64,000 bases of DNA from a virus (IMGVR_UViG_3300010400_000003:1-64000), one strand, 5' to 3'. Shown: positions 1 to 64,000, counted from the stretch's first letter. Made by a program: numbers and translations. The notes: generated by a model from the sequence alone, not told the origin.

Positions 1-154
1 ATGGATCTGGCACGAACGACTTGCGCCCTGCGTATTCCATCAATCCTTGATAAACGAGTTCCTGCATGAGCGGACTGTCGCCGCAGTAAAGCCCGCCAGC
101 GGCACGCTTGAGCGTGTGGTCCATGATGTCAATGTGCTCTTGGGTGAGGCGCAT
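1..154 (-). CDS. Hypothetical protein, partial (3' end outside window)
   Basis: Reading leftward from the ATG at 154 the frame stays open to the window edge, giving 51 residues that begin MRLTQEHIDIMDHTLKRAAG. The frame starts 5 bases after the stop of the upstream gene, which fits the tight packing of the arm. No signal peptide, membrane segment or known motif is seen in the visible part. No Shine-Dalgarno sequence precedes the ATG. Function unknown; it reads like the small conserved hypothetical proteins common in tailed phages. Confidence 0.55.
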   Translation of the reverse strand, partial: MRLTQEHIDIMDHTLKRAAGGLYCGDSPLMQELVYQGLMEYAGRKSFVPDP

Positions 155-159
155 AAGAA

Positions 160-903
160 TTAAATTCCGAGTACACCTAGACCAGAAGTGGGAAAGGGAA
201 GAAGGGAAAGGCGGGGAAGGGAAAGCAAAGAGCAGGATCCGGAACCTCTGTTCCTTGGTGAAAGCGAGAGCTTTCCCTGTGGTTTCCCACAGGTCGGGTC
301 TGTCCTGTTCCTTGGAGCCAAGCGCACAGCTTTTCTCCCTCCGCGCATCACCCTTCGTGGCTCTCCGGTAGCTTGGAGCCTGTTTACGGGGCGCGGTCTG
401 CTACTCCATCGGAGTTCTTTGAAAGCAAGCAGCGAGTCAGTTCGTATCTCCGACTGGCTTGATCGAGCCAATCCCCCGAAAGCGAATCGGGGCAACTTAT
501 TGTCTTTGTCCAGACGAGGCGCAATCACCGCTCCGTCAATGTCCGTGATGTGCTGCACGGAAACAGCTACCGCCGCAGCGCGATTAACCGCATTGGCCGT
601 TGGATAACTTTCATCACTGCCTGCTTTCAAAGAACATCCGGTTGTCCGAGTCGTCGCTCTCGCTGGACGTTGCTCGCGGATGACAGAGCCGATTCCGGCT
701 TGAGCTTCGGCCAACACGCCAAAAAGAGGCAGGCTTCGCTCTGGTATAGGAACTGCACGAGCGCACAGACCCTTGCGGGTTTTCCAAAGCGAAGCCTTAA
801 AGCAAGCTTCTGGTTGCGGACACTCGTGCCGGGTTCCTACACCGGCCAGAACGCCGTCAACCTGACGCGAACCGCGCCCGCTGTCAAATCGTTTGTGGCT
901 CAT
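160..903 (-). CDS. Hypothetical basic protein, 247 aa, unusual composition
   Basis: This open frame fills the space between its neighbours exactly. Its ATG overlaps the TGA of the upstream gene (ATGA at 900-903) and its stop lies 5 bases before the next start. The product is rich in Arg, Ser and Ala, with a Pro/Ser/Leu-rich tail, and has no recognised domain. The central part (about residues 110-150) looks most protein-like. The DNA also holds a 19-bp inverted repeat (414-432 and 617-635, 18/19 matching), so the region may instead be or contain a structured RNA. Position supports coding; composition argues against it. Confidence 0.42.
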   Translation of the reverse strand: MSHKRFDSGRGSRQVDGVLAGVGTRHECPQPEACFKASLWKTRKGLCARAVPIPERSLPLFGVLAEAQAGIGSVIREQRPARATTRTTGCSLKAGSDESYPTANAVNRAAAVAVSVQHITDIDGAVIAPRLDKDNKLPRFAFGGLARSSQSEIRTDSLLAFKELRWSSRPRPVNRLQATGEPRRVMRGGRKAVRLAPRNRTDPTCGKPQGKLSLSPRNRGSGSCSLLSLPRLSLLPFPTSGLGVLGI

Positions 904-1175
904 TTTTCAGGAAATCTCCCGCCGCCCTGGGAAGCTCCGGTTGTGGGGAGCGAGGATATTTCGCCTCCTTGTGGGTCGGGCGGCGGAAGGGGATCGGGGT
1001 TGGTTCGAGCCAGAGCCGCCCGGAGCGCGGCCAGCAGCCACAGGACGCACCACGCGGCGGACATTACCGCCCAATACGACGCTCGGAGGTTGTCGTTCAG
1101 GGCGTAGGCGGCGGCACAGATCAGCGCACAGGCAACGAACAGCGCGCACGAGGTTTTGGCGAAGCTTTGGGTCAT
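900..1175 (-). CDS. Small two-helix membrane protein, 91 aa
   Basis: The start is taken at MTQSFAKTSC because this ATG overlaps the stop of the upstream gene (ATGA at 1172-1175); a longer upstream extension would run through that gene in another frame. Two hydrophobic segments are visible, about residues 9-27 and 36-55, separated by a short polar loop and followed by a Pro/Gly-rich polar tail. It is probably an inner-membrane protein. Function unknown; a holin-like role cannot be excluded, but better holin candidates lie at 36-37 kb. Confidence 0.6.
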   Translation of the reverse strand: MTQSFAKTSCALFVACALICAAAYALNDNLRASYWAVMSAAWCVLWLLAALRAALARTNPDPLPPPDPQGGEISSLPTTGASQGGGRFPEK

Positions 1176-1885
1176 GGTTTTGTGATTCTGGCCAGATGAT
1201 ACACCCACACCCAAGGATTCCTGGCCCACGATCCCTTGCCGTTGATGGACTCCCACAACGCGCCGTAAGTGTGCGCTGGCGCATCGTCGGCGTGAAGATA
1301 CTTTTGCCAGTGAGCAATTTGCTCAGTGGAGATTCCTTCAGCCAATACATCGCTTGCCCGCCTGCCGTCTTTGCCGATGTCCTGAACCCTCTCGACGCGC
1401 ACGTTCATCACGCGCAGCCATATTCGAGCGGCGGCGCGGGGCATGAAGATTGAGGGTTTCCATCTGGCGCAATCCACATACGGGCCGCCGATGTCTGTTC
1501 CGTGATCTGCACGATAAAGGATTGTTCCATCTTTCCATCGTTGCGCCCCTTTCGCTACGTGAAACGTCTCCTTCGCGTAAATCAGAGTGCCGATGGGGTG
1601 CGGGCATTGCAAATCACTGACTCGCCCGAAATTGGAAAACTCGCGGGCGCACTTCGGCCAATACTCGACAATGAATCCGTTTCCCCCAACGCCGCTAACA
1701 ACGGCGCTGCTCGTGTCTTTGGCGCCCAGCTTGATTTCTCGCCTTGTTTGCCACTTCATCGGCTTGCTCGGATCAGCGGCCTTCGCGGGCCAAACGTCAA
1801 CTTCGGTGTTGAGCAGGGCAGTGACCATTTCGGCCTTGAAAAGCATACCTTTTGCTGCGGGTTCGGTGGTCATCGGACGGTTCAT
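1172..1885 (-). CDS. ASCH-like phage protein
   Basis: The 237-residue product begins MNRPMTTEPAAKGMLFKAEM. It has the layout of a widespread phage family related to ASCH domains: an N-terminal KGMLFK motif, a QTRR motif near residue 47, a WKPSIFMPRAAAR segment, a DVLAEGI-like helix and a C-terminal WESINGKGSWARNPWVWV motif. The biochemical role of this phage family is not settled; RNA or modified-base binding is inferred from ASCH proteins in general. It is the first gene after the palindromic promoter at 1886-1933, which fixes the start at 1885. A GATCAAAT leader directly precedes the ATG. Confidence 0.72.
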   Translation of the reverse strand: MNRPMTTEPAAKGMLFKAEMVTALLNTEVDVWPAKAADPSKPMKWQTRREIKLGAKDTSSAVVSGVGGNGFIVEYWPKCAREFSNFGRVSDLQCPHPIGTLIYAKETFHVAKGAQRWKDGTILYRADHGTDIGGPYVDCARWKPSIFMPRAAARIWLRVMNVRVERVQDIGKDGRRASDVLAEGISTEQIAHWQKYLHADDAPAHTYGALWESINGKGSWARNPWVWVYHLARITKP

Positions 1886-1933
1886 ATTTGATCTACCGCC
1901 GTCACTTCTACACCTGCGGGCGCAGGATGGCAA
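1886..1933 (-). promoter_or_regulatory. Promoter with palindromic operator (copy 4)
   Basis: Read on the minus strand: -35 TTGCCA (1928-1933), 17-bp spacer, -10-like TAGAAG (1905-1910). The spacer contains the palindrome CCTGCGCCCGCAGG (1913-1926). The leader element GATCAAAT (1886-1893) abuts the ATG at 1885. The same arrangement recurs at 14790-14836, 19072-19120 and 19946-19992, and in degenerate form at 49075-49122. Confidence 0.65.
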
Positions 1934-1942
1934 CTATTATTT

Positions 1943-2932
1943 TCAGAATTCGACGACCAGCAGTGCGGGATCAAGCGGGGTCTGCGCGCCAAGCACGCTG
2001 TCCAAGCAGTAACCGTAGGTCGCCGGCAGCCCGCCGCAGTAGTAGCACATGAGGCCAACCAGCGTCTCGCCCGCAGCTAATGTCGTCGGAGAATCCACCG
2101 GGTTGAAGAAGAACCCGCCGCTGGCGATGGATTGGAGCAGGTCGAACCCGTTGCCCGAGGCGGAGCACCCACAGCAGATGATAATGCCGCCGCTCGCCTT
2201 GAAGTTCGACGCGCGCAACAGGATGCTCTCCCGCTCGGCGGCGTTCAGCGGGCCGGTGAAGTGCTCTCCGTCGGAGAAGATGGTGATGACCTTGCGATCC
2301 GCCGTCTCATCCTCCAGGGCCATGATGGCGACCGTCAGCGCGGCCAGAATGTCCGTCGTGAAGATGGATTGTGGGATGCTCTCCACGGTCGCCAGCGTCG
2401 GCAGGGTCGAGCCGATGGCTTGAACCTCATGCGCGCCGCAGTTGAACCGCCACAGGCCAACCTTGTCCTTTTCCAGCCGCATCCCGTCCATGAACTTGAA
2501 CGCCGTGTCGCGGGCGAACGCCAGGCGCGAGCCGGGAAAGAACGTCATCGCCGAACCCATTGACTTCGAGTTATCAATCAGGACCGCCGTGGCAACCACG
2601 CGATCTTCGCAGCAGTCGTAGCCCGAGCCGACGACTTCGACTTGAGCGGCGGCAACCAAGCCGTCCGCGTTCGTCACGCTGACCGTGCCCACGCCAGCCG
2701 CCAGCAAGGTCGCCACGCCGGTCGAGGCGTTGATCGTCACGACGGACGGCGAAAGGCTCGAGTACGTCAACCCGGTTGTCACCAGCGTCTCGCCGTCGGC
2801 CTCGCGCAGAAAGGTCTTGAACGTGAACTCGCCGACGCAGGCGACGACCAGTTCAGGCTTGAGCACCAGCACGGCATCCACGGTCGGATGATCGGTCGGG
2901 CACGGCGCTTCGGTGACATCGGGGAGGTTCAT
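1943..2932 (-). CDS. Ig-like (BIG2-type) plus von Willebrand A domain protein
   Basis: The 329-residue product has an N-terminal bacterial Ig-like domain (about residues 20-102, with SLSPSVVTINASTGVATLLA typical of BIG2). A von Willebrand A domain follows (about 113-300). The MIDAS metal site is visible as D120-x-S122-x-S124, with Thr near 192 and Asp at 221 in IFSDGEH. Such proteins bind ligands through a divalent metal. No signal peptide is seen. It lies downstream of the secreted protein at 2937 and the fibre-like protein at 3530, so a surface-exposed virion or host-binding role is inferred. A second vWA domain lies in the 951-aa protein at 55037. Confidence 0.75.
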   Translation of the reverse strand: MNLPDVTEAPCPTDHPTVDAVLVLKPELVVACVGEFTFKTFLREADGETLVTTGLTYSSLSPSVVTINASTGVATLLAAGVGTVSVTNADGLVAAAQVEVVGSGYDCCEDRVVATAVLIDNSKSMGSAMTFFPGSRLAFARDTAFKFMDGMRLEKDKVGLWRFNCGAHEVQAIGSTLPTLATVESIPQSIFTTDILAALTVAIMALEDETADRKVITIFSDGEHFTGPLNAAERESILLRASNFKASGGIIICCGCSASGNGFDLLQSIASGGFFFNPVDSPTTLAAGETLVGLMCYYCGGLPATYGYCLDSVLGAQTPLDPALLVVEF

Positions 2933-2936
2933 GCGT

Positions 2937-3533
2937 TCAGTAGCTCAAGGCGATGCAGACGTTAGTCAGCCAGCCGCCGTCCAGGGCTGTGTCGTCCGCG
3001 ATGTAGATTTTCCAAAGGCCGTTGGCCGTTCCGGCGGACATGCCGGTGAACGTCGAGAAATTGGTGGAGTAGGGACCGGCGGGCGGGCCGGCCGGGAACA
3101 CATAGGACGGGTCGGTGTCTGTCGGTTTGTAGGTCCCGGACCCGGGCGATGGATCGGGCACGTAACTGCCGGCGGAATCGGAAAGTATGATCGTGACGTT
3201 GGTTGCAATCGGCAAAACCCCGCCCGCCCCACCCCAAAACTTGACGGCGCTGTTGTCGGGCGCGACCAGCACCATTTGCAGGTCTGCCGGGAAATTGTGG
3301 GTGAAGTTCGTCAGCGTGACCGTCACTTGGGACAAGCTGCCGGCGATGCCGGAGACACCGAAGTTTATGGGGTACGGCCCCTGCGCTCCTTCGTTCTCGT
3401 CCAACTCGATCACGCCATTCGTACCGCAAAAGTTGGCCGTGCTGCCTGACGCGAATGGCGTCGGGCCTTCAATGTGGATCACCGCGGCAGAAACGGCGGC
3501 GACCAGCAGCAGCCATACGATCACAATTCTCAT
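2937..3533 (-). CDS. Secreted P-domain (proprotein convertase-like) protein
   Basis: The start MRIVIVWLLL at 3533 is chosen because it overlaps the stop of the upstream gene and opens a clear Sec-type signal peptide (about residues 1-17). The remaining 180 residues resemble the P/Homo B domain of subtilisin-like convertases: a beta-rich body with LTNFTHNFPADLQMVLVAPD and a C-terminal GLWKIYIADDTALDGGWL block. P-domains are carbohydrate- or protein-binding accessory modules. No protease domain is present. It sits between a fibre-like protein and the vWA protein, so a role in host surface binding is inferred. Confidence 0.68.
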   Translation of the reverse strand: MRIVIVWLLLVAAVSAAVIHIEGPTPFASGSTANFCGTNGVIELDENEGAQGPYPINFGVSGIAGSLSQVTVTLTNFTHNFPADLQMVLVAPDNSAVKFWGGAGGVLPIATNVTIILSDSAGSYVPDPSPGSGTYKPTDTDPSYVFPAGPPAGPYSTNFSTFTGMSAGTANGLWKIYIADDTALDGGWLTNVCIALSY

Positions 3534-4840
3534 GGCGAAGAAACGTAGGCGAGGACCAGCCCGACTTCGGTTGAGGTCTGCGTGCTGGCATCCTGCGAGG
3601 CATCGCCGTCGCGCGCCAGTCGGATCACCCACAACTGGCCTTGCGTGAGCGCCGCGGCCCAGCCGGTCAGCACGGTCCACCCGACGCTTTCGACATCGCC
3701 GCTGGCGCCGGAGGCATCGCCCGCGAAGTCCAGGTTGATCGCCGTTCCGACCGTCCCAGCGGCGGCTGCGGAGTTGGCCACACTGGCACAGGAGAGGACG
3801 TAACGATGCGTGCCCGTGTCGCCCGCGTTGAGCCGGAACTTGAGCCGGGCGTACAGCGGGAAGCTGGCGTTGAAGTCGGGCGGGCCGTCAAAACGGTATT
3901 GGACGTAGTTCGCCGCCTGATCGGCGGAATGTGAGAATGTCGCGTGCCCGAAATCCAGCGCGGTTGTCGTCGATCCCAGCGTGGCCCCCGTGCCGTCCAC
4001 CTGATGCGGGTGCGTCAGATAGATGTAGTTGGTCGAGCCGTAATTCGTCGAGTTCGCCCAAGCCGTGTGCCCCGCCGTGCTCGTCGCCGTGAGGACCTGC
4101 CCGACCGCCGGAGCGTTGGTCGGCATTTTGGTGAACACCGAACGGTCTGAGGTAAACCCGTTCGTGCCGAAGCCGTGGAAGCCGCCATAGCGACTGACCA
4201 AGCCAACCGTTTCGAGAAATAGCGTCGAGTACCCGGTTGGCGGTGCGCCAACGATCATCGAATTGCGGGCGTTGATTGTGACCGAGTTCTTACTGACAAA
4301 CTCCGTCTGCACCAAGCTGTTGAAGGCTTGCACATCAATTCCGTAAGAACCTTCGAGGTAGGCTCCGAGAAACGATCCCTCCGCTGAGTACAATTTGTTT
4401 TGACCGAGTGAACTATTCCCCGTGCTGTAAAGCGATGCTCCCAAAAACGACCCGTCCACCGCGCTGAGGTTGAAGTTCGTTGAGTTCTCTGCAACAGCCG
4501 CGATAACAGACCCGAGATCGGGCTGAATGCCAAAATTATGAGAGCCGTCGAAATAACCGTTGAGCACTGATCCCTCCAGCACTCGGACGGTGAACTGTGT
4601 TGTGCTGTTGAAGCTGCCGATGAGCATGGACCCGTCGGTAACTGAGAAAATCCCATCCACGTCCGCCGCGTTGAATTCTCCAGCAAAGATTCCGTTCGTC
4701 GGGCTGAAGGCCATGCGGGCGGGGCGCGTGGCAAACAGGACGCCGTTGGTGCCCCTGGCGGACACACCTTGGCTGGGAGCGTCTGCGCCCATTGCCGATA
4801 GCCAAAACGACAGTATTGCCAGACAGAGTAGTTTTTTCAT
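3530..4840 (-). CDS. Secreted fibre/spike-like protein, 436 aa
   Basis: The start MKKLLCLAIL at 4840 overlaps the upstream stop (ATGA) and begins a signal peptide ending near residue 19. Residues 50-180 contain repeated units of the form GS(F/V/M)L-x-G-x-(F/L), spaced about 30 residues apart, as expected for a beta-solenoid shaft. The C-terminal half is Ser/Thr/Gly/Ala-rich with aromatic-poor beta segments. It resembles a tail fibre or spike in composition, but a cleavable signal is unusual for one. It is coupled to the P-domain and vWA genes downstream. Confidence 0.6.
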   Translation of the reverse strand: MKKLLCLAILSFWLSAMGADAPSQGVSARGTNGVLFATRPARMAFSPTNGIFAGEFNAADVDGIFSVTDGSMLIGSFNSTTQFTVRVLEGSVLNGYFDGSHNFGIQPDLGSVIAAVAENSTNFNLSAVDGSFLGASLYSTGNSSLGQNKLYSAEGSFLGAYLEGSYGIDVQAFNSLVQTEFVSKNSVTINARNSMIVGAPPTGYSTLFLETVGLVSRYGGFHGFGTNGFTSDRSVFTKMPTNAPAVGQVLTATSTAGHTAWANSTNYGSTNYIYLTHPHQVDGTGATLGSTTTALDFGHATFSHSADQAANYVQYRFDGPPDFNASFPLYARLKFRLNAGDTGTHRYVLSCASVANSAAAAGTVGTAINLDFAGDASGASGDVESVGWTVLTGWAAALTQGQLWVIRLARDGDASQDASTQTSTEVGLVLAYVSSP

Positions 4841-5175
4841 ACGTATTGCAGCCATCCGGTGTTTCCGCTGCCGGACTCCTTAACCCAAATTTTCTTGAGC
4901 AGCGTGTTGACGTATCCCGTGCCAGCGACGGCGGTGACGACGCCCTCGGGATCAACGACGCCAAGCTGGAACAATCCCCCGCCGCCGAGATCGAGCACGG
5001 TGTTGAGGAAGTCCACCAAGTCTTGCAGCGTCACCTTGACGTTGGCCAGTTCGGGATGCGCTGAAATCTGCGAGTCGTCCACCATCTCGAACAGGTCCTC
5101 AAGCGCCAGCGGTCCCGCCTCTGGAAGCTCGGTGATCTTCTTCTTTCGTATTCGTACTGGAGTGCAACAACCCAT
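4837..5175 (-). CDS. Fibre-associated small protein, 112 aa
   Basis: The C-terminus contains GTGYVNTLLKKIWVKESGSG followed by NTGW. This pattern is common at fibre-proximal or trimerisation segments of phage tail fibres. The N-terminus has a basic RIRKKK patch, then an acidic helix-rich segment. It lies directly upstream of the fibre-like protein (ATGA overlap at 4837-4840) and downstream of the connector. The plus-arm protein at 34023 has an analogous ending (SYVNRLTGQIFWWYSSQW) and also lies directly upstream of a signal-bearing fibre. It is probably an adaptor for the fibre. Confidence 0.55.
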   Translation of the reverse strand: MGCCTPVRIRKKKITELPEAGPLALEDLFEMVDDSQISAHPELANVKVTLQDLVDFLNTVLDLGGGGLFQLGVVDPEGVVTAVAGTGYVNTLLKKIWVKESGSGNTGWLQYV

Positions 5176-5176
5176 A

Positions 5177-6013
5177 TCAAGTGGCCTCCAACGCCCGGAA
5201 GATTCCGTTTTCCAGCGCCCGCAGCGTCTCGTCGGTGATCGTACACCAGCAGGGCCGGCGGCATGATTCGCTGGGTCGCACGCGCGTTTGCTCCTGGCAT
5301 TCGAGCATCAGGTCCGCCAGCGCCTCGTCGTAAGTGCCGGTCTTTTGATGGTTGTGAATCGTGTTCGCAACCTGGATGTCGCCGTAGTCCCGCTCGTGCC
5401 CGTATTGCAGGTAGAGCTTCACGGCCTTGCGGAAGTCAATCGCGTCGGAAACCGGGTCGTCGTCGGTCCACTGCGAGGCCAGCTTGTTGCCCGCCCACTC
5501 AATGACCAGTAGTTCGGTGGATTGCATCCAAGGTGCAATCAGGATGTTCTCGCCGTCAATGCAGTAGAGGCCGTCTTGCGCGCGACCGCACGCGGCGTCC
5601 GTGCTGGCGCCGGCCCGGCGGAAGCCCAGCGGCATGACCGGCACGGAGGCGTCGTCAGACTCAGGCGCGGGCTGAAGGTTGGCCGCGAAGCACTCGAACT
5701 CCTTGCGGCCGACTTGGCGGTAGAACACTGGCGAACACCACTCCCGCTCGCTGGTGTCCTCGTCAATCTCAACCGTGTAGAGGAAGCGCACGACGCCGCG
5801 AGGCCGCGGCACGATGGTAGTCCCGCACTTGAACCACGTATTGCAAAAGCGGATGACGTTGGCGTTGCGCGACTTCTCGCACGGGACGAACTTCTGGATG
5901 TCGGACAGGGCTTCGAGGACGATCTGGTCGTGGGCCGAAACCAAGTTCTCGCTTTCTGCGTCCGCCCAAATTTGCCGGCGGATGGAAGTTCTAAGTTGTG
6001 ACAAGGTTTGCAT
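5177..6013 (-). CDS. Head-tail connector / tail tubular A-like protein
   Basis: The product starts MQTLSQLRTSIRRQIWADAE, followed by helices with VLEALSDIQKFV. This is the usual opening of phage adaptor or tail tubular proteins that bind below the portal. The C-terminal part holds AVKLYLQYGHERDYGD, then a helical tail with LADLMLECQEQ. Length (278 aa) fits that group. It is a virion structural gene placed in the minus arm, far from portal and capsid at 40-47 kb. The HNH gene just upstream overlaps its first 23 bases and shares its first residues, so its 5' end was remodelled by that insertion. Confidence 0.55.
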   Translation of the reverse strand: MQTLSQLRTSIRRQIWADAESENLVSAHDQIVLEALSDIQKFVPCEKSRNANVIRFCNTWFKCGTTIVPRPRGVVRFLYTVEIDEDTSEREWCSPVFYRQVGRKEFECFAANLQPAPESDDASVPVMPLGFRRAGASTDAACGRAQDGLYCIDGENILIAPWMQSTELLVIEWAGNKLASQWTDDDPVSDAIDFRKAVKLYLQYGHERDYGDIQVANTIHNHQKTGTYDEALADLMLECQEQTRVRPSESCRRPCWCTITDETLRALENGIFRALEAT

Positions 6014-6761
6014 TTGTCCTGTGGTCGAACACGGCGAAGCCTAACCGTTTCGCACGCGAGAGCAACTCGTCGCTTATCTGCTTTGGTCTGGTCAGATGAA
6101 TCTCGCTGATCCCGCAAATGAACGCGGCAACCAGTGATTCTGGCGTTAGCAGGTGCGATTTGGAATGGTTATCACTTTTCCAAAGCGGTCGAAAATTCCG
6201 GTAGTGCTGGGCCAGCATTATCTGTTCTTGGTTTTTACCACAGCAGGCAGTTGGAAAAATGTGGTCAAGTTGCCACATCGCTCGGTTCTCAAAAGTCATC
6301 CCAGGCTGGAAATTGGAAGCAATCCAGTTCTGGAAAAATCTGGCCGAGCATCCGACGATTGACTCCGTGGTTGACGGCTTCGTTTTTCCCTTGAACGCAA
6401 ACTGGATCAACGCTCGCAGGCGTATCTTCATTGCGACGTGGGGATGCTTTCTGTACCGATCCGATCTCCGCTTCCTACTGAGTTTGAACACCGTCCAGTT
6501 CTTCAATCGGCTGGCTTTAATGCTGGCCTTGACGTGTTCCTTGTTGGCAAGCTTCCACGCCTTCAGTGTGGCTTTCTTCCTTTCAAAGTTCGCCTTCCTG
6601 TAATCCCTTTCGTACCTCTTGACGTGATCTGAATTGGCCTCGATCCATTCCCGCTTTCGACTGGGATGACGCTTCCTCCACTCAGACATTGTGAACAGTT
6701 TGCGAGCGCGCTTGGCTATCAGCGTCGCAATGCTGGTCCTGAGTTGTGCGAGTGTGTTCAT
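5991..6761 (-). CDS. HNH homing endonuclease inserted at connector 5' end
   Basis: The 256-residue protein has a very basic N-terminal half (DNA-binding helices rich in Lys/Arg) and a C-terminal HNH-like domain: IVGCSARFFQNWIASNF, then WQLDHIFP, then FRPLWKSDNHSKS. The architecture and motifs match the ORFs at 21166 and 47432, so these are three members of one family. Its first residues, MNTLAQLRTSI, copy the connector start MQTLSQLRTSI, while its last codons overlap the connector's ATG. It probably nicks or cuts DNA to spread into endonuclease-free relatives. Its ATG overlaps the stop of the upstream gene. Confidence 0.8.
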   Translation of the reverse strand: MNTLAQLRTSIATLIAKRARKLFTMSEWRKRHPSRKREWIEANSDHVKRYERDYRKANFERKKATLKAWKLANKEHVKASIKASRLKNWTVFKLSRKRRSDRYRKHPHVAMKIRLRALIQFAFKGKTKPSTTESIVGCSARFFQNWIASNFQPGMTFENRAMWQLDHIFPTACCGKNQEQIMLAQHYRNFRPLWKSDNHSKSHLLTPESLVAAFICGISEIHLTRPKQISDELLSRAKRLGFAVFDHRTNANLVTT

Positions 6762-6985
6762 TGTCGCATCAACGCTTGGTTCTCAGGCGTGTTCAGCAAT
6801 CGCTGAAGCGTTTCGCGATAGGAGTCGCTAACACACCTCGACCATCGCGTTGTTTGATACCAGAATGGAGCAGCCTGATCCAATCGCGGCGCTTCGAGCT
6901 TGCGCGCGAACGCAATCTGCGGCGCGAGCGCCACGACCGCGACCATCGCGCCGAGGCGGGAGAAGAATGATCGGCGGGAGTGCAT
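6758..6985 (-). CDS. Tat-like signal protein with capsid-derived segment
   Basis: This 75-residue protein begins MHSRRSFFSRLG, a twin-arginine-like motif (S-R-R-x-F-F), then a hydrophobic core and an Ala-rich end near residue 27. The mature part contains PFWYQTTRWSRCVSDSYRE followed by RL. The capsid protein at 45573 contains PFWYQTMRRTRCVSQQYRE at residues about 264-282, with the same spacing. DNA identity is low, so the similarity is held at protein level. Function unknown; it may bind the same partner as this capsid loop or derive from a capsid gene fragment. ATGA-type overlaps join it to both neighbours. Confidence 0.65.
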   Translation of the reverse strand: MHSRRSFFSRLGAMVAVVALAPQIAFARKLEAPRLDQAAPFWYQTTRWSRCVSDSYRETLQRLLNTPENQALMRQ

Positions 6986-7467
6986 CAGGCGGCCTTGGCC
7001 TTCCTCCGCTTCCCGACCTCGGGCTTGTAGTCCGCTGCCTTTGGAAGTTCCTTCGCGATCTGCGCATTGACGGTCGCCTGTGGCGCCGCCTGGCTCAACG
7101 CCGCTGGCACTTCAGGCGCGGGAGGCGGAGGCGGGTTAGCCGCGACCGCAGCAGGAAGTTGGCTGAGGCGCTGGTCGAGCACTGATGTTGATGGCATCAG
7201 CCGGCCTTTGTAAACTTCTTCCCGCCAGGGCGCTTTTAATGGAGGCGAGTTGCTTTTTTTTTGAAGGTAGTCGCTGTCGAACGTGGCGTAGTCAATCTCA
7301 GTGAGGCCGGAACGATTTTCGCGCATACACTGCTCGAAGCCTGACCACAGCGCCGGGTCTTGCGTGCCCAAGAAGCTTTGAACGCCGTCCACGGTTTTGA
7401 AGGCGACCATCCTGCCGTCGGCGAGGCGCACGGGATCCACGCCAAGATGCCTGAAATATCGCGTCAT
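6985..7467 (-). CDS. Hypothetical protein with Pro/Ala-rich tail, 160 aa
   Basis: The start is put at MTRYFRHLGVDPVRLADGRM (7467). The longer frame from 7539 would begin inside the upstream gene and has an Arg/Gly-rich, unlikely N-terminus. Residues 1-60 look globular, with FKTVDGVQSFLGTQDPALW. Residues 105-140 are Pro/Ala-rich and the C-terminus is lysine-rich. Its stop overlaps the start of the Tat-like protein. No known domain is recognised; it could be a minor virion protein, given the neighbouring connector. Confidence 0.6.
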   Translation of the reverse strand: MTRYFRHLGVDPVRLADGRMVAFKTVDGVQSFLGTQDPALWSGFEQCMRENRSGLTEIDYATFDSDYLQKKSNSPPLKAPWREEVYKGRLMPSTSVLDQRLSQLPAAVAANPPPPPAPEVPAALSQAAPQATVNAQIAKELPKAADYKPEVGKRRKAKAA

Positions 7468-7514
7468 GCGAGGCGACAATACCACTCGCCCGCGCCTTGC
7501 AAAGCGAAAAAGCG

Positions 7515-8207
7515 TCAGCCGTCCGCCGCCAGTCCCCACTTCTTGCGCAGATACGCCGTCGGATTGAAGTCGGTTGCCGGTCCTTGCGGCGCGTGTTTCC
7601 GCACCGCTTCAATCAGATGGTCGCAGCGGGCGTTCAGGCAGATGCCGGCCTTTAGATGGTTGCGCTCTAAGAAGTAGAACAGGTCCGCGTCAATCTCCCA
7701 CAGGTCAAACGCCTCGTCCCACATCCAGCCGTCGCGTCGCCGAAAGACGTTAACGCCGGCGGACGGGTTGCCCGTGTGGATGATGCGGCGCTCGTTCACG
7801 ATCCGGTGCTGGACGCACGGCATGTTCAGGTCGTCGAAGCTCCAGTTGCAGAGCGTGAAGTAATCCGGGTTCTCCCGCCAAAGATCCACGATGTTCTCCA
7901 GCCAGTTCGGAAAGTAGATCACGTCCGATGTGCCGTGGGCGATGAACTCGCCGGTCGTCGTGCGCGTGCCGTCGTTGAAAATCTTCGAGATGCTGAATGG
8001 GCCGTCCCACATTCGGACGCCGATGCCGAGCATCTCGCATTGGTTGCGGAGGCGGTCCAGCCGAACGCTGGGCGGGCTGTTGTTGATGTAGGCCCACACG
8101 CGCGCAGTCGTGGACGCCTGGCAGGTCCGCAACGCCATCACCGCCATGTGATAGGTTTCCTCGGTGGCGGTTGTTACCGGAATTATTACGTCGGCGTCGA
8201 GGCTCAT
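7515..8207 (-). CDS. Glycosyltransferase-like protein (GT-A fold)
   Basis: The 230-residue product opens MSLDADVIIPVTTATEETYH, the first strand and loop of GT-A family 2-like transferases. A central TSDVIYFPNWLENIV segment corresponds to the acceptor-side region and IDADLFYFLERNH resembles the later catalytic helix. A strict DxD motif is not obvious. It overlaps the upstream Cys-rich gene by 4 bases and belongs to a sugar-modification block with the genes at 8473, 9381 and 12658. It probably adds a sugar to phage DNA, virion protein or host glycan. Confidence 0.65.
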   Translation of the reverse strand: MSLDADVIIPVTTATEETYHMAVMALRTCQASTTARVWAYINNSPPSVRLDRLRNQCEMLGIGVRMWDGPFSISKIFNDGTRTTTGEFIAHGTSDVIYFPNWLENIVDLWRENPDYFTLCNWSFDDLNMPCVQHRIVNERRIIHTGNPSAGVNVFRRRDGWMWDEAFDLWEIDADLFYFLERNHLKAGICLNARCDHLIEAVRKHAPQGPATDFNPTAYLRKKWGLAADG

Positions 8208-8476
8208 GTGTTGGATATTCTGGCGAGCACCTCCCTGAAGTAACTCTCCTGTTGCTCGGTCGGATTTTCTTGCAACTTTTTCAACAAGAAAATCATTTCG
8301 TTTTGCCTTACTTTTTCACAGTCAAGCCCGAGCCACTTCGCGCCCTCCCTGCATGAAAAGCACAATCCGCCTTCGTACACCAAAACCACTCTATGGCAAC
8401 AGCAGGAGCAGATTGGGTAGGCGCTGCCATTGCCATCATGCACCGGAGGCACAACGTATTGCAGCGTCGTGCTCAT
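8204..8476 (-). CDS. Small Cys-rich (zinc ribbon-like) protein, 90 aa
   Basis: The start MSTTLQYVVPP at 8476 overlaps the stop of the upstream transferase (ATGA). The product contains CSCCCHR and, 12 residues later, CFSCREG, a probable zinc ribbon. A C-terminal helical segment with KKLQENPTEQQESYFREVLA follows; it may be a coiled coil or protein-binding helix. Function unknown. Confidence 0.6.
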   Translation of the reverse strand: MSTTLQYVVPPVHDGNGSAYPICSCCCHRVVLVYEGGLCFSCREGAKWLGLDCEKVRQNEMIFLLKKLQENPTEQQESYFREVLARISNT

Positions 8477-9384
8477 GGGATTTTGTCGAAGTCCTGTATT
8501 TTCATCCCGTCGAACCAATCCCTTTCAGGATGGCCGTTGTGACGCGGGAAAGGTCCACCCCGAAGAACCGCCGCCCGAATGGCGCGCAGATCCCAATGAT
8601 GCTCCGTGCGCTTGCGGACGCCGAACCTCGCCAGCGCCCCGTGCCCCTTGTCCTCCGCGTCGTTCGGCCATCGCTCCTTGCTGGAACGCCGCATGGCTGG
8701 CCCGCATTTCCCGGGAGTGCGGTCCTCGATCAGCTTCAGCCGTGGATCGTACTTGAGTGGAAATCCGTTGTTCTTGAGCATCAGGCCGAAAATGCAATCC
8801 TCCATCGAAAGGCTGTCCATCAGTTCCTCGTAGCCGTTTACCTGAAGCGCCCATTCGAGCGGCAGGGCGTTGACGCATCCGAACCACCAAGAGCCGGGCG
8901 CGTCAGCCAACGCCGACGACACGAGCGCGCGGTGATCGCGGCCTTGCGGAGAACGCGGGTCGCTACCGTCCAGCGTGCCCGGATCGGCTATGATGCCGCT
9001 CTCGACAACCATGCCGTGCCGCTTCTCGTAGCTGCCGCACACACCGTAGCCGCCGGCCATTGCGTCCTCGACGGCTGCGCGCCAGCCAGGAAGCAGGACG
9101 CCGCGATCGTCACAGAACATCACCCATTCAGTGCGGCAAAGGCAAATGCCGGTGTTCGCCGCGTTGCTCTTGGCCCACCACTGGTCTTTGGTCAGGCGGT
9201 GAGGACCCTGCCAGACTGTTGGTTTCGGCGGATGGAAAGTTGCGGCGTGCCAGCCTGCGTAATTCTCTAGGCCGAGACCGATGACGATAATCGGGCAATC
9301 ACTCTCACGCCGAACGCTGTCGTATAGCCACTGGAACTCCGGCTCGTGGCGGGCGGTCGTGAACACTATGGAGAACGCGCTCAT
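8473..9384 (-). CDS. Glycosyltransferase family 2-like protein
   Basis: The start MSAFSIVFTTARHEPEFQWL at 9384 overlaps the upstream methyltransferase stop. Family features are an N-terminal SIVFTTARHEP strand-loop, WVMFCDDRGVLLPGW with the metal- and donor-binding acidic pair, and a later WWFGCVNALPLEWALQVNGYEE followed by MEDCIFGLML, which resembles the acceptor-side block of galactosyltransferase-type enzymes. Length is 303 aa. It forms an overlapping set with the genes at 7515 and 9381. Substrate unknown. Confidence 0.75.
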   Translation of the reverse strand: MSAFSIVFTTARHEPEFQWLYDSVRRESDCPIIVIGLGLENYAGWHAATFHPPKPTVWQGPHRLTKDQWWAKSNAANTGICLCRTEWVMFCDDRGVLLPGWRAAVEDAMAGGYGVCGSYEKRHGMVVESGIIADPGTLDGSDPRSPQGRDHRALVSSALADAPGSWWFGCVNALPLEWALQVNGYEELMDSLSMEDCIFGLMLKNNGFPLKYDPRLKLIEDRTPGKCGPAMRRSSKERWPNDAEDKGHGALARFGVRKRTEHHWDLRAIRAAVLRGGPFPRHNGHPERDWFDGMKIQDFDKIP

Positions 9385-10004
9385 TTCAGCTTTTGGAACA
9401 CCGCCCAATCGTCTCGCTCGGCTCCAGATGACTTCACGACTCGAAACAACTCCGTGCATCCTGCCGCAAGCAGTGTGTCCACCGATTTCGTCACTTCGCC
9501 GCCGTCCCAATGAAGGTCATCGAGCACGATGAACCCGCCGTCGCGGACGTTCGGCGCGAACCTCTGAACGTCACGCATCGCCTGCGCTCCATGATTTCCG
9601 TCTACGTGCAAGAGTCCTATTGTTGCTGGCGGCGTCACGTCATCCGACCGCTTGCGAATCAATCGTGTCACGTTCTGCAACGCCATGCGGTTCACTTGGT
9701 CAAGGAAGTAGTCGTGCATCCTTTTGTGATTCTCGGCGGACCCCCACCACGCCACGTTTGCCGGCCCCTGCCCCTCGATGGACGCCGCCGGCTCATATGG
9801 GTCAATCCCGATCACCATGCCGTGCCCGATCTCCCGGCAGGCCAGCGCCATCGGCAGGAGGCTCTTGCCGGACCAGACTCCGATTTCGACGATAATGTCC
9901 GGGCGCGTGCCGATCACTAGCGAGGCGAGCGTCTTGGCCTTGGCCTCAGTACACCATCCGTGCGGCGAGGCGCACACTTCGGCGATTTGGTCGTAGAGGT
10001 TCAT
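9381..10004 (-). CDS. Class I SAM-dependent methyltransferase (Methyltransf_24-like)
   Basis: The start MNLYDQIAEVCASPHGWC at 10004 overlaps the integrase stop (ATGA at 10001-10004). The SAM-binding motif is VEIGVWSGKSLLPMALA (about residues 37-53), followed by GIDPYEP, LLHVDGNHG and GGFIVLDDLHW. This order is seen in sugar or small-molecule O-methyltransferases near glycosyltransferases. Length is 207 aa. In this context it probably methylates a sugar added by the adjacent glycosyltransferases. Confidence 0.78.
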   Translation of the reverse strand: MNLYDQIAEVCASPHGWCTEAKAKTLASLVIGTRPDIIVEIGVWSGKSLLPMALACREIGHGMVIGIDPYEPAASIEGQGPANVAWWGSAENHKRMHDYFLDQVNRMALQNVTRLIRKRSDDVTPPATIGLLHVDGNHGAQAMRDVQRFAPNVRDGGFIVLDDLHWDGGEVTKSVDTLLAAGCTELFRVVKSSGAERDDWAVFQKLK

Positions 10005-10951
10005 GCGTCGAGCGGGCTTTTGACGGACATCGCTTCCGCGTGGCAATAGCCGATGGTGGTTTCGATTTGCTTGTGCCCCATCGCCTCCTGCAATGCCTTG
10101 AGGTTTGTCCCTCGGTCCAAGCAATGCGTGGCGTAGGCGTGCCGCAATTCATGGGGCAGCACCATGATGCCGAGCTTGCGGCGCGCTTCCTTGACGCCCT
10201 GCTGCACATTCGCTTCGTGCATCCGGTAGCGCACGATCTCACCCGTGCGCGGATGTTTGCAGGGATACCGTTGCGGGAAGAGCCAGGCCCAGGGCCAGGC
10301 GAAACGATACTCGGGATACTTCTTCGCCAGTTGTCCGGGAATCTCCAAAGGGAGGCGCGCCACGACATCGCGCTGCCACACGGCCCGCGCGTAATCCGTC
10401 TGCGCTTGAATTTCCTCCGTCAGTGAACACGGCAAGGCTACCACGCGATCCTTGCCGCCCTTCGCGCCTTTGAGCATCACGCGACCATTCGTCAAGTCCA
10501 CATCCTTGATGCGCAGATTCAATGGCTCGCTCACACGCAAACCGCAACCGTAAAGCAGGCGCACAATCAGGTTGACCGGATAACCTCCCACGTCGCGCAC
10601 GGCGGCGATCAGGCGGCGCGTTTCGTCCACGGTGGGCGCGTGGCGAAGCTGGATCGGGCGGCTCTCCCGTAACGCCTGGACGTTCTTCAACTCGACTCCG
10701 AGCACGTCTTTGTAGAAGAACAGGATGGCATTGAACGCCTGATTCTGTGTGCTGGCCGAGACGTTTTGATTTAGCGAGAGTTCAGTGAGAAACCGTTCCA
10801 ACTTCTGTTCACTGGTTAACTCCGTCGGTAGATGCTTCAGGGCGCGGATGTAGCGGGCAAGCCAGTGCAAATAGGTTTGCTCCGTAGCAATGGCCTTGTG
10901 TTGGCGGCGGATAACGGCGCGAGTGCGCTCAATGGCTTCAATGGGGTTCAT
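10001..10951 (-). CDS. intI: Integron-type tyrosine recombinase (IntI-like)
   Basis: This 316-residue tyrosine recombinase has an N-terminal SAM-like core-binding domain (about 1-95). The catalytic residues are R139 (GCGLRVSE), a Lys in AKGGKDRV, H267 and R270 (PHELRHAYATH), H293 (MGHKQIET) and Y302. Between patches II and III it carries the extra segment that separates IntI from XerC/D and phage integrases: LPLEIPGQLAKKYPEY, WPWAWLFPQ and HPRTGEIVRYRMHE (about 200-245). It adjoins five attC-bounded cassettes immediately upstream and lies in their orientation. It should excise and insert cassettes at folded attC sites. Length is close to IntI1 (337 aa). Confidence 0.92.
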   Translation of the reverse strand: MNPIEAIERTRAVIRRQHKAIATEQTYLHWLARYIRALKHLPTELTSEQKLERFLTELSLNQNVSASTQNQAFNAILFFYKDVLGVELKNVQALRESRPIQLRHAPTVDETRRLIAAVRDVGGYPVNLIVRLLYGCGLRVSEPLNLRIKDVDLTNGRVMLKGAKGGKDRVVALPCSLTEEIQAQTDYARAVWQRDVVARLPLEIPGQLAKKYPEYRFAWPWAWLFPQRYPCKHPRTGEIVRYRMHEANVQQGVKEARRKLGIMVLPHELRHAYATHCLDRGTNLKALQEAMGHKQIETTIGYCHAEAMSVKSPLDA

Positions 10952-10977
10952 GCCGTCAATATACGAAAGGCCATAGC

Positions 10978-11208
10978 TTAATCAATGTTCGACAAAAGCG
11001 CCTTCGCACGTTTCATCATGTCCCGATGTTTTCCGGTTGGCGGCTCATCCACAGCCATTTCGTATTTCTCCATCGCGGCCACCATTTCAGAACACAGCGC
11101 CTCAAGCGCGTCGTGTCGCTTCACCTTCCGATGCCACTCGCGGTAGAGTTTGCCACTCAGCCGAGCACCCGATCCCGGTTTTGCGATGTTGTCAAAGTTG
11201 TTGCTCAT
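10978..11208 (-). CDS. Integron cassette 5 protein, 76 aa
   Basis: The start MSNNFDNIAKPGSG (11208) lies 12 bases inside the cassette start. A longer frame from 11382 would run antisense-like through cassette 4 and is rejected. The product is Lys/Arg-rich and mainly helical (KLYREWHRKVKRHDALEALC, later HRDMMKRAKALL), with no known domain. The ORF ends past the cassette's terminal RYYYAAC-type box (GTCGAAC), 27 bases before the intI ATG. Function unknown. Confidence 0.6.
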   Translation of the reverse strand: MSNNFDNIAKPGSGARLSGKLYREWHRKVKRHDALEALCSEMVAAMEKYEMAVDEPPTGKHRDMMKRAKALLSNID

Positions 11209-11213
11209 AATTT

Positions 11214-11303
11214 GTCGAACCATGCGCTTCAGCGAACGGCGCATGAGTGTTTCAGTTTGCAGGCGGCGTCTCTGGTGCGCCGTCTCTGAGCTTGGTGTTC
11301 GGA
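11214..11303 (-). repeat. attC site between cassettes 4 and 5
   Basis: Read on the minus strand: box TCCGAAC (RC of 11297-11303), stem arm GCTCAGAGACGGCGC (RC of 11277-11291), loop, stem arm GCGCCGTTCGCTGAAGC (RC of 11226-11242), then box GTTCGAC (RC of 11214-11220). The arms pair with one mismatch and two unpaired bases, the extrahelical-base pattern of attC sites. Span 90 bp. Confidence 0.8.
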
Positions 11304-11608
11304 GACTCGGCTTGCATGATGACTCGCGCAAAAGTGCGCAGGTTGAATTCCACCGTTTCTTGTGTCGTCCATAGGCGGTCATCAGCAGCCCATTCTTTCA
11401 CAGCCTTTTCCTGTGCAGCGTTTAGGACTATCGGGACTGCCCTGATTGAGCCGTCTGGCTGGAGTGCGATTGTAAGCGGTTCGCCGCTCGCCAGCATTCG
11501 TTCCAGTTCTTCGATGGTAGGTCTTGGTCTTTCGACCGTCTCCGAACCAGTCGCTGGAGCGAATCCGGCGGGGCGCTTTGATTGTTCAGAGTCAGTTTCC
11601 ATATTCAT
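11252..11608 (-). CDS. Integron cassette 4 protein, 118 aa
   Basis: The ATG at 11608 overlaps the stop of the cassette 3 ORF and lies within the preceding attC, so the first 20 or so residues (through KRPAGFAPATGSE) are attC-encoded. The body has TIEELERMLASGEPLTIALQ, then a strand-rich QPDGSIRAVPIVL and a helical NAAQEKAVKEWA. The acidic, amphipathic start is typical of small phage proteins. No known domain. The last residues (SPNTKLRDGAPETPPAN) are encoded by the next attC. Confidence 0.65.
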   Translation of the reverse strand: MNMETDSEQSKRPAGFAPATGSETVERPRPTIEELERMLASGEPLTIALQPDGSIRAVPIVLNAAQEKAVKEWAADDRLWTTQETVEFNLRTFARVIMQAESPNTKLRDGAPETPPAN

Positions 11609-11653
11609 GTCTTTCGTTGTTCGCCGCCGGATTCGCTCAGCTTATCGTTAGGT
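11541..11653 (-). repeat. attC site between cassettes 3 and 4
   Basis: Minus-strand order: box ACCTAAC (RC of 11647-11653), arm GCTGAGCGAATCCGGCGG (RC of 11624-11641), loop, complementary arm (11553-11571 on plus, GCTGGAGCGAATCCGGCGG), box GTTCGGA (RC of 11541-11547). The arms match perfectly over 18 bp except for one extra G, a textbook extrahelical base. Span 113 bp. This is the clearest attC in the array. Confidence 0.88.
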
Positions 11654-11973
11654 GCTTTCGGTGCAGGTATCTCTTTCCACCCTTCTCCTGTCGGGCAGTC
11701 TTTCGTCTCGCAATACCAGCTTCCGCCACGACCGTTGCATTGAGGGCACGCAACCCAGTCGCCTGGGTCGTAGAAATTCGGGTCGTCCTCGTAAGCGTCA
11801 TAATATCCGTCCTCGCACCCCAGACCGCCACATTCGCCCCACTCCATTTCGCAGTGGCACACAGCGCATATCATCGCACCATCAGACCCACGATACATCG
11901 CACCTAACAAATCCTTGGAAGCAACAGCCGGGGGCTGGGACTGTTGCTGTGGCGTTTCAATTTTTGAGTCCAT
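11605..11973 (-). CDS. Integron cassette 3 protein, zinc-finger-like
   Basis: The 122-residue product starts MDSKIETPQQQSQPPAVASK inside the preceding attC. The body has paired cysteines: CAVCHCEMEWGECGGLGC, then CPQCNGRGG and YCETKDC. CPQCNGRGG resembles DnaJ-type CXXCXGXG zinc repeats, and acidic YYDAYEDDPNFYDPGD separates the two Cys groups. It probably binds zinc and protein or nucleic acid; function unknown. Its stop overlaps the cassette 4 start. Confidence 0.68.
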   Translation of the reverse strand: MDSKIETPQQQSQPPAVASKDLLGAMYRGSDGAMICAVCHCEMEWGECGGLGCEDGYYDAYEDDPNFYDPGDWVACPQCNGRGGSWYCETKDCPTGEGWKEIPAPKAPNDKLSESGGEQRKT

Positions 11974-12009
11974 AATTATTCGCGGCTGTGCTTCAAGTCA
12001 GTGTTAGGT
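11902..12009 (-). repeat. attC site between cassettes 2 and 3
   Basis: Minus-strand order: box ACCTAAC (RC of 12003-12009), arm CTTGAAGCACAGCCG (RC of 11983-11997), loop, arm CCGGCTGTTGCTTCCAAG (RC of 11914-11931), box GTTAGGT (RC of 11902-11908). The arms pair along their length with two single unpaired bases, one after CTTG and one after AAGCA. Span 108 bp. Confidence 0.85.
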
Positions 12010-12314
12010 GAGCCTAGCGGCAGCACTCCTTCTTCGGGGTATTCATCGAAGTAGGCGATGTGCTTGTGAGGCGGCACTTGGCATTTCTGTTCTTCATCCC
12101 AGACGCCTTTCTTCGGCCATGCGGCGATTTTGATTTCCGTCTCGCGCTCCTCGACCTTTTCACTGGCGGTCGGCTCTTGGACTACCAGCCCGCAGAATTG
12201 TGCGAGGTCGCGGATTTCATCTATTGTGAGCGTCAGATGCGGCTCACCTAACCCGTCAGTGGAGCGCGACGTGGCGGGGCTTTCCGGCATAGTTGCTTGA
12301 TCGGCGTCACTCAT
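11976..12314 (-). CDS. Integron cassette 2 protein, 112 aa
   Basis: MSDADQATMPESPATSRSTD is encoded by the preceding attC; the ATG overlaps the cassette 1 stop (ATGA at 12311-12314). The body has a TLTIDEIRDLAQFCGLVV helix and a strand region around EIKIAAWPKKGVWDE, then CQVPPHKHIAYFDEYPEEGV. This resembles small phage proteins with an N-terminal LTxEEIxxLAxFAGL motif of unknown function. The C-terminal PNTDLKHSRE is encoded by the following attC. Confidence 0.66.
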   Translation of the reverse strand: MSDADQATMPESPATSRSTDGLGEPHLTLTIDEIRDLAQFCGLVVQEPTASEKVEERETEIKIAAWPKKGVWDEEQKCQVPPHKHIAYFDEYPEEGVLPLGSPNTDLKHSRE

Positions 12315-12374
12315 TTTATTTCCTTCTGTGAGCCGCAGGCGTCAGCCGCCACGCCGCTCACTTTGGCGTTCGGC
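12246..12374 (-). repeat. attC site between cassettes 1 and 2
   Basis: Minus-strand order: box GCCGAAC (RC of 12368-12374), arm GAGCGGCGTGGCGG (RC of 12346-12359), loop of 68 bases holding the cassette 2 ATG, arm CCGCCACGTCGCGCTC (RC of 12262-12277), box GTTAGGT (RC of 12246-12252). Arms of 14 and 16 bases pair with two unpaired bases. Span 129 bp. Confidence 0.8.
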
Positions 12375-12640
12375 TCTGTCGTCTCCCAGAAGTCCATGTG
12401 GAAGATCAAGCCCGTTGACGTGCCTTTGGTGATTATTTTGACCATTGCTTTGTCGCGCTTTCCAAATCCGATGACGATGCCTTCGGAAGCTCCGGGATTT
12501 GCCCTGCCCCTGCCCTTGTTCATGCCTTGACTGATTGCCAAAGGCGTCACCTTTACACGCATCCCCCATTGGAATTTGTCACGAGCCGAACCATCCGATG
12601 CAGGCGACGTGGCGGGCGCTGGTAGTTTTAAGTCATTCAT
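12311..12640 (-). CDS. Integron cassette 1 protein, 109 aa
   Basis: The ATG at 12640 lies in the attC that precedes the cassette, so LPAPATSPASDG is attC-encoded; an internal MRVKVTPLAIS start (codon 27) is possible. The body, with MRVKVTPLAI, RGRANPGASEGIVIGFGKRD and MVKIITKGTSTG, resembles small KOW/SH3-like phage proteins ending in HMDFWE. Function unknown. The ORF end lies in the next attC. Confidence 0.65.
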   Translation of the reverse strand: MNDLKLPAPATSPASDGSARDKFQWGMRVKVTPLAISQGMNKGRGRANPGASEGIVIGFGKRDKAMVKIITKGTSTGLIFHMDFWETTEPNAKVSGVAADACGSQKEIK

Positions 12641-12691
12641 AAATTCGGAGGCGCGGGTTAATCGGCCACGCGCCTGATCTGGTCGTTAAAA
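12585..12691 (-). repeat. attC site preceding cassette 1, in the 3' end of the GT gene
   Basis: Minus-strand order: box TTTTAAC (RC of 12685-12691, off consensus at its first base), arm CAGGCGCGTGGC (RC of 12665-12676), loop, arm GCCACGTCGCCTG (RC of 12601-12613), box GTTCGGC (RC of 12585-12591). The arms match perfectly apart from one extra T. The first half codes for the end of the glycosyltransferase at 12658, so that gene may itself be a captured cassette. Span 107 bp. Confidence 0.7.
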
Positions 12692-14358
12692 TTCAAATGC
12701 GATTCCGTCACCTTCACCAAACACGCCGCCGTGTCGTTCACCCCGACGGACACCATCCAGCCGTCGTCTTGCGCGACCGCGCCGTAGGGTATCACGACGT
12801 TTGGCTTCCAATGCGCAGCCCCGCTGCGCCACTCGTGGCCGCTCAGAATCGGATGGCTGGAAACGGCCAGCATCTCGAACGGCGGTTCGCTGTTCATCAC
12901 GTACGCCCCCATGTAGTAACGCACGTCGCGCGGCTTGTCGCTGATTGGGATTTGACTATGGAAGAACCGCAGCCACTTCCCGCGATACGGTATCGGAGGC
13001 GTGCCGCCGCGGATTTGTCCCCACGCCCAGGAAAGCGACGGCGTCCGCCATTCCTCATCTGGCTTGCCATCGCGGATCCTCACAACGACATGCTCGGGCG
13101 AACAGGCGTAAATGAAATGCGTGCGGCCTTCCAGGTCGAAGAACACCCAATTCTTTTCGAGCGCACTGCCGTCGTTGTGGCCATATTCAGGCCGGCAGAA
13201 TTCCGCCAGTTCGGCGCCGCTGTCCGAGACTTTGATTTCTCCGTAGGCCATGACGCAGCGGAAACGATTGCCAGCCACGCCCGCCACGACAAACGAGCCG
13301 AACAGGCGATCATCACGGGTCCACAGTCGCATGTCCTCGACGCTGGACGTGCTCAAATCGGACGGCATCCGCAGCGGCAAATGCCTGATGGCGGTCGCCG
13401 TTGCCGGGTCGAGTTGCACAATCGCCAGTTGCGTTTTCCACGAGCCGTGCGGGTGATGGCGGTAGGTGGACCACAGATTGCCGTTCCACTGAATGAGCGA
13501 CGGGTTGTAGCCGTGCGCTTCCAGGCCCATGATGGGACGCTGCGACGGTCGCCGCACGCCGGACAATACCTGCCGGGCCATGTGCAAAATCTCCGGCTTG
13601 CGAGCGCTGTATTGCGAGTACCGGCAATGAAGCTCGAACCGCTTTTGCCAAGGCGTGCCGTTCCACGGCGTTGGCAGGTCGCGGCTCAACGCTATGACCG
13701 GCACTTTCGACGCCGCGCTCAAATGCAGCGGCAGGCTGTCGCCGGCAATCAGCAGTTCCGCGCGGTCCATCAATCGTATCAAGTCGTAAGGCTTTTCCGC
13801 TCTCACTTCAGATAAGTCGAGCGCGCGACACTTTGGCAACGCTTCCTGAACGGCCTGAATCAAATCGTCCTTTTCAGGGAAAGGCGATGCTACGCCGCTG
13901 AGAGCCACGAGGATTATTTGCAAATCCACGTTCAGATGCTTCTCCACTAGCGCAGCCTCGCGCAACACATCCCGCCGGTCAAACTCCAACGGCAACCGCC
14001 GCCAATCGTTTGGCCGTCCGAGGTTGGCCCAAATCTCGTGGACAAAGCTTTCCCCAACCGGCTTGCGCGTGCCGGCGGACTCGACGGGATTCACCCAGCG
14101 AATCATTGAGCCGTTCGACTGCTCTTTGATCCATGACACCGCCCGATGCACTGTGTCGCCATCCTGGCCGCGCTTCCACGTCTCGGGGTAAACGATCGGG
14201 GTGACGTAGCTCACGCCGTCCAAGATGTCCTCGTAGTTCTGCGCGACGACGATGCTCGTCTTTTCGCCGGTCGCCCGAAAGCGGTCCAGCGCGAACGGCA
14301 GGACGATGCACAAATCCCCGTAACTGCCCAAGCAGACGATTTGCTCGCGGTTGCTCAT
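12658..14358 (-). CDS. Two-domain sugar protein: GT9-like plus beta-propeller (GH43/130-like)
   Basis: The start MSNREQIVCLGSYGDLCIVL at 14358 overlaps the upstream stop. Residues 1-280 resemble heptosyltransferase-type GT-B proteins (GSYGDLCIVLPFAL; ELLIAGDSLPLHLSAASKVP, the donor-side motif of family 9). Residues about 285-566 resemble a five-bladed propeller as in GH43/GH130 proteins: PSLIQWNGNLWSTYR, GSALEKNWVFFDLEG, SPEHVVVRI, FHSQIP. The combination suggests transfer and recognition or trimming of a glycan. Its 3' end forms half of an attC site, unlike its operon neighbours. Confidence 0.66.
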   Translation of the reverse strand: MSNREQIVCLGSYGDLCIVLPFALDRFRATGEKTSIVVAQNYEDILDGVSYVTPIVYPETWKRGQDGDTVHRAVSWIKEQSNGSMIRWVNPVESAGTRKPVGESFVHEIWANLGRPNDWRRLPLEFDRRDVLREAALVEKHLNVDLQIILVALSGVASPFPEKDDLIQAVQEALPKCRALDLSEVRAEKPYDLIRLMDRAELLIAGDSLPLHLSAASKVPVIALSRDLPTPWNGTPWQKRFELHCRYSQYSARKPEILHMARQVLSGVRRPSQRPIMGLEAHGYNPSLIQWNGNLWSTYRHHPHGSWKTQLAIVQLDPATATAIRHLPLRMPSDLSTSSVEDMRLWTRDDRLFGSFVVAGVAGNRFRCVMAYGEIKVSDSGAELAEFCRPEYGHNDGSALEKNWVFFDLEGRTHFIYACSPEHVVVRIRDGKPDEEWRTPSLSWAWGQIRGGTPPIPYRGKWLRFFHSQIPISDKPRDVRYYMGAYVMNSEPPFEMLAVSSHPILSGHEWRSGAAHWKPNVVIPYGAVAQDDGWMVSVGVNDTAACLVKVTESHLNFNDQIRRVAD

Positions 14359-14558
14359 TCCTTCACAAGTTTGATGCTCTCCGCGCTCACCCACGCTGCG
14401 CCATCGCCGTGGCTCGGGTGGATGCGAACCTCGTCCCGTCCGTAGCGTTGTTGCACGGCCTCGACAATCACAGGAATCGCAAGCGCGCCGTCGGATCGCA
14501 ATTTGGGCCGCCAAATCGCTTTCCTCCAAACGTATTTTTCCAGTTCAGGCTTGGTCAT
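14355..14558 (-). CDS. Hypothetical protein, 67 aa
   Basis: The small protein MTKPELEKYVWRKAIWRPKL has ATGA-type overlaps at both ends (14355-14358 and 14555-14558). It has a basic N-terminal helix and a C-terminal VRIHPSHGDGAAWVSAESIK segment. No domain recognised. It is transcribed from the palindromic promoter at 14790-14836 together with the RHH-like protein upstream. Confidence 0.62.
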   Translation of the reverse strand: MTKPELEKYVWRKAIWRPKLRSDGALAIPVIVEAVQQRYGRDEVRIHPSHGDGAAWVSAESIKLVKE

Positions 14559-14767
14559 GGAATCGTTTCAGGCTTTGGGTCCACCAGCGCGGCCCGCTTG
14601 CGGCGCACGTCGTTTCGCAATCCCTCGCAAACAATCCGCTCCGCAGCGTCCGCCACAGAGTTTCCGTAAAGCCCAAGCGTGACAAGCCTCGAAAGGTGTT
14701 CGTGAACGCTCTTGCTCGTGGTAATCGTGATGCGCACCGTGCTCTTTTTAGCGGCTGTTTGGCTCAT
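14555..14767 (-). CDS. Ribbon-helix-helix-like DNA-binding protein, 70 aa
   Basis: The sequence VRITITTSKSVHEHLSRLV followed by TLGLYGNSVADAAERIVCEG has the beta strand, helix, turn, helix pattern of small RHH (MetJ/Arc-type) proteins, including the G-x-S turn between helices. It is the first gene behind the promoter with the 14-bp palindrome at 14816-14829, a position typical of an autoregulated repressor. That it binds this palindrome is inference. The leader carries GATCAAAC and no clear Shine-Dalgarno sequence. Confidence 0.6.
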   Translation of the reverse strand: MSQTAAKKSTVRITITTSKSVHEHLSRLVTLGLYGNSVADAAERIVCEGLRNDVRRKRAALVDPKPETIP

Positions 14768-14789
14768 GGTTGTGCTCCGTTCGGTTCAT

Positions 14790-14836
14790 GTTTGATCTCG
14801 CGCGCTCAGACTATGCCTGCGGTCGCAGGGTGTCAA
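14790..14836 (-). promoter_or_regulatory. Promoter with palindromic operator (copy 3)
   Basis: Minus strand: consensus -35 TTGACA (14831-14836), 17-bp spacer, -10 TAGTCT (14808-14813). The palindrome CCTGCGACCGCAGG (14816-14829) fills the spacer and GATCAAAC (14790-14797) lies in the leader. It is the best-conserved promoter of the set and drives the RHH gene at 14555. Confidence 0.72.
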
Positions 14837-14886
14837 CTGTAATCTCCCGCTGCGCGCCCCAATCGCTTGGAGCGCGGCGCGGAGGG

Positions 14887-15228
14887 TTACTTGCCAGCGG
14901 TGCCAATTCTCACGGCGACGTGATACGTGCCTGGATCGCCAAAGTCTCCCGTAGCACATTCCGATGTGCTTTTGTTTTCGTTGTCAATCCGTGCGTCGAG
15001 CATCCGGCCCTCGATTCGGTTGACGCCTTCCGTGCAATCGTCAGCCCGGAAGCGGGTGAAATGACACCAGTAGTCAGCGCCATCGCCTTCGGTGGCGCGC
15101 ACGATTGTTACCTCCCCGCCGGGAAACCGCACGGAGACATGGGCAGGCTCGCAAGCTTTCGGGTTGCCGGTGATAATCAGCAAGGCGTGATCCGAGCCGT
15201 TGCTTTGCAATTCAAATCGGTTTTTCAT
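14887..15228 (-). CDS. Hypothetical protein, 113 aa
   Basis: MKNRFELQSNGSDHALLIIT begins a strand-rich small protein with RFPGGEVTIVRATEGDGADY in the middle and a TYHVAVRIGTAGK end. No catalytic motif or membrane segment. The leader is A/C-rich and lacks a Shine-Dalgarno sequence; a strong hairpin (15251-15277) precedes it. Function unknown. Confidence 0.6.
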   Translation of the reverse strand: MKNRFELQSNGSDHALLIITGNPKACEPAHVSVRFPGGEVTIVRATEGDGADYWCHFTRFRADDCTEGVNRIEGRMLDARIDNENKSTSECATGDFGDPGTYHVAVRIGTAGK

Positions 15229-15250
15229 AAATGTTTTGGGTTAAGAGGTA

Positions 15251-15277
15251 GGCGGGCGCGCACCACACGCGCCCGCC
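15251..15277 (-). other. GC-rich intergenic hairpin
   Basis: A perfect 10-bp stem, GGCGGGCGCG with CGCGCCCGCC around a 7-base loop, lies between the stop at 15291 and the start at 15228. No T-run follows on either strand, so it is not a classical terminator. Similar hairpins precede other genes of this arm (16781, 18123, 18813, 22554). It may stabilise or process the mRNA. Confidence 0.5.
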
Positions 15278-15290
15278 ACCATCAACCGCG

Positions 15291-16733
15291 TCAGGCACCG
15301 ATCGCTTCTGCTTGCCTGTCGAGGAAGGCATCTTCCTGCGCTTGGGCGTAGGACGCCGTAGCGTCGGCCTTGCCGCAGTCACATTCCGCCGCGCCATGCA
15401 GCCGTTGCGCGCACGCTGGCCCGTGGCTTTCGTCCTCGGGGTTCGCCAGAACGCCCGCAATCAGGCAGGCCACGCTCCACGCACCTTCGGAGAATTTCTT
15501 GTACCAGACCTTGGACCGCATGGACCAGCGAAACCCGTTCGCCTTCAGCCGGTCAATGATTTCTCGCTCAGGCTTGGCTGGGAAGGAGACTTCGACGCCG
15601 CCCAATTCGAGGTTGCGGCGAACTGTGCCGGTCGTGCCCGCCTGGCCGTCCTGGCCGCCGTCAGCTTGCACGGCAGACCGCTCCGGCACTTCGAGGACCA
15701 GCTTGTACCAGTTCTCGGGCACATTCAGCCCGCCCTCGACTTCCTTGTTCCATACAACGCCCACAATCTTCGCGCCCGGCGGGAGTTCGGTCGCATCCAT
15801 CACTTGCCGCGCGGCAGTCGTCGCGCCCATGTAAGAGCCGTTCTCGAAGCGCGGTAGCCGGCAGTTCCAAAGTTCTTCGGTCGCCGGGATTTCTTCGAGC
15901 GCCAGAATCCAGCGCGCAACGTCGTTTTGGATCTTCATGGTTTCGTGATTCTCGCCGTAACCGCGGGAAACTGACGTGTAGGTAACACGGCCCAAGACGC
16001 GATCAACCGCCGTGCCGTAGTTGGAGCGATCGTACTCGTGCGAATCGGTCATGCCGTCAAAATGCCCGTCCTGATACTTGCCGACAATCTCACGGACTTG
16101 CTTCTCGGTCGGCCCATTCAGCCACGATACGCGCATGGAGTTGTGATCTGAGCGCACGGAGAATCGCGCGTAAGGCCACTTTTGAACCAGTTCGCTCTTG
16201 CAGTTCGCCGCAGCGCGCGGTCCGCCCCGCATGGCGTCCGCCGGAAGTGCCCACGGATACTTTGCCCGCAGTTCGGCCGCAATGCGGTCGGTTTCGATGC
16301 CGGCCAAACGCGACTTCTCGGCGCGATCCGCTTCAGCCTTCTGGCGTTCCGCCTGGTTCTCCGTGTCCTGTTCCGCCGTGATGCGGTTGTCAACGACGGG
16401 CATGTTGCGGCTCAGTTCGGGCAAAGCCGCCTCGATCTCGGTGCGGATTTGTGCCGCGTTAGCCTTGCTCACGGTCCAGTTGTATTTTTCGCCAATCGCC
16501 TTTTGCACGGCGGCAACGTCCTCGCGGCGATGGACGCCAAACAGTTCATTGAAACAGGAAGTGTGCTCCTGGCCGCCGATGACACCGGAGATTTCCTTCC
16601 GGTCGTTGTGCGCCATCCGCAGTTTGCCCAGCGCGCCGTTTACGGCGTTGACTTGAATCTTGCCCGGCGGGTTGGTCGTGTCGGCGGCCCACTTGCGCGG
16701 CGCCGTCGTGGTTGTGGTTTCGGTCGTGTTCAT
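15291..16733 (-). CDS. Polyvalent-type protein with LPD29-like domain
   Basis: The start is MNTTETTTTTAPRKWAADTT (16733), preceded by an A-rich leader. The middle region (about residues 165-240) matches the large polyvalent protein-associated domain LPD29: aspartate-poor helices, then WPYARFSVRSDHNSMRVSWL, EKQVREIVGKYQDGHFDGMT and DSHEYD. Near residues 395-450 a second module, GGVEVSFPAKPEREIIDRLK then RWSMRSKVWYKKFSEGA, is the small module often fused to such proteins. These domains occur in mobile-element proteins delivered into or acting in the cell; exact function unknown. The 480-residue protein is one of the largest accessory products here. Confidence 0.7.
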   Translation of the reverse strand: MNTTETTTTTAPRKWAADTTNPPGKIQVNAVNGALGKLRMAHNDRKEISGVIGGQEHTSCFNELFGVHRREDVAAVQKAIGEKYNWTVSKANAAQIRTEIEAALPELSRNMPVVDNRITAEQDTENQAERQKAEADRAEKSRLAGIETDRIAAELRAKYPWALPADAMRGGPRAAANCKSELVQKWPYARFSVRSDHNSMRVSWLNGPTEKQVREIVGKYQDGHFDGMTDSHEYDRSNYGTAVDRVLGRVTYTSVSRGYGENHETMKIQNDVARWILALEEIPATEELWNCRLPRFENGSYMGATTAARQVMDATELPPGAKIVGVVWNKEVEGGLNVPENWYKLVLEVPERSAVQADGGQDGQAGTTGTVRRNLELGGVEVSFPAKPEREIIDRLKANGFRWSMRSKVWYKKFSEGAWSVACLIAGVLANPEDESHGPACAQRLHGAAECDCGKADATASYAQAQEDAFLDRQAEAIGA

Positions 16734-16780
16734 GTTTTTCCTTTGGTTGATGTTTGATGGTTTATGCGGTTGCCCGCGTC

Positions 16781-16807
16781 CGCTCCCCGCCGGCATGACG
16801 GGGAGCG
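16781..16807 (-). other. GC-rich intergenic hairpin
   Basis: CGCTCCCCG (16781-16789) pairs with CGGGGAGCG (16799-16807), 9 bp, in the leader of the gene starting at 16733. No T-run. It belongs to the recurring hairpin set in this arm. Confidence 0.5.
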
Positions 16808-16815
16808 TTGCGCGA

Positions 16816-17094
16816 TCAACTCTCAGTCCAGATGTACTCAATCGCGGAATGGCTAATGTAGTAACACGGTCGCCCGTCGTAATGGCTTTTGTGGAAACTC
16901 ACGGCAAAGTCATCGGCCAAGTGTAAGCCTCGCTCGGCGCCCACGGCATAACTCATGTCGTGCGCCCACTGGTGAATGTCCCGGCAGTGTCGGCGCAGGG
17001 TCGCAAGCGTCACGTCTCGCGCAGCGTCCACCATCGCGTGGATTTTCGCCGCCGTGCTGTTCACGCAGCAAGTTGTGTAAGCGAATCGTTTCAT
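16816..17094 (-). CDS. Hypothetical protein, 92 aa
   Basis: MKRFAYTTCCVNSTAAKIHA starts a small helical protein. It has ATLRRHCRDIHQWAHDMSYA in the middle and an aromatic end (GRPCYYISHSAIEYIW). It overlaps the upstream zinc-ribbon gene stop by 4 bases. Unknown function. Confidence 0.6.
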   Translation of the reverse strand: MKRFAYTTCCVNSTAAKIHAMVDAARDVTLATLRRHCRDIHQWAHDMSYAVGAERGLHLADDFAVSFHKSHYDGRPCYYISHSAIEYIWTES

Positions 17095-17663
17095 CGCCCA
17101 GCCTCCTCGTTGTCGTGGTCAATGATCTCGACTTCCACGCCCGGCGGGCAGGTCGTCACTTCGGCGCAGCCGCCCTGGACTTCGACGATGACGCGCACAA
17201 GCGGGAGCATCGGATGGAGAGGCTTGCCCGCCACGAGTTGCCGCGCCGTGCTCTGAATGTGGCACAGCGCCCCGCACTCGGGACACTCGCCCGCCGGCAT
17301 CGGCTCGCCCGGGTCCACGCGCAAGAAGATGTCTTTGATCTCGGCCAACTCCAATTCGGAGCTAACCTTTCCGCAGTTCGGGCACGGCTCGCACATAGCC
17401 GGCTCGTTGGGCAGAGTCGGGCGCAGCGGGCGAACGGCGTCAGCTTGGGGTGTGATGGTCGTCGGCTTGTGCTCCAGCGCGAACTTATCCGCCCGCGCCC
17501 GCGTTTCAACTTCCTCGTGCCTTGCTCCGATGAACGGCACCCAGCCGCCCGCGGTCTGGACGAGGAATTGACAGCCGGCATCCGCTTCGCCGTCGTATCC
17601 GCAGACGTAAGGCCCGCGAACCGTGCCCGGTGGGAATGGTTTGTATTCAGTTGTTTCTTTCAT
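17091..17663 (-). CDS. Zinc-ribbon protein, 190 aa
   Basis: The protein carries CPNCGKVSSELE (about residue 93) and CPECGALCH (about residue 126), a split four-cysteine zinc site. Strands and a C-terminal acidic tail with VEVEIIDHDNEEAG follow. An additional YVCGYDGEADAGCQFLV segment lies near the N-terminus. It probably binds zinc; partner unknown. The leader CAACCATCAACCC has no Shine-Dalgarno sequence. Confidence 0.62.
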   Translation of the reverse strand: MKETTEYKPFPPGTVRGPYVCGYDGEADAGCQFLVQTAGGWVPFIGARHEEVETRARADKFALEHKPTTITPQADAVRPLRPTLPNEPAMCEPCPNCGKVSSELELAEIKDIFLRVDPGEPMPAGECPECGALCHIQSTARQLVAGKPLHPMLPLVRVIVEVQGGCAEVTTCPPGVEVEIIDHDNEEAGR

Positions 17664-17702
17664 GTGGTGTATGGGTTGATGGTTGAGGTTCGGGACCGCC
17701 GG

Positions 17703-17810
17703 TCAAAGCAGAATGTAGCAAAGCAGCGCAATATCCGCCGCGAAGTTCAGCGCCAGCGCGAACACCCAAAGCTGGGTATCGTCGCCGACGCCAGTGTATT
17801 TCAGGTTCAT
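17703..17810 (-). CDS. Tiny single-helix membrane protein, 35 aa
   Basis: MNLKYTGVGDDTQLWVFALA continues into a hydrophobic helix ending in a Leu-rich tail. The ATG at 17810 overlaps the stop of the upstream gene (ATGA at 17807-17810). The coding frame ends in TGA at 17703. It is short but well placed between packed genes. Function unknown. Confidence 0.5.
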   Translation of the reverse strand: MNLKYTGVGDDTQLWVFALALNFAADIALLCYILL

Positions 17811-18082
17811 GGTTCGGAGATTGCACCGATGAAGTCAGGGCGGGGCAAAACGCCAGTGCGGGCAAGCTCGGCGTCAAACTTCTTCTCATGGCAAGCGAGA
17901 CAGATGCCACCGGGGAAAACGGCGAGCGGGTCAACTTGGGTTCCGCATTGGCGGCAGCACGGGGTTAAGTTCGGGTTTGGTGCTTCTCCCCTTGCGAGTC
18001 GCTCCGTCTCAAGTTGACGGGCTTTCGCCCATATCCGGCCCATGCGGGCGTTGTATCGTTCGGCGCTGGTTCTTGTGTTCAT
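17807..18082 (-). CDS. Small zinc-finger-like protein, 91 aa
   Basis: It has two Cys pairs, CCRQCGTQ and CLACHEKKF (about residues 42-46 and 62-65), with an N-terminal basic helix (AERYNARMGRIWAKARQLET). It probably binds zinc and perhaps nucleic acid. Leader CATCAAACTCAACCACACC, without a Shine-Dalgarno sequence. Confidence 0.62.
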   Translation of the reverse strand: MNTRTSAERYNARMGRIWAKARQLETERLARGEAPNPNLTPCCRQCGTQVDPLAVFPGGICLACHEKKFDAELARTGVLPRPDFIGAISEP

Positions 18083-18122
18083 GGTGTGGTTGAGTTTGAT
18101 GACGCGGGATAATCCCCGCCCA

Positions 18123-18144
18123 CTGCCCCGCCGAAGCGAGGCAG
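18123..18144 (-). other. Intergenic hairpin
   Basis: CTGCCCCGC (18123-18131) and GCGAGGCAG (18136-18144) pair 8 of 9 bases around a CGAA loop, upstream of the gene that starts at 18082. No T-run. Confidence 0.4.
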
Positions 18145-18154
18145 GGAGGGAGAA

Positions 18155-18343
18155 TCACACCGCGTCGCAATACGCTTGGAAGCCTTCGCCAGTTTTCAGA
18201 AACAGCGCACACCGTAAAGCGCGCTCATTGCTCCACCCCATCTCCGTGAGGTAATCAACGATTTTGGTTTGTGAGAATCGCCGCGCCAGTTTGCGCGCCG
18301 TCGTGCAATTCCCGTTTATCAGGTTTTCGATCATGTTTTCCAT
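18155..18343 (-). CDS. Hypothetical helical protein, 62 aa
   Basis: MENMIENLINGNCTTARKLA continues into FSQTKIVDYLTEMGWSNERA, which looks like a small helix-turn-helix or helical bundle. No other motif. It lies between genes of the same polarity. Function unknown. Confidence 0.58.
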   Translation of the reverse strand: MENMIENLINGNCTTARKLARRFSQTKIVDYLTEMGWSNERALRCALFLKTGEGFQAYCDAV

Positions 18344-18368
18344 AGTTTCGAGATTGAGTGAACGGCGG

Positions 18369-18767
18369 TTAGGATTTGCAGCGATGGACTCGGCAAATGT
18401 CGTTGTCGCCGATGTTCACGCCATGCCAGCGCGAGCCGTCGAAGTTGAACCAAACGTCCTCGCGTGTTCCGGCGATGTTGTGCCTCGATTCGCGGCAGCA
18501 AGTCACGGGGAAGTTTGTCGAGCCTTCCCATGTGCCGACGTGAATCCGCGCACCGATGGTGCGGCGATACAGGACAGCGCGACCGCTCGCTTTCATGGCC
18601 TCGACTTCCAACTCTGCCAGCGCGTGGTTGTGCGCGTCAATTTCGGGCTGGCTCAACTCGCCAACCTTGCCAGTTGGCGCAAAGGCGCCGTGGCCGGTGA
18701 AGTTGAATATGTAACCGATCGGCGAGCCGTCGGCGGTTTTGATCGTGGTGTTTTGTGGTGTTTTCAT
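18369..18767 (-). CDS. Hypothetical protein, 132 aa
   Basis: The start MKTPQNTTIKTADGSPIGYI at 18767 is preceded by the leader CAACTGAAACCATCAACCAA; an upstream extension lacks protein-like composition. The middle has a helix (EIDAHNHALAELEVEAMKAS) followed by RAVLYRRTIGARIHVGTW and a C-terminal strand region with WFNFDGSRWHGVNIGDND. No family recognised. Confidence 0.6.
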   Translation of the reverse strand: MKTPQNTTIKTADGSPIGYIFNFTGHGAFAPTGKVGELSQPEIDAHNHALAELEVEAMKASGRAVLYRRTIGARIHVGTWEGSTNFPVTCCRESRHNIAGTREDVWFNFDGSRWHGVNIGDNDICRVHRCKS

Positions 18768-18812
18768 TGCGTTTTTGGTTGATGGTTTCAGTTGTGCGGA
18801 CTCCCGCGCAGA

Positions 18813-18831
18813 TGGGCGCACACGGCGCCCA
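18813..18831 (-). other. Intergenic hairpin
   Basis: TGGGCGC (18813-18819) and GCGCCCA (18825-18831) form a 7-bp stem with loop ACACG in the leader of the gene at 18767. No T-run. Confidence 0.42.
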
Positions 18832-18843
18832 CCTCCGCGAACG

Positions 18844-19059
18844 TCACGCGGCGATTGCAACGGGTTGGCCCGCGACCATGCCGTAGTAAAGCTCTGTCCC
18901 GGCGGGAATGTGCGCTGGCTTGGTCCGCACAGCCTCAGCAATCGCAGACTCGCGGTCCCATGCGTAAATGTAAACCGGATGCCACATGCGCCAAGTCAGG
19001 CGATGCTCGGTGAGAACGGGGTTGTTTCGTACTTCAGACGGTGGTGTTTTCGTTTTCAT
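18844..19059 (-). CDS. Hypothetical protein, 71 aa
   Basis: MKTKTPPSEVRNNPVLTEHR is followed by VYIYAWDRESAIAEAVRTKP, a pattern seen in small phage proteins that have a strand then a helix with alternating AIA residues. The gene is directly behind the palindromic promoter at 19072-19120. Function unknown. Confidence 0.62.
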   Translation of the reverse strand: MKTKTPPSEVRNNPVLTEHRLTWRMWHPVYIYAWDRESAIAEAVRTKPAHIPAGTELYYGMVAGQPVAIAA

Positions 19060-19071
19060 ATTCAGGTTGAT

Positions 19072-19120
19072 GTTTGATCTACTGTCGAGGGGAGTCTAGC
19101 AGCCTACGAGCGTAGGTCAA
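19072..19120 (-). promoter_or_regulatory. Promoter with palindromic operator (copy 1)
   Basis: Minus strand: -35 TTGACC (19115-19120), 16-bp spacer, -10 TAGACT (19093-19098), palindrome CCTACGCTCGTAGG (19103-19116) overlapping the -35, GATCAAAC (19072-19079) in the leader. It drives the gene at 18844-19059. Confidence 0.68.
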
Positions 19121-19141
19121 GCGGAAATCGTAAAAAGTTTC

Positions 19142-19354
19142 TCACAGGTTGAGCGAGTCCCGAATTTCCCGGCGCTCGTCAATCACGCTTCGCCCCTCCT
19201 TGGCAGAGCGATAGCCTTGCCGCCAATAGTCGGCCCGCTGACCGTTGACGCCTTTGCGGCCATGATACGGGCACGAGTCGGCGGGCTGACCGTCAAAAAA
19301 CGCTCGGGCGCCTTTCTCAAAGCACCCGATGAGTTGGTATCCCCAAGAGTTCAT
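19142..19354 (-). CDS. RMF/CrpP-like small protein, 70 aa
   Basis: The sequence FEKGARAFFDGQPADSCPYH, then DYWRQGYRSAKEG, matches the G-x2-A-x3-G-x5-CPY ... W-x2-G pattern of the ribosome modulation factor/CrpP group. RMF dimerises and inactivates ribosomes in stationary phase, and CrpP-like proteins are debated. A phage version could modulate host ribosomes; that is inference. It follows the gene at 19356 with a one-base gap. Confidence 0.55.
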   Translation of the reverse strand: MNSWGYQLIGCFEKGARAFFDGQPADSCPYHGRKGVNGQRADYWRQGYRSAKEGRSVIDERREIRDSLNL

Positions 19355-19355
19355 T

Positions 19356-19928
19356 TCAGAAAGGTACTTGCTCGGCAGGGCGGGCGGAAATGATTCGTTG
19401 GCACAGCGGACACCAAACGTGATCGTCCGGCTTTTCGTGGCTTGCGTGAGTCTCGGTCATCGTCAGCGCGGGAGAATCGTCCGCCGACTCCGGCACGTAA
19501 GGCGAACCAAACCGCTCGGCGTATTCCGCGTCCGTCCAGACGCCAAGCAGCTTGCCGTTCGCCTGATAAGCGGCAACCAAAGCCTCCGACGCGCGGTAGT
19601 GGTGTGTTTCGTTATCAGGCCCGCCTCGCGTCGCAATGATTCGAGGCTTGTCCGACTTCTCGCCGCGTAGTGTCGCGTAAAGGTGGAAAGCAAGCGTCCG
19701 GCATTGCCCGTCATCGTCCCAGCCGATAACGCCGATGTCTTTGAGGGTGAAACCGCGCAGCGTGTATTCGCAATAGTCGGTGTGGAACCCGTCGCTGCCG
19801 TCCATGTATTCGGCACCTTGCCAGCGGTCTTGGATGTATTTCGATGCGTCAGCGAGGTTGTTGAATCGCTCGATGCTTGGCCGTCCGAGACCTTCTTCGC
19901 GGCAGGCGATGGAGAGTTTTGCTTTCAT
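19356..19928 (-). CDS. Hypothetical protein with C-terminal CxxC, 190 aa
   Basis: MKAKLSIACREEGLGRPSIE begins a mixed alpha/beta protein. It includes TLKDIGVIGWDDDGQCRTLA and a late HVWCPLCQRIIS segment that could form half of a zinc site. It is the first gene behind the palindromic promoter at 19946-19992. No known family. Confidence 0.62.
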   Translation of the reverse strand: MKAKLSIACREEGLGRPSIERFNNLADASKYIQDRWQGAEYMDGSDGFHTDYCEYTLRGFTLKDIGVIGWDDDGQCRTLAFHLYATLRGEKSDKPRIIATRGGPDNETHHYRASEALVAAYQANGKLLGVWTDAEYAERFGSPYVPESADDSPALTMTETHASHEKPDDHVWCPLCQRIISARPAEQVPF

Positions 19929-19945
19929 ATTTTTGCTTGGTTCAG

Positions 19946-19992
19946 GTTTGATCTACCGGCCCGCAGAATACACCCTACGGACGTAGGCGCAA
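19946..19992 (-). promoter_or_regulatory. Promoter with palindromic operator (copy 2)
   Basis: Minus strand: -35-like TTGCGC (19987-19992), 16-bp spacer, -10 TATTCT (19965-19970), palindrome CCTACGTCCGTAGG (19974-19987), GATCAAAC (19946-19953). Confidence 0.68.
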
Positions 19993-20157
19993 GCATTTTC
20001 TTCAAAATTCGCACTTGCGCCCGAAACGCGGTTGTGCCATTGGTTGCGCAATGCTTGGCTGCATCAAATACTTTCGCCCGACGATTGGCGCCCGTAACGG
20101 TGCGCCGGATGCCGCCAAGCTTCTTCTTCGTCGGGCGAATTCATTTGAGGGGTCGCT

Positions 20158-20382
20158 GTGAGACTCGGCCACGAGAAAGCCCGCCGCCGCGACTTGGAGC
20201 GCAAGCCAGCCCGCCGCTACCACAACCCGAGTTTCATCGCCATCGCTGGCCAGGCTTCAAAACCGTTCCGCCCAGGAATGTTCGAGGGCAAGTCGGTTCA
20301 GGAAGTCCGCGCGACCGTGGGCACGGACACAAATCCCGTTTTCGTCTCCGTCAGGCCAGAAGCGCCCGACGGCGTTCTTTGA
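20158..20382 (+). CDS. Possible small basic protein, 74 aa (doubtful)
   Basis: A GTG start at 20158 follows GAGGGG at Shine-Dalgarno distance. The product starts MRLGHEKARRRDLERKPARR and continues with PSFIAIAGQASKPFRPGMFE and VRATVGTDTNPVFVSVRPEA, which looks moderately protein-like. It is opposite in direction to all neighbours and is followed by the terminator-like hairpin at 20652. The opposite strand also has an open frame, so coding is uncertain. Confidence 0.3.
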   Translation: MRLGHEKARRRDLERKPARRYHNPSFIAIAGQASKPFRPGMFEGKSVQEVRATVGTDTNPVFVSVRPEAPDGVL

Positions 20383-20651
20383 GATGTACAACTGCGCTGG
20401 GTGAACGCCTTACCCGCGGATCACCCTTGAAAGCGGGTCGCCAACGCGCCCGCCAGACCGGCGAACACAAAGCCGGCCGAGACAAAATCATGCCGCCGCG
20501 TCATCCGACTGCGAAAGCACCGGGACAGGCCGCAACCCGAGCCATACGCCAAGCACATTCGCCGCGCCAACTCGCCGCTCGATCCATGACGCCCGAGCGT
20601 GGTTGCAGGTCCGAAAACTGCGCCTCTGACTACCTCAAAGCAACGTAAAAA

Positions 20652-20680
20652 CCAGCCGTAAACCCGGCTGGCGGCCTTTT
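20652..20680 (+). terminator. Terminator-like hairpin
   Basis: CCAGCCG (20652-20658) pairs with CGGCTGG (20665-20671) across a 6-base loop. TTTT ends at 20680 after GCGGCC, and an A-run precedes the stem. It could stop plus-strand transcripts from the gene-poor stretch; the T-run is short. Confidence 0.4.
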
Positions 20681-20793
20681 GCCAAACCTCGAACCAAGCC
20701 ACCGAAGCACGCGCCCACCGACTGCCCGAAATCCAGACAGGAGCGAGACACGCGAATTCCCAATCCAGGAGACGCACGCGCCCGCAGTGGGGA

Positions 20794-20949
20794 CTATGAC
20801 CCAACCTCCGCTCGGTACCTATATGCTCCCCATACGATACTATATCCTCCATATCCGCTATTGGTATGCGCTGGGGGTGATATAGGTTCCGAATCACGAC
20901 AATCCCGACTGACTTGGTTGATTAAAGCCTCCCAATCTTGTGCATACAT
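20794..20949 (-). CDS. Possible small protein, 51 aa (doubtful)
   Basis: The ATG at 20949 is preceded by AAAGGCG at plausible ribosome-binding distance. The product MYAQDWEALINQVSRDCRDS has an amphipathic helix, then a Gly/Tyr-rich end with TNSGYGGYSIVWGAYRY. No family and no overlap with neighbours; it may be a shadow frame. Confidence 0.27.
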   Translation of the reverse strand: MYAQDWEALINQVSRDCRDSEPISPPAHTNSGYGGYSIVWGAYRYRAEVGS

Positions 20950-21165
20950 TATTCGCCTTTCAACCTCATGCAAATGAGCCACTTGCACAGGTTGTGGATT
21001 GTGGGGTGGATTATGACGGCCAAGAGTCCACAATTTCCTACCGGTTGTGGTGTCGAGTCGAAGCTGGCGGCCACGACGACCGACCGGCCCGGGGCTAGAT
21101 CCTGACGGTGGACGACCAAGCCGGGCATCGCGGGGGTGGCGTGGGGTGGCCTGAAAAGTATCGTA

Positions 21166-21666
21166 TCAGGTAGCGATTCCAGCGCAGTCGTTTCTGGAAA
21201 AGCATCTGAGCCGGTTATTCTCCGGTTCGATCGGCCTGACGTTTGAGAAGTGAGCAGCCTTCAGAACTTGTGATTCAATGGTGAGATCGAAGGAACCAAG
21301 CGGGGCGATGTGGTCGCACTCCCAAAGGTCGCCGTAGTTCTCCCACGACCAGCCCGGCTTGAACTGAGAGGCGATATGCCTGCGAAAGTCTGCTGGTGAG
21401 CAGGCGAGCACCTTTGAGTGACGTTTCGACTTTGGGTGGTAAACGATGGCGTTTCGAACTGCGGCGTAGATCCGGCGCATGTTGATGTGGTGCCTCCGAG
21501 GCTTGCTAACCGCGGCGAGGTATTCGGCCTTGGTTTTCATCCCGAGCCGCAAGCGACGCGATGCGTTGATTTCCTCTCGGTGAGCGTCTTTGTGGGCGAG
21601 TATATTCGCCCGGTTAGCGGCGTAGTAGGCTTTGTTCCTGGCGCTTCGTTCCTCGATTGTTTCCAT
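21166..21666 (-). CDS. HNH homing endonuclease, 166 aa
   Basis: The start METIEERSARNKAYYAANRA (21666) follows a TTGACA-17-TGGAAT promoter. A basic helical N-terminus is followed by the family core: ACSPADFRRHIASQFKPGWS, then LWECDHIAPLGSFDL, then FSNVRPIEPENNRLR. It is related to the proteins at 5991 and 47432. It stands alone beside the gene-poor region. It is probably a free-standing homing endonuclease. Confidence 0.78.
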   Translation of the reverse strand: METIEERSARNKAYYAANRANILAHKDAHREEINASRRLRLGMKTKAEYLAAVSKPRRHHINMRRIYAAVRNAIVYHPKSKRHSKVLACSPADFRRHIASQFKPGWSWENYGDLWECDHIAPLGSFDLTIESQVLKAAHFSNVRPIEPENNRLRCFSRNDCAGIAT

Positions 21667-21674
21667 AGGCGTGA

Positions 21675-21703
21675 TTCCAGCAGAACCACGTGGAACTGTC
21701 AAC
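21675..21703 (-). promoter_or_regulatory. Promoter candidate for HNH gene
   Basis: Minus strand: TTGACA (21698-21703), 17-bp spacer containing CCACGTGG, -10-like TGGAAT (21675-21680). The ATG at 21666 follows by 8 bases, so the transcript would have almost no leader. Confidence 0.4.
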
Positions 21704-21721
21704 GGTTTGTTTCCAGCGAAA

Positions 21722-21982
21722 CTACGTTTGTCCGCGCACGCCGGCGTCCTGTCCATGGCCGTCGGGTTGGCGGCGTGGCTCGACCTGCGAGTGCCCTCGG
21801 GATGTCAGCCAAGCCGGCCAAGTGGCCGGATCTTCCGGGCGGTAGGTCGCGGTGTAATCAGGCGGCGGTAGCGGGCAACCGAGCGGGCAGGGTTCGTGGA
21901 CGGTGATGGTCGGGGCGAATCGGTCGGGGCGGGCGATCATGCCGGTACTCGAGCAGATGGGGCAGGGGCGTCTGGCGCTCAT
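21722..21982 (-). CDS. Small Cys-rich protein, 86 aa
   Basis: MSARRPCPICSSTGMIARPD has CPIC and, 21 residues later, CPLGC, forming a possible zinc site. A PPPDYTATYRPEDPATWPAW segment and a polar tail follow. It lies 3 bases after the stop of the upstream gene. Function unknown. Confidence 0.52.
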   Translation of the reverse strand: MSARRPCPICSSTGMIARPDRFAPTITVHEPCPLGCPLPPPDYTATYRPEDPATWPAWLTSRGHSQVEPRRQPDGHGQDAGVRGQT

Positions 21983-21985
21983 GGG

Positions 21986-22246
21986 CTACTTGCTGAATTC
22001 CTTGTGCGGGTATGGGCAGCACTTTTGCGCCGGGCATTCGTCGCAATACCAGTCGCCTTTCTTCGTGAGGATGCAGCCCCAAGGCTTTGGCTTGCCCTTG
22101 CCATCACCCCACGACCAACGCACCGGAATCTTATCGGCGGCGAGAGTGCAGAGCTTTTGTAGTTCCTCTTGCTTTGGGGCGCGCTTGGCGGTCGCCACCG
22201 CCTCTTGCAGCGCGTCGTATTCAGATTCGGTCAGCAGGTATTGCAT
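21986..22246 (-). CDS. Small Cys-rich protein, 86 aa
   Basis: The start MQYLLTESEYDALQEAVATA (22246) overlaps the upstream gene by 26 bases. The longer frame is Arg/Pro-rich and rejected. The C-terminus contains WYCDECPAQKCCPYPHKEFS, a Cys cluster with putative metal-binding role. The helical N-terminus with QEELQKLCTLAADKI is common in small phage proteins. Confidence 0.62.
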   Translation of the reverse strand: MQYLLTESEYDALQEAVATAKRAPKQEELQKLCTLAADKIPVRWSWGDGKGKPKPWGCILTKKGDWYCDECPAQKCCPYPHKEFSK

Positions 22247-22538
22247 TGGTTTCTGGTTTCGATTTCTCGCGTTCAGCCATCTCCGCCAACCTCGCCTCCG
22301 CCTCGGCCGAGAACTCCGCCTGTTGCTGCGGCGTCTTGGCCAAGGTGGTGCCGCCGATGAAATCAGGCTGGACCTGTCCGGCGCTGTTGCTGGTCCAGAA
22401 TTGAACTTGGACGCAGAAATTGGCGCCAAGCAGGATGGCCACACGCTCGCGCCAGTTGAGTTGGCGGAACCACTCGAAGGTGTAGCGGTGCTTGAGTTTG
22501 GGAGGGAGGGGAGTGCCGATCGGGAATTTTGGTTTCAT
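22221..22538 (-). CDS. Hypothetical protein, 105 aa
   Basis: MKPKFPIGTPLPPKLKHRYT, then FRQLNWRERVAILLGANFCV, forms the N-terminal part. A glutamate-rich helix (QQQAEFSAEAEARLAEMAER) follows and may be a coiled coil. Phage protein of unknown function. Leader CAACCTCAATCACTCA, with hairpin 22554-22573 upstream. Confidence 0.62.
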   Translation of the reverse strand: MKPKFPIGTPLPPKLKHRYTFEWFRQLNWRERVAILLGANFCVQVQFWTSNSAGQVQPDFIGGTTLAKTPQQQAEFSAEAEARLAEMAEREKSKPETNAIPADRI

Positions 22539-22553
22539 TGAGTGATTGAGGTT

Positions 22554-22573
22554 GCCGGCTTCCGCGCGCCGGC
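22554..22573 (-). other. Intergenic hairpin
   Basis: GCCGGC (22554-22559) and GCCGGC (22568-22573) are self-complementary arms around an 8-base loop in the leader of the gene at 22538. No T-run. Confidence 0.35.
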
Positions 22574-22586
22574 GGCGCTGGGTTCG

Positions 22587-22910
22587 CTATTCCTTGTTCT
22601 CAGGCTCGCCCACCGTTAGGCCGAGCGAGGTCGCCTTGGCGCCTTCGACGGTCAGTTTGATCGCGTCGGTGATGGTTTCGACGCCTTCACCGATGTCCGC
22701 GTCGGCCTCGACGACGAACATCGTTTCTCCCGGCGTGTCGCTGGAGACGAGTTCGGCGGACATCCCGTCGTCAGCCACTTCGACGGTGGAGTCGCCGCTG
22801 GAGACGGTCCATGTCGGCTTGCCGTCCAACTTGGCCGGCTTGCCCGCGCCGGTCTTGGGCGTGAGCGTAACTTTTACTTTTTGCTCGTTGGTTATTCGGA
22901 TCTCTGTCAC
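22587..22910 (-). CDS. Ig-like fold protein, 107 aa
   Basis: A GTG start at 22910 is preferred: AAAGGAA lies at Shine-Dalgarno distance, and the GTGA overlaps the stop of the small membrane protein upstream. The product is strand-rich: ITNEQKVKVTLTPKTGAGKP, then PTWTVSSGDSTVEVADDGMS and PGETMFVVEADADIGEGVET. This is an Ig-like sandwich of the kind found in phage surface or decoration proteins. It could decorate the virion. Confidence 0.62.
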   Translation of the reverse strand: MTEIRITNEQKVKVTLTPKTGAGKPAKLDGKPTWTVSSGDSTVEVADDGMSAELVSSDTPGETMFVVEADADIGEGVETITDAIKLTVEGAKATSLGLTVGEPENKE

Positions 22911-23050
22911 GGCTTGTTCCTTTCTTTGTTGTTCACCGGGCCGACGGTCCACTCGAAATGCGGCCGAGCGTTCCGGCATTTGCGTTTGTGCCAATGCCAA
23001 CCGGCCAGCAGGCCGGCGGCAAAAGTGAGGATAGCGATGGCGGCATTCAT
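22907..23050 (-). CDS. Small membrane protein with basic tail, 47 aa
   Basis: MNAAIAILTFAAGLLAGWHW is a single N-terminal transmembrane helix, followed by HKRKCRNARPHFEWTVGPVN. Start at 23050, stop TGA overlapping the next GTG. A 155-residue frame in the same place is a shadow of this gene and the next. Function unknown; the topology resembles small spanin or holin accessory proteins. Confidence 0.55.
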   Translation of the reverse strand: MNAAIAILTFAAGLLAGWHWHKRKCRNARPHFEWTVGPVNNKERNKP

Positions 23051-23063
23051 TCAAAGAACTCCT

Positions 23064-23318
23064 TTATGGCTTTTGATTTGCGAGACTGCGGATAATGGCA
23101 AAAGCGAACCGCTCGCGCTCCTGTCCCGAATTGGGCCCTGCAATGGAGTTAATCGCCGCCTGAAAGATTGCATCTCCCCTCAGACGATGCCCATCTGGAA
23201 ACAACAGCGACACATCATTGGGGTCTTTGCAGGCAACCGGAAGGTAGCCTTCGGACTTCAAGATGGCCAGATCCCCGCTGACGATTGACCCGGCTTTGTA
23301 GAGGATGATCTGTTTCAT
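23064..23318 (-). CDS. Hypothetical protein, 84 aa
   Basis: The start MKQIILYKAGSIVSGDLAIL at 23318 overlaps the RusA stop (ATGA). The product reads as a small alpha/beta protein with FPDGHRLRGDAIFQAAINSI and a basic C-terminus. No known domain. Confidence 0.62.
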   Translation of the reverse strand: MKQIILYKAGSIVSGDLAILKSEGYLPVACKDPNDVSLLFPDGHRLRGDAIFQAAINSIAGPNSGQERERFAFAIIRSLANQKP

Positions 23319-23767
23319 GGCGCGAGTTCGTTGATGGTGATGTCCGCCCCACCTCCGATGAATCCGATGGAAAACCATTTGGATACGTGAAGTTCGCAGA
23401 TCTGCGCGTCATCTCGCCAGACCCCTAGTTGCGTCAGACAATCCATCACGGCCTTGGCGTAGTTGTCGGCATCGGGCTTCTTGGCGCACCAGTTAGGCGC
23501 TTCGGCGCGGATGCCTTTTTTGGTGAAGTGCGCCTTCGGCCTGGAGATGAATAACTTCAAATGCAGCGACACCGGACCTTCGTAGGGCGTGAATCCAGAC
23601 GGCAGATGTTTGCGACACTCGGCGGCGATCAACCCCTTCCACCCATCGGCGGTCTTGGCGTCGTACACGCGGGCGCTCCACTTGTCGCCGAACTTGCGGG
23701 CGAACGCGCGCGGTCGGGGCTGGCCCTTGGGATCACCGCTGACGTAGAAGCTCAGGGTTGGTTTCAT
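23315..23767 (-). CDS. rusA: RusA-family Holliday junction resolvase
   Basis: The 150-residue protein shows the RusA pattern. It starts SFYVSGDPKGQPRPRAFARK, has an SLHLKLFISRPKAHFTKKG strand, a KPDADNYAKAVMDCL segment holding the catalytic aspartates, and GVWRDDAQICELHVSKW. RusA proteins cut four-way DNA junctions made during replication and recombination. It neighbours the replication genes and shares its last bases with the next gene. Confidence 0.85.
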   Translation of the reverse strand: MKPTLSFYVSGDPKGQPRPRAFARKFGDKWSARVYDAKTADGWKGLIAAECRKHLPSGFTPYEGPVSLHLKLFISRPKAHFTKKGIRAEAPNWCAKKPDADNYAKAVMDCLTQLGVWRDDAQICELHVSKWFSIGFIGGGADITINELAP

Positions 23768-23973
23768 GGTTCCTCTCTCAAATGCTCAGGCAAATCCGAT
23801 GCGGGATGCCACAGGTAGCGATCCATAAGGAATTCAAGGTTCGCCCGCAGCATTTTACTAGAGGTGGATTTGTCCAGTCCGCGGACGCACGTTTTGATGA
23901 CGGACAGGTCGGCGCTTACGCTGCGTCTGTGGTGTTTGCTCCTAGCGGGCAATGGTGACGGGTTCTCGATCAT
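23764..23973 (-). CDS. Hypothetical basic protein, 69 aa
   Basis: MIENPSPLPARSKHHRRSVS, then LDKSTSSKMLRANLEFLMDR and YLWHPASDLPEHLREE. It overlaps rusA by 4 bases and the KH-domain gene by 32. Unknown function. Confidence 0.58.
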   Translation of the reverse strand: MIENPSPLPARSKHHRRSVSADLSVIKTCVRGLDKSTSSKMLRANLEFLMDRYLWHPASDLPEHLREEP

Positions 23974-24496
23974 GGTTCAGGTATTGAGGTTTGAGTTGGA
24001 GCTTTCGCCCGCTGCCGTACGCGTAAGGTTTGAAAACGGCTTCGAGCGCGGCCAGGAAGGTTTCGGTCTGGCCGTTGCGCTCGGTCGGAGTCGAGACGAC
24101 CAGGATGTCGCCGACGGGCGTGACGCGGAATTTCCACGGCTGGCCGGAGGCGAGTTCGGCCAGGCGTTCCAGACGGTTGTGAAAGAGCGCGACATCGAAG
24201 TCCTGGTTGAACGCGAAAGCCTCGACCGGCTCGCGATCGCCGATGAAGGACTCGCGCAGGGAGAAGCCAATCGGCTCGCGCAGCGTGGCCGCGGCTTTCT
24301 GCACGAGGTAGTTGACGGCGTTGACCTGCCCGCCGTGCTTGCCGACCAGCCGCGGGTAGTCGGCGGCGTGGGGCATGACGACCAGCGTTTCGACCCCGCC
24401 GACCTTCTCGGAGAAGATGCGCAGGTCCTCCAGATGGCGGCGGCAAATGACTTCGACGATCTCGGTCAGGACTTGGAACAGAGGTTCATGTTTCAT
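23942..24496 (-). CDS. KH-domain-like RNA-binding protein, 184 aa
   Basis: The central segment VMPHAADYPRLVGKHGGQVN, then AVNYLVQKAAATL, contains the GxxG loop (G-K-H-G) and flanking helices of a KH domain. The C-terminal half has WKFRVTPVGDILVVSTPTER and further strands. It may bind single-stranded RNA or DNA. It sits between the primase-helicase and rusA. Its role in the phage is unknown. Confidence 0.6.
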   Translation of the reverse strand: MKHEPLFQVLTEIVEVICRRHLEDLRIFSEKVGGVETLVVMPHAADYPRLVGKHGGQVNAVNYLVQKAAATLREPIGFSLRESFIGDREPVEAFAFNQDFDVALFHNRLERLAELASGQPWKFRVTPVGDILVVSTPTERNGQTETFLAALEAVFKPYAYGSGRKLQLKPQYLNHDREPVTIAR

Positions 24497-24543
24497 CTTT
24501 GCGGAGTTGTTTTACGCTTCGTCCGGCAGGCTGTCAAACGATT

Positions 24544-24651
24544 TCATTCGTCGCCCTGCGGCGCGCGGCCGAGTTTTGCAGCGACCCACGCCTGCCAGGC
24601 GACGTGATGGCAGAGCGCGTGAGTGGCGCGGCGGTCGCTTTCAGTCGGCAT
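24544..24651 (-). CDS. Tiny protein, 35 aa
   Basis: MPTESDRRATHALCHHVAWQ, then an Ala-rich helix AWVAAKLGRAPQGDE. The ATG overlaps the primase-helicase 3' end by 11 bases and the frame ends at 24544. It fills the gap before the KH-domain gene. Unknown function. Confidence 0.45.
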   Translation of the reverse strand: MPTESDRRATHALCHHVAWQAWVAAKLGRAPQGDE

Positions 24652-26275
24652 GGGGACTCCTTGGCTCGTCGGCGTTTTCAATTATTCGCTCGTTGATCGT
24701 CATTTTGCTTCCGAAGAAGTTGCACGGGATGGTGAGTCCGGCGCCGCCCTTGGTGCTTTTCAGAACCTTAACCGTCAAGAGCGTCGGGTCTTTCTCAGTG
24801 CGCCATGCTCCAATGACCAGGCCCGCCGAGTTCTCCAATGCGCCGGAGTCTTTGCCGGAGTGGAGCGTGATTTCGTCGTCACCGGATCGGCCAACCTGGG
24901 ACGCGATCACGATGATCGTTTTGGTCATCTTGGCGATCACCTTCAAGCCCTCGGCGGCGTCGCTGGTTTTCTGGTATCGGTCGCCTCGCCCTTGAAGTAG
25001 CTGAACGTAATCCACGAGCACCAACACGGGCTTGCATCCGATTTTCAACTCGCTGCGAATTATCAGGTGCTCCAAGTCCTCCAGCGTCAACCTCGACTCC
25101 GGGCAGACGAACAGGTTCGGGAACTGCCTCATCACCGCGTCTCGCCCGAACGACCCACCACCGCGATATTCCGTCTCAATGTCCACGCAGTCGAGGCCGG
25201 CGCGGATGGCGAAGAACCGCTCGTAAACCAACTCGATTGGAAGCTCCATCTCGAACAGTAGGGATTTCAGGTCGGAGCGCACGGCGAGATTTTGAAGCAT
25301 GGCGGTCTTACCGGCGCCGGTGTCCCCGAGCAGGAGCACCAGTTCTCCTGGAATTATCGAACGGATTTTCCCCCGAAAAGATGGCAGCCAGTTCCCAAGA
25401 TCAAGCGACACCACGCGCGACTGGTCCACCTGCTTCTTGTACATCGGCTCGATGTCGGCCATTGAGTAAACCGGCAAGCGATGGCCTCCGACGTGCGGCA
25501 CGGCCGCCGCGGAGAGTTCGTCCAGAGCGTGCTTCGCGTCCAGCCCCACCTTGAACGTGGCGATGTAGTCGGAAACGTCCTTGACGGTGGATATTTTCAC
25601 GAACCTCACCGACCTCGCCTTGGTCGCCACGGAATCGTAAACCAACTGGATGTGCTTCCTACCCGCATCGTCGTTGTCGCCGCACAGGATGATTTCCTTG
25701 CCGGACAGTCGCTCCGTGTAGGCGTCGAGCCACTTTCCAGCCCCTCCGACGTTGCACGTCGCGCAGAAACCCAGCAGGGCCAAGCTGTCGGCGTCCTTCT
25801 CCCCCTCGACGATCCATACCGTCTCCGATTTGATAACCTCTGGCAGCCGATACAGCACCCGCTCGACGCCATCCATGCTCCAAACCCACTCTCCACCTAC
25901 GGCGTGGCGCTGGCGGAACGACTTAGGTTTCAGCCGTATGGCCTGGTAAACCTCAACCCCCAAGGCGTCGGTGTAACTGTAAACCTTCTCGATCACCGGC
26001 TTTTCCTTTGGCGCCACAGGAAGCTGCTGGCCGTTGGCGTGCCTGTTAGTTGGCGCACGCTCCCCGGCGAACAGGTCGCGCAAGGAAAGCCCCATCGCTC
26101 CAACAACCGCGTGCGCCGTGCATCCGGCGAAGCATTTCAGGAGGACCCCGCCATCAGTCCCGCGACCGATGGAGAGGGATGCCGAGCCATCGTCGTGCGC
26201 TGGGCACTTCGCCATCACGCCTTTGGCCGTCTTGGTGGACTTGTCGAACCTGGATATGAAATCCTCGTAGGTCAT
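24641..26275 (-). CDS. Primase-helicase (DnaG-DnaB-type fusion)
   Basis: The start MTYEDFISRFDKSTKTAKGV at 26275 overlaps the upstream stop. An N-terminal zinc finger (CPAH at 24-27, KCFAGC at 47-52) is followed by a toprim primase domain: VEGEKDADSLALLG with E158, and CGDNDDAG with D200 and D202. A RecA-like DnaB helicase domain follows, with Walker A GDTGAGKT (317-324), Walker B VLVLVDYVQ (417-425) and a sensor-like IVIASQVGRSG. The 544-residue layout is that of T7 gp4-like enzymes, which prime and unwind DNA at the fork. It lies beside the DUF1376 protein. Confidence 0.9.
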   Translation of the reverse strand: MTYEDFISRFDKSTKTAKGVMAKCPAHDDGSASLSIGRGTDGGVLLKCFAGCTAHAVVGAMGLSLRDLFAGERAPTNRHANGQQLPVAPKEKPVIEKVYSYTDALGVEVYQAIRLKPKSFRQRHAVGGEWVWSMDGVERVLYRLPEVIKSETVWIVEGEKDADSLALLGFCATCNVGGAGKWLDAYTERLSGKEIILCGDNDDAGRKHIQLVYDSVATKARSVRFVKISTVKDVSDYIATFKVGLDAKHALDELSAAAVPHVGGHRLPVYSMADIEPMYKKQVDQSRVVSLDLGNWLPSFRGKIRSIIPGELVLLLGDTGAGKTAMLQNLAVRSDLKSLLFEMELPIELVYERFFAIRAGLDCVDIETEYRGGGSFGRDAVMRQFPNLFVCPESRLTLEDLEHLIIRSELKIGCKPVLVLVDYVQLLQGRGDRYQKTSDAAEGLKVIAKMTKTIIVIASQVGRSGDDEITLHSGKDSGALENSAGLVIGAWRTEKDPTLLTVKVLKSTKGGAGLTIPCNFFGSKMTINERIIENADEPRSPHAD

Positions 26276-27081
26276 ATCGCAACGCTCTTTCCCTTGCGGA
26301 TTTCGTGTGGTTGAGTTTTTGGCTTGGGGGGAGACATCGGGCGACCGTCTGATTCCCACTTGGTTTTCACCCTGACCATCACCGACCGAGCGTTGTGGAT
26401 CGGCCTTTGGTTGTGATCCCTCCATCCGCAGCCCTCCATTTCGTGGAACCAGTCAACCGCCTTCCACTCAGCCAACCCGATCATTACGGCGGTCGCCTTC
26501 ACCTCGGAGAGAGACATGCGCGAAACGACTTCCGGGAACGCTCTCTCACTCCCAGCAGTACTTGGTTCTGGTTCTGGTTCTGGTTTGGTCAACGTAACGT
26601 TGGACGTAACGTTCGACGTTACGTTGTTTGTGTCCAAATCTTGGACGGTTTTACCGTGCTTTTGTGGATTACTAAGTTCTCGGCCCTTTTTTTCCACGCC
26701 AACGTCGTTACCGACGTTCAACGTAACGTTCCTCTTAACGAGCCTCGCGGCCGTGGCGGCGGATGTCTGGTTGTATCGGTCGGTGAGCCTTTCGAGGGAT
26801 AGATTCCACTCCTTCCTGGCCCGCTTCTGATGCCATTTGCCTGATTCAAGAACGAAAAACTTGTCGTTGTCGAAGATCGTTCCCTTTGTTCTGGCCCAAG
26901 TCCCGAGTTCGCACCGGCACAGGTTTCGCATTTGCTCGTCGTCGTCTGGTATTCCCTCGCAATGCAGGTGGGACCAGTAGAACCAAACGCAGCGAAGATA
27001 TTTGAAGCCGAGAACCTCTCCCATCATTTCAACGGCGGAGAAAAAGTCGTCGCCGTAGAATGGCATGTGGGAATCCGGCAT
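26272..27081 (-). CDS. DUF1376-type replication protein
   Basis: The start MPDSHMPFYGDDFFSAVEMM at 27081 follows the HNH gene stop at 27087. Residues 1-95 match DUF1376: an initial MPFYGDDFF, then RCVWFYWSHLHCEGIPDDDE, CRCELGTWARTKGTIFDNDK and WHQKRARKEWN. Such proteins precede helicases in phages and probably help initiate replication or load the helicase. The middle holds three NVT repeats encoded by 12-bp DNA repeats, followed by a Glu-Pro run. The C-terminus has basic helices. It overlaps the primase-helicase by 4 bases. Confidence 0.7.
   Translation of the reverse strand: MPDSHMPFYGDDFFSAVEMMGEVLGFKYLRCVWFYWSHLHCEGIPDDDEQMRNLCRCELGTWARTKGTIFDNDKFFVLESGKWHQKRARKEWNLSLERLTDRYNQTSAATAARLVKRNVTLNVGNDVGVEKKGRELSNPQKHGKTVQDLDTNNVTSNVTSNVTLTKPEPEPEPSTAGSERAFPEVVSRMSLSEVKATAVMIGLAEWKAVDWFHEMEGCGWRDHNQRPIHNARSVMVRVKTKWESDGRPMSPPKPKTQPHEIRKGKSVAI
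26592..26627 (-). repeat. Three tandem 12-bp repeats inside the DUF1376 gene
   Basis: Plus-strand units ACGTAACGTTGG (26592-26603), ACGTAACGTTCG (26604-26615) and ACGTTACGTTGT (26616-26627). A further ACGTAACGTTCC lies at 26721-26732. ACGTAACGTT is a partial palindrome. The repeats code for NVT-S-NVT-S-NVT. Their place in a replication gene recalls lambda ori iterons within gene O; an origin role is inference. Confidence 0.5.
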
Positions 27082-27086
27082 GGCGA

Positions 27087-27425
27087 TCACTGGCCCACCT
27101 CGATTTCCAACATGGCCGCACCGCACAACTGCTTGGAGACAGGAACCAGCCTCTCAGTCGGCAACCGCATGATGGAGATGCGTAGCGCATCAACAATTTT
27201 GTCGGTGAGTTCTTGGCGTTCCTCGTGGCAGTCCTCGCAGAGCGTCTGATAGAGGTAATCCGGGTAATCCCAAGGATCCACTCGGCGATAGACGCAATGG
27301 TGGACCTGGAGGTTCTTTTTGTCATTGCCGCAGAACAGGCATTGCCAGTTGTCGCGGCTGAGAATTTCGAGTCGCTTACGCTGCCATCGAGGGTCGCGGA
27401 GCTTCTGCGAGTAGGATTGCGTCAT
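27087..27425 (-). CDS. HNH nuclease, 112 aa
   Basis: It carries RDPRWQRKRLEILSRDNWQC, then LFCGNDKKNLQVHHCVYRR, PWDYPDYLYQTL and CEDCHEE: two zinc CxxC/CxxCH pairs around an HH catalytic core. This is a different HNH family from the three homing proteins in the window and is common as a phage-encoded nuclease near replication genes. It lies 5 bases upstream of the DUF1376 start. It may act in packaging or homing. Confidence 0.78.
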   Translation of the reverse strand: MTQSYSQKLRDPRWQRKRLEILSRDNWQCLFCGNDKKNLQVHHCVYRRVDPWDYPDYLYQTLCEDCHEERQELTDKIVDALRISIMRLPTERLVPVSKQLCGAAMLEIEVGQ

Positions 27426-27514
27426 ACAAGTTCACAGTCAAAACCGATGATCCAAAATCGGCTTCGACGATTAAACCACCGATTTCCGGCGGTGCAACAA
27501 AAATGTGGCCCGCG

Positions 27515-27838
27515 TTACGGAGCGAGTCCGGCGAGCGCCGCAGGGCCTTTGTCGCCGCCGAATTCTGTCGCGCCACTCTTGATCGCGTCAGGTACGCCGG
27601 GAGCCTCAGTGGCGCTCAGAGCGGCGGAGAGCACCTGCCGGTCGCCCGGAGTGAGCTTGGGCAGCATCTTGTCAACGATGCGCTTCAGGACGCCGCCAGA
27701 CTGCTGCGCCAACCGATATTGCTGCTTTTCGGCTGCCGCCCTTGCTTCGATTGCCAAGATGCCTACGTCTTTGACGCGGGCGGCGCGAGGTTTGGGTTCT
27801 TTGCGTTTACGGGTGGGCTTAACGATGGGTGTTTCCAT
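27515..27838 (-). CDS. Hypothetical Ala-rich protein, 107 aa
   Basis: METPIVKPTRKRKEPKPRAA is a basic, Pro-rich start. ARVKDVGILAIEARAAAEKQ, then LKRIVDKMLPKLTPGDRQVL, follow as helices. Leader AACCAAAACCAAA. Probably a small DNA-associated or replication accessory protein; no family recognised. The 89 bases beyond its end (27426-27514) show no gene. Confidence 0.58.
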   Translation of the reverse strand: METPIVKPTRKRKEPKPRAARVKDVGILAIEARAAAEKQQYRLAQQSGGVLKRIVDKMLPKLTPGDRQVLSAALSATEAPGVPDAIKSGATEFGGDKGPAALAGLAP

Positions 27839-27873
27839 TTTGGTTTTGGTTTGAGCTTGTGGTTGGTGGGCGG

Positions 27874-28272
27874 TCAGTTTTTCTCTGGTGTCGGTGTCTC
27901 TGGCACTGGCAGCGCCAGTTGAAAGTCCGCCTGGGTCATCTCGCGGCGCTCGACAAAATCGCCCTTGGCGCCGTCCGTGCCGCGACGGAAGTAATCCTTG
28001 CTGCGGTTGGCCGGGTCGAGCACGACGATGCACTCGGTTGGCCGCATCTCGTAGCCGCTCGTCACTTTGTCCACCAGCGAGTCGCGGCGGATTTCCTTCG
28101 TCTCGATGCGCGAGCCAAAATCCTTGGTGACGGCGGACTTCTCGCTTTCGAGTGTGTTGATGTCGTTGCAGGTGCGGCCGAGTTCGCGCGAGAGGTCCAC
28201 CAACTCGTCCTGCGAGAAGGTGTGCTTGGCGTGGATGGTTTCGACGATTTGGGTATCAGTTTTCTTGGGCAT
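27874..28272 (-). CDS. Hypothetical coiled-coil protein, 132 aa
   Basis: MPKKTDTQIVETIHAKHTFS, then DELVDLSRELGRTCNDINTL, LESEKSAVTKDFGSRIETKE and EIRRDSLVDKVTSGYEM: a mainly helical, coiled-coil-like N-terminal half. The C-terminal half is strand-rich with ECIVVLDPANRSKDYFRRGT. Small proteins with this pattern accompany phage recombination genes. Leader has CACAACCACAACCAAACC. Confidence 0.6.
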   Translation of the reverse strand: MPKKTDTQIVETIHAKHTFSQDELVDLSRELGRTCNDINTLESEKSAVTKDFGSRIETKEIRRDSLVDKVTSGYEMRPTECIVVLDPANRSKDYFRRGTDGAKGDFVERREMTQADFQLALPVPETPTPEKN

Positions 28273-28300
28273 GGTTCAGGTTTGGTTGTGGTTGTGGGTT

Positions 28301-29008
28301 TCAGTTGCCTGGAGTGAAAGGGATTCCGTCCATCAGGGTTGGATCGGGCTTGGCGGTTATCGGAGCTTGCGTCACGCGCTGCGGAGGCCCGCCGTTCAGT
28401 TCCTCCAGCCGCTTCATGGAGTCGTCGAGCAGCACGCCGAAGTCCTCCACCGCAGCGGCGATCGCGCGCTGAAAGTTTTCGTCGCGCGAGACGATCAGAT
28501 GCAGCGGAGGAAACTGGCGGTTGTAGGAAAAGAAGTGCCAGACGTGAAAGCCGGTGACGAACAGGCTGAACTGAACCTGGACGGCGTAAGCCTCCGGCAG
28601 CTTGCCGGCCAGCAGGTAGCCAACGTGGACCGGCATCGTGGGGCATTTGATCTCGACGCCGCAGGTTTCGCCAACCATCGCGTCCGGGGAGCATCCGCAC
28701 AGTCCGTCATCCGATTCAATGAAAGCCGCCGTGGTCACTTCGATCCCGGTGTGGATCGTGAACGCCGGGCGGGCGCGTTCTTCGAGCAGGGCGCCTTGCT
28801 CCATATCAAACACGCCCTGTAGCGACGGCAGCGGCCCGCCCGTCCACCGCTCGACCAGCTTTTGAGTCAGGTAGGTCTGGACTGCTTTGCCTTCCTTGAT
28901 CTTACCGAGGGGCGTGACAAGAGCGTCTGCTTCCGAGGCGGTGATGCGGCCCGCCCGGAGCAAAAGCCATTCGACAGAACCTTGGGCTATGTCTTGGTGG
29001 ATTTTCAC
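28301..29008 (-). CDS. YqaJ/lambda-exonuclease-like recombination nuclease
   Basis: QGSVEWLLLRAGRITASEAD (residues 9-28) is the N-terminal motif of YqaJ viral recombinases. GCSPDAMV and GVEIKCP (about 105-120) supply the D...ExK nuclease residues, and AYAVQVQFSLFVTG provides the C-terminal glutamine-containing block. It would degrade one DNA strand from ends to produce 3' overhangs for the ERF protein at 30274. It overlaps the coiled-coil gene by 4 bases. Confidence 0.85.
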   Translation of the reverse strand: MKIHQDIAQGSVEWLLLRAGRITASEADALVTPLGKIKEGKAVQTYLTQKLVERWTGGPLPSLQGVFDMEQGALLEERARPAFTIHTGIEVTTAAFIESDDGLCGCSPDAMVGETCGVEIKCPTMPVHVGYLLAGKLPEAYAVQVQFSLFVTGFHVWHFFSYNRQFPPLHLIVSRDENFQRAIAAAVEDFGVLLDDSMKRLEELNGGPPQRVTQAPITAKPDPTLMDGIPFTPGN

Positions 29009-30270
29009 AGCAGTTCGCCGCTCAAGACCCGTTCAGCCCAGTCGGCAAGTTTTTCAACGCGCGTCTCCAGGTCGGATTGGATTGCGGCGTCCTTGAGCGC
29101 GGGCTTGGGCAGCAGCCGCAACTGCTCGGCGAACCGCTGAAGTTTAACGCCGTCGGCTGCTGCTGCTGCGCGCTTTGCCGCAGCGGCGGTAGCCTTGCGC
29201 TCGGCCTCGACGCGCGCAGCTTCGGCGGCTTCAGCTTTGGCCTTCTCGGCCAGTTGAGCGCGGGCCGCAGCGGCTTCCTCGGCGGCGCGCTTGGCTTTTG
29301 CTTCGATCTCTGCACGCTCTTTGGCGGCAATCTCTGCGAGCCGGTCGGATTCCGCTTTTGCCTTGTCCAGAGCGATCTGCTGTTCGGCTCTAGCAACCTC
29401 GGCGATGCGAGCGGCTTCCGCTTTCGCTTTGGCCTCGACCTCGGCGCGTTCCCGGGCTGCTTGCTCGGCCGCAGCCTTGGCGTCTGCGTCGGCCTTGCCT
29501 TTGATCTCGGCAGCAACGCGGGCAGCCTCGGCGCGTTCATGGGCAAGCTTCTTTTCCGCCGCTTCGCGCTCCGCCTTCGCCGCCGCCTCGCGGGCGACGG
29601 CTTCCGCTTTCAGCTTCTCGTTCTCGGCGGCGATACGTTCGCGCTCAACTCGGTCGGCTTCTTCATTCGCCTTTCGTTCGGCTTCGGCCTTGGCCGCGGC
29701 ATCAAGTTTCGCCTGCCGGAGCAGTTTGGCGTTCGAGAGTTTCTTCATGTAGTCGGCTTCTGAAAGATCGGCCAAGTTGCCCAGCAGCGGTTCGTCGAGC
29801 AACGGCACCAACTCCGCTTCGCGCGCGGCCTTCAAATCCGCCAGCCGCTTCGCCTCCGCGCGCTCCGCAATGTCCTCCGCTTCCTGCAACGCGGTTTCGG
29901 CGGGCGTCAAATCGGCCAGCAGGATGTTGTAAAATCCCTGAACCGCCTTGCCGTACAGCAACGCCTCTTTCTTCTGCGCTTCCCGCACGGAATCGCCTTC
30001 CAGGCGCACCTTGCGCAGCGCGAGCCGGCACGCCCGCGATCTCGCAATCTCGCGAACGCAGGTCGCGTCTTTGACGGATTCCGCAACGCCTCGCGCTTCC
30101 GCCAGCGCGGCTCGTGCCTTAACAAAGATGGGGTGGAACGCCTCAAACAACGTCTGGCTTGCGGACTTTTCAAGGCCGGTTTGGCTGGCAAACTTCACCA
30201 GCTTGGTTTCAACTTCAGGAGGAAGGACTTCAGGTTCGATTACTTCAGCGGTTGGTGTTTCAGTGTTCAT
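29005..30270 (-). CDS. Long Ala/Glu/Lys-rich coiled-coil protein, 421 aa
   Basis: Residues 1-130 resemble the N-terminus of phage proteins found beside recombinases (VETKLVKFASQTGLEKSASQ). Residues about 135-375 form an almost continuous coiled coil of AEAE/AERERA type. The C-terminus (QLRLLPKPALKDAAIQSD) is globular. It lies between the nuclease and the ERF gene, so a role in organising the recombination complex is likely but unproven. The DNA is highly repetitive here, so shadow frames on the plus strand are long. Confidence 0.72.
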   Translation of the reverse strand: MNTETPTAEVIEPEVLPPEVETKLVKFASQTGLEKSASQTLFEAFHPIFVKARAALAEARGVAESVKDATCVREIARSRACRLALRKVRLEGDSVREAQKKEALLYGKAVQGFYNILLADLTPAETALQEAEDIAERAEAKRLADLKAAREAELVPLLDEPLLGNLADLSEADYMKKLSNAKLLRQAKLDAAAKAEAERKANEEADRVERERIAAENEKLKAEAVAREAAAKAEREAAEKKLAHERAEAARVAAEIKGKADADAKAAAEQAARERAEVEAKAKAEAARIAEVARAEQQIALDKAKAESDRLAEIAAKERAEIEAKAKRAAEEAAAARAQLAEKAKAEAAEAARVEAERKATAAAAKRAAAAADGVKLQRFAEQLRLLPKPALKDAAIQSDLETRVEKLADWAERVLSGELL

Positions 30271-30273
30271 GGT

Positions 30274-31053
30274 TCATTTTCCTTGGGCTTCTTTCCGTCG
30301 GAGCATTTGATCTAACTCTGGATATTTGGTTGCTGGGATTTCTTTGAACGATGCCGCACCAGCGAAGCGCAAAAACGCACCGTGATTTGAATTGGTTTCG
30401 TTGACGCGCCGTTCCAGTTCAAACGCCTGCTCCGCAGAAACCTTTTCGTCGAGGTTTCCTTCGAGCGCGGCATCGCTGTCAATTCCGACGACGACAATGT
30501 TCAGACAGTCGCACAGGGCGCCGCGCTTGGCGTAGGAGTGCGCCGAACCATCCGCCTGTGATTCAGAGCAACCCGGAGGCCCTTGACCGATACGAACCGA
30601 ATACGGATTGCTCCGCTCGTGGCCGCCCTTGTGCATGAGCGTGCAAATCTTCGTGATCTTGCCTTGCTGGAAAGCGCCCTCCGAGAAAGTGTAGGTGAAT
30701 CCGTGTTGATGGCAGAGCGGTTTTGCCTGGGAGTCAATTTCCTCGAACGGCGCAAACGACGAGCGCATTTTGCCGTTCCGGTCGGGAATAACTTTGGTCG
30801 CCTTGATTCTCGGCGTGTCGGCCTGGAGGGCGATGAAGTCCTTGGTGAACTCGCGTTTGGCCTGATCGGCGTCCATGTCGCGCTTGAGCGCCACCAGTTC
30901 GCGAAGCGCGGCGACGTTCTCGCTCGTGACGCCGCGCTCGATCACGGATTGGATCATGTCGAGCGCGCTCGGTTCGCGTTTGGCGACTGCGCTGGATGGC
31001 GGCGACTGCGGCACGAGTTCGGCTTCGATGGGAGTTGAGGTTTCAGGTTTCAT
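30274..31053 (-). CDS. erf: ERF-family single-strand annealing protein
   Basis: Residues 45-160 match the ERF family: AKREFTKDFIALQADTPRIK, KMRSSFAPFEEIDSQAKPLC, HGFTYTFSEGAFQQGKITKI and THPSC-like CTLMHKGGHERSNPYS. A second block is SAHSYAKRGALCDCLNIVVV. ERF proteins bind single-stranded DNA ends and anneal them, here together with the YqaJ-like nuclease. It overlaps the upstream gene by 4 bases. Confidence 0.82.
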   Translation of the reverse strand: MKPETSTPIEAELVPQSPPSSAVAKREPSALDMIQSVIERGVTSENVAALRELVALKRDMDADQAKREFTKDFIALQADTPRIKATKVIPDRNGKMRSSFAPFEEIDSQAKPLCHQHGFTYTFSEGAFQQGKITKICTLMHKGGHERSNPYSVRIGQGPPGCSESQADGSAHSYAKRGALCDCLNIVVVGIDSDAALEGNLDEKVSAEQAFELERRVNETNSNHGAFLRFAGAASFKEIPATKYPELDQMLRRKEAQGK

Positions 31054-31238
31054 GTAAATTTAGGAGCGCGTTCAAATGATAGTTTCGTCATCCGTCTTGC
31101 TTTCCATCCGGCCTTCTTGTGGGCTGCCTTGTTGAGAGCCGGATAACAGAACTTGCGCCACGCCTCTTGTCGAGAGGTCGCCTTGCTCTCGGTGTGGACC
31201 AAGCCTTCCGGGCAGACGATGCACCAAACGAGGTTCAT
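31050..31238 (-). CDS. Hypothetical protein, 62 aa
   Basis: MNLVWCIVCPEGLVHTESKA, then TSRQEAWRKFCYPALNKAAH. ATGA overlaps at both ends tie it to the erf operon. It has a basic C-terminus. Unknown function. Confidence 0.6.
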   Translation of the reverse strand: MNLVWCIVCPEGLVHTESKATSRQEAWRKFCYPALNKAAHKKAGWKARRMTKLSFERAPKFT

Positions 31239-31447
31239 GGTTTGACGCCTTTCAGGAAGAACTCGCGGACGGACGGTTTTCGCCCGCGTTTCAGACTTGG
31301 CCTAGCCCGCTTCATTTGAATCAGCCTTTTCCACGTTGCCGATCCGATGGCCACTTGCTGGGCGGCGGTTCGGTAATGGGCCTGGCACAAGCCGCGACAG
31401 TGCTGGCGATGCGAACAACCTGGATAAATGCATCCATTGCGTTTCAA
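31235..31447 (-). CDS. Small zinc-finger-like protein, TTG start, 70 aa
   Basis: MKRNGCIYPGCSHRQHCRGL, then CQAHYRTAAQQV, is the C-x4-C-x5-C-x3-C-x2-H pattern found at the start of many phage genes whose products begin MKxxGC. The start codon is TTG at 31445-31447. It lies about 2 bases from the transcription start expected for the promoter at 31456-31484, so the mRNA may be almost leaderless. It is the first gene of the minus arm. Confidence 0.6.
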   Translation of the reverse strand: MKRNGCIYPGCSHRQHCRGLCQAHYRTAAQQVAIGSATWKRLIQMKRARPSLKRGRKPSVREFFLKGVKP

Positions 31448-31455
31448 CGGTGACG

Positions 31456-31484
31456 TTTTTAACCGACCAAGAACCCGCTGTCAA
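31456..31484 (-). promoter_or_regulatory. Leftward early promoter
   Basis: Minus strand: TTGACA (31479-31484), 17-bp spac, -10-like TAAAAA (31456-31461). It faces the recombination operon. The inverted repeat GAACCCGC/GCGGGTTC (31471-31478, 31519-31526) overlaps its -35 side. Confidence 0.6.
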
Positions 31485-31526
31485 ACATTTTTGCAAAATT
31501 TCTTGCAAAAGTTTTCGAGCGGGTTC
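31471..31526. promoter_or_regulatory. Divergent control region with repeats
   Basis: Between the divergent arms lie the 8-bp inverted repeat GAACCCGC (31471-31478) and GCGGGTTC (31519-31526). Inside it are two direct TTGCAAAA copies (31491-31498 and 31503-31510), one turn apart, the first extended to TTTTGCAAAA. This spacing suits cooperative binding of a regulator that controls both arms. The binding protein is unknown. Confidence 0.5.
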
Positions 31527-31538
31527 ATTGTCGTCGAA

Positions 31539-31778
31539 ATGAAAGAGCCAACCGACGTAGTTCGCGTCCTCATGGGCATCCACGATTCAGTGAATCAAGC
31601 CGAGGCCATGAGCACAGATCAACTGACCACCGCGCTCGCCGAACTTGAACTGGCAGGCGGGGAACACGTCGCCAGCCTGGAAAGCGCGGTCAAGGGCGAG
31701 GCTTGCCATCGTTTACGCCATCCGCTCTCCTGGAGGCTGAGTAGATGGATCAACCGGATTAAACGCCATGCCAACTAA
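31539..31778 (+). CDS. Hypothetical protein, 79 aa
   Basis: First gene of the plus arm. MKEPTDVVRVLMGIHDSVNQ, then MSTDQLTTALAELELAGGEH, form an N-terminal helical domain. The C-terminus is basic (LSRWINRIKRHAN). The ATG at 31539 is preferred over the upstream extension, which lies in the control region. Function unknown. Confidence 0.58.
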   Translation: MKEPTDVVRVLMGIHDSVNQAEAMSTDQLTTALAELELAGGEHVASLESAVKGEACHRLRHPLSWRLSRWINRIKRHAN

Positions 31779-32052
31779 ATTTGAAATCCCATCGCGCCGC
31801 GTCACGCATTGCGAGCCGTGCGAGTTTCACAAGCTCACGGGGTCATTGCATGTTCGCTGCGGCGAAGGAAGTTGGCGGCAATACGCCTGTATGAATCCGC
31901 AGGCGTTTGATGATCTTGACAGCGTGCCGCACAGTGACCCGGAGAAGGAAAAGGTTCGGCAGCGGTTGATTGGCCACATGCTCGAACACGGCAGGGACAT
32001 CGGCAAGACGGAGGAACAACCGCATTGGTGCCCGCTGAGAAGGCAAACATGA
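31768..32052 (+). CDS. Cys-rich protein, 94 aa
   Basis: HCEPCEFHKLTGSLHVRCGE, then CMNPQAFDD and late WCPLRRQ, form a scattered four-cysteine set resembling small phage zinc proteins. It overlaps its neighbours by a few bases at both ends. Unknown function. Confidence 0.62.
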   Translation: MPTKFEIPSRRVTHCEPCEFHKLTGSLHVRCGEGSWRQYACMNPQAFDDLDSVPHSDPEKEKVRQRLIGHMLEHGRDIGKTEEQPHWCPLRRQT

Positions 32053-33269
32053 GCGAAGTCTGGATCTTCCGCGGCACGCAGCCGGTCGTATGGCGGATCC
32101 CGTGCAAGGTGGCGATGCGCCCGCGTTCGGATCTGCGCGGGATTTACTTGCGCCGGAGTCCCGAACGGTTGCACCTCGATCCCGCCGTGCCGTTGCTCCG
32201 ATGCCAGCGAACGGCGCTCGACAAGTTTTTCGCCAAGCAGAAGGTCGTCGAGTGGGTAACGGGTCAATGGCGGCTGAAACACGCCTGGCACAATTACGCG
32301 GCGAGGTTGGAAGCGATGGGCGGCGTGCGAGCGACCTCCGGCGACCCGGAGGATCATCTGGTATGGAGCGGACGCCGACCGCCGGCTGGCAAGTTGAAGC
32401 CCGCTCAGAAAGAGCGCCGGGCTTGGCTGGAGGAAATGCTGGCGCGCGGCGGAGGCGAGACGCTGGAGCAACTGTCGTATCAGTGGCGGGAGTTCTGCCT
32501 GCACATCGCGCACACGCTCATCAATCGCGAGCAGCCGGTGGACTTCTACTGGTTCAAGTTGCACAACTGCCCGCTGCGCGCCGACTGGATGAATCATTTG
32601 GGCCGACCCGCGCCATACTTGGCGGTCAATCTCCTGCGGAAAGCGATGGAGGGCTGCCGCATCATGGCGATGGACATTGAAGGCCAGCATTGTTTGCGGC
32701 ACATTGAACTGGAGCACACTGCTGAATGGTGGAAGCTGGTTCGCAAAGCGGAAAGCCAGCGGCGGCGAGAGTCCGGGCCGGAAAAATATGCACGCAACTT
32801 TCAAGGATCGCTGGAGCGTTTTGCGCTCACGGCTTGGGCTTTGTTCTGGAGCCACCGCAAGGAAGTGGCTCAAGCTCACGCTCGCCGTGTTTCGCACGGA
32901 CGCCGCGGCGGCTTTCGTCTTGTGCCGGACCCGATGGCGCGGAATGTGTACGGCACGGCTTACCAGCTTGTTTATCCTCCTGATAAAGCCACTCGCAAGT
33001 CTCTCCAGGAAGCCATCGCACACGTCCAGAAAACGCTATCTCGCGCGCATGGCGGCGTGTCGAAGGTGTCCGATCTTCGACCGTCGGCGAAAGTCGTGCG
33101 GCAACCCGAGGACGAAAGAGCCGGACCTGCGGTGGGTCAACCCGGAGACGGGGCGCGAGGAAGCGATGGGATGCTTTTGCATGATGGCTCTAGCCGCGTG
33201 GTTTCCGATAAAGAAGTGCTGGCTCCACGAGCAGGGGTTGGTGACGATGGGCTGGCCGGTGGAGCTTGA
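32049..33269 (+). CDS. Hypothetical protein, up to 406 aa, overlaps next gene
   Basis: The start MSEVWIFRGTQPVVWRIPCK at 32049 overlaps the upstream stop. The body is Trp/Arg-rich and helical, with TGQWRLKHAWHNYAARLEAM, AQKERRAWLEEMLARGGGET and QWREFCLHIAHTLINRE. No known family. The last 220 bases (33049-33269) overlap a Cys-rich gene in another frame. The C-terminal Gly/Asp-rich tail there looks like a shadow, so the true end may be earlier by a frame change or error. Confidence 0.5.
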   Translation: MSEVWIFRGTQPVVWRIPCKVAMRPRSDLRGIYLRRSPERLHLDPAVPLLRCQRTALDKFFAKQKVVEWVTGQWRLKHAWHNYAARLEAMGGVRATSGDPEDHLVWSGRRPPAGKLKPAQKERRAWLEEMLARGGGETLEQLSYQWREFCLHIAHTLINREQPVDFYWFKLHNCPLRADWMNHLGRPAPYLAVNLLRKAMEGCRIMAMDIEGQHCLRHIELEHTAEWWKLVRKAESQRRRESGPEKYARNFQGSLERFALTAWALFWSHRKEVAQAHARRVSHGRRGGFRLVPDPMARNVYGTAYQLVYPPDKATRKSLQEAIAHVQKTLSRAHGGVSKVSDLRPSAKVVRQPEDERAGPAVGQPGDGARGSDGMLLHDGSSRVVSDKEVLAPRAGVGDDGLAGGA

Positions 33270-33282
33270 TGGAACCCCGTGA
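33049..33282 (+). CDS. Small Cys-rich protein, 77 aa
   Basis: MAACRRCPIFDRRRKSCGNP, then WVNPETGREEAMGCFCMMAL and FPIKKCWLHEQG, contain a C-x2-C ... C ... C-x-C pattern typical of small phage zinc proteins. Its stop overlaps the next GTG start (GTGA). It overlaps the C-terminal part of the preceding frame by 221 bases. Confidence 0.6.
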   Translation: MAACRRCPIFDRRRKSCGNPRTKEPDLRWVNPETGREEAMGCFCMMALAAWFPIKKCWLHEQGLVTMGWPVELDGTP

Positions 33283-33488
33283 AAGGATCGTGCGCCAACC
33301 CCGAGTTTGCCGAGGCCCTCTTTCGGCGAATGGAAGAACTGTTCCCATCCCGATCAAGAGAAGAATGTCTGGAATCCGAGCCGGTCAAACAGTTTTGGGC
33401 ATTGCTGTGCATGGGAGCAGTCACAGGTGGATTCGTGATCGTGGACGACAAATCCAAAATCATTAAATTGCGACTACCAACTGAATGA
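33279..33488 (+). CDS. Hypothetical protein, GTG start, 69 aa
   Basis: MKGSCANPEFAEALFRRMEE, then a hydrophobic VKQFWALLCMGAVTGGFVIV segment. The GTG at 33279 overlaps the preceding stop. A possible membrane or amphipathic helix lies at about residues 36-54. Unknown function. Confidence 0.55.
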   Translation: MKGSCANPEFAEALFRRMEELFPSRSREECLESEPVKQFWALLCMGAVTGGFVIVDDKSKIIKLRLPTE

Positions 33489-34012
33489 ACTCCCTCGCCA
33501 GCACCAAACCCCTCGAAGTTGACATCGAGATTTCCGATCCGATCCCGACCGACGCGGAGAGCGAGGCTGATCTGGAAGGGCTGCTGGCCATGAGCAAGGT
33601 GTCCGCCCAAGACATCAAGAAACTGAAGGCGGTCGGCATCCATGTAAAGCGCCAGGGCATCCTCGAAACCCAGCGCGGCATGATTTACGTGACGCAGGCG
33701 TGGATGCTGGGCGTCACTGGCGAATTGAAGCGGCTGATCCACGACAAGCTGAAGAAGGAGGAGGGGAAGGATGTGCCGACAGATGAGGTTTGCAAGCTGG
33801 TGGACCAACTGGCCAAGCTGGCCGGCAAGCAGGCGGAATTGAGCGCGGTGATGCTGTCGCACGAGCCGAAAGTCGGCGGCGAGCCTCCGACGCCGACTGC
33901 GCCGCCAAACGCGGCGTTCCCGGCTGGGGCAATCGTCGTTGGCGGCAACGCCCAGGCGCACTTCCATCAAGCGCCCGAGAAAACCGTTGCCAAGGCCCCG
34001 GGCGAGGCGTAG
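33485..34012 (+). CDS. Hypothetical protein, possible DNA-binding protein, 175 aa
   Basis: The N-terminal part (residues 20-80) reads DAESEADLEGLLAMSKVSAQ, then IKKLKAVGIHVKRQGILETQ, a helix-turn-helix-like helical pair. RGMIYVTQAWMLGV, a lysine-rich helix and a Pro/Ala-rich disordered tail follow. Small phage proteins of this size include terminase small subunits and regulators. A small-terminase role is possible but not supported by position, because the large subunit is 5 kb away. Confidence 0.45.
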   Translation: MNSLASTKPLEVDIEISDPIPTDAESEADLEGLLAMSKVSAQDIKKLKAVGIHVKRQGILETQRGMIYVTQAWMLGVTGELKRLIHDKLKKEEGKDVPTDEVCKLVDQLAKLAGKQAELSAVMLSHEPKVGGEPPTPTAPPNAAFPAGAIVVGGNAQAHFHQAPEKTVAKAPGEA

Positions 34013-34015
34013 GCT
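33987..34015 (+). promoter_or_regulatory. Candidate near-leaderless promoter
   Basis: TTGCCA (33987-33992), 17-bp spacer, TAGGCT (34010-34015); the ATG is at 34023, so transcription would start at or just before it. The same geometry is seen at 36931-36959, 40533-40561 and 61125-61153. Confidence 0.35.
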
Positions 34016-34022
34016 GCGGCGC

Positions 34023-34364
34023 ATGGCAGCCTTGTACGTTGCGAGTCAACTGACTCATCCGCCGCCGCCGAACCCGCCGATCGGCTTCGGGAATAGCTAC
34101 CGCGTCACATCCGCTCCGTCCTCATCTCTCGGCAGCGACGGCGACACCGCGATCAACACCGTCACCGGGGATTACTACACAAAGTTCAACGGTGCGTGGA
34201 CGCTCTCCATGAGCAGCGGCGTTGGAGGCGGAGGCGGTCTGTCGGGCGACGGGGATCCGACGGCAACGTACCCGGCAGGACCGCCCAGCGGGCTTGAAGG
34301 CACGTCTTACGTGAACCGCCTGACGGGCCAAATCTTCTGGTGGTACAGTTCGCAGTGGAATTAA
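34023..34364 (+). CDS. Fibre-associated protein, 113 aa
   Basis: The start MAALYVASQLTHPPPPNPPI at 34023 is preferred to the Arg-rich extension. A strand-rich middle with NSYRVTSAPSSSLGSDGDTA and TGDYYTKFNGAWTLSMSS leads to a C-terminal SYVNRLTGQIFWWYSSQW. The last block parallels the ending of the protein at 4837. It lies upstream of the secreted fibre at 34370. Probably a fibre adaptor or trimerisation module. Confidence 0.52.
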   Translation: MAALYVASQLTHPPPPNPPIGFGNSYRVTSAPSSSLGSDGDTAINTVTGDYYTKFNGAWTLSMSSGVGGGGGLSGDGDPTATYPAGPPSGLEGTSYVNRLTGQIFWWYSSQWN

Positions 34365-34369
34365 GCCCT

Positions 34370-35929
34370 ATGAAATTCAAGGCATTGATCTTTTCGATTC
34401 TCTTGGCCGCTGGCGTAGTTGAGGCGGCGCAGACGCCGCTCTACGTCGGGAGATTCACCGGCAACGGCTCTGGCGTGACGAACGCGGCCAGCGTATTGAG
34501 CACGAATCAGACGACTCCTGTTGTGGTCGTGAACCAGACTTTCGACACCAGCCCCGGAGCCGCAACCTACACGTCCCCGCTCGTATTCGGCGGCGGCAGC
34601 AAGGGCGCGATCACGTCTGGCATGGCGATGTTCAACGGCTACCCGGATTATCTGCTGGGAATCGGATACAACACCAATTCCGGGAACAACGGCGACATTC
34701 ATTGGGGACTCGGCTTCGAGCACGGATACGTCCAGCACACAAACTCACGCACTTCCGAGCTTTACCTGGTGTGGAACAACACCAACGCCAGCTACAATCG
34801 CAGGGTATTTCAGGCAAATGTGGACTGGGGAAACAACTTCTCTGGATCTGGCGTTCTCGGCACCAACTCCGTTGGCTATTCGACGTGGTTTTTTGACGTG
34901 AATGAGTTGGGCATCGGAAACGGACAAGGAGCCGGGGCAACGGATTTCAAAGTATCTTGGGGGGCGCGACCTAAGTTCCAGTGGCTCGCTGGCGATGTTG
35001 TTTTTGGAACGAACCAAGGCTTCACGATCAACCGCGACGTTCAGGCGAACTCCTTCTTCTTCAACACGAATTACCAAATGGGGATAGGCACGGCGACGGT
35101 CTATGAGAATCTGACGGTTTCCGCTTCTGGTGGCCTCTCCACCGTGGGCGTGGACGGCGGCGCCGGCAACAACTGGATCGAACTCTACTCCGGCACCACA
35201 TCGGGTGGAATTATCTTCAGCAACGCCGGCTCCTTCAACATCGCGACCTCGACCGTCCGCACGAACAGCGGCCCGACCAACATCGTGACCGTGAACACTG
35301 CGGGGATGCAAGTCGGAGCGAACTTCTCTGTCGCAGTGCTCGGGAAATTGAATGTCGGCGAAACGTCCGGTGCGACCAATGCGGCATACAACTACCCGTT
35401 TGAGGTCAAAGTCGGCGGCAACCAGCATTTCACTGTCGCGTCTCGGAATAGCCTGGTTCGGCTCGCGGCTTACAATGACGCGGACGATACCCCCCAACCG
35501 CTCCAAATCCTTGGAGCAGTTAACGCGAGTACTGCTGCGGCTGGTATGCTTGGTGAAGTGTTTTCAAGTGCTGTGGCTAGTGGAAGCGCCGTTGTTTTGG
35601 CGACTGCGACTACAACGAATGTCACGAGCATTTCCCTGACCGCTGGTGATTGGGATGTCTCGGGAAATATAAACATCGCCGGTTCGACTGCGACTTACAC
35701 CCAGGGAGTCGGCGGCACTTCCACTACTAGCGTCACGCTGCCGACGGATGGAACAGAAGTTTATTCTGGAGCGCAGTTCACTCTGCTGTCCGTCACGGAC
35801 GGGCTGACCGTTCCACGGAAAGTGGTCAACGTGTCCTCGACGACCACGGTTTATCTGGTGGCCAAAGCGACGTTCTCGGCGGGAACGATGACCGCGTTTG
35901 GCAGCATTACGGCCAGGAGAATTCGATGA
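34370..35929 (+). CDS. Secreted tail-fibre-like protein, 519 aa
   Basis: The start MKFKALIFSILLAAGVVEAA is a clear signal peptide (residues 1-20). The body is Ser/Thr/Gly/Asn-rich beta structure (TNQTTPVVVVNQTFDTSPGA). The C-terminal 130 residues (GEVFSSAVASGSAVVLATAT, LTAGDWDVSGNINIAGS, KATFSAGTMTAFGSITARR) match the C-terminal beta domain of tailed-phage fibres. A signal peptide on such a protein is unusual and is shared with the proteins at 3530 and 2937. Confidence 0.65.
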   Translation: MKFKALIFSILLAAGVVEAAQTPLYVGRFTGNGSGVTNAASVLSTNQTTPVVVVNQTFDTSPGAATYTSPLVFGGGSKGAITSGMAMFNGYPDYLLGIGYNTNSGNNGDIHWGLGFEHGYVQHTNSRTSELYLVWNNTNASYNRRVFQANVDWGNNFSGSGVLGTNSVGYSTWFFDVNELGIGNGQGAGATDFKVSWGARPKFQWLAGDVVFGTNQGFTINRDVQANSFFFNTNYQMGIGTATVYENLTVSASGGLSTVGVDGGAGNNWIELYSGTTSGGIIFSNAGSFNIATSTVRTNSGPTNIVTVNTAGMQVGANFSVAVLGKLNVGETSGATNAAYNYPFEVKVGGNQHFTVASRNSLVRLAAYNDADDTPQPLQILGAVNASTAAAGMLGEVFSSAVASGSAVVLATATTTNVTSISLTAGDWDVSGNINIAGSTATYTQGVGGTSTTSVTLPTDGTEVYSGAQFTLLSVTDGLTVPRKVVNVSSTTTVYLVAKATFSAGTMTAFGSITARRIR

Positions 35930-35988
35930 ACAACCGCAGCGACCATCCTCGTTCATCGGGGCTGGTTGGTCTGACTGAGAAACCTTGA
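35926..35988 (+). CDS. Tiny ORF, 20 aa (doubtful)
   Basis: The ATG at 35926 overlaps the fibre stop (ATGA). MNNRSDHPRSSGLVGLTEKP ends at 35988. It may be a coupled small peptide or a chance frame in the 87-base gap before the holin gene. Confidence 0.2.
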   Translation: MNNRSDHPRSSGLVGLTEKP

Positions 35989-36016
35989 AAAGCAAACCAT
36001 CTCTCGAACGTGCATA

Positions 36017-36313
36017 ATGCAACCAGAACCAGAATGGGAGCCAGTGGGGAGGGGGTTGTGGGTGCTGGTGACGGTTTCGGTTTTGGGAGGGATAGCACGG
36101 CAGGCGCACCAATGGCTCGGAGGTCATCGCCCGACGTGGAAGCATCTGGTGGCAAGGGCCATCATTTCGTTGTTCATTGGCATCGTCTGCTCGTACACGC
36201 TCCCGCAAGAATCGCCGTGGAGTTTTGCCGCGACTGCGCTGCTCGGCTGGCTCGGGGCGGATGGGGTTGTTTTGCTTCTGGACATCGTTTTGCGAACTGA
36301 CCGAAAGAAATGA
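36017..36313 (+). CDS. Holin-like membrane protein, 98 aa
   Basis: It has three hydrophobic segments (about 14-27, 45-60, 68-86): GLWVLVTVSVLGGIARQAHQ, ARAIISLFIGIVCSY and SFAATALLGWLGADGVVLL. The end GWLGADGVVLLLDIVLR resembles phage holins of the LydA/phage_holin_4 type. It starts the lysis/membrane block. The start MQPEPEWEPV is used; a frame from 36010 is out of phase. Confidence 0.62.
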   Translation: MQPEPEWEPVGRGLWVLVTVSVLGGIARQAHQWLGGHRPTWKHLVARAIISLFIGIVCSYTLPQESPWSFAATALLGWLGADGVVLLLDIVLRTDRKK

Positions 36314-36579
36314 AGTACGTCCGATTTTATCTTCACTCGTTCTTTTACGGCAACCCGTCTCGCGGTCGTGCTGCGGCGTGGCTGTTCGCGGACGCAGCGT
36401 CCGCATTGGTTTGGCTCATCGGCGCGGTTTCACTGTTCGGCTACATCTTGAACACGCCCTATCTTTACGACGGCTGGTTTCGAGGTTCGGTCGCCATGTC
36501 GCCGCAGACCGCGCTGGGATTTCTCCTGACGGGGAGCGCGCTGCTGTTTATCCACCGGGCGAAGGACACGCAGCTATGA
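36310..36579 (+). CDS. Membrane protein, 89 aa
   Basis: Two hydrophobic segments, AAAWLFADAASALVWLIGAV and TALGFLLTGSALLFI, flank a loop. It is coupled to the holin-like gene by ATGA (36310-36313). It may assist the holin or form part of the lysis block. Confidence 0.58.
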   Translation: MKYVRFYLHSFFYGNPSRGRAAAWLFADAASALVWLIGAVSLFGYILNTPYLYDGWFRGSVAMSPQTALGFLLTGSALLFIHRAKDTQL

Positions 36580-36926
36580 CCCCCGCTGAAGTAAGCTCTT
36601 GGACTGGAATCGGAACAGTGATCGGACTGATCGCGGTCGGCGTGATGAACAAGCTGGACGCGAGAAAGGCGAACAAGGCGGCGGATGCCGCCGCGCTCGC
36701 AGCGCAACATGCAGCCGAAATCGCCAAAGACACTCACACGCTGGTCAACAACAACATGGGAATTGCCCTGCTCCGGGCATGGAATCAGAGCAAGCGGATC
36801 GCTGAGTTGACGGCAGGGACCGCTGGCCACGCCGGAAACGTCGCGGCTGCTGAGGAGGATGAACGCCTGTATCGCAAGCACATGGAAAACCAAGCCATTG
36901 TGGACAGCAAGGTCCGACCGAAATAA
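36576..36926 (+). CDS. Single-helix membrane protein with coiled coil, 116 aa
   Basis: The start MTPAEVSSWTGIGTVIGLIA at 36576 overlaps the preceding stop. The N-terminal transmembrane segment is followed by Ala/Lys-rich helices (KLDARKANKAADAAALAAQH) and a further helical region (AEEDERLYRKHMENQAIVDS). The topology resembles an inner-membrane spanin-like or holin-associated protein. The longer frame from 36177 is rejected as a shadow. Confidence 0.55.
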   Translation: MTPAEVSSWTGIGTVIGLIAVGVMNKLDARKANKAADAAALAAQHAAEIAKDTHTLVNNNMGIALLRAWNQSKRIAELTAGTAGHAGNVAAAEEDERLYRKHMENQAIVDSKVRPK

Positions 36927-36930
36927 CCCG

Positions 36931-36959
36931 TTGCCAAAGCTGGCGGGCGGGACTATGGT
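36931..36959 (+). promoter_or_regulatory. Candidate near-leaderless promoter
   Basis: TTGCCA (36931-36936), 17-bp spacer, TATGGT (36954-36959), ATG at 36969. Geometry like the candidates at 33987 and 40533. Confidence 0.35.
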
Positions 36960-36968
36960 TTCCCTCGA

Positions 36969-37217
36969 ATGAAATACCTGCTTACCCCAATGCTGGCGGA
37001 ACTGAGCGGTGAGGGAATGGTTCATCAACTCCTGTTCGTGCTGGTGGTTGGAATCTGCGTGCTGGCAATCTGGTGGGTCGGGCGATGGTTCATCACGAAA
37101 CTTGGCGCCCCGCCGGTTGCAATGACTGTCTGGAACGGCCTGTTCATCCTTCTCGGATTGATCGTGGTTGTGAATTTCCTGCTCGGCCTCGTCGGCCATC
37201 CTTTCATCAAGTGGTAA
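36969..37217 (+). CDS. Two-helix membrane protein, 82 aa
   Basis: It has two long hydrophobic helices, about residues 20-43 (LLFVLVVGICVLAIWWVGRW) and 54-75 (TVWNGLFILLGLIVVVNFLL), with a short KLGAPPVAM loop. This is characteristic of a conserved phage membrane family of holin-like size. It lies in the lysis/membrane block. Confidence 0.65.
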   Translation: MKYLLTPMLAELSGEGMVHQLLFVLVVGICVLAIWWVGRWFITKLGAPPVAMTVWNGLFILLGLIVVVNFLLGLVGHPFIKW

Positions 37218-37242
37218 ACACGCAGAAACCAAAACAAAAACT

Positions 37243-37581
37243 ATGGCATCAACTCGCGGCAAGAAAATCCTCCCTCTGTTTATCAGTTGGCATGTGCCCC
37301 CGTCGCTCGATCCGAGCGGCGATGTCATCACTCCCGGCAAGTGGGTCGTGAACCCTCCCGGCGTCATTGACCGGCCCGACATGGTGGACCGATTCCGGGA
37401 AACCCTTCCGCCGTTCCAGCAGGACAAGACGTACGTGATGAACGTGTACGTTCCCGTCATCAACGACCGGCTGGACATTGACCGGCTCGGCAGTCAAATC
37501 GCAGGCCCCGGAGCGGAGCGTTCGGCAAACGCGGCGCTGGCGGATATTGACAAGCTGCCGACGTTCTACGAAGCGGCGTGA
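37243..37581 (+). CDS. Hypothetical protein, 112 aa
   Basis: MASTRGKKILPLFISWHVPP, then PPGVIDRPDMVDRFRETLPP and TYVMNVYVPVINDRLDIDRL: a strand-rich soluble protein with regular composition. Its stop overlaps the GTG of the next gene. Leader AACCAAAACAAAAACT without a Shine-Dalgarno sequence. Unknown function. Confidence 0.6.
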   Translation: MASTRGKKILPLFISWHVPPSLDPSGDVITPGKWVVNPPGVIDRPDMVDRFRETLPPFQQDKTYVMNVYVPVINDRLDIDRLGSQIAGPGAERSANAALADIDKLPTFYEAA

Positions 37582-37904
37582 AGCGGATTGGCCTTTTGCT
37601 CGCTGCCTGCGCGCTGTTCGCCTTGAGCGCCATCGCCCAAACGAACGGCATCGTTTCTCGCCGCATCGTAAAGAACTATTTGGTGCCAGCCGGGACAGCC
37701 CCTCTGACCGGCAACGAAAGCCGGGCTGGTTCAAAATGGGGACACACGAACATTTGGAGCACTGAGACAGTTGTGCTCGTCGGGCCGGGGCTTCCGCTGT
37801 TCACAAACCGAGTGCCGTTCAAGACCAACGTGACGTGGAAGCACTGGCCGGTGACTCCGCTACACAGTCCGAAAACAAAACCTGAAACCAAAACGAAAAT
37901 ATGA
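37578..37904 (+). CDS. Secreted protein, GTG start, 108 aa
   Basis: MKRIGLLLAACALFALSAIA is a signal peptide, followed by a strand-rich mature part (IVSRRIVKNYLVPAGTAPLT, SKWGHTNIWSTETVVLVGPG). The GTG at 37578 overlaps the preceding stop. It lies next to a lipoprotein gene, so an envelope-associated role is inferred. Confidence 0.6.
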   Translation: MKRIGLLLAACALFALSAIAQTNGIVSRRIVKNYLVPAGTAPLTGNESRAGSKWGHTNIWSTETVVLVGPGLPLFTNRVPFKTNVTWKHWPVTPLHSPKTKPETKTKI

Positions 37905-38410
37905 AACGAATGTTTGCCGCTCTATCGGTCGCGCTTTGCGTAATCGCCTTTACCGGCTGTGCCGGGAGGCTGACCCCGCAAGGCGCCGCCTCAGCCACGG
38001 CGTTGGCCGTGTACGCGTTCGGTGAAAACAACCCGAAGATCACCGAAAACATGCGGCGGTTTCAACCCGTCGCGTGCGACCTGGCGAAAAACCAAGGCGC
38101 GACCATTGAGGACATTGTTGGCGTGATTCAAAACACGGGCGACCTGGACAAAGACACCAAGAAGGTGTTGCTGGTCATTTCCACGATCTACCAGACCGCC
38201 GTGCTGCCGCACGGCACGAACACTGTCAGCACCCACCCGTATTTGGAGGCTGTGATTTGCGAGGGATGGGGAACGGGGTTGAGTTTATTGCCATACCCGC
38301 CCGATCCAACTCCGCCGCCGTCACTCAGCCGAAACGCGCCGCCAGCAAAGGTGGTCCGAGCGAAGTCGCCCAAGAAGCTACCGCCCGCCAAGTGGTTCAT
38401 TGTGAAGTAG
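37901..38410 (+). CDS. Lipoprotein, 169 aa
   Basis: It begins MKRMFAALSVALCVIAFTGC, with a lipobox (FTGC, Cys near residue 20). The mature part is helical (TLAKNQGATIEDIVGVIQNT, TKKVLLVISTIYQTAVL). A Pro-rich segment and a Lys-rich end follow. With the inner-membrane protein at 36576 it could form an o-spanin/i-spanin pair for outer membrane disruption; this is inference. Confidence 0.6.
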   Translation: MKRMFAALSVALCVIAFTGCAGRLTPQGAASATALAVYAFGENNPKITENMRRFQPVACDLAKNQGATIEDIVGVIQNTGDLDKDTKKVLLVISTIYQTAVLPHGTNTVSTHPYLEAVICEGWGTGLSLLPYPPDPTPPPSLSRNAPPAKVVRAKSPKKLPPAKWFIVK

Positions 38411-38413
38411 CCG

Positions 38414-38770
38414 ATGCGACATTGGCTGCCGCTGTTCAATCGCTGTCCGCCCGCGCAGTGCCGCCTGCTCGCGCGCAAGAAGCGCGGAACGGAATGGATG
38501 TCCGTCCGGGACATCGCTTTTTCCTCCGGGCTTTCTCGGGCCGAGGTTGGAAAGCTGCAATTCAAAACCGACTGGAACCGGGTCGAGGTCGAGACGATGC
38601 ACCGCTTCAGTCTGGCTTGCGGGGTGAACCTGTTGAGTTTGTCCGAGCACCGGGATTTCACGCGGCGCCGCCAACTCGTTTACCTGCGGCGGCTCACGGT
38701 GTCCCAGCGGCGACTTCACGACAAGCTGGTGGACCTGCTTTTGAGCAGCCGGAGGAAATCCTCGGCCTGA
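38414..38770 (+). CDS. HTH-like phage protein, 118 aa
   Basis: WMSVRDIAFSSGLSRAEVGK, then QFKTDWNRVEVETMHRFSLA, form a helix-turn-helix-like segment, preceded by RCPPAQCRLLARKKR. The protein family is common in tailed phages and possibly DNA-binding. Its position before the large terminase (convergent) makes a terminase small subunit possible, but it reads toward the terminase rather than with it. Conservative call: DNA-binding candidate. Confidence 0.5.
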   Translation: MRHWLPLFNRCPPAQCRLLARKKRGTEWMSVRDIAFSSGLSRAEVGKLQFKTDWNRVEVETMHRFSLACGVNLLSLSEHRDFTRRRQLVYLRRLTVSQRRLHDKLVDLLLSSRRKSSA

Positions 38771-38903
38771 ATCTGTGATCCAACGGAGGACGGCTTTGCC
38801 GGGCGATGTTCGGCGACGGCTGCCAATTTTGAACCAAATGTGACTCACCGCCGAGGTAATATCCCTTGCACATTTCACACCATTCTGGCCGCTCGTCGCT
38901 CAT
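38694..38903 (-). CDS. Small protein after the terminase, 69 aa
   Basis: The ATG at 38903 overlaps the terminase stop (ATGA at 38900-38903). MSDERPEWCEMCKGYYLGGE has a CxxC pair. The C-terminal part overlaps the convergent plus-strand gene at 38414 by 77 bases, and its composition becomes Arg/Pro/Ser-rich there. The true end may be nearer. Confidence 0.45.
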   Translation of the reverse strand: MSDERPEWCEMCKGYYLGGESHLVQNWQPSPNIARQSRPPLDHRFRPRISSGCSKAGPPACREVAAGTP

Positions 38904-40516
38904 AGATGGATTACCGTCCCTGTGTTCTGCCGCTTCCCGACGTTCATCCGGTCCTCCTGCGTGATGATTTCCTCCGCGCACTCGGCGATCAACGGGTAGC
39001 TCAAGGCGTCGAAGATGTGCTTGTTCTCGTCGTTGACGACGAAATTGAGCCGGCCAGCGCCTTTCTTGAGGTCGCGCAGCATCCGCTGGACGGCCACGCA
39101 TTGGGCGCTCACATGCAGCCGGCCTTGGGAGAGCAGTTTCTTGACGAGATTGATCCGCGCGCGAACCGAGCCGTTCGGCTTTGGCACTCCAATGACGGTT
39201 AGGCGGCCCTTGGAAGCGGCGAGGATTTCCAGCGCCGTGTAGGTGTTTCCGGCCGCGCTGTACTTCTCCAGCGCCGACGAGTCGGAATACGACGCCTCCA
39301 GATTGAACTCACGCCCGGAGTCGGACTCAATGTCCTCGATCAACCCCATGAAGGCGATCGTGAAATCCTCGATGGACACCCAATCGCCATGCCTGTCAGC
39401 GAAGTTCTCCATCTTGCCCGACTTGCCGACGCTCTCAAGTTCTTCGAGGACGTTGAAGTGCTTGCGGTCGCCGATGTAGAGGCGGTCAATGATGACGCCC
39501 GCGTGGTTGGCGTCGCCAGGGTCGAGGCCCGTCACCAAGTCAATCGAGCCGCGTGATGGCTTGATGACCTCGTAATCGTCCTCGCTGGCGAACTCGATGC
39601 TGCCCAAGACGTGGATCGCCGGTTTGAAGAACGACCGGAAGTGCCGCGACTGGTCGCCGTCGCCCCAAATCCATTTGCCCATCACATCTCGCGCGTACAG
39701 GCCGGGATCGTGCCGGCACTGCTCTTTGAGTTGGCGCAGCAGCCTCGGGTCGAGGCGCAGATTGTCCTCCGGGATCATGGTGATAACCTGCCGCTCGGCC
39801 ATTGACTGCCGCCAGTCCGGCTGCGGCAACGGCTCGTAACCCTCAGCTTCGCAGCCGGCGACGTATTCATCGTAGGACAGCTTTGGCTCGACGAACCACG
39901 TCTTGTAAATCCATGAGTCCGGACCGCGGGGAGACGGATTGGTGTCGGCAATCCACAGGTGATCTTCGTATCTCAGATGCGGCATCCGCAGGCACGCCGA
40001 GGTGGTCGAGAGCACAATCCGGTCGGAGTCCTCCTTGTCGAACGCCATCAACTCGGGAAAGTAAATGCCGCTGAACTCCTGAGACTTCACCTTGTCAACG
40101 ACATCGGGAACGTGGTCGAGCGAGAACAGCCGGCACTCGGATTCTCCGCCGTAACGGTTGCGGATGCTGAAATAAGGCGTGCGCGTGTCGCCGATGACTT
40201 TCCACCCGGGTTTGCCGTCGTTGTTGAAGCTCGTGTAATTGAAGCCAATACCGGCGCCGATCCATTCCGGGATGGTGACGCGGTGGAGGCTCTGCCAAGT
40301 GCCGCCCTCCTTCGAGTTCTTGATCGTTGGCGCGAACATGGCGAAGCTGGCGCCGGGAGTGTCGTACATGTGGCGGACGATTCGATGGAGCACCGCCCAG
40401 GTCTTGGCTGAAAATCTCGGGCCTTCAACGAGCAGAAACCGCGCGGTCGAATTGAACACATCCCATTGCAGACCGTGCTTGTTTGCGTTGAGGTCAGGAG
40501 CCCACGGTTGCGACAT
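38900..40516 (-). CDS. terL: Terminase large subunit
   Basis: The start MSQPWAPDLNANKHGLQWDV at 40516. The ATPase motor has a Walker A-like GPRFSAKT at 32-39 and Walker B GIYFPELM with E155. The C-terminal RNase H-like nuclease shows its first acidic site at VTGLDPGDANHAG (D332) and its second at YSDSSALE (D412). The enzyme cuts concatemers and drives DNA into the prohead through the portal. It is the only large gene of the plus arm on the minus strand and is divergent from the portal, with 52 bases between the starts. Confidence 0.85.
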   Translation of the reverse strand: MSQPWAPDLNANKHGLQWDVFNSTARFLLVEGPRFSAKTWAVLHRIVRHMYDTPGASFAMFAPTIKNSKEGGTWQSLHRVTIPEWIGAGIGFNYTSFNNDGKPGWKVIGDTRTPYFSIRNRYGGESECRLFSLDHVPDVVDKVKSQEFSGIYFPELMAFDKEDSDRIVLSTTSACLRMPHLRYEDHLWIADTNPSPRGPDSWIYKTWFVEPKLSYDEYVAGCEAEGYEPLPQPDWRQSMAERQVITMIPEDNLRLDPRLLRQLKEQCRHDPGLYARDVMGKWIWGDGDQSRHFRSFFKPAIHVLGSIEFASEDDYEVIKPSRGSIDLVTGLDPGDANHAGVIIDRLYIGDRKHFNVLEELESVGKSGKMENFADRHGDWVSIEDFTIAFMGLIEDIESDSGREFNLEASYSDSSALEKYSAAGNTYTALEILAASKGRLTVIGVPKPNGSVRARINLVKKLLSQGRLHVSAQCVAVQRMLRDLKKGAGRLNFVVNDENKHIFDALSYPLIAECAEEIITQEDRMNVGKRQNTGTVIHL

Positions 40517-40532
40517 GCGCCCAAAATAGCCC

Positions 40533-40561
40533 TTGCGCGGGGCGGGCGGCAAGTCTTAGAG
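40533..40561 (+). promoter_or_regulatory. Candidate portal promoter
   Basis: TTGCGC (40533-40538), 17-bp spacer, TTAGAG (40556-40561). The portal GTG at 40569 lies 7 bases further on, giving a leaderless or nearly leaderless mRNA. It is in the terminase-portal divergent gap. Confidence 0.33.
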
Positions 40562-40568
40562 TCGCGGC

Positions 40569-42971
40569 GTGGTTGACCTCGATCTCGTCAAATGCGACAG
40601 CGACTTTCTGAAAGGAAGGTTCGATGCGGATGAAGCCAAGCGCACCGGCACGGCGGACGAGAAGAAAAAGGTTACGGACCTGCTCAACCGCATCCGCTCG
40701 CGCGTTCAGGAGGGAATGTCCCGCAATCTTGCCGACTGGCAATGGGTGTACGCGGTGGACAAGGCGCTGGACACGCCGTTCCGTCAGTTTTACCCGCGGC
40801 TTTTCGGCGCGCTCGAAGGCGGGGACCTCAAGGGCTGCTGCGACATCATGCGCGGGCTGAACCTCGACAACTGCATCAGCGTCACGAAGGACAAGGACGG
40901 CAAGGAGTCGTATTCGGTGAACGAGGAAAACTTCGTCATCTTGGTCGGCCTGTGCTCGTCATACCTCAAAGCCCGCTGGGCGAAGATCACCAACGACCGC
41001 CGGGCAAACCCGTTCCACAAATACGAGCCGGCGAAACTCACGACGGTCAACCGGACGAAATGCGAAGTCATCACCGACCGGGTGCAGGTGATGAGCGACC
41101 AGTACGGCTACTTCGAGGTTTTCAAGCAGGCCGTTCACAAGATGCTGGCCTACTCGTTTGCCATCGCGTTCATCAAAGAGGAGTGGCATACGGAGGAGCA
41201 GCAACGGACGGCGACGGTGAAGGACGCGCTGGAATCCGGCAATGGAGAGAGCGGCGAGCCGAAGGTCAAGGTGGGCGATCCGGTGGACGAGATCGTGAAG
41301 GAGGGCCTGCGTTACGACCTGCCCAAACCAAACCGCGTTTACCGCGACTTGGCGCACCCGCTCTACACGATCAACACCGACACCGGTTGCCAGTTCGGAG
41401 GCTATTGGCAAATCGTGCGGTATCGCGAGTTGAAGAACGCTGGGTTCTGGAACGACGACAAGATTTCGCTCGGCAACGGGACCAACCCGCTGGTGGATTA
41501 TGGCAGCCAGTACTTCCAAGTTTACGACAACGCGATCAAGGTCGCCCCGTGCTGGCGACAGCCGACGGTGGACGACACGGCGGTTGCTCCAGGCGCGAAC
41601 ACGAGCACCAACCTCGAAGCGAACTTGGCCAACCAGTGGTACGGCACGGACCATCTGGACCAGGGCGCGCTCGTCACGAATCATTTCGAGAAACTGGTGC
41701 CGAAAGACAACGGGCTGGGAGACTATCCGCATCCGGTGTGGTTCAGGTTCGTCATGGCGGGCGACGGCTGCACCGTCCTGTGGGCGTGCGCGCTGCCACA
41801 TATCCCGATGTGGTACATGGGCTACGACGCCGACGAGTCGCGCGCCAAGAATCCTTCACTGGTGATGGAGATTCTGCCGTACCAGTACCAGTTCGAGACG
41901 GCGCTTTCGCAGATCATCCTGAGCAACCGGCAAAACCTGTCTAACCTGACGCTGCTCAATACCGACGTGCTGGACGACAAGCAGGATTGGGTTAAGGAGA
42001 TCGCCGGCTGGGGGAACACGATTTGGAAGAAGCTCAACATCGTTCCGGCGTCATTCAAGCGGCTGAACCGGCTGCTGCAAAGCAATTCGAGATCGCAGCA
42101 GGAGATGGGGATTTCATTGACACTACCTAAGGCGAGCCTGCAAGAACAGATTGCTGTGGCCAACATGGTTCTCGCCACGTTGGAGCGGGCGCTTGGAATG
42201 TCGAATCAGGAGATTGCCCAAACGGCCAGCCACGAGATTTCCGCGACCGAGACGCGCAACCTGGCGGCGGCCACGAGCAACCGGCTGACCTTCACGGCGA
42301 CCGCAGCCGACATCGGACGCGATGCGTGGAAGAAGCAGAGTTACGCCTACCTGATGGCCTTCGGAGACGACGACTTTTATGGGCACATTCCCGCCGACAA
42401 CCCGATCACCCAAGAGCAACTTGAGAAGATGGGCTTTACCTACGTGGACCATGATGACTTGGCTGGTACGGAGAAATACCGGCGAGTACGCGCCAAAAAA
42501 GAGACATTGGCGCTCCCGCTCCACGAATTCGCGAGCACGCGCGACGGCGAGGACCGCACCAGCGACTCAGCCATCGCGGCGGTGATGGCGACCTTGGCCC
42601 GAGACGTGATGAACAACCCGATGCTGGCCCAAGCGGTCGGAGCGGAACAAGGGTTGCAATGGATCAACGCCATCGGTTACTTCTCGGGGATGCCGAGGGA
42701 CTTCAAGTTGCGCATGGCCGGGAAGCCGCTGGAGCAGCAGCAGGCCGAGATTCAGCAGATGCTCAAACAGGTCGCAGAGCAAACGCTGGCGGCGGCGGAT
42801 GAGCACATCATCAAGGCGATCACACCGCTGGTGGAGCAGGTGAAATCGCTCGGGCAGGAGATGGCTCTGGTCACTCGCTTTTTGGGTATCGCGGCGAACG
42901 GAAACGGGAACGGCGGGCCGCCGCTGGTCACGCCTCCCGGAAATGCTCCGATGATGTCACCGAGGATGTGA
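40569..42971 (+). CDS. Portal protein, 800 aa
   Basis: A large protein with portal layout: an alpha-rich N-terminus, then PRLFGALEGGDLKGCCDIMR, a central wing (RVYRDLAHPLYTINTDTGCQ) and stem/clip segments with WAKITNDRRANPFHKYEPAK. A long helical C-terminal crown follows (KASLQEQIAVANMVLATLER). The C-terminus is Gln/Glu-rich, then Gly/Pro-rich. At 800 residues it is longer than typical T7 portals (about 535). It starts at GTG. It would form the dodecameric gate for DNA, next to the terminase (divergent) and upstream of scaffold and capsid. Confidence 0.8.
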   Translation: MVDLDLVKCDSDFLKGRFDADEAKRTGTADEKKKVTDLLNRIRSRVQEGMSRNLADWQWVYAVDKALDTPFRQFYPRLFGALEGGDLKGCCDIMRGLNLDNCISVTKDKDGKESYSVNEENFVILVGLCSSYLKARWAKITNDRRANPFHKYEPAKLTTVNRTKCEVITDRVQVMSDQYGYFEVFKQAVHKMLAYSFAIAFIKEEWHTEEQQRTATVKDALESGNGESGEPKVKVGDPVDEIVKEGLRYDLPKPNRVYRDLAHPLYTINTDTGCQFGGYWQIVRYRELKNAGFWNDDKISLGNGTNPLVDYGSQYFQVYDNAIKVAPCWRQPTVDDTAVAPGANTSTNLEANLANQWYGTDHLDQGALVTNHFEKLVPKDNGLGDYPHPVWFRFVMAGDGCTVLWACALPHIPMWYMGYDADESRAKNPSLVMEILPYQYQFETALSQIILSNRQNLSNLTLLNTDVLDDKQDWVKEIAGWGNTIWKKLNIVPASFKRLNRLLQSNSRSQQEMGISLTLPKASLQEQIAVANMVLATLERALGMSNQEIAQTASHEISATETRNLAAATSNRLTFTATAADIGRDAWKKQSYAYLMAFGDDDFYGHIPADNPITQEQLEKMGFTYVDHDDLAGTEKYRRVRAKKETLALPLHEFASTRDGEDRTSDSAIAAVMATLARDVMNNPMLAQAVGAEQGLQWINAIGYFSGMPRDFKLRMAGKPLEQQQAEIQQMLKQVAEQTLAAADEHIIKAITPLVEQVKSLGQEMALVTRFLGIAANGNGNGGPPLVTPPGNAPMMSPRM

Positions 42972-43183
42972 ACGCGGGCCACAAACATTCTACGCGATGG
43001 GGCTTTGGCGAAACCCTGTATCACAAGATGACTGGCGGCAAGGGCATGGTGACTGGCATCATTCTCCGCCACAATGCGCCCCCGATTTACGGAATGGTGT
43101 TCTCGGATGACGTGTCCGAGAAGAACTGTTACGAGTTCGAGTTGACCGAGGAACAACCGACCGTAGTGACGAACGACACATGA
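42968..43183 (+). CDS. Hypothetical protein, GTG start, 71 aa
   Basis: MNAGHKHSTRWGFGETLYHK, then GMVTGIILRHNAPPIYGMVF and CYEFELTEEQPTVV, give a small beta-rich protein of the size and content seen in phage small structural proteins. The GTG overlaps the portal stop by 4 bases. Unknown function. Confidence 0.55.
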   Translation: MNAGHKHSTRWGFGETLYHKMTGGKGMVTGIILRHNAPPIYGMVFSDDVSEKNCYEFELTEEQPTVVTNDT

Positions 43184-43452
43184 ACACCGAGAGTTGCGAT
43201 TGCAGGAATGTTGGCCCCGGAAAGATCGAAAAGGTTGGCGACTTCGCTTTTGATGAAGATTTCACGCACATTTACATTTGGATTCCTGGCATCAAGGGGC
43301 CAGACGCGATTCAGATTCAAAAAGGACCGGCTGGCGGCAATCGCGTTTGGGGATGGGATGGGAACGTGGACAAGCCGACGCTCACTCCAAGCATCCACTG
43401 CCTCGGCGAGTGGCATGGGCATTTGGTAGCCGGGAGATTGGTTTCATGCTGA
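43180..43452 (+). CDS. DUF6527-like protein, 90 aa
   Basis: DAIQIQKGPAGGNRVWGWDG, then DKPTLTPSIHCLGEWHGHLV and AGRLVSC, match the DUF6527 family of phage and bacterial proteins with conserved W-x-W-D-G, PSI and H-x-x-L features. No mechanism is established for this family. It is coupled to both neighbours. Confidence 0.65.
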   Translation: MNTESCDCRNVGPGKIEKVGDFAFDEDFTHIYIWIPGIKGPDAIQIQKGPAGGNRVWGWDGNVDKPTLTPSIHCLGEWHGHLVAGRLVSC

Positions 43453-43766
43453 ACATTCAACCCATCGCGCTTCCTGAAGTCGTAGCCAACAGCATCCGCA
43501 AGTGGCTGGGCGCGGACGGCGCGGCCGACTTCATGCAATGGCTGGTGACGCTCGACGCAATCCTGACGGCGGAGGCTGGAAATCTGCTCTTGCAGGCTGC
43601 CGAGGACCCGTCCAAGGTGGACGAAGCGCGGGCGAAGGCGGACGAGGCGGCGGAGATTCGCCGGTTCATCGAGCGCATCAATAAGGCCAGGACGAAAGAC
43701 TTTCAATTTGAACAGTGCGAGATCGCGCCGGTTACGGTAAGCCAAACCCCGAACCTCGACACCTGA
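43446..43766 (+). CDS. Hypothetical helical protein, 106 aa
   Basis: MLNIQPIALPEVVANSIRKW, then FMQWLVTLDAILTAEAGNLL and ADEAAEIRRFIERINKARTK: an alpha-helical protein that could assist assembly. It starts 7 bases inside the DUF6527 frame. Unknown function. Confidence 0.58.
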   Translation: MLNIQPIALPEVVANSIRKWLGADGAADFMQWLVTLDAILTAEAGNLLLQAAEDPSKVDEARAKADEAAEIRRFIERINKARTKDFQFEQCEIAPVTVSQTPNLDT

Positions 43767-43769
43767 ACA

Positions 43770-43898
43770 GTGAATCGCCTGCGAGAATTCAATGGGGTGA
43801 AATTAAAGTTTGACGATTACGCGGCCATCGCGACGTGCATCATCGCCAACATCTATGTGTGGTTCGTCCTCTATCGCAAGTTGCTGTCCCTCAAATGA
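43770..43898 (+). CDS. Small membrane protein, GTG start, 42 aa
   Basis: MNRLREFNGVKLKFDDYAAI, then ATCIIANIYVWFVLYRKL: a hydrophobic helix at about residues 18-36. GTG start at 43770. It fits the tight gap between helical gene and scaffold. Function unknown. Confidence 0.45.
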   Translation: MNRLREFNGVKLKFDDYAAIATCIIANIYVWFVLYRKLLSLK

Positions 43899-44026
43899 GG
43901 CTGAAACTTATTGTCACCACTGCGACGACTGGCATTCATCCAGAGTTCGCTGCTCAACCGTGCAGCACGAAACTGAGGCTGCTATCTTGCAGGCCGTTGC
44001 GAAGTGTGATTCCATTCCTCAAGTGA
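43895..44026 (+). CDS. Tiny ORF, 43 aa (doubtful)
   Basis: The ATG at 43895 overlaps the preceding stop (ATGA). The product MRLKLIVTTATTGIHPEFAA is followed by an Arg/Leu-rich tail. Another frame of the same DNA has a YCHHCDDWH Cys/His cluster but no start codon. Coding is uncertain. Confidence 0.25.
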   Translation: MRLKLIVTTATTGIHPEFAAQPCSTKLRLLSCRPLRSVIPFLK

Positions 44027-44039
44027 ACCAATCAAACCT

Positions 44040-45518
44040 ATGACCCAATCCCCAGAACTCGTCATCAAACGCACCCAAGTTATCGTGGACGCGCCCAAGC
44101 CGCCGCCCGAGCCTGAGAAGGTGAAGCTGCCGGAGACGGAGGCGGAATTGCAGCAACGCCGCAAGGACGTGGAGGCGGCGATGTGGGGGCCGAAGCCAAA
44201 GCCTGCGCCTGCCGCTCCTGAACCGGAAACCACCGCCGATGCCGCGCCGCCCGCGCTGGACGAAGGTGGCGCACCTGCTGCCGCCGCGCCCGCCGCTGCT
44301 GCTCCACCCGCTCCCGCCCCGGTTGACACCGATGCGCTGATCGCCAAGACGGCGGCCAAGATCGGAGAGGAAGTGGGCAAGGCGATGGATCGCCAGCCGG
44401 CGAAACCCGAGCCAGAGCCGGAGGCCGAACCAGAACTCACGCCCGAGGACGCACGCGACGCCGAGATCATCGCCAAGATGGAAGAACTCGATCCGTCAGT
44501 CAAAGGCAAGGCGGAGGCGTTCAAGGCGTTTGCCCTGCGGCGGTATGACTACGAAACGGCGTGGCGCGAGAAACACCCAGGCGCGACGTTCAATCCCGAC
44601 GACGCCGAGCACGAGGAATTTTACAAAGGCCAGCCCGAGATTGACCCGGACGCTTTTCAGGAGGCCAAGGACGAATTGCGCGTGGATCGAAAGGTCGCGC
44701 AGCGGCTCAAGCCGATTGAGGAAAAGACGGCGGCCGACGAGCGCCGGACAAAGACCGACCAATCCATCGCCGCCGCCGCACCCAAGATCGCCTCGAACGT
44801 GTCGGAAAAGATTCTGGACACGGTTGGCCGGGTCAGCGCCGACGTAGCTGCGTTGCTCAAAGACATGAACCCGCTGGCGCTCAAGCCGGAGGAAATCGCG
44901 ACGCTCGAAGAAGCCGACCCGATCGTGGCCGAGGTCTTGGGGCCGCTGGTGACGAACCAGTTGGCGCCGATGCTCATTGAGTTGGAAAAGTCGGTTGCGC
45001 CCGGCGCGGAGTACGCGCTCGACCCGCGCACCAACCCGGTCCATGCCGAGATCGCCCGCTACCTTGGCAAGTTCGAGGAGTCCAAACCTGGCCTGCGCGA
45101 AGGGCGAGAGTTCCTGACGCTGGCCGAGATGAACCGCCGGTCGCTCGCGATTCTGAACGGCAAAGGCTCGGACGAGGCCAAGCGTGGCAGGCTGGACGAC
45201 CTGCAATCGCGCCACTGGACGGCCACGGTGGACGACATCCAAAAGACCATCGTGGACGACATTTCGACCCGCGCGAAGGCCGCGGTGGACCGCATTGACG
45301 GCCTCGGCAGGCGCAAGTACAAGCCTGAACCGAAAACGACCGCCGCAAAACCCGCCGCGCAGCCGACAGCACCAGAACCGCCGCAGCAGCCCGCCGCCAA
45401 CGGAAAACCACGCCCGCCTGCGGTCGCTTCGCAGGCTACTGTGATGGACACCTCGCGCGCCGGCAAACAAGCCGGCAAATCTTTTGGACAAACCGCTGTT
45501 GAGGTTCATTGGGGCTGA
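44040..45518 (+). CDS. Scaffold-like protein upstream of capsid, 492 aa
   Basis: Highly charged, Pro/Ala/Glu-rich and largely helical, with PEPEKVKLPETEAELQQRRK, acidic EPEPEAEPELTPEDARDAEI and TRAKAAVDRIDGLGRRKYKP. Its position just before the major capsid gene and its composition (Ala/Pro linkers, coiled-coil helices) are those of a phage scaffolding protein. The 830-residue frame on the opposite strand here is a shadow. Leader GAACCAATCAAACCT without a Shine-Dalgarno sequence. Confidence 0.68.
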   Translation: MTQSPELVIKRTQVIVDAPKPPPEPEKVKLPETEAELQQRRKDVEAAMWGPKPKPAPAAPEPETTADAAPPALDEGGAPAAAAPAAAAPPAPAPVDTDALIAKTAAKIGEEVGKAMDRQPAKPEPEPEAEPELTPEDARDAEIIAKMEELDPSVKGKAEAFKAFALRRYDYETAWREKHPGATFNPDDAEHEEFYKGQPEIDPDAFQEAKDELRVDRKVAQRLKPIEEKTAADERRTKTDQSIAAAAPKIASNVSEKILDTVGRVSADVAALLKDMNPLALKPEEIATLEEADPIVAEVLGPLVTNQLAPMLIELEKSVAPGAEYALDPRTNPVHAEIARYLGKFEESKPGLREGREFLTLAEMNRRSLAILNGKGSDEAKRGRLDDLQSRHWTATVDDIQKTIVDDISTRAKAAVDRIDGLGRRKYKPEPKTTAAKPAAQPTAPEPPQQPAANGKPRPPAVASQATVMDTSRAGKQAGKSFGQTAVEVHWG

Positions 45519-45572
45519 TAGAGTTTTTCCAGCCGAAACGCCGTTTGGATCCGGCGCGGACGCGGAAAAACT

Positions 45573-47339
45573 ATGGCTGATCGTTTCCTGGAGACACCGT
45601 GTCAGGTGTCCATTTCCAATAACTACGACACCTGCGGGACCATCACACGCGCGTCTATCGCGCATCTGACCCCCACCCAACTCGAATCGCTGTTCAAGCC
45701 CGGCGGACTGTTCGCCGACATGGACGCTTGGTTTCGCACCTCGTTTGAAATGCAGGCGTGCGGGACCCGCACCAACGGCATGTACGAGTGGCTGATGTCC
45801 TCGAACAAGCAGATGGGGCATCTGGTCAACACCCGGAAGGTCGAGAAAGGTCCTGGATTGGTCGAGCCGTTCGTGCTCGGTCGCCAGAATTCCGTCATCA
45901 ACAACGATTATTGGGCGCTCACCGGCGGCGTGGCCAACAGCGGTTACACGCCCGACACACCAGCCAACGCCGGCACGGGCGCCATCAGCGCCGGCCCGCT
46001 GACGACCGCTCAGAAGGCGCTTGGAGCCGCTGGCGATCGCGTCATCCGCGTCATCACCCGCTACGGTTTTGAACTGACGGCTAACTGGTTCGTCTCCAAA
46101 GATCGCGTGATGATCTTCGGCAAGGCGACGGGAGGTTATTCGACCCGCGGACAGTGGCGCGTACTCGCCGCGGCTGCCAACACGGCCGGGACTTATGTGG
46201 ACGTGCTCGTCACGAGTGAGAACGGCGGATCGGCAACGCCCTACGACACCGCGCCGACGACTGGCGTGTTGCTGGCACTCGGCAACAACGTCAACGATTA
46301 CGAAAGCTGGTGCTACAACCGGCCCACGCAAGATCCGCGCAAGCGCGTGCCGTTCTGGTATCAGACGATGCGCCGCACCCGCTGCGTCAGCCAGCAATAC
46401 CGCGAGGTCTTTGCCCGTCTCATGGAGTCCAACAAATACTTCCAGGAGTTCGGCGACCTGCCGCTGGCCGAGCGCAACCGCCAGGACGAGGAAGAATACC
46501 AGCACCGCTGGGTCAACACGTTCTTTTGGGGCAAGGCCATTTCCGCCAACCAGACGCTCGCCAACTGGCAGTCGCTCGACCAGATCACGACCGTCTCGGG
46601 TGTCAACGCCGATCCGGCGATCGTCGGAAACCTCATCTCCTACCGCGCCAACATGGTCGGCGTGTACGAGCAGCTTCGCGCCTGCGGTCGCGTGCGCGAT
46701 CTCCAGAACAACAAGCTGAACTTCTACGAGTTCCTGGACGAGATTTACAACATCTACCGCGCCCGCAAGTCCCAGGGCAAGCCGGCCAACTCGATTGACG
46801 TTTACACCGATTCCGTCACGGCGGCCAACTTCGAGACGGCGGCGATCAACTACTACAAGAACGAGTACGGCGACATCCTGCGCATCCCGCTCGAAGTCAC
46901 CGAAGGCCAGAACATGACGCTCGGGTTCGCTTGGCGCTCGTACAAGTTCAAGCGCCCGCTGGGCGTGACGGTGAACATCATCACCCACGAGTTCTTCGAC
47001 GACATGCTCAACGCGGGCATGACCGAATCGGTCGGTTCGAGCACGCGGTTCATGGCGATTCTCGATCTCGGAAAGGGTGGCTCAATCTACCCCGGCCTGA
47101 TCGCCACGAACATGAAGAAGCGCACGCACGGCGAGCTTGAGCAGATGGCTCGGATTGACTCCACGGTAAAGTGCGTCATGGAAAGCGTGACGGAGGAATT
47201 CTCGCTGATGTCGGAATCAGTTACCGCCATAAATGACTGTCCAGCAAACAGCCTTTGGTTGGAGGGGCTACAAGACGCTGTTCCCTCGACTGCCGGTAAA
47301 TCCGGGGACTACTATAACCTGTACGTCGATTTGTATTAA
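45573..47339 (+). CDS. Major capsid protein, 588 aa
   Basis: It is the most abundant-looking virion gene: long, regular codon use, preceded by the scaffold and followed by a strong terminator. HK97-like layout is inferred from the scaffold-capsid order and from segments such as FKRPLGVTVNIITHEFFDDM, TRFMAILDLGKGGSIYPG and NYYKNEYGDILRIPLEVTEG. Residues about 264-282 (PFWYQTMRRTRCVSQQYRE) are duplicated in the small signal-bearing protein at 6758. The protein builds the head shell. Length exceeds typical HK97-fold capsids (about 280-390), so it may carry added domains. Confidence 0.72.
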   Translation: MADRFLETPCQVSISNNYDTCGTITRASIAHLTPTQLESLFKPGGLFADMDAWFRTSFEMQACGTRTNGMYEWLMSSNKQMGHLVNTRKVEKGPGLVEPFVLGRQNSVINNDYWALTGGVANSGYTPDTPANAGTGAISAGPLTTAQKALGAAGDRVIRVITRYGFELTANWFVSKDRVMIFGKATGGYSTRGQWRVLAAAANTAGTYVDVLVTSENGGSATPYDTAPTTGVLLALGNNVNDYESWCYNRPTQDPRKRVPFWYQTMRRTRCVSQQYREVFARLMESNKYFQEFGDLPLAERNRQDEEEYQHRWVNTFFWGKAISANQTLANWQSLDQITTVSGVNADPAIVGNLISYRANMVGVYEQLRACGRVRDLQNNKLNFYEFLDEIYNIYRARKSQGKPANSIDVYTDSVTAANFETAAINYYKNEYGDILRIPLEVTEGQNMTLGFAWRSYKFKRPLGVTVNIITHEFFDDMLNAGMTESVGSSTRFMAILDLGKGGSIYPGLIATNMKKRTHGELEQMARIDSTVKCVMESVTEEFSLMSESVTAINDCPANSLWLEGLQDAVPSTAGKSGDYYNLYVDLY

Positions 47340-47365
47340 GTTTCTGTAATTCAGCTACTTACACA

Positions 47366-47395
47366 GGCCCGGATTCGTCCGGGCCTTTTTATTTT
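47366..47395 (+). terminator. Strong rho-independent terminator after capsid
   Basis: The perfect 8-bp stem GGCCCGGA/TCCGGGCC with a TTCG tetraloop (47366-47385) is followed by TTTTTATTTT. This is the best terminator in the window and isolates capsid mRNA from the HNH and accessory genes downstream. Confidence 0.85.
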
Positions 47396-47431
47396 CCAAA
47401 GCTCTTTACATCACAAACCGCTTTGTGATAA

Positions 47432-48403
47432 ATGAAAGCAATGACATGCACAAAAACCCACACGCAGTTGCCCTTGGACGCCGGGGCGGTAAAATCGGAG
47501 GGCGTTCCCGTTCGCGTCGGAAAGTTCTTGCGGCTCGCAGGAACGTCAGACTTGCAGGACAAGCGAGAAAGAAGGCTGCAAGCAATTCGGCGCTACAAGG
47601 CCAAGCTCAAAGCGGAAACCCGCATTGACGGCAGGCTGTTCCGGTTCGTGTTTCGGAATCCTGAATATCGGAGGATCGAGAAAACGATTGATTGGAAGAA
47701 GGTGTTTGCCGAAAGCCGATCTGAGATGAAGCCGATACCGCTGTCGGAGCACTTCCAGGCCTGGGCGGCAACCGGCGATGCCAACATGCTTAGATTTCTG
47801 TCGGTGCTGCTGGCCCTGAACTACCGATCAATTTGCGAGATCAAGCACAACCACGTTTCGCAAATGCTTTTCAAGCGACCGTCGCAGCGGATGTCGAGGG
47901 AGAAGCGCAAGGAGGTAAACGCGAAGTATCGCGATTATCGCAAGGAGTATTACAAGAAGCGCAGGACTGATCCTGAATACGTCGCTCAACTCCGCAAGCA
48001 GGGCGCCGTGGATTTTCAAAAACACAAGCAGCGCATTTACGCCTACCGCAACAACCGTCGCAAGACCGACCCCCAATACAAGATCAGTAGCAACCTCCGC
48101 ACGTACATCTACCAGCGCGTCGGCAAGAAGAACACGACGGGCCAGAGCCGTTTCCGCGAGATCGTCGGTTGCTCGATTGAGGAGTTTTGCAAATGGCTGG
48201 AGTCCCATTTGGCACCCTGGATGAATTGGACGAATTATGGTTCCGGTCCCGGGCAATGGAGCATTGACCACACGCGGTGTTGCGCGTCGTTTGACCTGAC
48301 GGACCCCGAACAGGTGAAGCAGTGTTTTCATTATTCCAATATGAAACCCATGCTCCACCGCGACAACCTCTCCAAAAGCGACAAACTTCCCGCAATCTCG
48401 TGA
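47432..48403 (+). CDS. HNH homing endonuclease, up to 323 aa
   Basis: The C-terminal half (YKISSNLRTYIYQRVGKKNT, IVGCSIEEFCKWLESHL, WSIDHTRCCASFDLTDPEQV, HYSNMKPMLHRDNLSKSDK) matches the HNH family of the genes at 5991 and 21166. A basic Lys/Arg-rich segment precedes it (KRKEVNAKYRDYRKEYYKKR). The first 60 codons overlap a likely small gene in another frame (47446-47628), so the true start may be a later TTG at about 47551 or the ATG at 47723. It is inserted just downstream of the capsid gene. Confidence 0.75.
   Translation: MKAMTCTKTHTQLPLDAGAVKSEGVPVRVGKFLRLAGTSDLQDKRERRLQAIRRYKAKLKAETRIDGRLFRFVFRNPEYRRIEKTIDWKKVFAESRSEMKPIPLSEHFQAWAATGDANMLRFLSVLLALNYRSICEIKHNHVSQMLFKRPSQRMSREKRKEVNAKYRDYRKEYYKKRRTDPEYVAQLRKQGAVDFQKHKQRIYAYRNNRRKTDPQYKISSNLRTYIYQRVGKKNTTGQSRFREIVGCSIEEFCKWLESHLAPWMNWTNYGSGPGQWSIDHTRCCASFDLTDPEQVKQCFHYSNMKPMLHRDNLSKSDKLPAIS
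47446..47628 (+). CDS. Small Gly/Arg-rich protein (ALGRRGGK type), 60 aa
   Basis: MHKNPHAVALGRRGGKIGGR, then SRSRRKVLAARRN, is the signature of a widespread family of small phage and bacterial proteins (NPxAVALGRxGGK). It overlaps the 5' part of the HNH frame in another register. Its presence is stronger than the HNH frame in this stretch. Confidence 0.48.
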   Translation: MHKNPHAVALGRRGGKIGGRSRSRRKVLAARRNVRLAGQARKKAASNSALQGQAQSGNPH

Positions 48404-49068
48404 CCCTCAAATCCTCAATCCTCTCCGCCGCGAAAGCCGACGGCATCCCGGCCTCCGCTGACGGCCTGTGGCACATCAAGAAGATCACGCTGAACAAAGA
48501 CATCACGGCGCCGAAGGATGGCCGCGAAGTCCATGTGCCGGCGGGGTCGTACACGCAGTTGTGGCGCTGGACAAACGATACGGTGGGGAAACGGCTGTCT
48601 GGCGAGCCGACCGAACCGGGCGAACTGGTGATGACGGACTCGCCAGACGAGTTGAACACGCATCTGAACTTCATGCTGCGGGCGCGCGGGCGGGTGTTGA
48701 TTTCCGGCTTGGGCCTCGGCTGTGTCGTTCGCGGATGCTTGGCCAACCCAGCAGTGTCTCACGTCGTCTGCATCGAGCGCGACGCCTCCGTTCTGAAGAT
48801 GGTGAAGCCGCACATGCCGTCGAATCGCCTGACCATCCTTCAAGCCGACGCGATTAGTTGGGTGCGCAACAATCTGTCGCGCCAGCGATTCGACTGCGCC
48901 TGGCACGATCTTTGGAGTGACCCCGATAAGCCCGAGCCGCATTTGCAAGTGAACCACTCGGAACTTTTTGTCCGGTGCCACGGCAAGGTCGGATTTCAAG
49001 GCGCGTGGGCGTTTCCGAAACAGGAGAAGCGGTTGTGGATGCGAAGCGTCGGCGGGATCATCGCATGA
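48400..49068 (+). CDS. SAM-dependent methyltransferase-like protein, 222 aa
   Basis: A GTG start at 48400 overlaps the HNH stop. The Rossmann-like core is VLISGLGLGCVVRGCLA (motif I), VVCIERDASVLKMVKPHM (motif II with an acidic end) and ILQADAISWVRN with CAWHDLWSD. This resembles spermidine synthase-type or small-molecule methyltransferases. The N-terminus, with HVPAGSYTQLWRWTND, is an added strand domain. The substrate is unknown. Confidence 0.62.
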   Translation: MTLKSSILSAAKADGIPASADGLWHIKKITLNKDITAPKDGREVHVPAGSYTQLWRWTNDTVGKRLSGEPTEPGELVMTDSPDELNTHLNFMLRARGRVLISGLGLGCVVRGCLANPAVSHVVCIERDASVLKMVKPHMPSNRLTILQADAISWVRNNLSRQRFDCAWHDLWSDPDKPEPHLQVNHSELFVRCHGKVGFQGAWAFPKQEKRLWMRSVGGIIA

Positions 49069-49074
49069 AAGTTG

Positions 49075-49122
49075 TTGACACCTTGCGCACTCAGGCGTAA
49101 AAAGGAGGCGCAACGATCAAAT
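49075..49122 (+). promoter_or_regulatory. Promoter related to the palindromic set (copy 5)
   Basis: Plus strand: TTGACA (49075-49080), 17-bp spacer, TAAAAA (49098-49103). The spacer begins with the degenerate palindrome CCTTGCGCACTCAGG (49081-49095) and the leader carries GATCAAAT (49115-49122), then ATGAACC. It is the only plus-strand member of the set. Confidence 0.52.
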
Positions 49123-49140
49123 ATGAACCTGAAATTATGA
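49123..49140 (+). CDS. Five-codon leader peptide (MNLKL), speculative
   Basis: The ATG at 49123 gives MNLKL and stops at 49138-49140, overlapping the ATG of the next gene at 49137. This allows translational coupling. The same leader DNA (GATCAAAY-ATGAACC) occurs at other copies of this promoter, which is why I list it. There is no direct evidence that it is translated. Confidence 0.25.
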   Translation: MNLKL

Positions 49141-49289
49141 ACGCCACGCCTGAAATTACTCCCGCAGAGAAACTGCCCAAAGTCCCGCAATGGTGGTGGG
49201 ATTACGGACTGAACCAAGAACTCGCAAAGCGCCAGCGCGAAGGTGCGGCGTTTGACGAGAAGATCGCCGCAGGATCATCCGACCTATGA
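49137..49289 (+). CDS. Small protein, 50 aa
   Basis: MNATPEITPAEKLPKVPQWW, then DYGLNQELAKRQREGAAFDE. It is the first gene after the promoter at 49075. It starts inside the leader-peptide stop and its TGA overlaps the next ATG (49286-49289). A helical, polar protein. Function unknown. Confidence 0.58.
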   Translation: MNATPEITPAEKLPKVPQWWWDYGLNQELAKRQREGAAFDEKIAAGSSDL

Positions 49290-49567
49290 GCACGAAATCA
49301 AACGACGGCGGGCCAGCCTTTCCAGTTGGCTTCCGGGAATACGACCAAAAGATTCACGGCAAAGCTCCAGCGTTGGGACTTGCGGGAATGAGTCTCCGGG
49401 CCTACTTCGCTGGACAGGCGTTGAATGGAATGTTGGCGAGTGAATCCACTGGCGACGGCATGATGCCAGCGAATGAGCCTCGCGCCACTTGGGAAGCCCG
49501 CACAGCGGAACGGGCATGTGATTGGGCTGATGCCCTCATCGCCGAGCTTCAAAAGGAGACGCCGTGA
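49286..49567 (+). CDS. Conserved phage protein of unknown function, 93 aa
   Basis: DGGPAFPVGFREYDQKIHGK, then GMSLRAYFAGQALNGML and TWEARTAERACDWADALI, match a very common small phage family with GGPAFP and GMSLRDYFA motifs. Its role is not known. It is coupled to both neighbours. Confidence 0.72.
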   Translation: MSTKSNDGGPAFPVGFREYDQKIHGKAPALGLAGMSLRAYFAGQALNGMLASESTGDGMMPANEPRATWEARTAERACDWADALIAELQKETP

Positions 49568-49896
49568 CCGACGCCGAACTTCGCGATCTGGACGCCTGGA
49601 TTGCCGAGCAGGTGATGGGGTTCAAGCTGAACGCCAATGGAATGATTGAGACGTGGCCGCGCGAAGGAGTAAGGCATGATTTGTGTGTGGCCAATTACAC
49701 CACCGACCCCGCCGCCGCGATGCAAGTGTTGGAGAAGTGCGCGGACGAGGTTCACGCTTACGAGCTTCAAATCGTGTCACCTAGGAACGGCGGGTTGTGG
49801 CATATCAGTTCAGGAAAGAGAAACACCCCGCGTGTAAACGCTGAAACCCTCCCCATCGCCATCTGCCGATTCGCCCAACAACTGTTCTCGAAATGA
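49564..49896 (+). CDS. Phage ABA-sandwich-type protein, 110 aa
   Basis: The sequence ELRDLDAWIAEQVMGFKLNA, then NYTTDPAAAMQVLEKCADEV and ETLPIAICRFAQQLF, fits the phage ABA sandwich domain proteins that occur in many tailed phages with unknown function. GTG start at 49564 overlaps the previous stop. Confidence 0.65.
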   Translation: MTDAELRDLDAWIAEQVMGFKLNANGMIETWPREGVRHDLCVANYTTDPAAAMQVLEKCADEVHAYELQIVSPRNGGLWHISSGKRNTPRVNAETLPIAICRFAQQLFSK

Positions 49897-50951
49897 AACG
49901 CCTGACCATGCTGGCCGCGCTGGACGCCTGTGGAGGGTATGGACAGACCGCCATCGCGTTCGCCCGCGGCATCGAGGCGCTGGCGGGCGCGAAGGTGAGC
50001 ATCCGTGCCTCGTCGGTGAACGAGCGGTGGGCGAAGATTCCTGAGGACATTCGTGAGCGCATTGTGAGCGGGCCGCAACCGGGCGAATGGGAGTTGCTGA
50101 TTCACCATCCCAACTTCGTGCCGACGCCGGGGAAGAAAACGGCATACGTCACTATGAATGAGTCCACGCGGTTGAACCCGCTGTCGGTCCACCTGCTGAA
50201 CCAAGCGGCGGTTGTGATCGTGCCGTCGGAGTTCTGTGCGGTGACGTTCTCGGCGAGCGGGGTGACGGCGCCGATTCGGGTTGTCCCGCTGGGGTTCGAT
50301 CCAAAGATTTACCGCTGGCGGCCGATGCCTGACGGCGGAGGCGTCGTGTTCGGAACGGCAGGCAGCGTGGCCGGCGGGGAGTCGCGCAAAGGCTTGGGCG
50401 AAGTGGTGACAGCTTTCCGTAAAGCGTTCCCGCTCGACAAAGGGCTGAAGGTGCGTCTGAAGATCAAGTGCCACCCCGACCGCGAAACCGATGTGTGGAC
50501 GGACGACGACCGGATTGAACTCACAGCAGAGCATTTGAGTGACACCGCGCTGGCTGAGTGGTACGCGAGCCTGACGTGTTTCGTCTCCGTGTCGAAAGGC
50601 GAGGGATTCGGATTGATGCCGTTGCAGGCGATGGCGTGCGGCCGGCCAGTGATCTCCCCGAAGTTCGGAGGCGTGAGCGAGTACTTCAAAGAGGATCGCG
50701 GATACGTCATGCCGCACACGCTGGTAGCCGCGCCGCCGCCATACTGCGGGCACTGGTGTCATGTGAAGGAAACAGACCTGATCGCGGAGATGGGCATGTT
50801 CTACGCCTTTTACGCAACATCGGGTGACGGCAAATCCGAGGCGATGGCCGCTGCGAAGTTCACTTGGCAGTCATCGTGCGAAAAGCTGGTCGCCGTGCTG
50901 GATGAATTCGGCGCGCTGGCGGACGCGCCGCAGGAGTTTCACGCGCTGTAA
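49893..50951 (+). CDS. Glycosyltransferase family 4-like protein, 352 aa
   Basis: A GT-B fold is indicated by the C-terminal SKGEGFGLMPLQAMACGRPV, the GT4 donor-binding segment. The usual EX7E is here EX7Q (E in GEGFG, Q in PLQAM), an odd replacement of the second glutamate. The N-terminal half has ACGGYGQTAIAFARGIEALA and IVPSEFCAVTFSASGV, typical of the acceptor domain. It is coupled to the gene upstream. With the transferases at 7515, 8473 and 12658 it makes at least four in this phage. Substrate unknown. Confidence 0.72.
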   Translation: MKRLTMLAALDACGGYGQTAIAFARGIEALAGAKVSIRASSVNERWAKIPEDIRERIVSGPQPGEWELLIHHPNFVPTPGKKTAYVTMNESTRLNPLSVHLLNQAAVVIVPSEFCAVTFSASGVTAPIRVVPLGFDPKIYRWRPMPDGGGVVFGTAGSVAGGESRKGLGEVVTAFRKAFPLDKGLKVRLKIKCHPDRETDVWTDDDRIELTAEHLSDTALAEWYASLTCFVSVSKGEGFGLMPLQAMACGRPVISPKFGGVSEYFKEDRGYVMPHTLVAAPPPYCGHWCHVKETDLIAEMGMFYAFYATSGDGKSEAMAAAKFTWQSSCEKLVAVLDEFGALADAPQEFHAL

Positions 50952-50961
50952 AGGTAAGCCT

Positions 50962-51159
50962 ATGCCAATCTTCGATGTAAAACCAATATCCGAAACCAAG
51001 CGCCTACTTGCCTGCACAGAGCAAGAGGCGCAAACCAATCTGGAAGTCGCTGCTCGACGACTACTGAATGAGGCGAGATGGCATCCATATCGGTCGAAAA
51101 TCCGAGAACTCCAAAAGCCGCTGTTGCAACTCCGAATGGCGAGGCGAAAATCAGCATGA
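50962..51159 (+). CDS. Hypothetical protein, 65 aa
   Basis: MPIFDVKPISETKRLLACTE, then a helix LEVAARRLLNEARWHPYRSK. The ATG at 50962 follows GGTAAG. The stop overlaps the ATG of the co-chaperonin-like gene. Unknown function. Confidence 0.55.
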   Translation: MPIFDVKPISETKRLLACTEQEAQTNLEVAARRLLNEARWHPYRSKIRELQKPLLQLRMARRKSA

Positions 51160-51464
51160 CATCAATCAAAACCATCTTGGGAAACCGGCTCGTCATTCGG
51201 AGAAATCCTGCCGCAGTAAACGGTTGGCTGCCCAAGCCTCATCCGATGGCGGTTGCGCCGCAATCACCAGACGACCGCGAGCCACACTTCGAGGCTGTCG
51301 TGATGGCCGTTGGAGAAAATCTTTCCGAGGACATCAAGCCCGGCGACCGCGTGATCTGCGGCGCGCACCCGAGTCAGAACCGCGTCGGTACGCGCAAGGT
51401 TCTGTGGCGCGGTGAACCGGCGGAACTGATTTCGACACTTGACGTGGTTGCGGTGATTGAGTGA
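51156..51464 (+). CDS. GroES-like co-chaperonin, 102 aa
   Basis: MTSIKTILGNRLVIRRNP is followed by FEAVVMAVGENLSEDIKPGD, GDRVICGAHPSQN and LISTLDVVAVIE, the strand order of GroES proteins (DRVLVRR start, EGEVLAVG-like, GDRVLFG and final ILAVI). The mobile loop region is MAVAPQSPDDREPH. Start at 51156 (ATGA overlap with the previous stop) is preferred over the 26-residue extension. A phage co-chaperonin would replace or redirect host GroES for capsid folding. No GroEL gene is seen. Confidence 0.66.
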   Translation: MTSIKTILGNRLVIRRNPAAVNGWLPKPHPMAVAPQSPDDREPHFEAVVMAVGENLSEDIKPGDRVICGAHPSQNRVGTRKVLWRGEPAELISTLDVVAVIE

Positions 51465-51577
51465 TAACGCACTTTCGGGATTAGTTCCCCGCCCTGGAGA
51501 GGACGGCGCGAGCCGACGCCACATGCTGGCCAACGCCGACCCGCTCACTGACTGGCCAGCCTGAAGAAAGGCAAACA

Positions 51578-51835
51578 GTGAAGAAGGCAAATGCAGTATT
51601 AAGCTGGGTGTTGGCGCTGTCCATTATCGCCCTGATCGCAGCCGAAGAACACGCACGGAGAACATGGCGCGACCGGGCATCAACTGCGCAAATCGGACTG
51701 GCGAGAGCCACGCTGGAAATCTCCGCGCTGAAATGGCTGAATGCGTCCGCGATCAAACACAACGAGCAGGCGTTTCAGGGCTACCTGAAGGCGTCGGGGG
51801 ATCACATCAAGCAGCCGGAAAGGAGCGGGCAATGA
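51578..51835 (+). CDS. Small membrane-associated protein, GTG start, 85 aa
   Basis: MKKANAVLSWVLALSIIALI is an N-terminal hydrophobic segment. Helices follow (RRTWRDRASTAQIGLARATL, EISALKWLNASAIKHNEQAF). GTG start at 51578. The 113 bases before it (51465-51577) hold no recognisable gene. Function unknown. Confidence 0.55.
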   Translation: MKKANAVLSWVLALSIIALIAAEEHARRTWRDRASTAQIGLARATLEISALKWLNASAIKHNEQAFQGYLKASGDHIKQPERSGQ

Positions 51836-52536
51836 TCGCTTCAGATTATTCTGTTCGCCGCAGCCAATACAACGGAACCAGATTCGGGCTGAAACTGGTC
51901 ATCATTCTCAATCTGATTCTGACCCTCGTGTTCCTACCATGCCAGCGCGCCAGCGCGCCAGTGCCAGTCGGCCTTGGTGTCGCCCTGAAATGTGTCGCCA
52001 TCGGGGTGATAATCCCCACCGCCATCATAATTTGGAAGTGCGACCAAGAGCACTACTTGGTTCGCTACCAACTCGACGGAGAGGACCCGTGGTGGTCCGC
52101 GTCCAAGGCCAACGAGACAACGAACGGAAAGCTCGGAGGGCGGCGCTGCGAGGGGCCATGGTCGTCTCCAGACGAGCCGGCGTTTCGCGCATGGGTGAAT
52201 AACAAGGACCCGGGCTTTCCAGTGTTCCCATGCGGGCCGCTGGGAAAGATACCGGGACCGAACACTAACGCGCCAGCCTTCATCAGCCTTCAGCAGAGCC
52301 GCGACGGTGGAGCATCGTGGACGCCGTTGGTATCTACGACGGCTGACCCTGGCGACAACCTCTCGTTTGTTGTGTTCCTGACGAACGCAGGCACCAACGG
52401 ATTAACAGCGGACCAGTTGCGCCAAGTGCAGGATTGCGATGTTGCGGTGACGAATAGCGCGGCCTCGCCATCGGCCATGTTCAGGCTGGCGGGGAGAGAA
52501 ATCATGCCGACCGCCGAACGCCATCAGGAGCAATGA
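51832..52536 (+). CDS. Membrane protein with strand-rich C-terminal domain, 234 aa
   Basis: The start MIASDYSVRRSQYNGTRFGL overlaps the preceding stop. Hydrophobic segments occur near residues 20-36 and 46-68 (VALKCVAIGVIIPTAIIIWK). A soluble domain of about 160 residues (GPWSSPDEPAFRAWVNNKDP, DGGASWTPLVSTTADPGDNL) is strand-rich. It has a membrane-anchored topology and could face the periplasm. No family recognised. Confidence 0.5.
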   Translation: MIASDYSVRRSQYNGTRFGLKLVIILNLILTLVFLPCQRASAPVPVGLGVALKCVAIGVIIPTAIIIWKCDQEHYLVRYQLDGEDPWWSASKANETTNGKLGGRRCEGPWSSPDEPAFRAWVNNKDPGFPVFPCGPLGKIPGPNTNAPAFISLQQSRDGGASWTPLVSTTADPGDNLSFVVFLTNAGTNGLTADQLRQVQDCDVAVTNSAASPSAMFRLAGREIMPTAERHQEQ

Positions 52537-52637
52537 TGCTGACTCCGTTAATCCCATCTTGGGCCTGCTACGCCGCCGCTGCCGTTCTGGTGGCGGCATT
52601 GCTGCTCGGGGTGTTTCTCAACTGGTATGACGAATGA
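52533..52637 (+). CDS. Tiny membrane protein, 34 aa
   Basis: MMLTPLIPSWACYAAAAVLV, then AALLLGVFLNWYDE, is a single hydrophobic helix. The ATG overlaps the preceding gene's stop (ATGA at 52533-52536). It may be a phage membrane peptide such as a small holin accessory. Confidence 0.48.
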   Translation: MMLTPLIPSWACYAAAAVLVAALLLGVFLNWYDE

Positions 52638-52652
52638 AAGGAAGTTAGTCGC

Positions 52653-52874
52653 GTGAATCCAAAGATCGCGAGCCGATCCAGCACGTACGCCTTGGCAGGC
52701 GGAGGCTTCATCCACATTGACCGCCAGATCATACCTATCGTGGTGCCGCGCCGTTCAGGTGGGGTTCCGCCCCTAAAGCCGAAATCAACGGCCAGGACAA
52801 AGGCGAGCCTGACCTCGCCGACTCCCAGGATGAAAAGAGGCCCACAGCGGAGGCGCGGTGCCACAAAACAATGA
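52653..52874 (+). CDS. Hypothetical basic protein, GTG start, 73 aa
   Basis: MNPKIASRSSTYALAGGGFI, then DRQIIPIVVPRRSGGVPPLK and a Lys/Arg-rich end. The GTG is at 52653; its stop overlaps the next ATG (ATGA at 52871-52874). Unknown function; it may be nucleic-acid binding. Confidence 0.45.
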   Translation: MNPKIASRSSTYALAGGGFIHIDRQIIPIVVPRRSGGVPPLKPKSTARTKASLTSPTPRMKRGPQRRRGATKQ

Positions 52875-53119
52875 ACCAGAAAACAGCAAACGCAGTAGTT
52901 GCATATCACATGATCGAAAAAGCAAAGGAACTTCTCGCGACAGACTCATGGGGGTCTTTCGACAACATGCCGGAGCGTATCGCGTATCCGGTGATTTGCT
53001 CGCGCTGCCACAGGAAGTCGGTGGACGCGAAAGACCGGCTGAAGAAGTGCGGACTGCCTCAACCTGACGGAACCAGATGCACCGGCATTTTTGTACCGAG
53101 GGATGCGGTCAAGGAGTAA
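52871..53119 (+). CDS. Zinc-ribbon-like protein, 82 aa
   Basis: An alpha-helical start (ANAVVAYHMIEKAKELLATD) is followed by CSRCHRKSVDAKDRLKKCGL and PDGTRC, a split four-cysteine zinc site. It is coupled to the next gene with a short gap and a Shine-Dalgarno sequence (AAGGAG) ahead of it. Unknown function. Confidence 0.58.
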   Translation: MNQKTANAVVAYHMIEKAKELLATDSWGSFDNMPERIAYPVICSRCHRKSVDAKDRLKKCGLPQPDGTRCTGIFVPRDAVKE

Positions 53120-53123
53120 GCCA

Positions 53124-53315
53124 ATGGCCGACACGGACCCATTCGATGAAGATGAGGACGAGGGCGACCCGACGCTCGACCCGGATTGGTGCGAGGTTTG
53201 CCAGGGACGAGGCAAGGTGACGACCGCCGACTACGAATCGTATTTCGGCGCGTGCTACAAACCGTGCCCGAGATGTCACGGAAACCCATGCCACGACGAG
53301 CCTCCGTGTTCTTGA
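53124..53315 (+). CDS. DnaJ-type zinc-finger protein, 63 aa
   Basis: The start MADTDPFDEDEDEGDPTLDP, chosen because AAGGAG lies 7 bases upstream, is followed by CEVCQGRGKVT and CPRCHGNPC, two CXXCXG zinc repeats as in DnaJ. Acidic N-terminus. It probably binds unfolded or partner proteins. Function unknown. Confidence 0.58.
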   Translation: MADTDPFDEDEDEGDPTLDPDWCEVCQGRGKVTTADYESYFGACYKPCPRCHGNPCHDEPPCS

Positions 53316-53356
53316 AGCAGTTCATCACTTGACACCATCGCCAAACGAGTCAACCC

Positions 53357-53584
53357 TTGCAGAGAAACCGGGCCACGGTTGTTTTGTTCGATTGGTATTG
53401 GGAGCGCGCCGCGGCTGAGGTCGTGGCGCGTTTTAACAACTGCGGGCGGCGGGTCATAATCCGACCGAGCCTCATAAGCTTTGGAAACGTGGTGAAACTC
53501 CACGGCTTCGCAACCACTCTCCAGCGCGGCGAAATCAGTTCGTTGTTGCGCCGTCCCGCCTGCGGTGGTAACAAGCGGGCATGA
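53357..53584 (+). CDS. Hypothetical protein, TTG start, 75 aa (doubtful)
   Basis: MQRNRATVVLFDWYWERAAA, then VVARFNNCGRRVIIRPSLIS and FGNVVKLHGFATTLQRGEIS. TTG start at 53357 without a Shine-Dalgarno sequence. The stop overlaps the collar protein ATG (53581-53584), which supports coding. Confidence 0.42.
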   Translation: MQRNRATVVLFDWYWERAAAEVVARFNNCGRRVIIRPSLISFGNVVKLHGFATTLQRGEISSLLRRPACGGNKRA

Positions 53585-54231
53585 GTCCTTTCACCAAGGC
53601 CGAAGCGAAGGCGCTGATTCCTGACCCGACGAGCAGCCTGTGCGGCGTGTTCGTAAAAACTTTGCTCCAACTCCCGGTTTTTTTCTACCAGTGGATTTCC
53701 TCATTTGTCGGCGACGACGGCGAATACATCCGCACGGTTGAGCCGGGCGACCTGATTTATTCGTTCGCGCCGCTGGTGAGCAACCAGCATCGGCTGCGGT
53801 GCGATGGCGCATCGTATTCCACCACGACCTACGCCGTGCTCTACGCCGCGATCGGCAACGCCTTCGACACGATGGACGGACAGAGCGCGCCTGGAGCGGG
53901 GTTCTTTCGAGTGCCCAAGTGCGGTGCGCGCTTCCCGCTGGCAACCGGAAGTCTTCCATTATCTGGCGCTGTGGCCCTTGGATCAGTCAGCGGCGAAGAA
54001 CGGCACGTCTTGCTCGTAGCTGAGATGCCGAAGCACAAGCACGCGACGACGCTTCATCGTTCGAGTCCCGACAGCGGGCCGGACAATCTGTTCGCCACGG
54101 GCAACGGTCCAGACGACGGCGGAGATTATCCTGACCAGACTTACGACACCAGCGAGGTTGGCAGCGACACGGCGCACAACAACATCCCGCCTTACTTTGG
54201 AGTTCACTGCTACATCGCGACCGGAATCTGA
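53581..54231 (+). CDS. Phage tail collar domain protein, 216 aa
   Basis: It has the collar pattern: LRCDGASYSTTTYAVLYAAI, GAGFFRVPKCGARFPLATGS, HKHATTLHRSS and NIPPYFGVHCYIATG. The N-terminal region (EYIRTVEPGDLIYSFA) leads into it. Collar domains occur at fibre bases and in receptor-binding proteins. It begins the tail block, with the next gene starting on its last base. Confidence 0.75.
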   Translation: MSPFTKAEAKALIPDPTSSLCGVFVKTLLQLPVFFYQWISSFVGDDGEYIRTVEPGDLIYSFAPLVSNQHRLRCDGASYSTTTYAVLYAAIGNAFDTMDGQSAPGAGFFRVPKCGARFPLATGSLPLSGAVALGSVSGEERHVLLVAEMPKHKHATTLHRSSPDSGPDNLFATGNGPDDGGDYPDQTYDTSEVGSDTAHNNIPPYFGVHCYIATGI

Positions 54232-54533
54232 TGGGCTTTTTCAAACAGCGAACGACGCCGTTGGCCGTGCTCATCACCCAAGTTTGGGATCGTCAGGCCT
54301 CATCCAGCAGCGTGTACCGGACGAACTATCTCGGCTACACCTGGCCAGCCATTGATCTTGTCCCAGCCTCCGGCAGCGTTCCGTCGCACGGTTTGTTTCA
54401 CGGTCCCGAGGGCGATATTGTCATCAACCACGGCGATTACATCTCGCTTCGCCCGGCCACGGGGAGGGTATCCGCCTCTAGCTGGTACAATTTCGTCGGC
54501 TTCTACGAGGAGGTGCTGAATGTCCCAAACTGA
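54231..54533 (+). CDS. Tail-associated protein, 100 aa
   Basis: MGFFKQRTTPLAVLITQVWD, then NYLGYTWPAIDLVPASGSVP and GDYISLRPATGRVSASSWYN: a strand-rich small protein between the collar protein and the LAGLIDADG ORF. Its 3' end overlaps the endonuclease start (54520-54533). It is probably part of the tail or fibre set. Confidence 0.52.
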   Translation: MGFFKQRTTPLAVLITQVWDRQASSSSVYRTNYLGYTWPAIDLVPASGSVPSHGLFHGPEGDIVINHGDYISLRPATGRVSASSWYNFVGFYEEVLNVPN

Positions 54534-55032
54534 AATACTCGCATATTGCGCTGGATTCTTCGATGGTGAAGGCACTGTAACTATCACCACGGAAAAAACA
54601 AAAGTGAAAACCGGACGGCGAAACCACAGGGTTCAGATAAACGCCTCACAAAAGGAGATTCGTCCTCTGCTGCTGTTCAAAAGCACGTTTGGCGGAAGCG
54701 TGAGACTGATAACCAAGAGGGGAATACGATCTTGCTATACGTGGTGGATATGCGGTCGAGAAAAGCAACTGCTATTCTTGGAGACAATTATTCCTTTCTT
54801 GCTGATAAAAAGAACTGAGGCTGAAATCGCCAAACAATTTCTAGGCACAGTTCGAGAACGGAATGTTCGTGGCAGGATTGGCCAAATAGCGAGAACCGAA
54901 GATTCTGTTTACGAATTGCGGGAACGCCTCTACACGCAGTCAATGAGCGTGAGGCGCAGAAAAAGTCTTATGGAGGATTCGGCTGGCCAATACGAATTCC
55001 CGGTTTCGTCGGTGCTGATCGGACACAACTGA
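54520..55032 (+). CDS. LAGLIDADG-family homing endonuclease, 170 aa
   Basis: The N-terminal EILAYCAGFFDGEGTVTITT is the LAGLIDADG-type helix-loop (AGFFDGEG). LLLFKSTFGGSVRLITKRG and YTWWICGREKQLLFLETIIP follow, the usual single-motif core of about 150 residues. It would cut DNA as a homodimer. It is inserted at the 5' side of the nozzle-like gene, 4 bases before its start, and overlaps the preceding ORF by 14 bases. Confidence 0.78.
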   Translation: MSQTEILAYCAGFFDGEGTVTITTEKTKVKTGRRNHRVQINASQKEIRPLLLFKSTFGGSVRLITKRGIRSCYTWWICGREKQLLFLETIIPFLLIKRTEAEIAKQFLGTVRERNVRGRIGQIARTEDSVYELRERLYTQSMSVRRRKSLMEDSAGQYEFPVSSVLIGHN

Positions 55033-55036
55033 TTCT

Positions 55037-57892
55037 ATGGCTGCTCCAAAAGGAATCCCGGTCGCACCTCTAACTGGATTGTTGGACACGCGAAGCCTTC
55101 CAGATTTGTTGCCCCAAGGAGCATTGCGCTTTCGCCAAAACTGGCAGACGACCGGAGAAGGCAAGTTGCGCCGCGGCTGCGGGTGGACCAAGGCGTTCTC
55201 GCAAACGCCGTACAACAATCAGGATTTCCACGATCAACTGCTGCTGTTCGGCGGGACGGTGCGCGAGCCTGTTACTGGACTGTTCGAGTTCCAGTCCGCG
55301 CGCGGCATCCGCTCGTTCTGGCTGACGACACAGAGCCGGATTGCCAAACTGAACGAGACGACGGGCAACTGGAAGATCATCGCCAGCGGACTCGGCGGCG
55401 GGGCGGGAACGGATTGCAGTGGGCCGCGCTTCAAGGCGGCGAACGTCGGCGATTACGTGATCTTCACCAACGGCCACGACCGGCCCAAGGTTCACCGCCT
55501 GGAGCAACCGCCGTTCGACGACGTGCTGATTGCGGACCTGCCAGATTTGGAACTCATCGGACTGACCAAAGCGGCGCTGGCGTTCGCGTGGAAGGACATC
55601 GTAATTCTGGCCGACGTAGAGATGGACGGCGAGCGTCACCCGAACCGATTCGTCTGGTCCAACCTCAAAGACCCGCAAGGGTTTGATCCAGGCAATCCCG
55701 CCAGCATCACCGGCCAAGACGAGTTCAACTACGGCGAGCGCATCTTGGCTGGCGGACCAACGACCGCTGGCACGTTCCTGATGTACACGACGGAAGGCAT
55801 TTGGGAACTGAGCACGGTCGGCGACTCCCGCGTGTTCGTGAAGCGCGAGGCGTATCCAGGCCGCAAGGCTGATTTCACCGGCTGCCTCAAGTACCAGAAC
55901 ACGCTCGTTGACATCGGCGGCGACCACATTTACATGGCGAAGGACGGCATCTACGCCTTCAACCCGTATCGCTCGGCACCGGAGTTGATCCTGTGGCTGC
56001 ACCGCGCGTCATCCGTGCTGTTCGACGACATTGACGACAGCGCGTGCGCGGCCTCCATCGGATGGTTTCACGATTCCGAAGCGTTCTTCTCGGTCAAGCG
56101 CAACTCAGATGTCGGCTGCCCTGGAATCACGCTCCGCATCGAAACTCAGTTCAAGGTCGCCGACGTGATTGACCGCGGGTTCACAGCGGCAGCCAATTAC
56201 CGGCCGCAACCGATCCAGACCATCCGCGACTTCATTCTGGACAAACGCATCTGCGACTTGAGTGGGTTGACTGAATCGCTGCTCTCAGAGGATCTGCCGC
56301 CGCCGTTCGAGAACGAGGGCTTGCCGTCACCGCTGGCCGAACCGACGGCGGCGTTCGTGCCGCAACAGTTCTACACCGAGAATTACCAGATCATCGGAGA
56401 TGTCGTGACCGAGGATTGGAACAAGGCGACGGCAGACGCGGATTCGCTGTGCGCCCTGCTGGGCGACACGACGCTTGATGACCTGTGCATCAACTGCGAA
56501 TCCGTCTCGGTGCTCATCGCCGCGTCGTCTCGGGATTGGTGTTTGAAGCAATTCGGCGGGTTTTACCGGGAACGGTGCGCCAATCCGACAGCGACCGGGA
56601 ACTTGGAGCAAACGGTAAACCTGCTCGACTCTGGCGTGGACTTCGCGTTTGTCGTGGACGAGTCGGCGAGCCTGCCAACCGTGCGTGCGATCCTGACTTC
56701 GCTGTCGCTGACTTTGGAGGCCAATTTGAGGGCGGCGCATGTCGGCGCCGGAAGCGTGCCCAACCGATACAGCGTCGTCGCCTTCGGTTACGGCGCGGCG
56801 GCGGAGACACAGGTTGACTGGACAGACTCCGCAACGTTTGCCGCAGCCATGCCCACGCTGGGTCCAACGCATGGCGGCGGATTGGAGGAGGACGCCTACG
56901 AAGGCATTGACTTCGCGATCAACAATCTGGCGTGGCGGGACTCCGATCGGGTGACAAAACTCATCTTTTTCATCACTGACGAAGATCGAAATGTTTGGCT
57001 GTACACGAACGGCGTCGGCCAGGCGGGGCATTTTGCCAGCCTGAAAGCGCAGTTGGTTTCGGGCGGGTTCTTGCTCGCCGGCATGACGAGGGATGCGGCG
57101 GCAGGAATGAAGGATGCGTCCAGCAATCTCATCATTGCCTGCGATTCGACGGTGAACCTCGTGACGGAAGGTGACGGTAGCCAAACGTCGGCGACGGGAA
57201 AATCCTATCGCTCAGACGGCGCGGGCGGGTTTACCGAGAGCGCTGGCGTGGACACGGTATCCGCTGCGTGGGTAAGCGACAGTCCAGGCAAGCCCGACGG
57301 CGCGCAGACGGAATACTTCGATCTGCTGATGGACAAGCAGATCGCCGGTTACTGGTTTAATTACAGTCGGTACGAAAGTGGCGGGCCTGTGGCGGCGTCC
57401 GTGCTGGGAATTATCGTGCCGGTGCTGTCCGAGCGCATCCGCCTGGAACTGAACACCGAACTTTACACCTCCGCCGTCGGCAGCTACATCCTCGACGGAT
57501 ACGATTCGATCATCCGGTTCGCCCCACTCTCTCAGGAAGGCGCGCAAGTCATCGTCGAACGCTTTGGGCTGAAAGGCATTCCCGCCGTTCAGGCCGAGCC
57601 GAGAGACATCGAATTGCGTTGCGGTGTCTCAGGCCAGACGGCGGATTCAAACGACGATCACTGCCCGATTGTCTGGCTGGAACTGACGCCGAAGCAACTG
57701 CGCTGCGTGACTGACCGCACGGCGGCCCAGCACACGGCGGCCAAGACCGTGCCGGCGCAGGACATCTCGTGGCGCTTCCATCGGGTCGGAAAAGTCGTGC
57801 ATCTGGAATTGAAGATCACCGGCACGGGCGGAGATTGTGTGTTGAGCGGCGTTGTCGCGAGCGCGAAGGCGACTCCGGCGAGGAACTTCTGA
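55037..57892 (+). CDS. Nozzle/tail tubular B-like protein with vWA domain, 951 aa
   Basis: The N-terminal 330 residues are a repeated-strand propeller-type body (LPDLLPQGALRFRQNWQTTG, GLFEFQSARGIRSFWLTTQS, IYMAKDGIYAFNPYRSAPEL), as in T7 gp12-like tail nozzles. A von Willebrand A domain is inserted at about 530-705. Its MIDAS site is D-E-S-A-S (FVVDESAS) and ITDEDRN provides the last acidic site. The propeller and strand body resumes afterwards (about 745-951). It would form the tail tip channel, with the vWA domain probably exposed for binding. Start at MAAPKGIPVAP. Confidence 0.68.
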   Translation: MAAPKGIPVAPLTGLLDTRSLPDLLPQGALRFRQNWQTTGEGKLRRGCGWTKAFSQTPYNNQDFHDQLLLFGGTVREPVTGLFEFQSARGIRSFWLTTQSRIAKLNETTGNWKIIASGLGGGAGTDCSGPRFKAANVGDYVIFTNGHDRPKVHRLEQPPFDDVLIADLPDLELIGLTKAALAFAWKDIVILADVEMDGERHPNRFVWSNLKDPQGFDPGNPASITGQDEFNYGERILAGGPTTAGTFLMYTTEGIWELSTVGDSRVFVKREAYPGRKADFTGCLKYQNTLVDIGGDHIYMAKDGIYAFNPYRSAPELILWLHRASSVLFDDIDDSACAASIGWFHDSEAFFSVKRNSDVGCPGITLRIETQFKVADVIDRGFTAAANYRPQPIQTIRDFILDKRICDLSGLTESLLSEDLPPPFENEGLPSPLAEPTAAFVPQQFYTENYQIIGDVVTEDWNKATADADSLCALLGDTTLDDLCINCESVSVLIAASSRDWCLKQFGGFYRERCANPTATGNLEQTVNLLDSGVDFAFVVDESASLPTVRAILTSLSLTLEANLRAAHVGAGSVPNRYSVVAFGYGAAAETQVDWTDSATFAAAMPTLGPTHGGGLEEDAYEGIDFAINNLAWRDSDRVTKLIFFITDEDRNVWLYTNGVGQAGHFASLKAQLVSGGFLLAGMTRDAAAGMKDASSNLIIACDSTVNLVTEGDGSQTSATGKSYRSDGAGGFTESAGVDTVSAAWVSDSPGKPDGAQTEYFDLLMDKQIAGYWFNYSRYESGGPVAASVLGIIVPVLSERIRLELNTELYTSAVGSYILDGYDSIIRFAPLSQEGAQVIVERFGLKGIPAVQAEPRDIELRCGVSGQTADSNDDHCPIVWLELTPKQLRCVTDRTAAQHTAAKTVPAQDISWRFHRVGKVVHLELKITGTGGDCVLSGVVASAKATPARNF

Positions 57893-58170
57893 TGCGCGTC
57901 ATCATCCTCGACACCCAAACCGGTATCAGCCATGAAGTAGGCGACGGGCAGAGTTCGTATTATTGGACGGACGGCAACGGTTCATGCGATTGCAACCGGC
58001 GGCTGCTTTGCAGTGTTGAGTCCGATAAACCAGATGGCGTGTGCGAGGGGCACGAGCGATTTCTGATTTCGAGAGTTCTTTCAGTTGAGGAAGGCGACAC
58101 CGCCTGCACGCTGGCTGAACTGAACGAGCATTATCCCGCCACGCTGAAGAAGCGGCACGGGATCAACTGA
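57892..58170 (+). CDS. Hypothetical protein, 92 aa
   Basis: MRVIILDTQTGISHEVGDGQ, then YWTDGNGSCDCNRRLLCSVE and ERFLISRVLSVEEGDTACTL: a Cys-containing, strand-rich protein. The ATG overlaps the nozzle stop by one base; a longer frame is a shadow. Unknown function. Confidence 0.58.
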   Translation: MRVIILDTQTGISHEVGDGQSSYYWTDGNGSCDCNRRLLCSVESDKPDGVCEGHERFLISRVLSVEEGDTACTLAELNEHYPATLKKRHGIN

Positions 58171-58171
58171 C

Positions 58172-58387
58172 ATGGCGACCACAAAACAGCAGAAGCTCGA
58201 CAGCCTGGCGACCAGCCCGGCGACTGGACAGTTCCACGTCGAACCGCTGCCCAAGCTGTCCGAGATGGCGATGGGCTACGGGTTCAAGCGCGGGAACGAG
58301 ATGTGGGACGAGGCAATGGAACGCTGGCGGGTGAATCTTGAAAAGGCGGTCAACAAAATCCTTAGCGAGCGGGACGCCTCGACTTGA
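58172..58387 (+). CDS. Hypothetical protein, 71 aa
   Basis: MATTKQQKLDSLATSPATGQ, then MAMGYGFKRGNEMWDEAMER and VNLEKAVNKILSERDAS. A helical small protein coupled to the next gene by overlap (58384-58387). Unknown function. Confidence 0.55.
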   Translation: MATTKQQKLDSLATSPATGQFHVEPLPKLSEMAMGYGFKRGNEMWDEAMERWRVNLEKAVNKILSERDAST

Positions 58388-59049
58388 AAACATTCTTCAT
58401 CACCGGCCTGCCGCGCAGCCGCACCGCATGGCTCGCCAACTTCTTGACGCACGGGGATGTCTCGTTCTGCTTCCACGACGGTTTGAGGTTCGGAGGTCCT
58501 GAAGGATTGCTCCGAAAAATGGTGGAAGCGAGGCCCGCGTCTGGATTTGTCGGCGACTCAGACAGCGCGTTGCTCTTGTTTTACGAGCAGATCGAATCGC
58601 TTTTTCCGCTCTCTCCGTGGGTGGTTATTCACCGGCCAGTTGACGAAGCGGTGCGAAGTTTCATGGCGTCCATCCCCGCATCCTATTATCCAGAAGTTGC
58701 AGATGGTGCACGGGTGTCTCGCGATTTCGATTATCTGTCACGCAAGATGGATGCGCTCGAACGTCTCATAGACGATCAGCGGTTGCTGCGAGTAAACTAC
58801 GATGATCTTCAGCACGAGCGGACGGCGCGTTCGATTTGGGATCATTCATGGATTCCGCACACGTTTCCTATCGCCCGCTGGCAAATGCTGGATGCGTTGC
58901 GAGTCACGATGATCGCCGAAAAATCCATGCCGGACGCCGGCTTGCTGAAGGCCGCGGCTGAGATCGCGCTTGACTATCCTGCCGCAGAAGGGCATAGCGA
59001 AGCCGTGAAAACACATCACGCCAACCTTCTTCCCGCAGGAGTTCGCTAA
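58384..59049 (+). CDS. Sulfotransferase-like protein, TTG start, 221 aa
   Basis: FFITGLPRSRTAWLANFL (residues 4-21) is the 5'-phosphosulfate-binding P-loop motif of sulfotransferases. A VGDSDSALLLFYEQ segment, a VVIHRPVDEAVRSFM block and RVNYDDLQHERTARSIWDH continue the fold. PAPS-dependent sulfation of a glycan is expected. TTG start at 58384 overlaps the previous stop. It adds a second modification chemistry to the glycosyltransferase set. Confidence 0.65.
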   Translation: MKTFFITGLPRSRTAWLANFLTHGDVSFCFHDGLRFGGPEGLLRKMVEARPASGFVGDSDSALLLFYEQIESLFPLSPWVVIHRPVDEAVRSFMASIPASYYPEVADGARVSRDFDYLSRKMDALERLIDDQRLLRVNYDDLQHERTARSIWDHSWIPHTFPIARWQMLDALRVTMIAEKSMPDAGLLKAAAEIALDYPAAEGHSEAVKTHHANLLPAGVR

Positions 59050-60140
59050 TGGCCGCCGCCGCAGGTGCCATCATTGGGGCCGGGCTGGGCGTGGCCGAGC
59101 CGTTGGTCGGCAGCGGCAAGAACCGCGTCGTCCGTCTGGATCGCTACCCGGAAATTACGGATCAGCGGTTGCCGGATTTGTTCAAGGATTACGACGCTTC
59201 CAGAACCTCTGGCAAGGATGCGTTCGACGAATGGCTGAAATCTTGGACCGCCGATATTGGCAGCGCGAACGCCTTGGCAACCCAAGAAAGAGGCGGCTGG
59301 GATCGCTACTGGAATTTGGGCGGTACCGGCCTTCTGCCGGAACAGCAAGACTGGCTGACGCGCTTCGGCGGGGCAACGCGCACAGCGACCGACCTTGGCA
59401 ATGCCTACGCGCTGCGAAACCAGAATCTTGATCGCATTGGAGGTGGGGGAGGGGGCAATAGTTGGGCCATGCGCGCATTGGCTGGGGACGCCGCCGGGCG
59501 CGAAAGCCAAATGTTGCTGGCGCTGCTTTCCCAAGAGCAGGCGATGCGCGACAGAAACGAGGCGACCAAACTCGCCAGCGGAGGCATCCGACAGGCAATC
59601 CAAGACGCCCTGACGAACCGGGCTTACATGCCGACCGATCGTCTGCGGGCAGACTACGGTTGGGACACGAGCGCATTGGCAAGCCTCATTCCAATTTTGC
59701 AGGCCAGCACGATCACCGGCATCAAGCATACGCCGAGCGGCGGACAGAAAGCGATTGCGGCCATCCGCGGTGGGCTGAGCGGCGCCATGGGCGGCGCCAT
59801 GGGAAACTTCGGCGGCGGTGGGGGTGGTGGAGGCGGAAGCGGTGCGAGTGCCGGCCAATCCTCGATCAACTGGCTTGGCGCTGGAACCGGCCCTGGCGGT
59901 GGAGGCGGCGGATGGGGCGGCGGTGCGCCGAATCAATATGGCCAAGGGCTGTCGAACATCGCCCAATCGTTCGGCTCGATCTACGGGGCGCTGGCTGGCC
60001 GGCCGACAACCGCGAGCGCCGCGCCTTACGCGCCCGATTGGGGATTCTACAATTCGATCAACCAGCCTCCGGCTGCCAGCGGCGGCGGGTGGTCTTTCCC
60101 GGCGTTGGGGAACACTTGGGGATCCATCGCCGGAATTTGA
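59049..60140 (+). CDS. Gly-rich internal virion-like protein, 363 aa
   Basis: The N-terminal AAGAIIGAGLGVAEPLVGSG is a hydrophobic glycine-rich helix, as in ejected membrane-active virion proteins. A helical middle follows (DYDASRTSGKDAFDEWLKSW, RESQMLLALLSQEQAMRDRN). The C-terminal third has long Gly runs (residues about 250-305). It lies at the start of the presumed ejection block. Its ATG overlaps the preceding stop by one base. Confidence 0.58.
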   Translation: MAAAAGAIIGAGLGVAEPLVGSGKNRVVRLDRYPEITDQRLPDLFKDYDASRTSGKDAFDEWLKSWTADIGSANALATQERGGWDRYWNLGGTGLLPEQQDWLTRFGGATRTATDLGNAYALRNQNLDRIGGGGGGNSWAMRALAGDAAGRESQMLLALLSQEQAMRDRNEATKLASGGIRQAIQDALTNRAYMPTDRLRADYGWDTSALASLIPILQASTITGIKHTPSGGQKAIAAIRGGLSGAMGGAMGNFGGGGGGGGGSGASAGQSSINWLGAGTGPGGGGGGWGGGAPNQYGQGLSNIAQSFGSIYGALAGRPTTASAAPYAPDWGFYNSINQPPAASGGGWSFPALGNTWGSIAGI

Positions 60141-60143
60141 GCC

Positions 60144-61109
60144 ATGCCATCGGTCCTTTACGCCAACGACTTCGGCCAACTAGGCGGGCTGATGCAGAAC
60201 GAGGTTGCCCGCGAAGCAACGCTCGCGGAAGCGGATCGTCGCGCGCGCCAGCAGCAGGCTCAATTTGAAGCGGCGCAACGGGCGGCAGCGATTCAAAATC
60301 TCCAAACGCTCGCACTGCACAACGCGCAACTAAAAGCCTTAGAGGCCCAGCACGCCGATACGCTGCGATTGCAAGAGCGCGGGCTGAAGCTCGACGAGGA
60401 TTACCGCAAGTGGCTGATGCAACAGCCGTCCAAAGACACGGCGAAGGTGGACGCTCAAGCGGAGAACTTCGCGCTGCAAAAGCTCGTCACCGATGTCAAC
60501 ACCGACGGCTCGCTCGACACGGAAAGCGACGCCTTCAAAAAGGCGCATCCGTTGGTGCAGCAAACTCTTTTGGCCGCCGCGGCTGAGAAGCAGAAGGAAA
60601 TCAAACCGCGACTGGACCGGAGGCTTGCCGCGCTGAACGTCGCGAACCAGGTTGCCCGCATGGAGCAGGTCGCCGCCGGCATCGAGGCGACTCCAAAGCC
60701 GTCGGTTGGACTCGGAGAAGGTGACGACGAGACGCCAACGACGCCACACCGCGGATTGAACTTTCGAGTGCCCGACTGGCTTGGCGGCGCGAAGTCGAAC
60801 GACCCGAAAGCCATCGCACAGGACCTCAAGACCAAGGCGACTGAGTTGCGCGCGAAAAACGCTAAGTTGTTGGAGGAAGCGGGCCTTACCCAAGACCCCA
60901 AGACGAAGCACTTCACGACGCAGTTCCCGGACTGGTACAAGGAAGTCGTCGGGCGTCAACTGCGCATGGCCGCGCCGCCGACGGCGGGCACGAACATGCC
61001 GACGATGCCCGTGCGTGTGCGCCTGAGCGATGGACGCATCCTCCGCACCACGAGCGACAAGCTTCCGGCGGTCGCCACGCGCGATCCAAACGCAGTCCTG
61101 TTGCAGTAA
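60144..61109 (+). CDS. Coiled-coil virion-associated protein, 321 aa
   Basis: Residues 18-150 are predicted coiled coil (LAEADRRARQQQAQFEAAQR, KALEAQHADTLRLQERGLKL). Further helices and a strand-rich C-terminus follow (MPTMPVRVRLSDGRILRTTS). It lies between the Gly-rich protein and the giant protein. It is probably an internal virion or ejection protein. Confidence 0.58.
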   Translation: MPSVLYANDFGQLGGLMQNEVAREATLAEADRRARQQQAQFEAAQRAAAIQNLQTLALHNAQLKALEAQHADTLRLQERGLKLDEDYRKWLMQQPSKDTAKVDAQAENFALQKLVTDVNTDGSLDTESDAFKKAHPLVQQTLLAAAAEKQKEIKPRLDRRLAALNVANQVARMEQVAAGIEATPKPSVGLGEGDDETPTTPHRGLNFRVPDWLGGAKSNDPKAIAQDLKTKATELRAKNAKLLEEAGLTQDPKTKHFTTQFPDWYKEVVGRQLRMAAPPTAGTNMPTMPVRVRLSDGRILRTTSDKLPAVATRDPNAVLLQ

Positions 61110-61124
61110 CCGCGAAGTGATTTC

Positions 61125-61153
61125 TTGCCTTCCCGCTTGAACTGGTGCTAAGT
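61125..61153 (+). promoter_or_regulatory. Candidate near-leaderless promoter
   Basis: TTGCCT (61125-61130), 17-bp spacer, CTAAGT (61148-61153), ATG at 61162. Geometry matches the candidates at 33987, 36931 and 40533. Confidence 0.3.
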
Positions 61154-61161
61154 CTGTCCAC

Positions 61162-64000
61162 ATGGCGCAAGCGCCCACTGATGTCAGCGACCTCGGAGTA
61201 ATCGAGAAACGAAGTCCACTCCCGGACTTTTCAGACCTCGGCGTGATCGAACCTGTGGCGCAAGGCGCACCGGATTTTTCCGACTTGGGGGAACTTGAGC
61301 CGCGCCGCATCGAACCTCCCGCCGATCTGAGCGGAGTCAAAGACGCCCGCGCTCCGATCTTCTTAGGCCGAGACTATCAGGTGGTCGAACCCTATCGCGA
61401 CCCGAACGCGGCGCTGCGGGCAGATACCACCGGGCCGGTCGGTCGCACCCTGCGATTCATCGGCCAGAAGCTCGAACCGATCACGCCGAAGCGAACAGCC
61501 TTTCCGTTCCTGAACGCGGCGGACCTGGCGGCGGGAGATTTCCGTCACATGCTGGGCGACTACGACCCGGAGACAGGCGAAGTCAGCAACTCGCAGTTTC
61601 TACCAGACGCGCCCGCGCCGACGTGGGCCAAGGTTGCGACCGGGGCAGAACGCGGAGTTGCCCAAGTTGCCGGCGCGGCCATGCCGTGGGTGATTGCCGG
61701 CCCGCTAGTTGGCGGCGCCACTCGCCTCCCACTCGCCGCCCGCACGGTGTCAGCGGTGTTTGCCGCCGACATGATCCGGCAGTTGCCAGATCAGGTACAG
61801 GTGTTCCTGGATGCCGTGGACAAGGGTGACACGCAAACGGCGGTTCAGGCGGGCGTAGGCGGTTCAGCGGGCGCGCTTCTCGCCTCGCTCGCGCTTTACC
61901 ATGCGGTAGCTCCGACCAAGGTTCCACGATTGGACGCGCTCGGGAATCCAATCATTGACCCCGCCACAGGAGAACCAGCATTTGACACCCGAGGCATCGC
62001 GCAGGAGTCACCCGCCATCCGCGCTTTGCTGACGCGGAAGATTACCACCGAATACACGCCGGAACAGATCAAGGAGGTTTATTCGCGTGTGAACCTCGGT
62101 CAGGCGAATCCCGCCGAGCAGGAACTCGTGCGGTTCATCAACAGCGCGTTGGAGCGTCCGGGCGAGGCCGTGCGCAAAGGCGCGACAGTCACGGAAGCGT
62201 TTCCGCGAATCGAAAATGAATTCTGGCGGAAATTTCTCGGTCTGAAAGAAGGCGAGCGCACGGTCACAATCGCGGGTGAGAAACCCGCACAACCCACAGG
62301 AGGCCCAAGTGCCGTTAATCCAGTCAGCGAGTCCGGCGGCGTTCAAAGCGAATCTGCACGAACTCTCCAAATCGGGAAAGAGAACGAACAAACAAAACCT
62401 CGCGATCGCGTTCCGAGTCCAGCGGGGCAACCGCCCGAAAGGCCGAACGCTCCGGCTCAAGCCGCGCAAGCGCCTGTCAGCCTGACGCGCGATGCGGCAA
62501 TCAAGGAACTCAGACTTGAGGGCGTAACACAAGCCGATGCCGAAGCGTTGGTTGACGGAAAGAAAACCGTCAAGGATGTCGTCGAAGGCAATTTCAAAAT
62601 CACGCCATCTCGCGTTGTCGGAGAGGAGCAGGGCCACGATGAAGCCTTTGTTGAGGGATACAACCAAGCGATCGAACGGCTTTCAAACATAGTTCGGAAA
62701 TCCAAACCAGCCCTTCCCTCAAGTGCGACCAAGGAGACGCCTCCGGCGGCGGAACCAATAAAAACGACTCCGCCGCCGCCCGTCAAACCACCCGGGGACG
62801 CGATCGAATCCCGCTCGCCAGAGGATCAGGCCCGCAGTGCAGAAGCCGGGAAGGACATGGTTCGTCTTGGGCAGCTTGAAGGTTTGGAGTCAGCTGGGAT
62901 GTTGACGACCTCGAAGCGATCCGAATTGGAAGCTTTGAGAGCAAAGATTAAGGCCGCACCCAAGCCAACTACTAATCCAGAACTAAAACCGGAAGAATTA
63001 GTTTCTGAGCCTGCCGCTCCCGAAGTGAAGCCCGCCGAACCGCCTGTAGTGGCCGGCGGTACTCCGCCGGTCGCTCCAACTCCAACGGAAGAATCAATTC
63101 TCGCTCCACGTTCAGAGCAAATTCAGTCCGCACCAGCCGAACACGTAAGAGCTTTCGAGGAACTTCGGAACATCACGATTGACTTCAACAACAAAAAGCT
63201 ATCTCGCAAGAAAAGAGATGCGCTGATACCGAGAGCGCAAGAACTTCGCAGCGAGCTTTCACGCGCCGGATACACTCCAGACCAAATCAAAGATGTCGAA
63301 ATGGGAAAGCGCGGTGTTCCACTCCCAGAATCCGCTCCCGCCGCTCCCGCGCAAGCTCCGGCGAAACCCGAACCACTCGACACGCTCGGCAATCCTGAAT
63401 CATTCTACGCCACGAAGTCGCTCATGGGCGCGCAGATGCGGCGCAGTCCGAAGCTCGCGGCGGCGATGAAGTTCTACGGCGTCAAGACCGTGAAGGATTT
63501 GAACCGTCTGGCGACGCGGCGGTTTGCGGAGATGCGCGAGCGTGAGGCGGTTAAAGAAACCAGCGAATCGCACACGCAGGTTAAACCGACTCCCCTTAAC
63601 CAGAATGTGCAAACCGGCGAGAATCTTAACCAGCCATTCGTTGCGGAGATTCTCCAAGCCGTAGCCGCAGACCCGTATGCGCTGACGAAGAACATCACGC
63701 GCAATCAGCAGGACGAAGGCTATACGGATCGCTTGCGCTTCAAGTCTGGTTCTCAGGAATACATCGCCTTGCTCCGACCCGAGAAGCGCAACACAGGTTC
63801 GCGGGCGATGTTCAATCATCCAGAGCAACTGGACGTGTTTCATTCGTCGGACACAGCGATGACTCGAAGGCTGGCGAGAATTGATTTCTCAGAGATTAGC
63901 AAGCCGGCGATTGCAGAGGTCTTGCCGGCCCCGCCAGTTGTAAAGGAATCGCTTACAACTGCTGCTCCCGTAGCCGAACCAGAGCCGAAGCCAGCCGTTC
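61162..64000 (+). CDS. Giant polyvalent-type protein, partial (at least 946 aa)
   Basis: The ATG at 61162 opens a frame that runs to the window edge. The N-terminus repeats a short unit of the form DLGVIE / DFSDLGVIE / DFSDLGELE three times within 60 residues, perhaps a linear motif. A hydrophobic region follows (about residues 168-250, with VAQVAGAAMPWVIAGPLVGG). Helical and strand regions alternate with Pro/Glu/Ala-rich linkers thereafter. The pattern fits giant polyvalent proteins ejected with the phage genome. I see no specific catalytic domain in the visible part. Confidence 0.6.
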   Translation, partial: MAQAPTDVSDLGVIEKRSPLPDFSDLGVIEPVAQGAPDFSDLGELEPRRIEPPADLSGVKDARAPIFLGRDYQVVEPYRDPNAALRADTTGPVGRTLRFIGQKLEPITPKRTAFPFLNAADLAAGDFRHMLGDYDPETGEVSNSQFLPDAPAPTWAKVATGAERGVAQVAGAAMPWVIAGPLVGGATRLPLAARTVSAVFAADMIRQLPDQVQVFLDAVDKGDTQTAVQAGVGGSAGALLASLALYHAVAPTKVPRLDALGNPIIDPATGEPAFDTRGIAQESPAIRALLTRKITTEYTPEQIKEVYSRVNLGQANPAEQELVRFINSALERPGEAVRKGATVTEAFPRIENEFWRKFLGLKEGERTVTIAGEKPAQPTGGPSAVNPVSESGGVQSESARTLQIGKENEQTKPRDRVPSPAGQPPERPNAPAQAAQAPVSLTRDAAIKELRLEGVTQADAEALVDGKKTVKDVVEGNFKITPSRVVGEEQGHDEAFVEGYNQAIERLSNIVRKSKPALPSSATKETPPAAEPIKTTPPPPVKPPGDAIESRSPEDQARSAEAGKDMVRLGQLEGLESAGMLTTSKRSELEALRAKIKAAPKPTTNPELKPEELVSEPAAPEVKPAEPPVVAGGTPPVAPTPTEESILAPRSEQIQSAPAEHVRAFEELRNITIDFNNKKLSRKKRDALIPRAQELRSELSRAGYTPDQIKDVEMGKRGVPLPESAPAAPAQAPAKPEPLDTLGNPESFYATKSLMGAQMRRSPKLAAAMKFYGVKTVKDLNRLATRRFAEMREREAVKETSESHTQVKPTPLNQNVQTGENLNQPFVAEILQAVAADPYALTKNITRNQQDEGYTDRLRFKSGSQEYIALLRPEKRNTGSRAMFNHPEQLDVFHSSDTAMTRRLARIDFSEISKPAIAEVLPAPPVVKESLTTAAPVAEPEPKPAV

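Follow-up and report, generated by a model that had tools for sequence, protein, structure and literature searches.

The textbook integron is a bacterial platform whose gene cassettes are expressed from a promoter at attI, and in an ordinary integron the polarity of each attC site and the direction of each cassette gene both point away from attI. Phage integrons have already been reported: Qi et al. (2023, PMC9892861) described integron parts and CALINs in phage genomes, noted methyltransferase cargo, and found that phage attCs are recombined by IntI1. However, the complete integrons in that work were Vibrio, Shewanella and class 1 systems originating from hosts, and cassettes with inverted genes were not described; the one attC from that study that we checked, a TJE1 site, has canonical polarity relative to its genes. 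In the 'reverse integron' of Treponema denticola (PMC3607928, PMC7691350), intI and the cassette genes are transcribed one way, with intI itself flipped so that it is transcribed toward attI and the array lies downstream. Among cryoconite phages, near-identical genomes differ in islands of methyltransferase genes and five variable genes were annotated as an integron gene cassette, but no integron mechanism is given in the relevant sections of that paper (PMC7468147).

Here we analysed a stretch of 64,000 nucleotides (the window) that forms part of a 75,285-bp IMG/VR record. We interpret the locus as a phage-owned integron with canonical recombination geometry in which the gene of every cassette is inverted relative to its attC, a reading that we consider very likely (probability of roughly 0.85) in the absence of recombination or expression data. 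As in T. denticola, intI and the cassette genes share one direction, but the window intI has its usual orientation, away from attI, and it is the genes within the cassettes that are flipped. The locus has the same attC polarity relative to intI as the chromosomal integrons of Verrucomicrobiota (L012, L178, L179, L180), one of which (L012) also has a close IntI and attI, whereas the genes of those integrons are mostly directed outward from attI. A phage integron per se is thus known, and judged on the open-access literature searched (subscription papers and preprints were outside its scope), in which we found no description of arrays with genes inverted relative to attC, the new part is the inversion of the genes relative to attC and attI.

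A phage contig encodes an intact integron integrase and a chain of five attC sites

The window comes from a phage contig of ~75 kb, as shown by its terminase, primase/helicase, tail and virion proteins. In a profile search the integrase scored 275.5 bits against TIGR02249, above the curated cut-off of 265, and it aligned with VchIntIA (PDB 2a3v, E 2.5e-45) continuously across the IntI-specific insertion (residues 190-245), the point at which Xer alignments break. Residues R139, H267, R270, H293 and Y302 do not vary across nine relatives. The protein is intact and retains all catalytic residues, while its recombination activity is inferred from sequence alone. With intI present, the locus does not fulfil the definition of a CALIN (an attC cluster without intI). 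The intI start codon faces attI, and transcription of the gene leaves attI behind.

Starting from the site beside intI, five units chain across positions 10988-12685, each with start and end boxes of its own that are complementary at 9 or 10 of 10 positions (Table 1). Counted over 12 bases, the start and end of the same cassette are complementary at 10, 10, 10, 12 and 9 positions, compared with only 7, 6, 9, 5 and 4 for the two boxes within one attC. The outer box of the cassette 5 attC falls in the flanking gene. At the other end of the array, the attI consensus TAATCAnTGTT is found upstream of intI in 19 phage loci, with the crossover at TAATCAnTG^TT, and a similar attI site, ATAATCAACG^TT, occupies the matching position in the chromosomal Verrucomicrobiota loci L012 and L014.

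None of 1000 dinucleotide shuffles and none of 2752 alternative start points in the window produced two or more linked sites, against the chain of five observed. A covariance model trained only on 26 chromosomal attCs from Verrucomicrobiota integrons (L178, L179, L181, L014) was run over the 64-kb window, and its top four matches were four of the five sites (E values in Table 1; next best 0.05), all on the plus strand, which is outward from intI. The site at 11902-12009 was not picked up by the model in this 64-kb search, and its support comes from the chain and its own stem; cassette-bounding attC sites are therefore recognised at four of five positions by the covariance model and at all five by box complementarity and stem. 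These values come from the default run; an unfiltered run over 9.0-14.5 kb, reported here alongside it, gave lower scores (best E 0.001), a difference that probably reflects the trimmed loops of the training sites. A search of Rfam returned no match. Given the shuffle and position controls together with the attC model matches, the five-site array exceeds what chance would produce. The same controls and matches, with the IntI-specific profile, all but exclude the idea that small phage genes of an ordinary kind, separated by terminator-like hairpins, merely happen to lie near a tyrosine recombinase, an idea that has in its favour only that phages commonly carry small unknown genes.

An earlier note on the window had proposed a phage-encoded integron comprising IntI and five attC-bounded cassettes, and this held on the evidence of TIGR02249, the chain and the covariance model, the two model-based checks being positive (significant scores for four of five attCs, and an IntI profile score above cut-off). 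Also upheld were its identification of the extra IntI segment and the five catalytic residues (by the 2a3v alignment and the nine relatives), of five small genes in one orientation (five ORFs on the strand of intI, 10978-12640), of cassette starts that are the reverse complement of their own ends while the boxes within one attC do not match, and of the stem pairing 11553-11571 with 11624-11641, which is real. Its statement that phage integrons are rare is corrected both by the published report (PMC9892861) and by our survey, in which ~45 IMG/VR contigs encode IntI relatives.

Table 1. Coordinates of the integron features and adjoining phage genes in the window.
Feature	Position	Strand	Remarks
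Downstream phage gene, methyltransferase-like	9381..10004	-	PF13578 E 1.9e-16; same direction as intI and the cassettes
intI, integron integrase, 316 aa	10001..10951	-	TIGR02249; final gene in the co-directional series; 5' end toward attI
attI beside intI	10952..10993	+	Crossover G^TT with G at 10987; core AATCAATG^TT
Cassette 1 recombination unit (attI-proximal)	10988..11297	+	attC 11214-11303; box complementarity 10/10; attC model E 2.1e-6, + strand
Cassette 2 recombination unit	11298..11647	+	attC 11541-11653; box complementarity 10/10; attC model E 1.1e-6, + strand
Cassette 3 recombination unit	11648..12003	+	attC 11902-12009; box complementarity 9/10; stem score 31.5; missed by attC model
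Cassette 4 recombination unit	12004..12368	+	attC 12246-12374; box complementarity 10/10; attC model E 9e-5, + strand
Cassette 5 recombination unit (outermost)	12369..12685	+	attC 12585-12691; box complementarity 9/10; attC model E 1.5e-5, + strand
ORF of cassette 1, 88 aa from ATG 11244	10978..11244	-	Longer frame to 11382; codon score inward +18, outward 0
ORF of cassette 2, 118 aa	11252..11608	-	Direction unresolved by codon score
ORF of cassette 3, 122 aa, CxxC pairs	11605..11973	-	Codon score inward +7, outward 0
ORF of cassette 4, 112 aa	11976..12314	-	Codon score inward +23, outward +9
ORF of cassette 5, 109 aa	12311..12640	-	Direction unresolved by codon score
Flanking phage gene, weak Glyco_hydro_130 / GT9-like	12658..14529	-	Pfam below cut-off; co-directional coding

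Cassette genes are inverted relative to attC and attI

One claim of the earlier note failed: it had taken the direction of the ORFs as that of the attCs, whereas the genes are inverted relative to attC and attI. When the attCs are read in the ORF direction, the last cassette is left without an attC and the first has one too many, and it was this mismatch in number that led to the inverted reading. The extra bases, which confer polarity on attC, were located in its outward 5' arm at 60 versus 4 sites of the clade, at 30 versus 3 other viral sites and at 23 versus 2 control sites, and in 12 viral relatives 55 of the 58 covariance model matches fell on the strand outward from intI. Taken together, attC polarity, attI position and the breakpoints observed in related phages (see below) assign the recombination direction to the strand opposite to the genes.

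Longest-ORF length was tried as a criterion for gene direction and proved undecisive; the question was settled by a codon-usage score and by family matches. Within the IntI clade of phages the codon score placed 51 cassettes inward and none outward, and in the other viral lineages 23 inward and none outward. Matches to 21 Pfam and 88 PHROG families were obtained with 102 inward ORFs, as opposed to no Pfam family and one weak PHROG match with 71 outward ORFs of the same cassettes. In the window itself three of the five ORFs scored as inward; the two undecided ones rest on their anatomy and on the relatives. Profile and family searches assigned none of the five window cassette proteins to a known family, relatives of cassettes 3 and 5 were not found in the viral contigs searched, and relatives of all five were not found among the fetched loci.

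For comparison with bacterial integrons, Verrucomicrobiota contigs were used in place of general bacterial loci, which are poor controls because most of those contigs end at the array. Among the chromosomal cassettes of Verrucomicrobiota for which a direction could be decided, nine distinct ones were outward (the figure of ten includes a locus counted twice) and three single-cassette loci from MAGs were inward (L013, L140, L170); L140 carries a phage-type attI, and the other two are unexplained.

We regard it as very likely, then, that the polarity of attC and the arrangement of attI and intI are canonical and that the genes nevertheless run toward attI and intI. That cassette genes read away from attI is a usual rather than a defining feature, and it is not fulfilled here; at the level of sequence the locus is an integron in which the defining features that were tested are present and one usual feature, gene direction, is absent. 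The same recombination chemistry is combined with the opposite gene direction in several phage lineages.

Alternatively, the cassettes could be in ordinary orientation, with attI at the 12.6-kb end and an intI that has been displaced or reversed as in Treponema. This would fit the shared transcription direction of intI and cassettes, which resembles that of the Treponema 'reverse integrons'. However, next to intI lies the conserved attI-like site, which links at 10/10 to the last cassette's own box, attI is faced by the 5' end of intI and not by its 3' end, attC polarity is outward from intI, and the outward G^TT is where breakpoints occur. We accordingly consider displacement or flipping of the integrase very unlikely, and the inverted-cassette reading makes clear, testable predictions on strand, frame and junction.

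Cassettes are exchanged at G^TT in related phages

In the inverted-cassette reading the layout would consist of intI, attI beside its 5' end and attC-bounded cassettes extending outward, with exchange at G^TT. The earlier note had looked for support to relatives with different cassettes, and related phages do carry them. Four near-identical phage contigs (L115, L116, L117 and L125; 98.6-99.97% over kilobases) have differing arrays. A 313-bp cassette, here called X, is identical at 313/313 positions in L125 and L116 and missing from L117, where the join reads ...CCATGCCG|TTCGCCTCC..., exactly at G^TT. The portion of attC that departs with the gene of cassette X contains the start codon of that gene, so that the mobile unit is an attC plus a gene in the inverted relation. 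The L116 contig encodes virion proteins, a DnaB-like helicase and primosomal genes.

The IntI of this group belongs to a separate lineage with ~37% identity to that of the window, and for this reason cassette exchange at G^TT is established, by comparison and without recombination data, for this type of system and not for the phage of the window. Searching with the flanking gene and the terminase for a close relative of the window phage yielded no more than a 33% fragment and a contig of 4.6 kb (88% terminase identity).

These observations bear on the possibility of a real but dead integron, whose once-captured cassettes are now fixed small phage genes with hairpin remnants between them. In its favour, our searches found no same-backbone phage with other cassettes for the window, and one attC was missed by the model. 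Against it, IntI is intact with all catalytic residues, every cassette retains start and end boxes that match at 9-10 of 10 positions, and recent exchange is seen in the related system. We consider a dead integron unlikely.

The attC junction may couple translation within a phage operon

The window array sits within a block of co-directional phage genes, and co-directional genes are likewise found past the array at 18 of 20 loci and on the far side of intI at 23 of 25. On this basis we infer that the cassettes are likely to be co-transcribed with phage genes, toward intI, without need of an integron promoter, although no expression data are available. Under the inverted-cassette reading, captured genes would join the phage's own operon and be transcribed with it. 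Inverted cassettes suit such an operon; in a normal bacterial integron they would be antisense.

Read in the direction of its gene, each unit would present an attC on the 5' side followed by the gene. Inward ORFs that run through the box have AAC in frame in 41 of 42 cases, and elsewhere a TAA stop overlaps the box. Of the clade cassettes 31 of 56, and of those from other viral loci 11 of 28, have their first ATG inside attC. A start within attC is common and not universal, since in the remaining 25 of the 56 clade cassettes the first ATG is outside attC. At 41 of 47 sites the first stop in the AAC frame falls between -10 and +25 nt of the ATG of the attC's own gene, compared with 15 and 13 sites for the other two frames, and 20 of these 47 junctions show an ATGA overlap.

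The window follows this pattern. The ORFs of cassettes 2 to 5 each start within their own attC, and those of cassettes 3, 4 and 5 have the AAC box in frame, as does the flanking gene with the outer box. ATGA overlaps join ORF 3 to ORF 2 and ORF 5 to ORF 4. The ORF of cassette 2 stops within the attC of cassette 1, and attI supplies the TAA stop of cassette 1 (AAC ATT GAT TAA).

We propose that attC, in the gene direction, would admit the upstream gene in a fixed frame (the box RYYYAAC being read as ...-Asn) and stop it at a codon that adjoins or overlaps the start codon of the gene belonging to that attC, and that this stop-start pairing should maintain translation whatever the cassette order. 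That the attC junction is a built-in coupling module working in any order is likely, and is inferred without expression data. A comparable arrangement is known from class 1 integrons, where ORF-11 at attI1 places a stop near a start at the recombination site and aids the next gene (PMC8876359); however, attI serves the first cassette only, whereas in the phages the stop-start pair resides in the attC of most cassettes.

Relatives, host and cargo of the phage integrons

In a phylogenetic tree the window IntI belongs to a clade with strong support, made up of 20 viral sequences and 7 associated with Verrucomicrobiota, the nearest being L002 and L003 (73% and 70%). Several viral IntI lineages outside this clade also have inward genes. 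The nearest non-viral IntI is from Verrucomicrobiota. In one order of this phylum an IntI match at E 1e-80 was found in 29 of 320 genomes, of which about eight fall into the close clade, and this makes a Verrucomicrobiota host for the window phage plausible; such a host remains a possibility and has not been shown. All sequences are metagenomic. Of 25 related viral records, 13 yielded a terminase, and the viral identity of the relatives rests on IMG/VR. As a separate observation, in the virus Rctr41k an IntI-like gene follows a series of co-directional genes, and no attC chain was found there.

The proximity to Verrucomicrobiota also raises the possibility that a bacterial chromosomal integron, or a prophage remnant, was misassembled or misbinned as virus. 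However, phage replication, packaging and tail genes share the contig, both flanks are co-directional with the array, gene direction is opposite to that of the chromosomal relatives, and ~20 viral contigs combine a close IntI with a matching design. We therefore judge a chromosomal origin very unlikely and retain the reading of a phage-owned integron.

Cassettes of the relatives encode N6/N4, C5 and Dam-type DNA methyltransferases, Mom, Lar restriction alleviation, PAPS reductase-like, HNH and HTH proteins. Because this cargo is rich in DNA modification and restriction-alleviation genes, the likely use of the cassettes, inferred from the relatives, is the swapping of counter-restriction genes between infections. 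A bolder reading, which we lean toward by a modest margin only and as a whole, is that the inversion of genes relative to attC lets phages keep a cassette pool of their own, apart from the bacterial pool, and that attC acts as a plug-in junction by which a counter-restriction set may be rearranged in the phage operon without loss of expression. Phages would gain a site-specific route for exchanging anti-restriction genes, and this is one possible way in which near-identical phages come to differ by single accessory genes.

Integron-related features in other loci

Two further matches to the attC covariance model, trained on 26 chromosomal attCs of Verrucomicrobiota integrons, were identified in the viral contig L120. 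These lie on the opposite strand and distant from intI, and suggest that this contig may carry a second attC cluster of opposite orientation. In Virus Rctr41k (deposited virus record KX853513), an IntI-like integrase ends a run of small co-directional genes; an attC array was looked for in this record and none was detectable.

Single cassettes reading inward, toward attI, were observed in the MAG contigs L013 and L140. The Verrucomicrobiota contig (L013) has only this one cassette, and its intact IntI gene is adjoined by a partial second one. The other (L140, G657:C288) is a 3-kb contig with an attI of phage type, and is probably a phage or prophage fragment that was binned with a bacterium.

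Genes flanking the window array

The outer AAC box (the end of RYYYAAC, read as ...-Asn) is also in frame within the flanking gene outside the array (SHLNFN...). Judged from sequence alone, this gene would terminate at a stop supplied by attI if the site were empty of cassettes; conceivably, it is an integron relic or was shaped by the integron. Downstream of intI is a same-strand block of glycosyltransferase-like and methyltransferase-like genes. The window also encodes an Erf-like single-strand annealing protein (PHROG match, E 1.2e-21), and single-stranded DNA arising in phage replication might aid attC folding.

Coordinates of the features described
Locus	Feature	Position
L120	attC-model match	357-449
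L120	attC-model match	910-1003
L184 (Virus Rctr41k)	IntI-like integrase	4680-5678
L013	G003:C192	1020-1298
Window	Same-strand block	7515-10004
Window	Flanking gene	12658-14529
Window	Erf-like protein	30274-31053
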